This document shows positions 1 to 9,181 of a stretch of 9,181 nt of DNA, piece by piece. This stretch comes from Solirubrobacteraceae bacterium (GTDB taxonomy: Bacteria > Actinomycetota > Thermoleophilia > Solirubrobacterales > Solirubrobacteraceae): NCBI GenBank assembly GCA_025935735.1, contig JAICUS010000212.1:1-9181 (forward strand). Reading direction: 5' to 3'. The notes beneath the pieces were generated by a model that made no database searches, had not been told where the DNA came from, and saw nothing but the letters and a program-made list of their open reading frames with translations. Positions within the stretch are counted from its first letter, which is position 1. Every line of letters starts with the position of its first letter. A program made the position numbers and the translations under genes.

Positions 1-474
1 CTGGATCTGAACCTGCACGGCGAGTCCGGCCTGGACGCCATCCCGCGGTTGCGCGAGACGTGCCCGGACACGGCGATCGTCGTGCTGACCATGCAGGACG
101 ACCCCGGCTTCGCCCGCCAGGCGCTGCAGTCCGGCGCGCTCGGGTTCGTGCTCAAGGAGGCGGCCGACGAGGAGCTGCTGCAGGCCATCCACCTGGCCGC
201 GGGCGGCGAGAACTACCTCAACCCGCGGCTCGGCGCCCGGCTGGCCGCCGCGCCGGCCGAGCCGGCCGGCCCGCCGGACGATCTAACCGCCCGCGAGGTG
301 GAGATCCTGCGGCTGATCGCGCTCGGCCACACCAACACCGAGATCGCGCAGCAGCTGTTCCTCTCCACCCGCACGGTGGAGACGCACCGGGCGCACATCC
401 AGCAGAAGACCCGCCGCAGCACGCGGGCGGAGCTGGTCCGCTACGCGCTCGAGCACGGGCTGGTGGACGTCTAA
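1..474 (+). CDS. NarL/LuxR-family response regulator, 5'-truncated by window edge
   Basis: DNA-binding response regulator that would be phosphorylated by a HisKA_3 histidine kinase and act as a transcription factor. The frame is open from base 1, so the start lies upstream; 157 residues are visible, against roughly 210-220 for a whole NarL-type protein. The window opens with LDLNLHGESG, and the Asp at visible residue 2 (bases 4-6) is the expected phosphoacceptor. The switch Thr is in VVLTM (residue 30) and the conserved Lys in FVLKEA (residue 52). A Pro/Ala-rich linker (about 82-94) leads to a LuxR/GerE helix-turn-helix (about 95-157) beginning LTAREVEILRLIALG, with recognition helix STRTVETHRAHIQQKT. 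The TTG at 49 lies inside the receiver domain and is not a start. This is the only response regulator in the window, so it is a candidate partner for the kinases at 5232-8109, about 4.7 kb away with an opposing gene between. That pairing is inference. Confidence 0.93.
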   Translation: MDLNLHGESGLDAIPRLRETCPDTAIVVLTMQDDPGFARQALQSGALGFVLKEAADEELLQAIHLAAGGENYLNPRLGARLAAAPAEPAGPPDDLTAREVEILRLIALGHTNTEIAQQLFLSTRTVETHRAHIQQKTRRSTRAELVRYALEHGLVDV

Positions 475-1592
475 AGCGGGGGGGTCCGCGGGGGGGCGGA
501 GCCCCCCCGGTGGATCTCCGCGGCCGTCTGGCGGGCCATCTCCAGCTCCTCGTCGGTTCCGACGACGAGCACGGCGACTTGCGCCCCCGGCGGCGAGATC
601 GTGACCTCGTGCGCGGCGTTGCGCGCCGGGTCGACGGCGATGCCCAGCCGCTCCAGGCCGGCGAGCGAGCGCGCGCGCACCTCGGCGTCGTGCTCGCCCA
701 CGCCGCCGGTGAACACGATCGCGTGCGCGCCGCCCAGCGCGGCCAGGTACGCGCCGACGTATTTCCGGATGCGGTAGCAGTAGACCGCCAGCGCCTGCGC
801 GGCGCCGGCGTCGCCGGCCGCGACCCGCCGGTGCACCTCGCGCAGGTCGGCGGCGCCGGCCAGCGCGCGCAGGCCGCTCGCGCTGTTGAGCGCCCGCTCG
901 ATCTCGTCGACGGCCATGCCCTTCGTACGGTGCAGGTGCGGCACGAGCGCCGGGTCGAGGTCGCCGCCGCGCGTGCCCATCACCAGCCCCTCCAGCGGCG
1001 TCATCCCCATCGAGGTGTCCACGCTGCGCCCGCCGGCGATCGCCGCCGCGCTCGCGCCGTTGCCCAGGTGCAGGACGATCAGGTCCGTCTCCTCGAGGTT
1101 GCGGCCCAGGTGCTCCGCCGCGGCGCGCGAGACGAACGCGTAGGAGAGGCCGTGGAAGCCATAGCGGCGCACGCCCCACTCGCGGGGCACGGCGTAGGTG
1201 TGGGCGTGTGCCGGCAGCGTGCGGTGGAACGCGGTGTCGAACAGCGCCACATGCGGCACGCCGGGCAGCGCGCGCCGGGCCAGCTCGATCCCGGTCACGC
1301 CGGCCGGGTTGTGCAGCGGCGCCAGCTCCGACAGCGCCCGCAGCTCGTCCAGCACGCCGTCGTCCACCACCACCGGCGCCCGGAAGCGGTCACCGCCGTG
1401 CACCACGCGGTGCGCGACCGCCACGACGTCGTCGAGCGGGCAGGCACCGAGCGCCTCCGCCACCGCCGCCCCGTGGTCCCCGGACACGTCCTCGATCACG
1501 CCGCCGCCCACCGCCCGCTCGGCGGCCACGTCGACCAGCCGGTACTTCAGCGACGAGGAGCCGGCGTTGAGGACGAAGACGCGCCGCCCCAT
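471..1592 (-). CDS. ackA: Acetate kinase
   Basis: Cytoplasmic enzyme interconverting acetyl phosphate + ADP and acetate + ATP, giving substrate-level ATP when respiration is limited. The 373 residues carry the family signatures in order: VFVLNAGSSSLKY (6-17), HRVVHGG (61-67) with the substrate-site Arg, FDTAFH (118-123) with the catalytic Asp119, YGFHGLSYAFVSR (144-156), HLGNGAS (175-181), GTRGGDLDP (206-214) with the transition-state Arg208, FTGGVGEH (294-301) and GTDEELEMAR (345-354). The protein is somewhat shorter than the usual roughly 400 residues. The ATG at 1592 places the N-terminal signature in the usual position; no clear Shine-Dalgarno precedes it. The last dozen residues (GGSAPPRTPPL) are encoded by the GC hairpin, and the stop interlocks with the response regulator's stop, so this tail is probably an unconserved read-through. 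No phosphotransacetylase or phosphoketolase gene is visible to supply acetyl phosphate. Family assignment is secure; a role in hypoxic metabolism is inferred from context. Confidence 0.97.
   Translation of the reverse strand: MGRRVFVLNAGSSSLKYRLVDVAAERAVGGGVIEDVSGDHGAAVAEALGACPLDDVVAVAHRVVHGGDRFRAPVVVDDGVLDELRALSELAPLHNPAGVTGIELARRALPGVPHVALFDTAFHRTLPAHAHTYAVPREWGVRRYGFHGLSYAFVSRAAAEHLGRNLEETDLIVLHLGNGASAAAIAGGRSVDTSMGMTPLEGLVMGTRGGDLDPALVPHLHRTKGMAVDEIERALNSASGLRALAGAADLREVHRRVAAGDAGAAQALAVYCYRIRKYVGAYLAALGGAHAIVFTGGVGEHDAEVRARSLAGLERLGIAVDPARNAAHEVTISPPGAQVAVLVVGTDEELEMARQTAAEIHRGGSAPPRTPPL
489..509. terminator. GC-rich hairpin between convergent genes, possible bidirectional terminator
   Basis: An 8-bp perfect stem (CGGGGGGG at 489-496 with CCCCCCCG at 502-509) closes a 5-nt loop. 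A second G7 run at 478-484 could pair with the same C tract as an alternative stem. It lies just after the response-regulator stop and inside the last codons of ackA. Neither side has a proper T tract, so it is at best a non-canonical terminator of the kind often seen between convergent genes in high-GC actinobacteria. Confidence 0.5.
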
Positions 1593-1600
1593 CGCCGCCG

Positions 1601-1606
1601 AGCATA
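1601..1606 (-). promoter_or_regulatory. Candidate -10 element for ackA
   Basis: On the minus strand this reads TATGCT, matching the TANNNT consensus, and ends 8 nt before the ackA ATG. Initiation about 7 nt downstream would give a nearly leaderless mRNA, consistent with the lack of a Shine-Dalgarno. No convincing -35 is seen at 16-18 nt spacing. Its first bases belong to the degenerate half copy of the intergenic palindrome. Confidence 0.35.
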
Positions 1607-1616
1607 AAGGGGTCAG
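1604..1616. repeat. Half copy of the intergenic palindrome
   Basis: The bases TAAAGGGGTCAG (1605-1616) match the left arm and centre of the complete palindromes at 1636 and 1667. The right arm is missing and is replaced by GC-rich sequence containing AGTCGCC twice (1615-1621 and 1625-1631). It looks like a decayed or truncated third unit. Confidence 0.65.
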
Positions 1617-1635
1617 TCGCCGTGAGTCGCCCCGG

Positions 1636-1697
1636 CTAAAGGGGTCTGACCCCTTTAGGTGTGCGGCTAAAGGGGTCAGACCCCTTTAGGTTTGCGG
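1636..1697. repeat. Tandem pair of 31-nt palindromic units (REP-like)
   Basis: Two 31-nt units (1636-1666 and 1667-1697) match at 29 of 31 positions. Each starts with a perfect 23-nt palindrome (1636-1658 and 1667-1689): arms CTAAAGGGGTC and GACCCCTTTAG around one central base, T in the first and A in the second. An 8-nt tail follows (GTGTGCGG, then GTTTGCGG). The pair sits between the divergent ackA and FAD-oxidoreductase genes and outside both. Palindromes with a GGGGTC-N-GACCCC core are, from memory, dispersed in many bacterial genomes as REP-type elements, so a REP/BIME-like origin mobilised by a RAYT transposase elsewhere is the leading reading. A 31-bp spacing is also close to three helical turns, so a paired operator is an alternative. 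Confidence 0.85.
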
Positions 1698-1753
1698 GAA
1701 AGCCGCAGGTGGCTCCCCGGGGTTCTCCGGATGGCCGTGGAGCTGGGCCGACG

Positions 1754-1759
1754 TAGGTT
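1754..1759 (+). promoter_or_regulatory. Candidate -10 of a leaderless promoter for the oxidoreductase operon
   Basis: TAGGTT fits TANNNT and lies 6 nt upstream of the ATG at 1766, the spacing typical of leaderless actinobacterial transcripts that start at the A of ATG. No purine-rich Shine-Dalgarno precedes this ATG, which favours the leaderless reading. No good -35 is visible. A short CCCCGGGG palindrome at 1715-1722 upstream is too short to call an operator. Confidence 0.45.
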
Positions 1760-1765
1760 GGCGCC

Positions 1766-2911
1766 ATGCCCGATCCGACCCAGCTGCTGATCGCCGGCGG
1801 CGGCCCTGCGGCCCTGGAGGCCGCGCTGGCCGTCCAGCGCCTGGCGGGCGAGCGCGTCCGGGTGACGGTGCTCAGCAACCGCGGAGAGCTCGTGTACCGG
1901 CCGTTCGCGGTCGCGGAGCCGTTCGGGCTCGGCGAGCCGCAGCGCTTCTCCCTGGACGCCCTGGCCGCCGAGCGCGGCTTGGCGCTGCACCGCGGGCGCC
2001 TGCGGGCCGTCGACGCGGACGGGCACCGGGCGCTGATGGAGGACGGCGAGCTGGTCTACGACGCGCTGCTGCTCGCGCTCGGCGCCCGCGCCGAGGAGGC
2101 GGTCCCGGGCGCGCTGACCTTCCGCGGCCCCGAGGACGTCGCCCCGCTGCGCGCCGCGCTGCACCGCCTGCACTCCGGCGAGCCGCTGCGCGTGGCGTTC
2201 GTCGTGCCGCCGCACACGGGCTGGAGCCTGCCCGCCTACGAGCTGGCGCTGCTGACCGCCCGCTGGGCCGCCGACGCCGGGCTGGCGCTGGAGCCGTGGC
2301 TGGTCACGCCCGAGGCGCAGCCGCTGGGCGTGTTCGGCGCCGAGGCGTCGGCCGCGGTGGCCGCGCTGCTGAAGGAGGCCAAGGTGCGCCTGTGGACCGG
2401 CGCGTTCGCCGAGGCGATGGAGGACGGCCGGCTGTGGCTGACGCTCGAGGGCGGGCTGCCAGCCGACCTGGCCGTGGCGCTGCCGCGCCTGACCGGCCCG
2501 GCCCTGCCCGGCGTGCCGACGGACCGCCACGGCTTCGTGCCGGTCGACGGCCACGGCCGCGTCCCCGGCGTCGCCGACGTCTACGCCGCGGGCGACGTCA
2601 CCACGCGCCCGCTCAAGCAGGGCGGGCTGGCCTGCCAGCAGGCCGACGTCGCCGCGGCGGCGATCGCCGTCGCGGCAGGCCGCCGGTCGGGCGCGCCCGC
2701 AGAGGCTCTCGCCCCCGAGGCCTACCGCCCCGTCCTGCGCGCGATGCTGCTCACCGGCGGGCAGCCGCTCTACCTGCGCCGCGCCGCCGGCGGGACGTCG
2801 GGCGCGAGCGAGGAGGCGCCCTGGTGGCCGCCGCACAAGATCGCCGGCCGCGAGCTGTCGCCCTACCTCGAGGCGCACCCCGAGCTGCGGCTCGAGCCGG
2901 CCACGGCATGA
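1766..2911 (+). CDS. SQR/NDH-2-like FAD-dependent oxidoreductase, first of a tandem pair
   Basis: Flavoprotein of the pyridine nucleotide-disulfide oxidoreductase fold, 381 residues. The N-terminal FAD Rossmann motif is LLIAGGGPAALEAAL (7-21), with a family-typical YRPF segment at 44-47. The second FAD contact is VYAAGDVTTRPLKQGG (272-287), followed by a CQQAD helix. The C-terminus has PLYLRR (334-339) and WWPPHKIAGRELSPYL (353-368), shared with the next gene. The second Rossmann segment reads FVVPPHTGWSLPAYELALL (145-163) in place of a GxGxxG loop. This recalls the SQR/flavocytochrome c sulfide dehydrogenase branch, which does not use NAD(P)H. The only Cys is residue 290, so the two redox cysteines of SQR are absent. 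No transmembrane segment or signal peptide is evident. The start is supported by immediate entry into the FAD motif. It is first in a six-gene run, with ATGA overlap to its paralog. The electron donor and acceptor cannot be told from sequence. Confidence 0.9.
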   Translation: MPDPTQLLIAGGGPAALEAALAVQRLAGERVRVTVLSNRGELVYRPFAVAEPFGLGEPQRFSLDALAAERGLALHRGRLRAVDADGHRALMEDGELVYDALLLALGARAEEAVPGALTFRGPEDVAPLRAALHRLHSGEPLRVAFVVPPHTGWSLPAYELALLTARWAADAGLALEPWLVTPEAQPLGVFGAEASAAVAALLKEAKVRLWTGAFAEAMEDGRLWLTLEGGLPADLAVALPRLTGPALPGVPTDRHGFVPVDGHGRVPGVADVYAAGDVTTRPLKQGGLACQQADVAAAAIAVAAGRRSGAPAEALAPEAYRPVLRAMLLTGGQPLYLRRAAGGTSGASEEAPWWPPHKIAGRELSPYLEAHPELRLEPATA

Positions 2912-4116
2912 CGCGCCGGCCGCTGCAGGTCCTGATCGCCGGCGGCGGCGTGGCCGGCGTGGAGGCCGCGCTGCGCCTGCACGCGCTGGCCGGCGACCGC
3001 GTGCGGATCGAGCTGCTCAGCCCGCGCGCCGACCTGGTCGACCGCCCGCTGCTGGTGCGCGAGCCGTTCGACGGCACGTTCGCGCCGCGGCTGCCGCTCG
3101 CCCGCCTCGCCGCGCGGGACATCCGCGTGCGCGAGGACGCGCTGGAGTCGGTCGAGGCCGCGCGCGGCCGGGTGCTGACGCGCTCGGGCGCGCGGGTCGG
3201 CTATGACCGGCTGCTGGTGGCCACGGGCGCGCCGCTCACGGTCGCGGTGCCGGGCGCGCTGGCCTTCGGCGGCCCGACCGGCGGCGGGCGCTTCGAGCGG
3301 GTCCTGCGCCGGCTGCGCGACGCGGGCGCCGGCCGGCTCGCGCTCGTCGTCCCGCCCGGCCCGGGCTGGTCGCTGCCGCTCTACGAGCTCGCGCTGCTCG
3401 CCGCGCCGCGGCTGCCGGGCGTGGAGGTCCTGGTGGTCACGCCGGAGGCGCGCCCGCTGGCCACGTTCGGCGCGGCCGCCGCGGACGCCGTCGCCGACGT
3501 GCTGGCCGCGGCCGGCGTGCGCGTGCGCACCGGAGCCGTGGCGACCGCCGCGGTGGACGGCGCGCTGGAGCTGGCGGACGGGACCCGCGAGCCGGCCGAC
3601 GCCGTCGTCGCCGGCCCGGCCGTGACCGGCCCGGTCGTGCCCGGCCTGCCCGCCGACATGGACGGCTTCGTCGTGGTCGACCGCCACGGCGCGGTCCCCG
3701 GCTGCCCCGGCGTCTACGCCGCCGGCGACGTGACCGCCGGCCCGATCAAGCAGGGCGGCCTGGCCGCCCAGCAGGCCGACGCCGCCGCCACGGCGATCGC
3801 CGCCGCGGCGGGCGCGCCGGTGCCGCCCGCGCCCGAGGCGTGCACGCTGCGCGCCGTGTTGCTCACCGGCGCTGGGGGTGCCCGACCGGCGGACGCTGCC
3901 GGCGGGCGGCGCGGCGACACGTCGCCGGTCGGGTGGGCCCCCGAGGGCTCTCCGCTCTACTTGCGGGCCGAGCTCGTCCAGGGCAGACCCCGCAACAGCG
4001 TCGCGTCCCGCGAGCCGCTGTGGTGGCCGCCGGTGAAGCTGGCCGCGCACCACCTCGCCTCGTTCCTGGTGTCCGGCGGCGAGTCGCACGAGCCGCTGGT
4101 CGACCGTGCGCGCTGA
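2908..4116 (+). CDS. SQR/NDH-2-like FAD-dependent oxidoreductase, second paralog
   Basis: Paralog of the preceding gene, 402 residues, starting at the ATG that overlaps its stop (ATGA, 2908-2911). An upstream continuation of the same frame exists but lies over the first paralog and is not coding. Motifs match the paralog: VLIAGGGVAGVEAAL (8-22), DRPLLVREPF (45-54), LVVPPGPGWSLPLYELALL (146-164) in place of a NAD(P)H loop, VYAAGDVTAGPIKQGG (269-284) and LWWPPVKLAAHHLASFL (371-387). Its cysteines are 266 and 311 only, with no CxxC or SQR-type pair. The clearest difference is residues 322-348, absent from the first paralog, where only two residues separate LLTG from PLYL; the extra DNA is an inverted repeat. 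Two adjacent, divergent copies suggest tandem duplication and perhaps a heterodimer. The oxidoreductase fold is secure; substrate and partner are unknown. Confidence 0.9.
   Translation: MTRRPLQVLIAGGGVAGVEAALRLHALAGDRVRIELLSPRADLVDRPLLVREPFDGTFAPRLPLARLAARDIRVREDALESVEAARGRVLTRSGARVGYDRLLVATGAPLTVAVPGALAFGGPTGGGRFERVLRRLRDAGAGRLALVVPPGPGWSLPLYELALLAAPRLPGVEVLVVTPEARPLATFGAAAADAVADVLAAAGVRVRTGAVATAAVDGALELADGTREPADAVVAGPAVTGPVVPGLPADMDGFVVVDRHGAVPGCPGVYAAGDVTAGPIKQGGLAAQQADAAATAIAAAAGAPVPPAPEACTLRAVLLTGAGGARPADAAGGRRGDTSPVGWAPEGSPLYLRAELVQGRPRNSVASREPLWWPPVKLAAHHLASFLVSGGESHEPLVDRAR
3874..3942. repeat. Imperfect inverted repeat inside an in-frame insertion in the second flavoprotein
   Basis: The arms CCCGACCGGCG (3881-3891) and CGCCGGTCGGG (3923-3933) are exact reverse complements, flanked outside by GGGGG (3874-3878) and CCCCC (3938-3942). 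A smaller stem, GGCGA/TCGCC (3913-3917 and 3922-3926), lies partly in the loop. The structure falls in codons 322-348, which have no counterpart in the upstream paralog. The net gain is 25 codons (75 nt), so the frame is kept. The encoded stretch is Gly/Ala/Arg/Pro-rich, as expected of a surface loop. Confidence 0.7.
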
Positions 4117-4132
4117 CGGGGTAGAGAATCCC

Positions 4133-4140
4133 GGGAGAGG
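4133..4140 (+). promoter_or_regulatory. Ribosome binding site for the SufR-like gene
   Basis: GGGAGAGG ends 3 nt before the ATG at 4144, a short spacing. It is the only clear Shine-Dalgarno in the six-gene run. The preceding 27-nt gap also contains TAGAGAAT (4122-4129), a possible -10, so an internal promoter upstream of the regulator is conceivable but weakly supported. Confidence 0.6.
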
Positions 4141-4143
4141 CGC

Positions 4144-4797
4144 ATGGACCTCCCGCCCACCGCACAGCCCGACGTGCTCGCGCTGCCGCTGCGCGCCGAG
4201 CTCTTCCACGTGCTCGCCGAGCTGCGCCGGCCGGCCACCACGCAGCAGCTCGCCGCCCGCGTCGGCCGCCACCCGAACACCGTGCGGGTCCAGCTCGGGC
4301 GCCTCGCCGCCGCCGGCCTGGTCGAGCGCCGCGTGCTGCGCCAGCCGCGCGGCCGGCCGCGGGACGAGTGGACGGTGGCGCCCGGCGCCGCCCCGGGCGG
4401 GCGGCCGCCCGAGGCCTACGGGCAGCTCAGCCGCTGGCTGGCCCGGGCGATGAAGAGCCGCGGCGACCTGCCGGCGATCGAGGCGACCGGCCGGGAGATC
4501 GGCGCCGAGCTCGTCGCGGACGGGGACGGCCGCCCACTGCCCGAGAGCCTCCATGACGCCCTCGCCGCGCTCGGCTTCGCTCCCAGCGCCGAGCAGCGCC
4601 GCCACGGCCGGCTGCGCTTCGTGCTGCGCAACTGCCCCTATCGTGAGGCCGTGCCGCAGAACCCGCCCGCCATCTGCACGCTGCACCGCGGGATCACCCG
4701 CGGGATGCTCGACCGGCTCGGCCCGCAGGCCACGCTCACCGGCTTCGTGGCCCGCGATCCCTACCTCGCGGGCTGCGAGATCGAGCTCCAGCCATGA
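4144..4797 (+). CDS. SufR-like winged-helix transcriptional regulator with probable Fe-S cysteines
   Basis: DNA-binding regulator of 217 residues. An N-terminal winged helix-turn-helix (about 12-76) includes AELFHVLAELRRPATTQQLAARVGR followed by NTVRVQLGRLAAAGLVERR and a basic wing (RQPRGRPRDEW). The middle is helical (about 90-150). The C-terminal part holds the only three cysteines: C164 in RNCPYREAV, C178 in PAICTLHRG and C211 in LAGCEIEL, spaced C-X13-C-X32-C. SufR-family repressors bind an Fe-S cluster through a similar C-X12-C-(about 27)-C arrangement with CP(Y/F) and C-x-x-H context. This one fits that family and could sense O2, NO or Fe-S status, though cluster binding is inferred. 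The start is set by the GGGAGAGG site. No suf genes are visible, so its target may instead be this operon. Its stop overlaps the hemerythrin start (ATGA). A generic ArsR/DeoR-type regulator is the alternative. Confidence 0.82.
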   Translation: MDLPPTAQPDVLALPLRAELFHVLAELRRPATTQQLAARVGRHPNTVRVQLGRLAAAGLVERRVLRQPRGRPRDEWTVAPGAAPGGRPPEAYGQLSRWLARAMKSRGDLPAIEATGREIGAELVADGDGRPLPESLHDALAALGFAPSAEQRRHGRLRFVLRNCPYREAVPQNPPAICTLHRGITRGMLDRLGPQATLTGFVARDPYLAGCEIELQP

Positions 4798-5231
4798 AGC
4801 GCAGCGCCGCCCTCACCCCGCTCTCGCGCGACCACCATCACGGGCTGATGGCCGCGCTCAAGCTCACGCGCGCGAAGGAGGCAGACGCCGCGGCGGCCGC
4901 CGCCGGCTTCCTCGAGTTCTGGCACGCCGAGGGCCGCCGCCACTTCCAGATCGAGGAGGACCTGCTGCTGCCCGGCTTCGCCCGCCACGGCCCGGCCGAC
5001 CACCCCGCGGTGGTGCGCGCGCTGGTCGAGCACGTCGACCTGCGCCGCCGCGCGCAGGACGTGGAGCGCGGCGGCGCGCCGCTCGCGGCGCTGAACGAGC
5101 TGGGGCGCCGCCTGTCGGCCCACATCCGCGAAGAGGAGAACGGGCTCTTCACCCTGGTCGAGGAGACCCTGCCGGCCGACGAGCTGGCCGCGCTCGGGCA
5201 GGCGATCGAGGCCGCCGAGCACGCCCCGTAG
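4794..5231 (+). CDS. Hemerythrin HHE-domain protein
   Basis: Small soluble four-helix-bundle protein of 145 residues, expected to hold a non-heme di-iron site for O2 or NO binding, sensing or iron handling. Candidate ligands occur in the order expected for hemerythrin-like domains: a His cluster in SRDHHHGLM (14-16), H50 and E54 in RRHFQIEEDLLLP, H80 in LVEHVDLR, and H110 and E114 in AHIREEENGLF. The C-terminal segment LVEETLPADELAALGQAIE (121-139) is typical of bacterial HHE-domain proteins. There is no membrane segment and no extra domain. The ATG overlaps the upstream regulator's stop, and the next gene begins directly after this stop, so translational coupling on both sides is likely. Family assignment is strong; the physiological ligand is unknown, and NO or O2 is favoured only by the neighbours. 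Confidence 0.92.
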   Translation: MKRSAALTPLSRDHHHGLMAALKLTRAKEADAAAAAAGFLEFWHAEGRRHFQIEEDLLLPGFARHGPADHPAVVRALVEHVDLRRRAQDVERGGAPLAALNELGRRLSAHIREEENGLFTLVEETLPADELAALGQAIEAAEHAP

Positions 5232-6470
5232 ATGTCCGCGCCCGCCCGCCGTCCGCCCGCGGAGCTGCTCGTGCGCCGGCTGCCCGAGCGCCGCGCGGTC
5301 GTGCTCGTGGCCGCCGCGGCGATGCTCGTGGCGATCTTCGCGGCGATGCGCCAGGTCGACGACCCGGCGCCCGGCATCGGCGTGCTCGCCGTGCTGCCGA
5401 TCACGCTGATCGCGCTCGAGCTCGGCCTCGCCGGCGGGCTGGCCGCCGCCGCGCTCTCGGCCGGACTGCTGGCGCTCAACGCCGCCGGCGGCCACCCGGA
5501 GCTGGGCGCCACCGGCGTCGCCACCCGCACGCTCGTCTTCCTGGCCGTCGGGCTCGTGGCCGGCCGGTTCAGCGACCGCATGCGCGACGCCTTCGGGCGC
5601 GAGCAGCGGCTGCTGGACTCGGGGCTCGACCTGGCCGGCGGAATCCGCGCCGACCACGTGGCCGCGATCGTCGCGCGGGCCGCCGCCCGCACGCCGGGCG
5701 TGCGCGGCGCACGGGTCGTGCTCGCCGGCGCCGAGCCCGCCGAGGCCGGCGCGTCCGGACACCACCGCGCGACGCTGCCGATCGCCGCGCGCGGCACGGC
5801 GCTGGGCGAGCTCGAGGTGAGCGCCGATCGCGCCCTGGCCCGGGAGGAGCGGGCCGCGCTCGAGCTGCTGGCGCTGCAGGCCGGGCTGGCCGTCGACAGC
5901 CAGCGGCTGCTGGCGCGCGAGCGCGAGTTCGTCCGCGCCCAGGAGGACGAGCGCCGGCGCGTGGCCGACCGCCTGCACGACGAGCTGGCACAGGTGCTCA
6001 CCGCGGTGCTGATGGGCCTGCGCGTGGTCTCGCGCGACGCGGCCGACCGCGCGGCGGTGGAGGACCTGCGGGCGCAGGTCGTGGAGGTCCTGCGCGAGCT
6101 GCGCGAGGTCGCGGGCTCGCTGCGCCCGGTGGCGCTCGACCAGCTCGGCCTGCGGCCCGCGCTGGAGACCCTGGCCGCCGGCGGGCGGCTCTCGCTCGAC
6201 CTCGAGGACGACGACCACGCCACCGGGCCGCTCGACCCGGCCGTCGAGACCTCGCTGTTCCGGATCGTGCAGGAGGCGCTCGCCGGCTCGCCGGACGGCG
6301 TGCGCGTGGGGCTCTCGGGCACCCCGGGCGAGGTCACCCTCGACCTGCGCCTGCCGGCCGGGACCGCCGTGCTGCCCGCCATCCAGGCCCGCGCCGAGGT
6401 CGCCGGCGGGCGCGTCGAGGCCACCGAGGACGCCGGCGCCCTGCGCGTGCGCGTGGCGCTGCCGCGCTGA
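5232..6470 (+). CDS. Membrane HisKA_3 histidine kinase with decayed ATP-binding domain
   Basis: Two-component sensor of 412 residues. About four hydrophobic segments (22-38, 47-66, 67-84, 93-111) form an N-terminal membrane module. A short GAF-like region follows (about 125-225), then a coiled linker. The HisKA_3 dimerisation domain is DERRRVADRLHDELAQVL (239-256), phosphoacceptor His249, with the typical SLRPVALDQLGLRPALE segment (296-312). The ATPase domain starts normally (DPAVETSLFRIVQEAL, 335-350) but then lacks the N-box Asn/Lys-His (AGSPDGVRVGL follows), the D-x-G-x-G box (DLRLPAG instead) and the G-x-G-L-x-G-M box (VLPAIQARA instead). It therefore probably cannot bind ATP normally while still offering a His. 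The frame is intact, so this is divergence rather than a frameshift. It starts directly after the hemerythrin stop and ends 1 nt before the next kinase. It may act as a phosphorylation partner or pseudokinase for that kinase (inference). Confidence 0.88.
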   Translation: MSAPARRPPAELLVRRLPERRAVVLVAAAAMLVAIFAAMRQVDDPAPGIGVLAVLPITLIALELGLAGGLAAAALSAGLLALNAAGGHPELGATGVATRTLVFLAVGLVAGRFSDRMRDAFGREQRLLDSGLDLAGGIRADHVAAIVARAAARTPGVRGARVVLAGAEPAEAGASGHHRATLPIAARGTALGELEVSADRALAREERAALELLALQAGLAVDSQRLLAREREFVRAQEDERRRVADRLHDELAQVLTAVLMGLRVVSRDAADRAAVEDLRAQVVEVLRELREVAGSLRPVALDQLGLRPALETLAAGGRLSLDLEDDDHATGPLDPAVETSLFRIVQEALAGSPDGVRVGLSGTPGEVTLDLRLPAGTAVLPAIQARAEVAGGRVEATEDAGALRVRVALPR

Positions 6471-6471
6471 C

Positions 6472-8109
6472 ATGGAGGACGAGGCCCTGACCACCTTGAT
6501 CGCGCTCGGGCGCCGCGTGCTCGCCGAGGCCGACCTCGAGGCCGTGCTCGAGCGCGTGCTCGACGTCGGCCGCGAGCTGACCGGCGCGCGCTACGCCGCG
6601 CTCGGCGTGCTCAACCCGCAGCGCGACGCGCTCGAGCGCTTCATCACCCGCGGCCTCGACCCGGACCAGGAGCGCGCCGCGGGCGCCCCGCCGCACGGCC
6701 GCGGCGTGCTGGGCGAGCTGATCGCCGACCCGCGCCCGCTGCGGCTGCGCGAGGTGGCCGAGCACCCGCGCTCCTACGGCTTCCCCGCCGGCCACCCGCC
6801 GATGCACTCGTTCCTGGGCGTGCCGATCGTGGTCGACGGCGCGGCCTGGGGCAACCTCTACCTGACCGACAAGGCGGGCGGCGAGTTCAGCGCCGAGGAC
6901 GAGCAGGCGGTGGAGATGCTCGCCGGCTGGGCGGCGATCGCGATCGCCAACGCGCGCCGGCTCGCCGAGGTCCGCCGCCGCCGCGACGAGCGCGAGCGGA
7001 CCGTCGCCGCCCTGCGGGCCACCGTCGACATCTCGCGCGCGCTGGCGGGCGAGCCGGACCTCGACGTCGTCCTGCGGCTGATCGCCGAGCGCGGCCGCGC
7101 GCTGGTGGGCGCGCGCACGCTGGCCATCGAGCTCACGTCCGGCGGCCGCGTGCAGATCGCCGCGGCGGCCGGCGAGATCGACCCCGGCATCCTCGGCAGC
7201 GAGGTGTCGCTGGACGGCACCGTGGCCGGCCGCGTGCTGGAGACCGGGCGCGCCGAGCGGCTGAGCGACGAGCGCAACGCGGCGCGCTTCCGCGAGCGCG
7301 GCCTCGGCGGCCTGGGGATGCCGGCCCGCGCCGGGCTGTTCGTCCCGCTGCGGTTTCGCAACGAGACGCCGGGCGTGCTGGTGGCGCTCGACCCCGAGCA
7401 GGGCGGCGACTTCACCGACGCCGACGAGCGGCTGCTCGGCTCCTTCGCCACCAGCGCCGCCAGCGCGGTGGTGACCGCCCGCTCGGTCACCCGCGAGTCC
7501 ATGCGCGCGCGCGAGGCGGCGGCCGAGGACGAGCGCCGCCGCTGGGCGCGCGAGCTGCACGACGAGACGCTGCAGGGCCTCGGCGCGCTGAGGATGGCGC
7601 TGTCGCTGGCCCGCCGCGTGCCCGACCCGGCCGCGGCGCTCGACGACGCGCTGGCCGAGCTGGACACCGAGATCGCCAACCTGCGCGGGATCATCTCCGA
7701 CGTCCGCCCGGCCGCGCTGGACCAGCTCGGGCTGCCCGCCGCGCTCGACGCGCTGGCGCACCGGATGGGCCATCGCGGCATCGCCGTGGACCTGCGGATC
7801 GACCTCCCCACCCGTCCGGGCGAGGAGGTCGAGACGGCGGTCTACCGGATCGTGCAGGAGGGGATCAGCAACGCGATCAAGCACTCCGGCGCCGAGGCCG
7901 TGGCCGTCCGCGTGAGCGCGGACGACGGCGAGATCGTGGCCAGCGTCCACGACGAGGGCCGCGGCTTCGACGTCGCGATCCCGGCCGCCGGGTTCGGGCT
8001 GACCGGGATGCGCGAGCGGACCGAGGCCCTCGAGGGGACGCTGACGCTTCAGTCGGCGCCCGGGGCGGGCACCACGCTCACCGTCAGGCTGCCTTCCCGG
8101 CCGCGGTGA
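6472..8109 (+). CDS. DevS/DosT-like GAF-GAF histidine kinase, probable heme sensor
   Basis: Soluble sensor kinase of 545 residues with GAF1 (about 22-163), GAF2 (about 182-338), HisKA_3 (about 345-425) and HATPase_c (about 450-542). GAF1 resembles the heme-binding GAF-A of mycobacterial DevS/DosT: GRGVLGELIADPRPLRL, then GFPAGHPPMHSFLGVPI, then GNLYLTDKAGGEFS. His108 in HPPM aligns with the DevS heme ligand His149 and Tyr130 in NLYLTDK with distal Tyr171; the spacing is 22 in both (DevS recalled from memory). Gly45 sits where DevS has Glu87 and DosT has Gly85. The catalytic half is complete: His363 in ARELHDETLQ, N-box Asn467 in SNAIKHSG, HDEGRGFD (493-500) and GFGLTGMRER (507-516). O2, NO or CO sensing with phosphorelay to a NarL-type regulator is likely. 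It is last in the operon, and its 3' end overlaps the convergent nirK-like gene by 26 nt. Heme binding is inferred. Confidence 0.92.
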   Translation: MEDEALTTLIALGRRVLAEADLEAVLERVLDVGRELTGARYAALGVLNPQRDALERFITRGLDPDQERAAGAPPHGRGVLGELIADPRPLRLREVAEHPRSYGFPAGHPPMHSFLGVPIVVDGAAWGNLYLTDKAGGEFSAEDEQAVEMLAGWAAIAIANARRLAEVRRRRDERERTVAALRATVDISRALAGEPDLDVVLRLIAERGRALVGARTLAIELTSGGRVQIAAAAGEIDPGILGSEVSLDGTVAGRVLETGRAERLSDERNAARFRERGLGGLGMPARAGLFVPLRFRNETPGVLVALDPEQGGDFTDADERLLGSFATSAASAVVTARSVTRESMRAREAAAEDERRRWARELHDETLQGLGALRMALSLARRVPDPAAALDDALAELDTEIANLRGIISDVRPAALDQLGLPAALDALAHRMGHRGIAVDLRIDLPTRPGEEVETAVYRIVQEGISNAIKHSGAEAVAVRVSADDGEIVASVHDEGRGFDVAIPAAGFGLTGMRERTEALEGTLTLQSAPGAGTTLTVRLPSRPR

Positions 8110-9181
8110 ACGCGCCCGCGGCGCCCTTCATCATCCCCGCGAAGGAGTGGTCGACGAAGGGGTAGGCGCCCGGCGCGTCGAGGCTGAACTCGACCCAGCC
8201 GCCCTGGGAGGGGGCGAGGTTGACCGTCTGGGAGTCGTGCCCGGTCTGGCCCTCGATCACGGTGCGGTCGAACACGGTGCCGATGATGTGGAAGGCCGAC
8301 CACAGCGACGGCCCGGCGTTGAGGACGTACAGGCGGACCGTCTCGCCGACGCCGACCTTGATCGGGGCCTTCTTGTACTGGTCGGCGTAGCCGTTGAACG
8401 CGACCACGCTCGGCTGCATCGCCTCCATCTTGCCCAGGTCGGCGGGCTTGCCCGGGGCGCCGATGTAGTACTCCTGCTGGGTCATCCAGTACTCGTGGTC
8501 GACCTTGGGCAGGTTGCGCGGCTTGACGATCATCGCGCCCACCATGCCGGCGCCGGTGTGCATGAGCACCGGGTCGGTCGCGCAGTGGTACATGAACACG
8601 CCCGGGTGCTTGGCCACGAAGCTGAACGTCTTCGTCTGGCCCGGCCCGATCGTCGTGTAGTCCGCGCTCGGCGCGACCTCGGCCGAGTGGAAGTCGATCG
8701 AGTGCGGATAGTCGACCTTGAACGACTTGCCGCTCTGGTTGACCAGGTCGATCTGCACCTTGTCGCCGACGTCGACGACCATCGGGGTGGAGACGCCGGT
8801 GCCGCGGTGGGCGACGCCGTTGACCGCGTAGGACCACACCTTGGTCGGCGGCTGGTCGTCGGACACCCGGGTGACGTGCTCATAGACCTGCATGCGGAAC
8901 TTCTTCACCGGGCCGGCGGGGACGGCGGGCAGCGCCGGATTCGGGCGCGCGTAGGCCTCGACCGCCGGGTCGGCGGCGCTGGAGCCGCCCATGTCCATCC
9001 CGGCCATGTCCCCCATGCCCGTGCCGGCGCCGGCCGCGGCCGGCGCGACGTCGTGGCGGCCGGTCAGCAGCACGATCGCGATGATCAGCGCGCCGGCGAT
9101 GGCGAGGGCGCCGAGCGTGAGCCCGAGCAGGCGGTCGGCGCCGCGCTCGGAGCGGTCGGCGACGCGGGCCTCCAGGCGGTC
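8084..9181 (-). CDS. nirK: Membrane-anchored copper nitrite reductase (NirK/AniA type), 5' end outside window
   Basis: Two-cupredoxin-domain copper enzyme expected to reduce nitrite to nitric oxide outside the cytoplasm. The minus-strand frame is open to the right edge; the GTG at 9073 is internal, because 36 upstream codons encode a charged stretch (DRLEARVADRSERGADR) and a hydrophobic anchor (LLGLTLGALAIAGALIIAIV). The true start is therefore upstream. A Met-rich linker (GMGDMAGMDMGG) follows the anchor. Numbered from the GTG, type 1 copper ligands are H124, C164, H172 and M177 (PHSIDFH; YHCATDPVLMHTGAGM). Type 2 ligands are H129, H163, H262 (FHIIG) and H309 (FVDHSFAGMMKGAAGAF). The proton-transfer Asp127 is present, and H262 with Ile264 matches the catalytic His-x-Ile. 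The C-to-H spacing resembles Neisseria AniA. No laccase-type HxH pairs are seen. The gene is convergent with the GAF kinase, overlapping its 3' end by 26 nt, and its promoter is outside the window. Confidence 0.9.
   Translation of the reverse strand, partial: DRLEARVADRSERGADRLLGLTLGALAIAGALIIAIVLLTGRHDVAPAAAGAGTGMGDMAGMDMGGSSAADPAVEAYARPNPALPAVPAGPVKKFRMQVYEHVTRVSDDQPPTKVWSYAVNGVAHRGTGVSTPMVVDVGDKVQIDLVNQSGKSFKVDYPHSIDFHSAEVAPSADYTTIGPGQTKTFSFVAKHPGVFMYHCATDPVLMHTGAGMVGAMIVKPRNLPKVDHEYWMTQQEYYIGAPGKPADLGKMEAMQPSVVAFNGYADQYKKAPIKVGVGETVRLYVLNAGPSLWSAFHIIGTVFDRTVIEGQTGHDSQTVNLAPSQGGWVEFSLDAPGAYPFVDHSFAGMMKGAAGAFTAAGKAA

Follow-up and report, generated by a model that had tools for sequence, protein, structure and literature searches.

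The locus described here raises the question whether a candidate gas-sensing kinase, a second sensor of the same HisKA_3 type, several redox proteins, and a copper nitrite reductase belong to one response unit, and what the second sensor would do in it. The window, by which we mean the whole stretch of 9,181 nucleotides that was analysed (contig JAICUS010000212.1 of a Solirubrobacteraceae bacterium), had a GC content of 0.66-0.82 in 500-base windows and contained nine genes, two of them cut by the window ends; no Rfam family or tRNA was found in it. The host is a soil-type bacterium. An earlier note had named the gene families from the letters alone, and Pfam and NCBIfam recovered all of them: a NarL-type regulator, acetate kinase, two Pyr_redox_2 proteins, an HTH_20 regulator, a hemerythrin, two HisKA_3 proteins, and a NirK-type cupredoxin. 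The features were as follows.

1 to 474, forward strand: NarL/FixJ-type response regulator (RR), C-terminal part, start outside the window (Pfam Response_reg and GerE)
471 to 1592, reverse strand: acetate kinase gene ackA, convergent with the regulator gene (PF00871 1.9e-121; TIGR00016 389 bits against a cut-off of 293)
1636-1658 and 1667-1689, no strand: two 23-nt perfect palindromes in the divergent gap between ackA and FAD1
1766 to 2911, forward strand: FAD1, NAD(P)/FAD-dependent oxidoreductase that opens the probable operon (Pyr_redox_2 2.8e-15)
2908 to 4116, forward strand: FAD2, flavoprotein of the same family as FAD1 (Pyr_redox_2 3.4e-22)
4144 to 4797, forward strand: SufR-like HTH regulator (HTH_20 2e-7; C164, C178, H181, C211)
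4794 to 5231, forward strand: hemerythrin-like di-iron protein, Hr (PF01814 4.3e-12)
5232 to 6470, forward strand: psHK, HisKA_3 pseudokinase (H249, D250, Q254; CA fold without ATP motifs)
6472 to 8109, forward strand: GAFHK, DevS/DosS-like GAF-GAF-HisKA_3-HATPase kinase (His108, Tyr130)
8084 to 9181, reverse strand: NirK-type two-domain copper nitrite reductase, 5' end outside the window (TIGR02376 1.8e-43)

The six same-strand genes between 1766 and 8109 (FAD1, FAD2, SufR-like, Hr, psHK, and GAFHK) showed ATGA overlaps at the FAD1/FAD2 and SufR-like/Hr junctions and gaps of 0 bp (Hr/psHK), 1 bp (psHK/GAFHK), and 27 bp (FAD2/SufR-like), with the FAD2 start codon being our choice. This tight layout is that of a single transcript, so the six genes are probably one operon and would be transcribed together. 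A plasmid origin was rejected, because 5232-8109 had no near match in a plasmid collection.

GAFHK matched the DosT and DosS GAF-A structures (1.5e-35), and its His108 and Tyr130 are the equivalents of DosS His149 and Tyr171, which passages of PMC4082495 describe as the proximal and distal heme residues. Both were kept in 43/43 GAFHK relatives, taken from the loci compared at 43% identity and 75% coverage or more with near-duplicates removed, and so were the catalytic His, Asp, and Gln, the N-box Asn, and the G1 Asp. With HATPase_c found at 2.7e-15 in Pfam, the DHp and ATPase parts are intact, which means that GAFHK has both the heme His/Tyr pair and the intact kinase core by which the kinase of a DosSR/DevSR system is recognised. 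Such kinases were common in the order (106/232 genomes, E 1e-90). GAFHK is thus DevS/DosS-like, with a predicted heme.

The earlier note had likened the locus to the mycobacterial DosR system, and on the sensing side this was borne out: as in DosS/DosT-DosR of Mycobacterium and also in OsdK-OsdR (DevSR) of Streptomyces coelicolor, a GAF-GAF-HisKA_3 kinase with heme His and distal Tyr goes with a NarL-type regulator, and the DosS-like kinase stands in a recurring neighbourhood. Passages of PMC5069765 list a hemerythrin gene among the predicted OsdR targets, together with nitrate reductase. Membership in a DosR regulon, however, was not borne out. The regulator (GerE 3.3e-18, Response_reg 1.1e-11) had NarL as its best match among solved structures, and its recognition helix, STRTVETH, was set in register with the DosR helix by the shared TV. 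At the equivalents of Lys179, Lys182, and Asn183, the DosR-DNA contacts named in passages of PMC4082495, 25/25 regulator relatives (at least 55% identity) had Arg, Glu, and Thr or Ser. A DosR-type operator was also rejected, since the search of the window for a DosR- or OsdR-like palindrome gave 0 sites both for GGGACNNNNGTCCC at 1 mismatch and for AGGGCCGATCGGCCCT at 3 mismatches. So unlike DosS/DosR and OsdK/OsdR, the window has neither the three contact residues nor the box, and it adds a pseudokinase, NirK rather than Nar, and FAD oxidoreductases beside the kinase. The sensing looks DosS-like, whereas the target set of the regulator may differ from that of DosR. No paper in the library searched contained both DosR and Thermoleophilia.

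The unexpected part of the locus is a pseudokinase family with a retained phosphatase motif. Both kinases had been treated as active in the earlier note, but the product of 5232-6470 is a pseudokinase, which the note missed. In psHK, N-terminal helices (17-135, membrane-type by eye) and a short-form GAF (about 139-225) are followed by the DHp and a CA fold, which was predicted although there was no HATPase match in Pfam and no recognisable ATP-binding motif. None of the 95 psHK-family rows matched the N-box (N..[KR]H) or the G1 motif (D[DEN]G.G), whereas the Asn and G1 residues were present in 8/8 control kinases. By its residues psHK is therefore a histidine pseudokinase, with a CA domain lacking N-box, G1, and G2 and no predicted ATP binding. 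All 95 full-length rows of the family nevertheless keep both the acidic residue and the Gln of the HisKA_3 phosphatase motif (D250 and Q254 after H249 in the window, which fits (E/D)xxxQ after the His), and the His itself was lost several times in several lineages. One could take the missing HATPase match as a sign of a decaying pseudogene, but the frame is open, 168 homologues were found and those aligned had the same ATP-site loss, the CA fold is predicted, and residues beyond the ATP site are conserved, so we consider decay very improbable.

We read psHK as a putative phosphatase-type brake. According to passages of PMC3510030 and PMC5231405, NarX cannot act as a phosphatase without the DxxxQ pair, the Gln of DesK sits where it can position the catalytic water, and the acidic residue serves autophosphorylation too. 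Because this pair is kept while ATP binding and sometimes the His are lost, a phosphatase fits psHK better than a phosphotransfer protein does, although retention of the motif alone is no proof of activity, since active GAFHK also has the Gln (43/43) and the acidic residue has its second role. Like the sensor phosphatases NarX and DesK, psHK has the acidic residue at +1 and Gln at +5 of the DHp in a DHp-CA fold, but it lacks the ATP-binding motifs, so no kinase half is expected, and its family has lost the His in several lineages. RocA is a kinase-dead histidine-kinase homologue. The histidine kinase fold is also employed without autokinase activity in DrBphP, evolved ChrS, and DivL, but DrBphP is a phytochrome still using ATP and the evolved ChrS form came from a laboratory frameshift, whereas psHK belongs to a broad natural HisKA_3 family with membrane and short-GAF input. 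The DrBphP case counts against our reading, because its phosphatase activity required ATP according to a part of PMC8292422 and psHK should not bind ATP. The evolved ChrS pseudokinase, whose CA domain is truncated, also counts against it, since phosphatase function was apparently lost there and the protein may act through HrrS (passages of PMC9491836).

It is quite possible, though on balance doubtful, that psHK is instead a non-enzyme partner subunit whose DHp pairs with GAFHK or another kinase and tunes its activity or choice of regulator. The adjacent and closely spaced psHK and GAFHK genes speak for this, and passages of PMC9491836 describe heterodimers of native ChrS and HrrS, a ChrS pseudokinase proposed to promote phosphotransfer by HrrS, and a DivL that functions without ATPase domain or phosphorylation residue. 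But a protein acting only as a scaffold would not require the acidic residue and the Gln, which 95/95 rows preserve while the His is repeatedly lost, and nine of ten psHK stretches, some of them short, had no adjacent GAFHK.

The neighbours of psHK varied. psHK was found in 9/232 genomes of the order (E 1e-40) and in 5/399 of the class, all five already among the order-search genomes, and these counts may be too low because the first pass scored 7 (order) and 4 (class) candidates per genome. The genome-contig scan gave 5 psHK loci, all distant, with the closest relatives (P0002-P0008) lying outside this context comparison. In L227 the order is RR (66%), Xfp (Pfam XFP), psHK (34%), AckA, and FAD, so that psHK lies between both acetyl-phosphate enzymes, with a regulator of the same type as that of the window. 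L004 has Hr, a SufR-like gene, and an amine-oxidoreductase-type gene. Only L228 among the ten stretches, some of them short, holds a GAFHK, 11 kb from psHK and with FAD genes further out. Uroporphyrinogen decarboxylase and ferrochelatase genes lie in L005 and L230, and such heme-biosynthesis neighbours may mean that some psHKs work with another partner. A radical SAM gene is present in L003 and, named by eye, in L230, while L001, L002, L229, and L231 had none of the other families of the window. This variety means that psHK is not bound to GAFHK alone. Together with the small number of genomes that have psHK and its 0/40 count at the GAFHK loci described below, it counts against our reading.

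Our best explanation, which as a whole we hold tentatively and at somewhat less than even confidence, is a gas- and redox-response locus of Solirubrobacterales type with a heme kinase opposed by a phosphatase. GAFHK would phosphorylate the NarL-type regulator depending on O2, NO, or CO. psHK, encoded immediately before GAFHK within this probable operon and predicted to be unable to use ATP, would dephosphorylate that regulator through its HisKA_3 (E/D)xxxQ motif, with an activity set by its own membrane and short-GAF sensor, and would thus set the threshold for GAFHK signals and reset them; it would perhaps also reset signals from acetyl phosphate, the metabolite of AckA and Xfp. The SufR-like regulator, the hemerythrin, and the flavoproteins would supply Fe-S, di-iron, and flavin redox input. 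The sequence itself shows the gene content, the spacing, the conserved residues, and the recurring neighbourhoods, from which heme binding, the choice of partner, phosphatase activity, and joint expression are inferred. The operon is probably functional as a gas- and redox-response unit of known general logic. The wider proposal, of natural phosphatase-only HisKA_3 sensors that lack ATP binding, and some the His, and that keep NarL-type regulators inactive in the face of a heme gas kinase and of acetyl phosphate from adjacent Xfp/AckA, is more speculative, and we rate it as doubtful. Among the papers listed by the literature search, no description of such a family was found. If it were true, kinase and phosphatase, usually the two faces of one sensor, would be split into two proteins of one operon with separate inputs, which would allow direct tests of whether phosphatase control alone can carry a signal and of the way bacteria protect their regulators from acetyl phosphate.

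The redox genes had conserved ligand positions of their own. SufR is a COG2345-type Fe-S regulator in which three Cys hold the cluster; the SufR-like protein shares its HTH and Cys cluster, and C164, C178, and C211, together with H181, were kept in 32/32 relatives. It differs from SufR in its Cys spacing (X13, X32), in lying near hemerythrin genes in 11/20 loci, and in the absence of suf genes from the families of the window. The hemerythrin scored 47 bits with PF01814 (cut-off 25), which identifies an HHE domain, and of its iron ligands, assigned by eye, H14, H50, E54, H80, H110, and E114 were kept in 15/15 relatives, H15 in 13/15, and H16 in 8/15. FAD2 matched ferredoxin-reductase and SQR-like structures. 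The five cofactor types that the earlier note had proposed (heme, di-iron, Fe-S, FAD, and copper) are accordingly plausible predictions, with the residues of the heme, di-iron, Fe-S, and copper sites kept in relatives.

For the neighbourhood survey we used 232 genomes of one order, in which SufR-like genes were found in 76 (E 1e-15), FAD2 in 141 (E 1e-20), and NirK in 29 (E 1e-30), with 20 NirK places in 18 genomes below 1e-100. All 20 close NirK places, the best 20 SufR-like places, and 40 of the best 42 GAFHK places were taken; G225 and G226 were omitted from the last because they were already NirK loci L113 and L115. The gene counts at these loci are at E 1e-8, and absences are soft because many contigs are short. 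The 40 GAFHK loci held RR in 22, FAD in 15, AckA in 4, Xfp in 4, SufR-like in 1, and NirK in 1 (at a contig end), with psHK and Hr in 0/40. The 20 NirK loci held FAD in 4, GAFHK with RR in 2, AckA in 1, and SufR-like in 1, and the 20 SufR-like loci held Hr in 11, GAFHK in 5, RR in 5, and psHK in 1. With related genomes treated as independent, FAD was near GAFHK in 15/40 against 2/35 loci that hold NirK or SufR-like but no GAFHK (p 0.0017), RR of at least 50% identity in 21/40 against 0/35 control loci, and Hr near SufR-like in 11/20 against 0/58 controls (p 2e-8). Both FAD-positive control loci without GAFHK were NirK loci.

That the genes are independent modules adjacent by chance (RR with ackA, the FAD pair, SufR-like with Hr, the kinase pair, and nirK), with no common circuit, seems to us rather unlikely, though it deserves weight. 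The exact gene order, whose recurrence had been proposed as a check, was not found among the 232 genomes of this one order; the modules separate in many genomes, and in G157 a SufR-like gene lies with GAFHK, while RR-Xfp-psHK-AckA-FAD occupies a separate place. But the six genes are tightly spaced, sub-combinations recur (L113, L115, L227), and 4 or 5 of 8 families stand together in L113, L115, L130, and L227, the richest parallels, none of which has the order of the window or all eight families. L113 has Xfp (a 78% match to that of L227), AckA, FAD, GAFHK (50%), RR (65%), FAD, and NirK (64%); L115 has NirK (57%), two FAD, RR (71%), GAFHK (51%), and SufR-like at the contig end; and L130 has SufR-like, Hr, GAFHK, and an RR matched over 37 residues. 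A glycosyltransferase-like gene in L113 and USP and CBS genes in L130 were named by eye. Taken together, the earlier observation was partly confirmed and its interpretation partly supported.

A further part of that interpretation that lacked support was a specific local loop in which NirK turns nitrite into NO and GAFHK senses it. The NirK-type gene is convergent with GAFHK and overlaps its 3' end by 26 bp. Its product, cut by the window end, scored 149 bits with TIGR02376 against an equivalog cut-off of 296, so we call it NirK-type rather than proven NirK. It matched an AniA-type structure (1.6e-46) and resembles AniA in its cupredoxin domains, both copper sites, and catalytic Asp/His: nine positions that serve as type 1 or type 2 copper ligands or catalytic Asp/His, in the register of an alignment to AniA, were intact in 20/20 NirK relatives. 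Unlike AniA-type enzymes, this truncated piece stays below the equivalog cut-off, and by eye it has an N-terminal membrane-type segment and a Met-rich linker. The loop is sound in principle and also not new in principle, since in passages of PMC4766573 DevSR of S. coelicolor senses NO, feeds back on NO formation, and controls nitrite formation; L113 and L115, moreover, join NirK, FAD genes, RR, and GAFHK. But these are the only 2/20 close NirK loci with kinase and regulator, and 16/20, some on short contigs, had no FAD, RR, GAFHK, SufR-like, Hr, psHK, or AckA at E 1e-8; nirK also lies outside the operon, and its product is probably exported (by eye). NirK is thus a possible, weakly supported NO source for the circuit, by its adjacency, and the full loop is unlikely.

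The two palindromes at 1636-1689 were considered as a conserved operator and rejected, because their 13-nt core was found in 1/149 loci. They are more likely a dispersed repeat, since the 19-nt pattern was present in 9/232 genomes and had 28 sites within one genome.

Neighbouring genes hint at a heme-related role for the relatives of the pseudokinase (the HisKA_3 protein without ATP-binding motifs), since uroporphyrinogen decarboxylase and ferrochelatase genes were found near them in L005 and L230, and a radical SAM gene and an amine-oxidoreductase-type gene in L003 and L004, respectively. Another of these genomic stretches, L227, contained the following gene run:

L227, 6360-12095: NarL-type response regulator, phosphoketolase, pseudokinase, acetate kinase

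The His of this pseudokinase was replaced by Arg. The sensor gene, whose product is predicted to be phosphatase-like, was thus flanked by the genes of both acetyl-phosphate enzymes.

FAD oxidoreductases were found near the DevS-like kinase in 15 of 40 loci (the L189-L226 set), and our guess is that they are possibly reductants of the sensor heme. In the window, the gene of this kinase and nirK overlapped tail to tail by 26 bp (8084-8109). The SufR-like regulator had a hemerythrin gene nearby in 11 of the 20 loci around its best matches (L130-L149), and the kinase was absent from most loci with this pair.

The gap separating ackA from the first flavoprotein gene contained two perfect palindromes:

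Window 1636-1658: 23-nt palindrome
Window 1667-1689: 23-nt palindrome

Pattern search showed that the 19-nt palindrome pattern was carried by 9 of the 232 genomes of the order, with 28 sites in a single genome. This distribution resembles that of a dispersed repeat.
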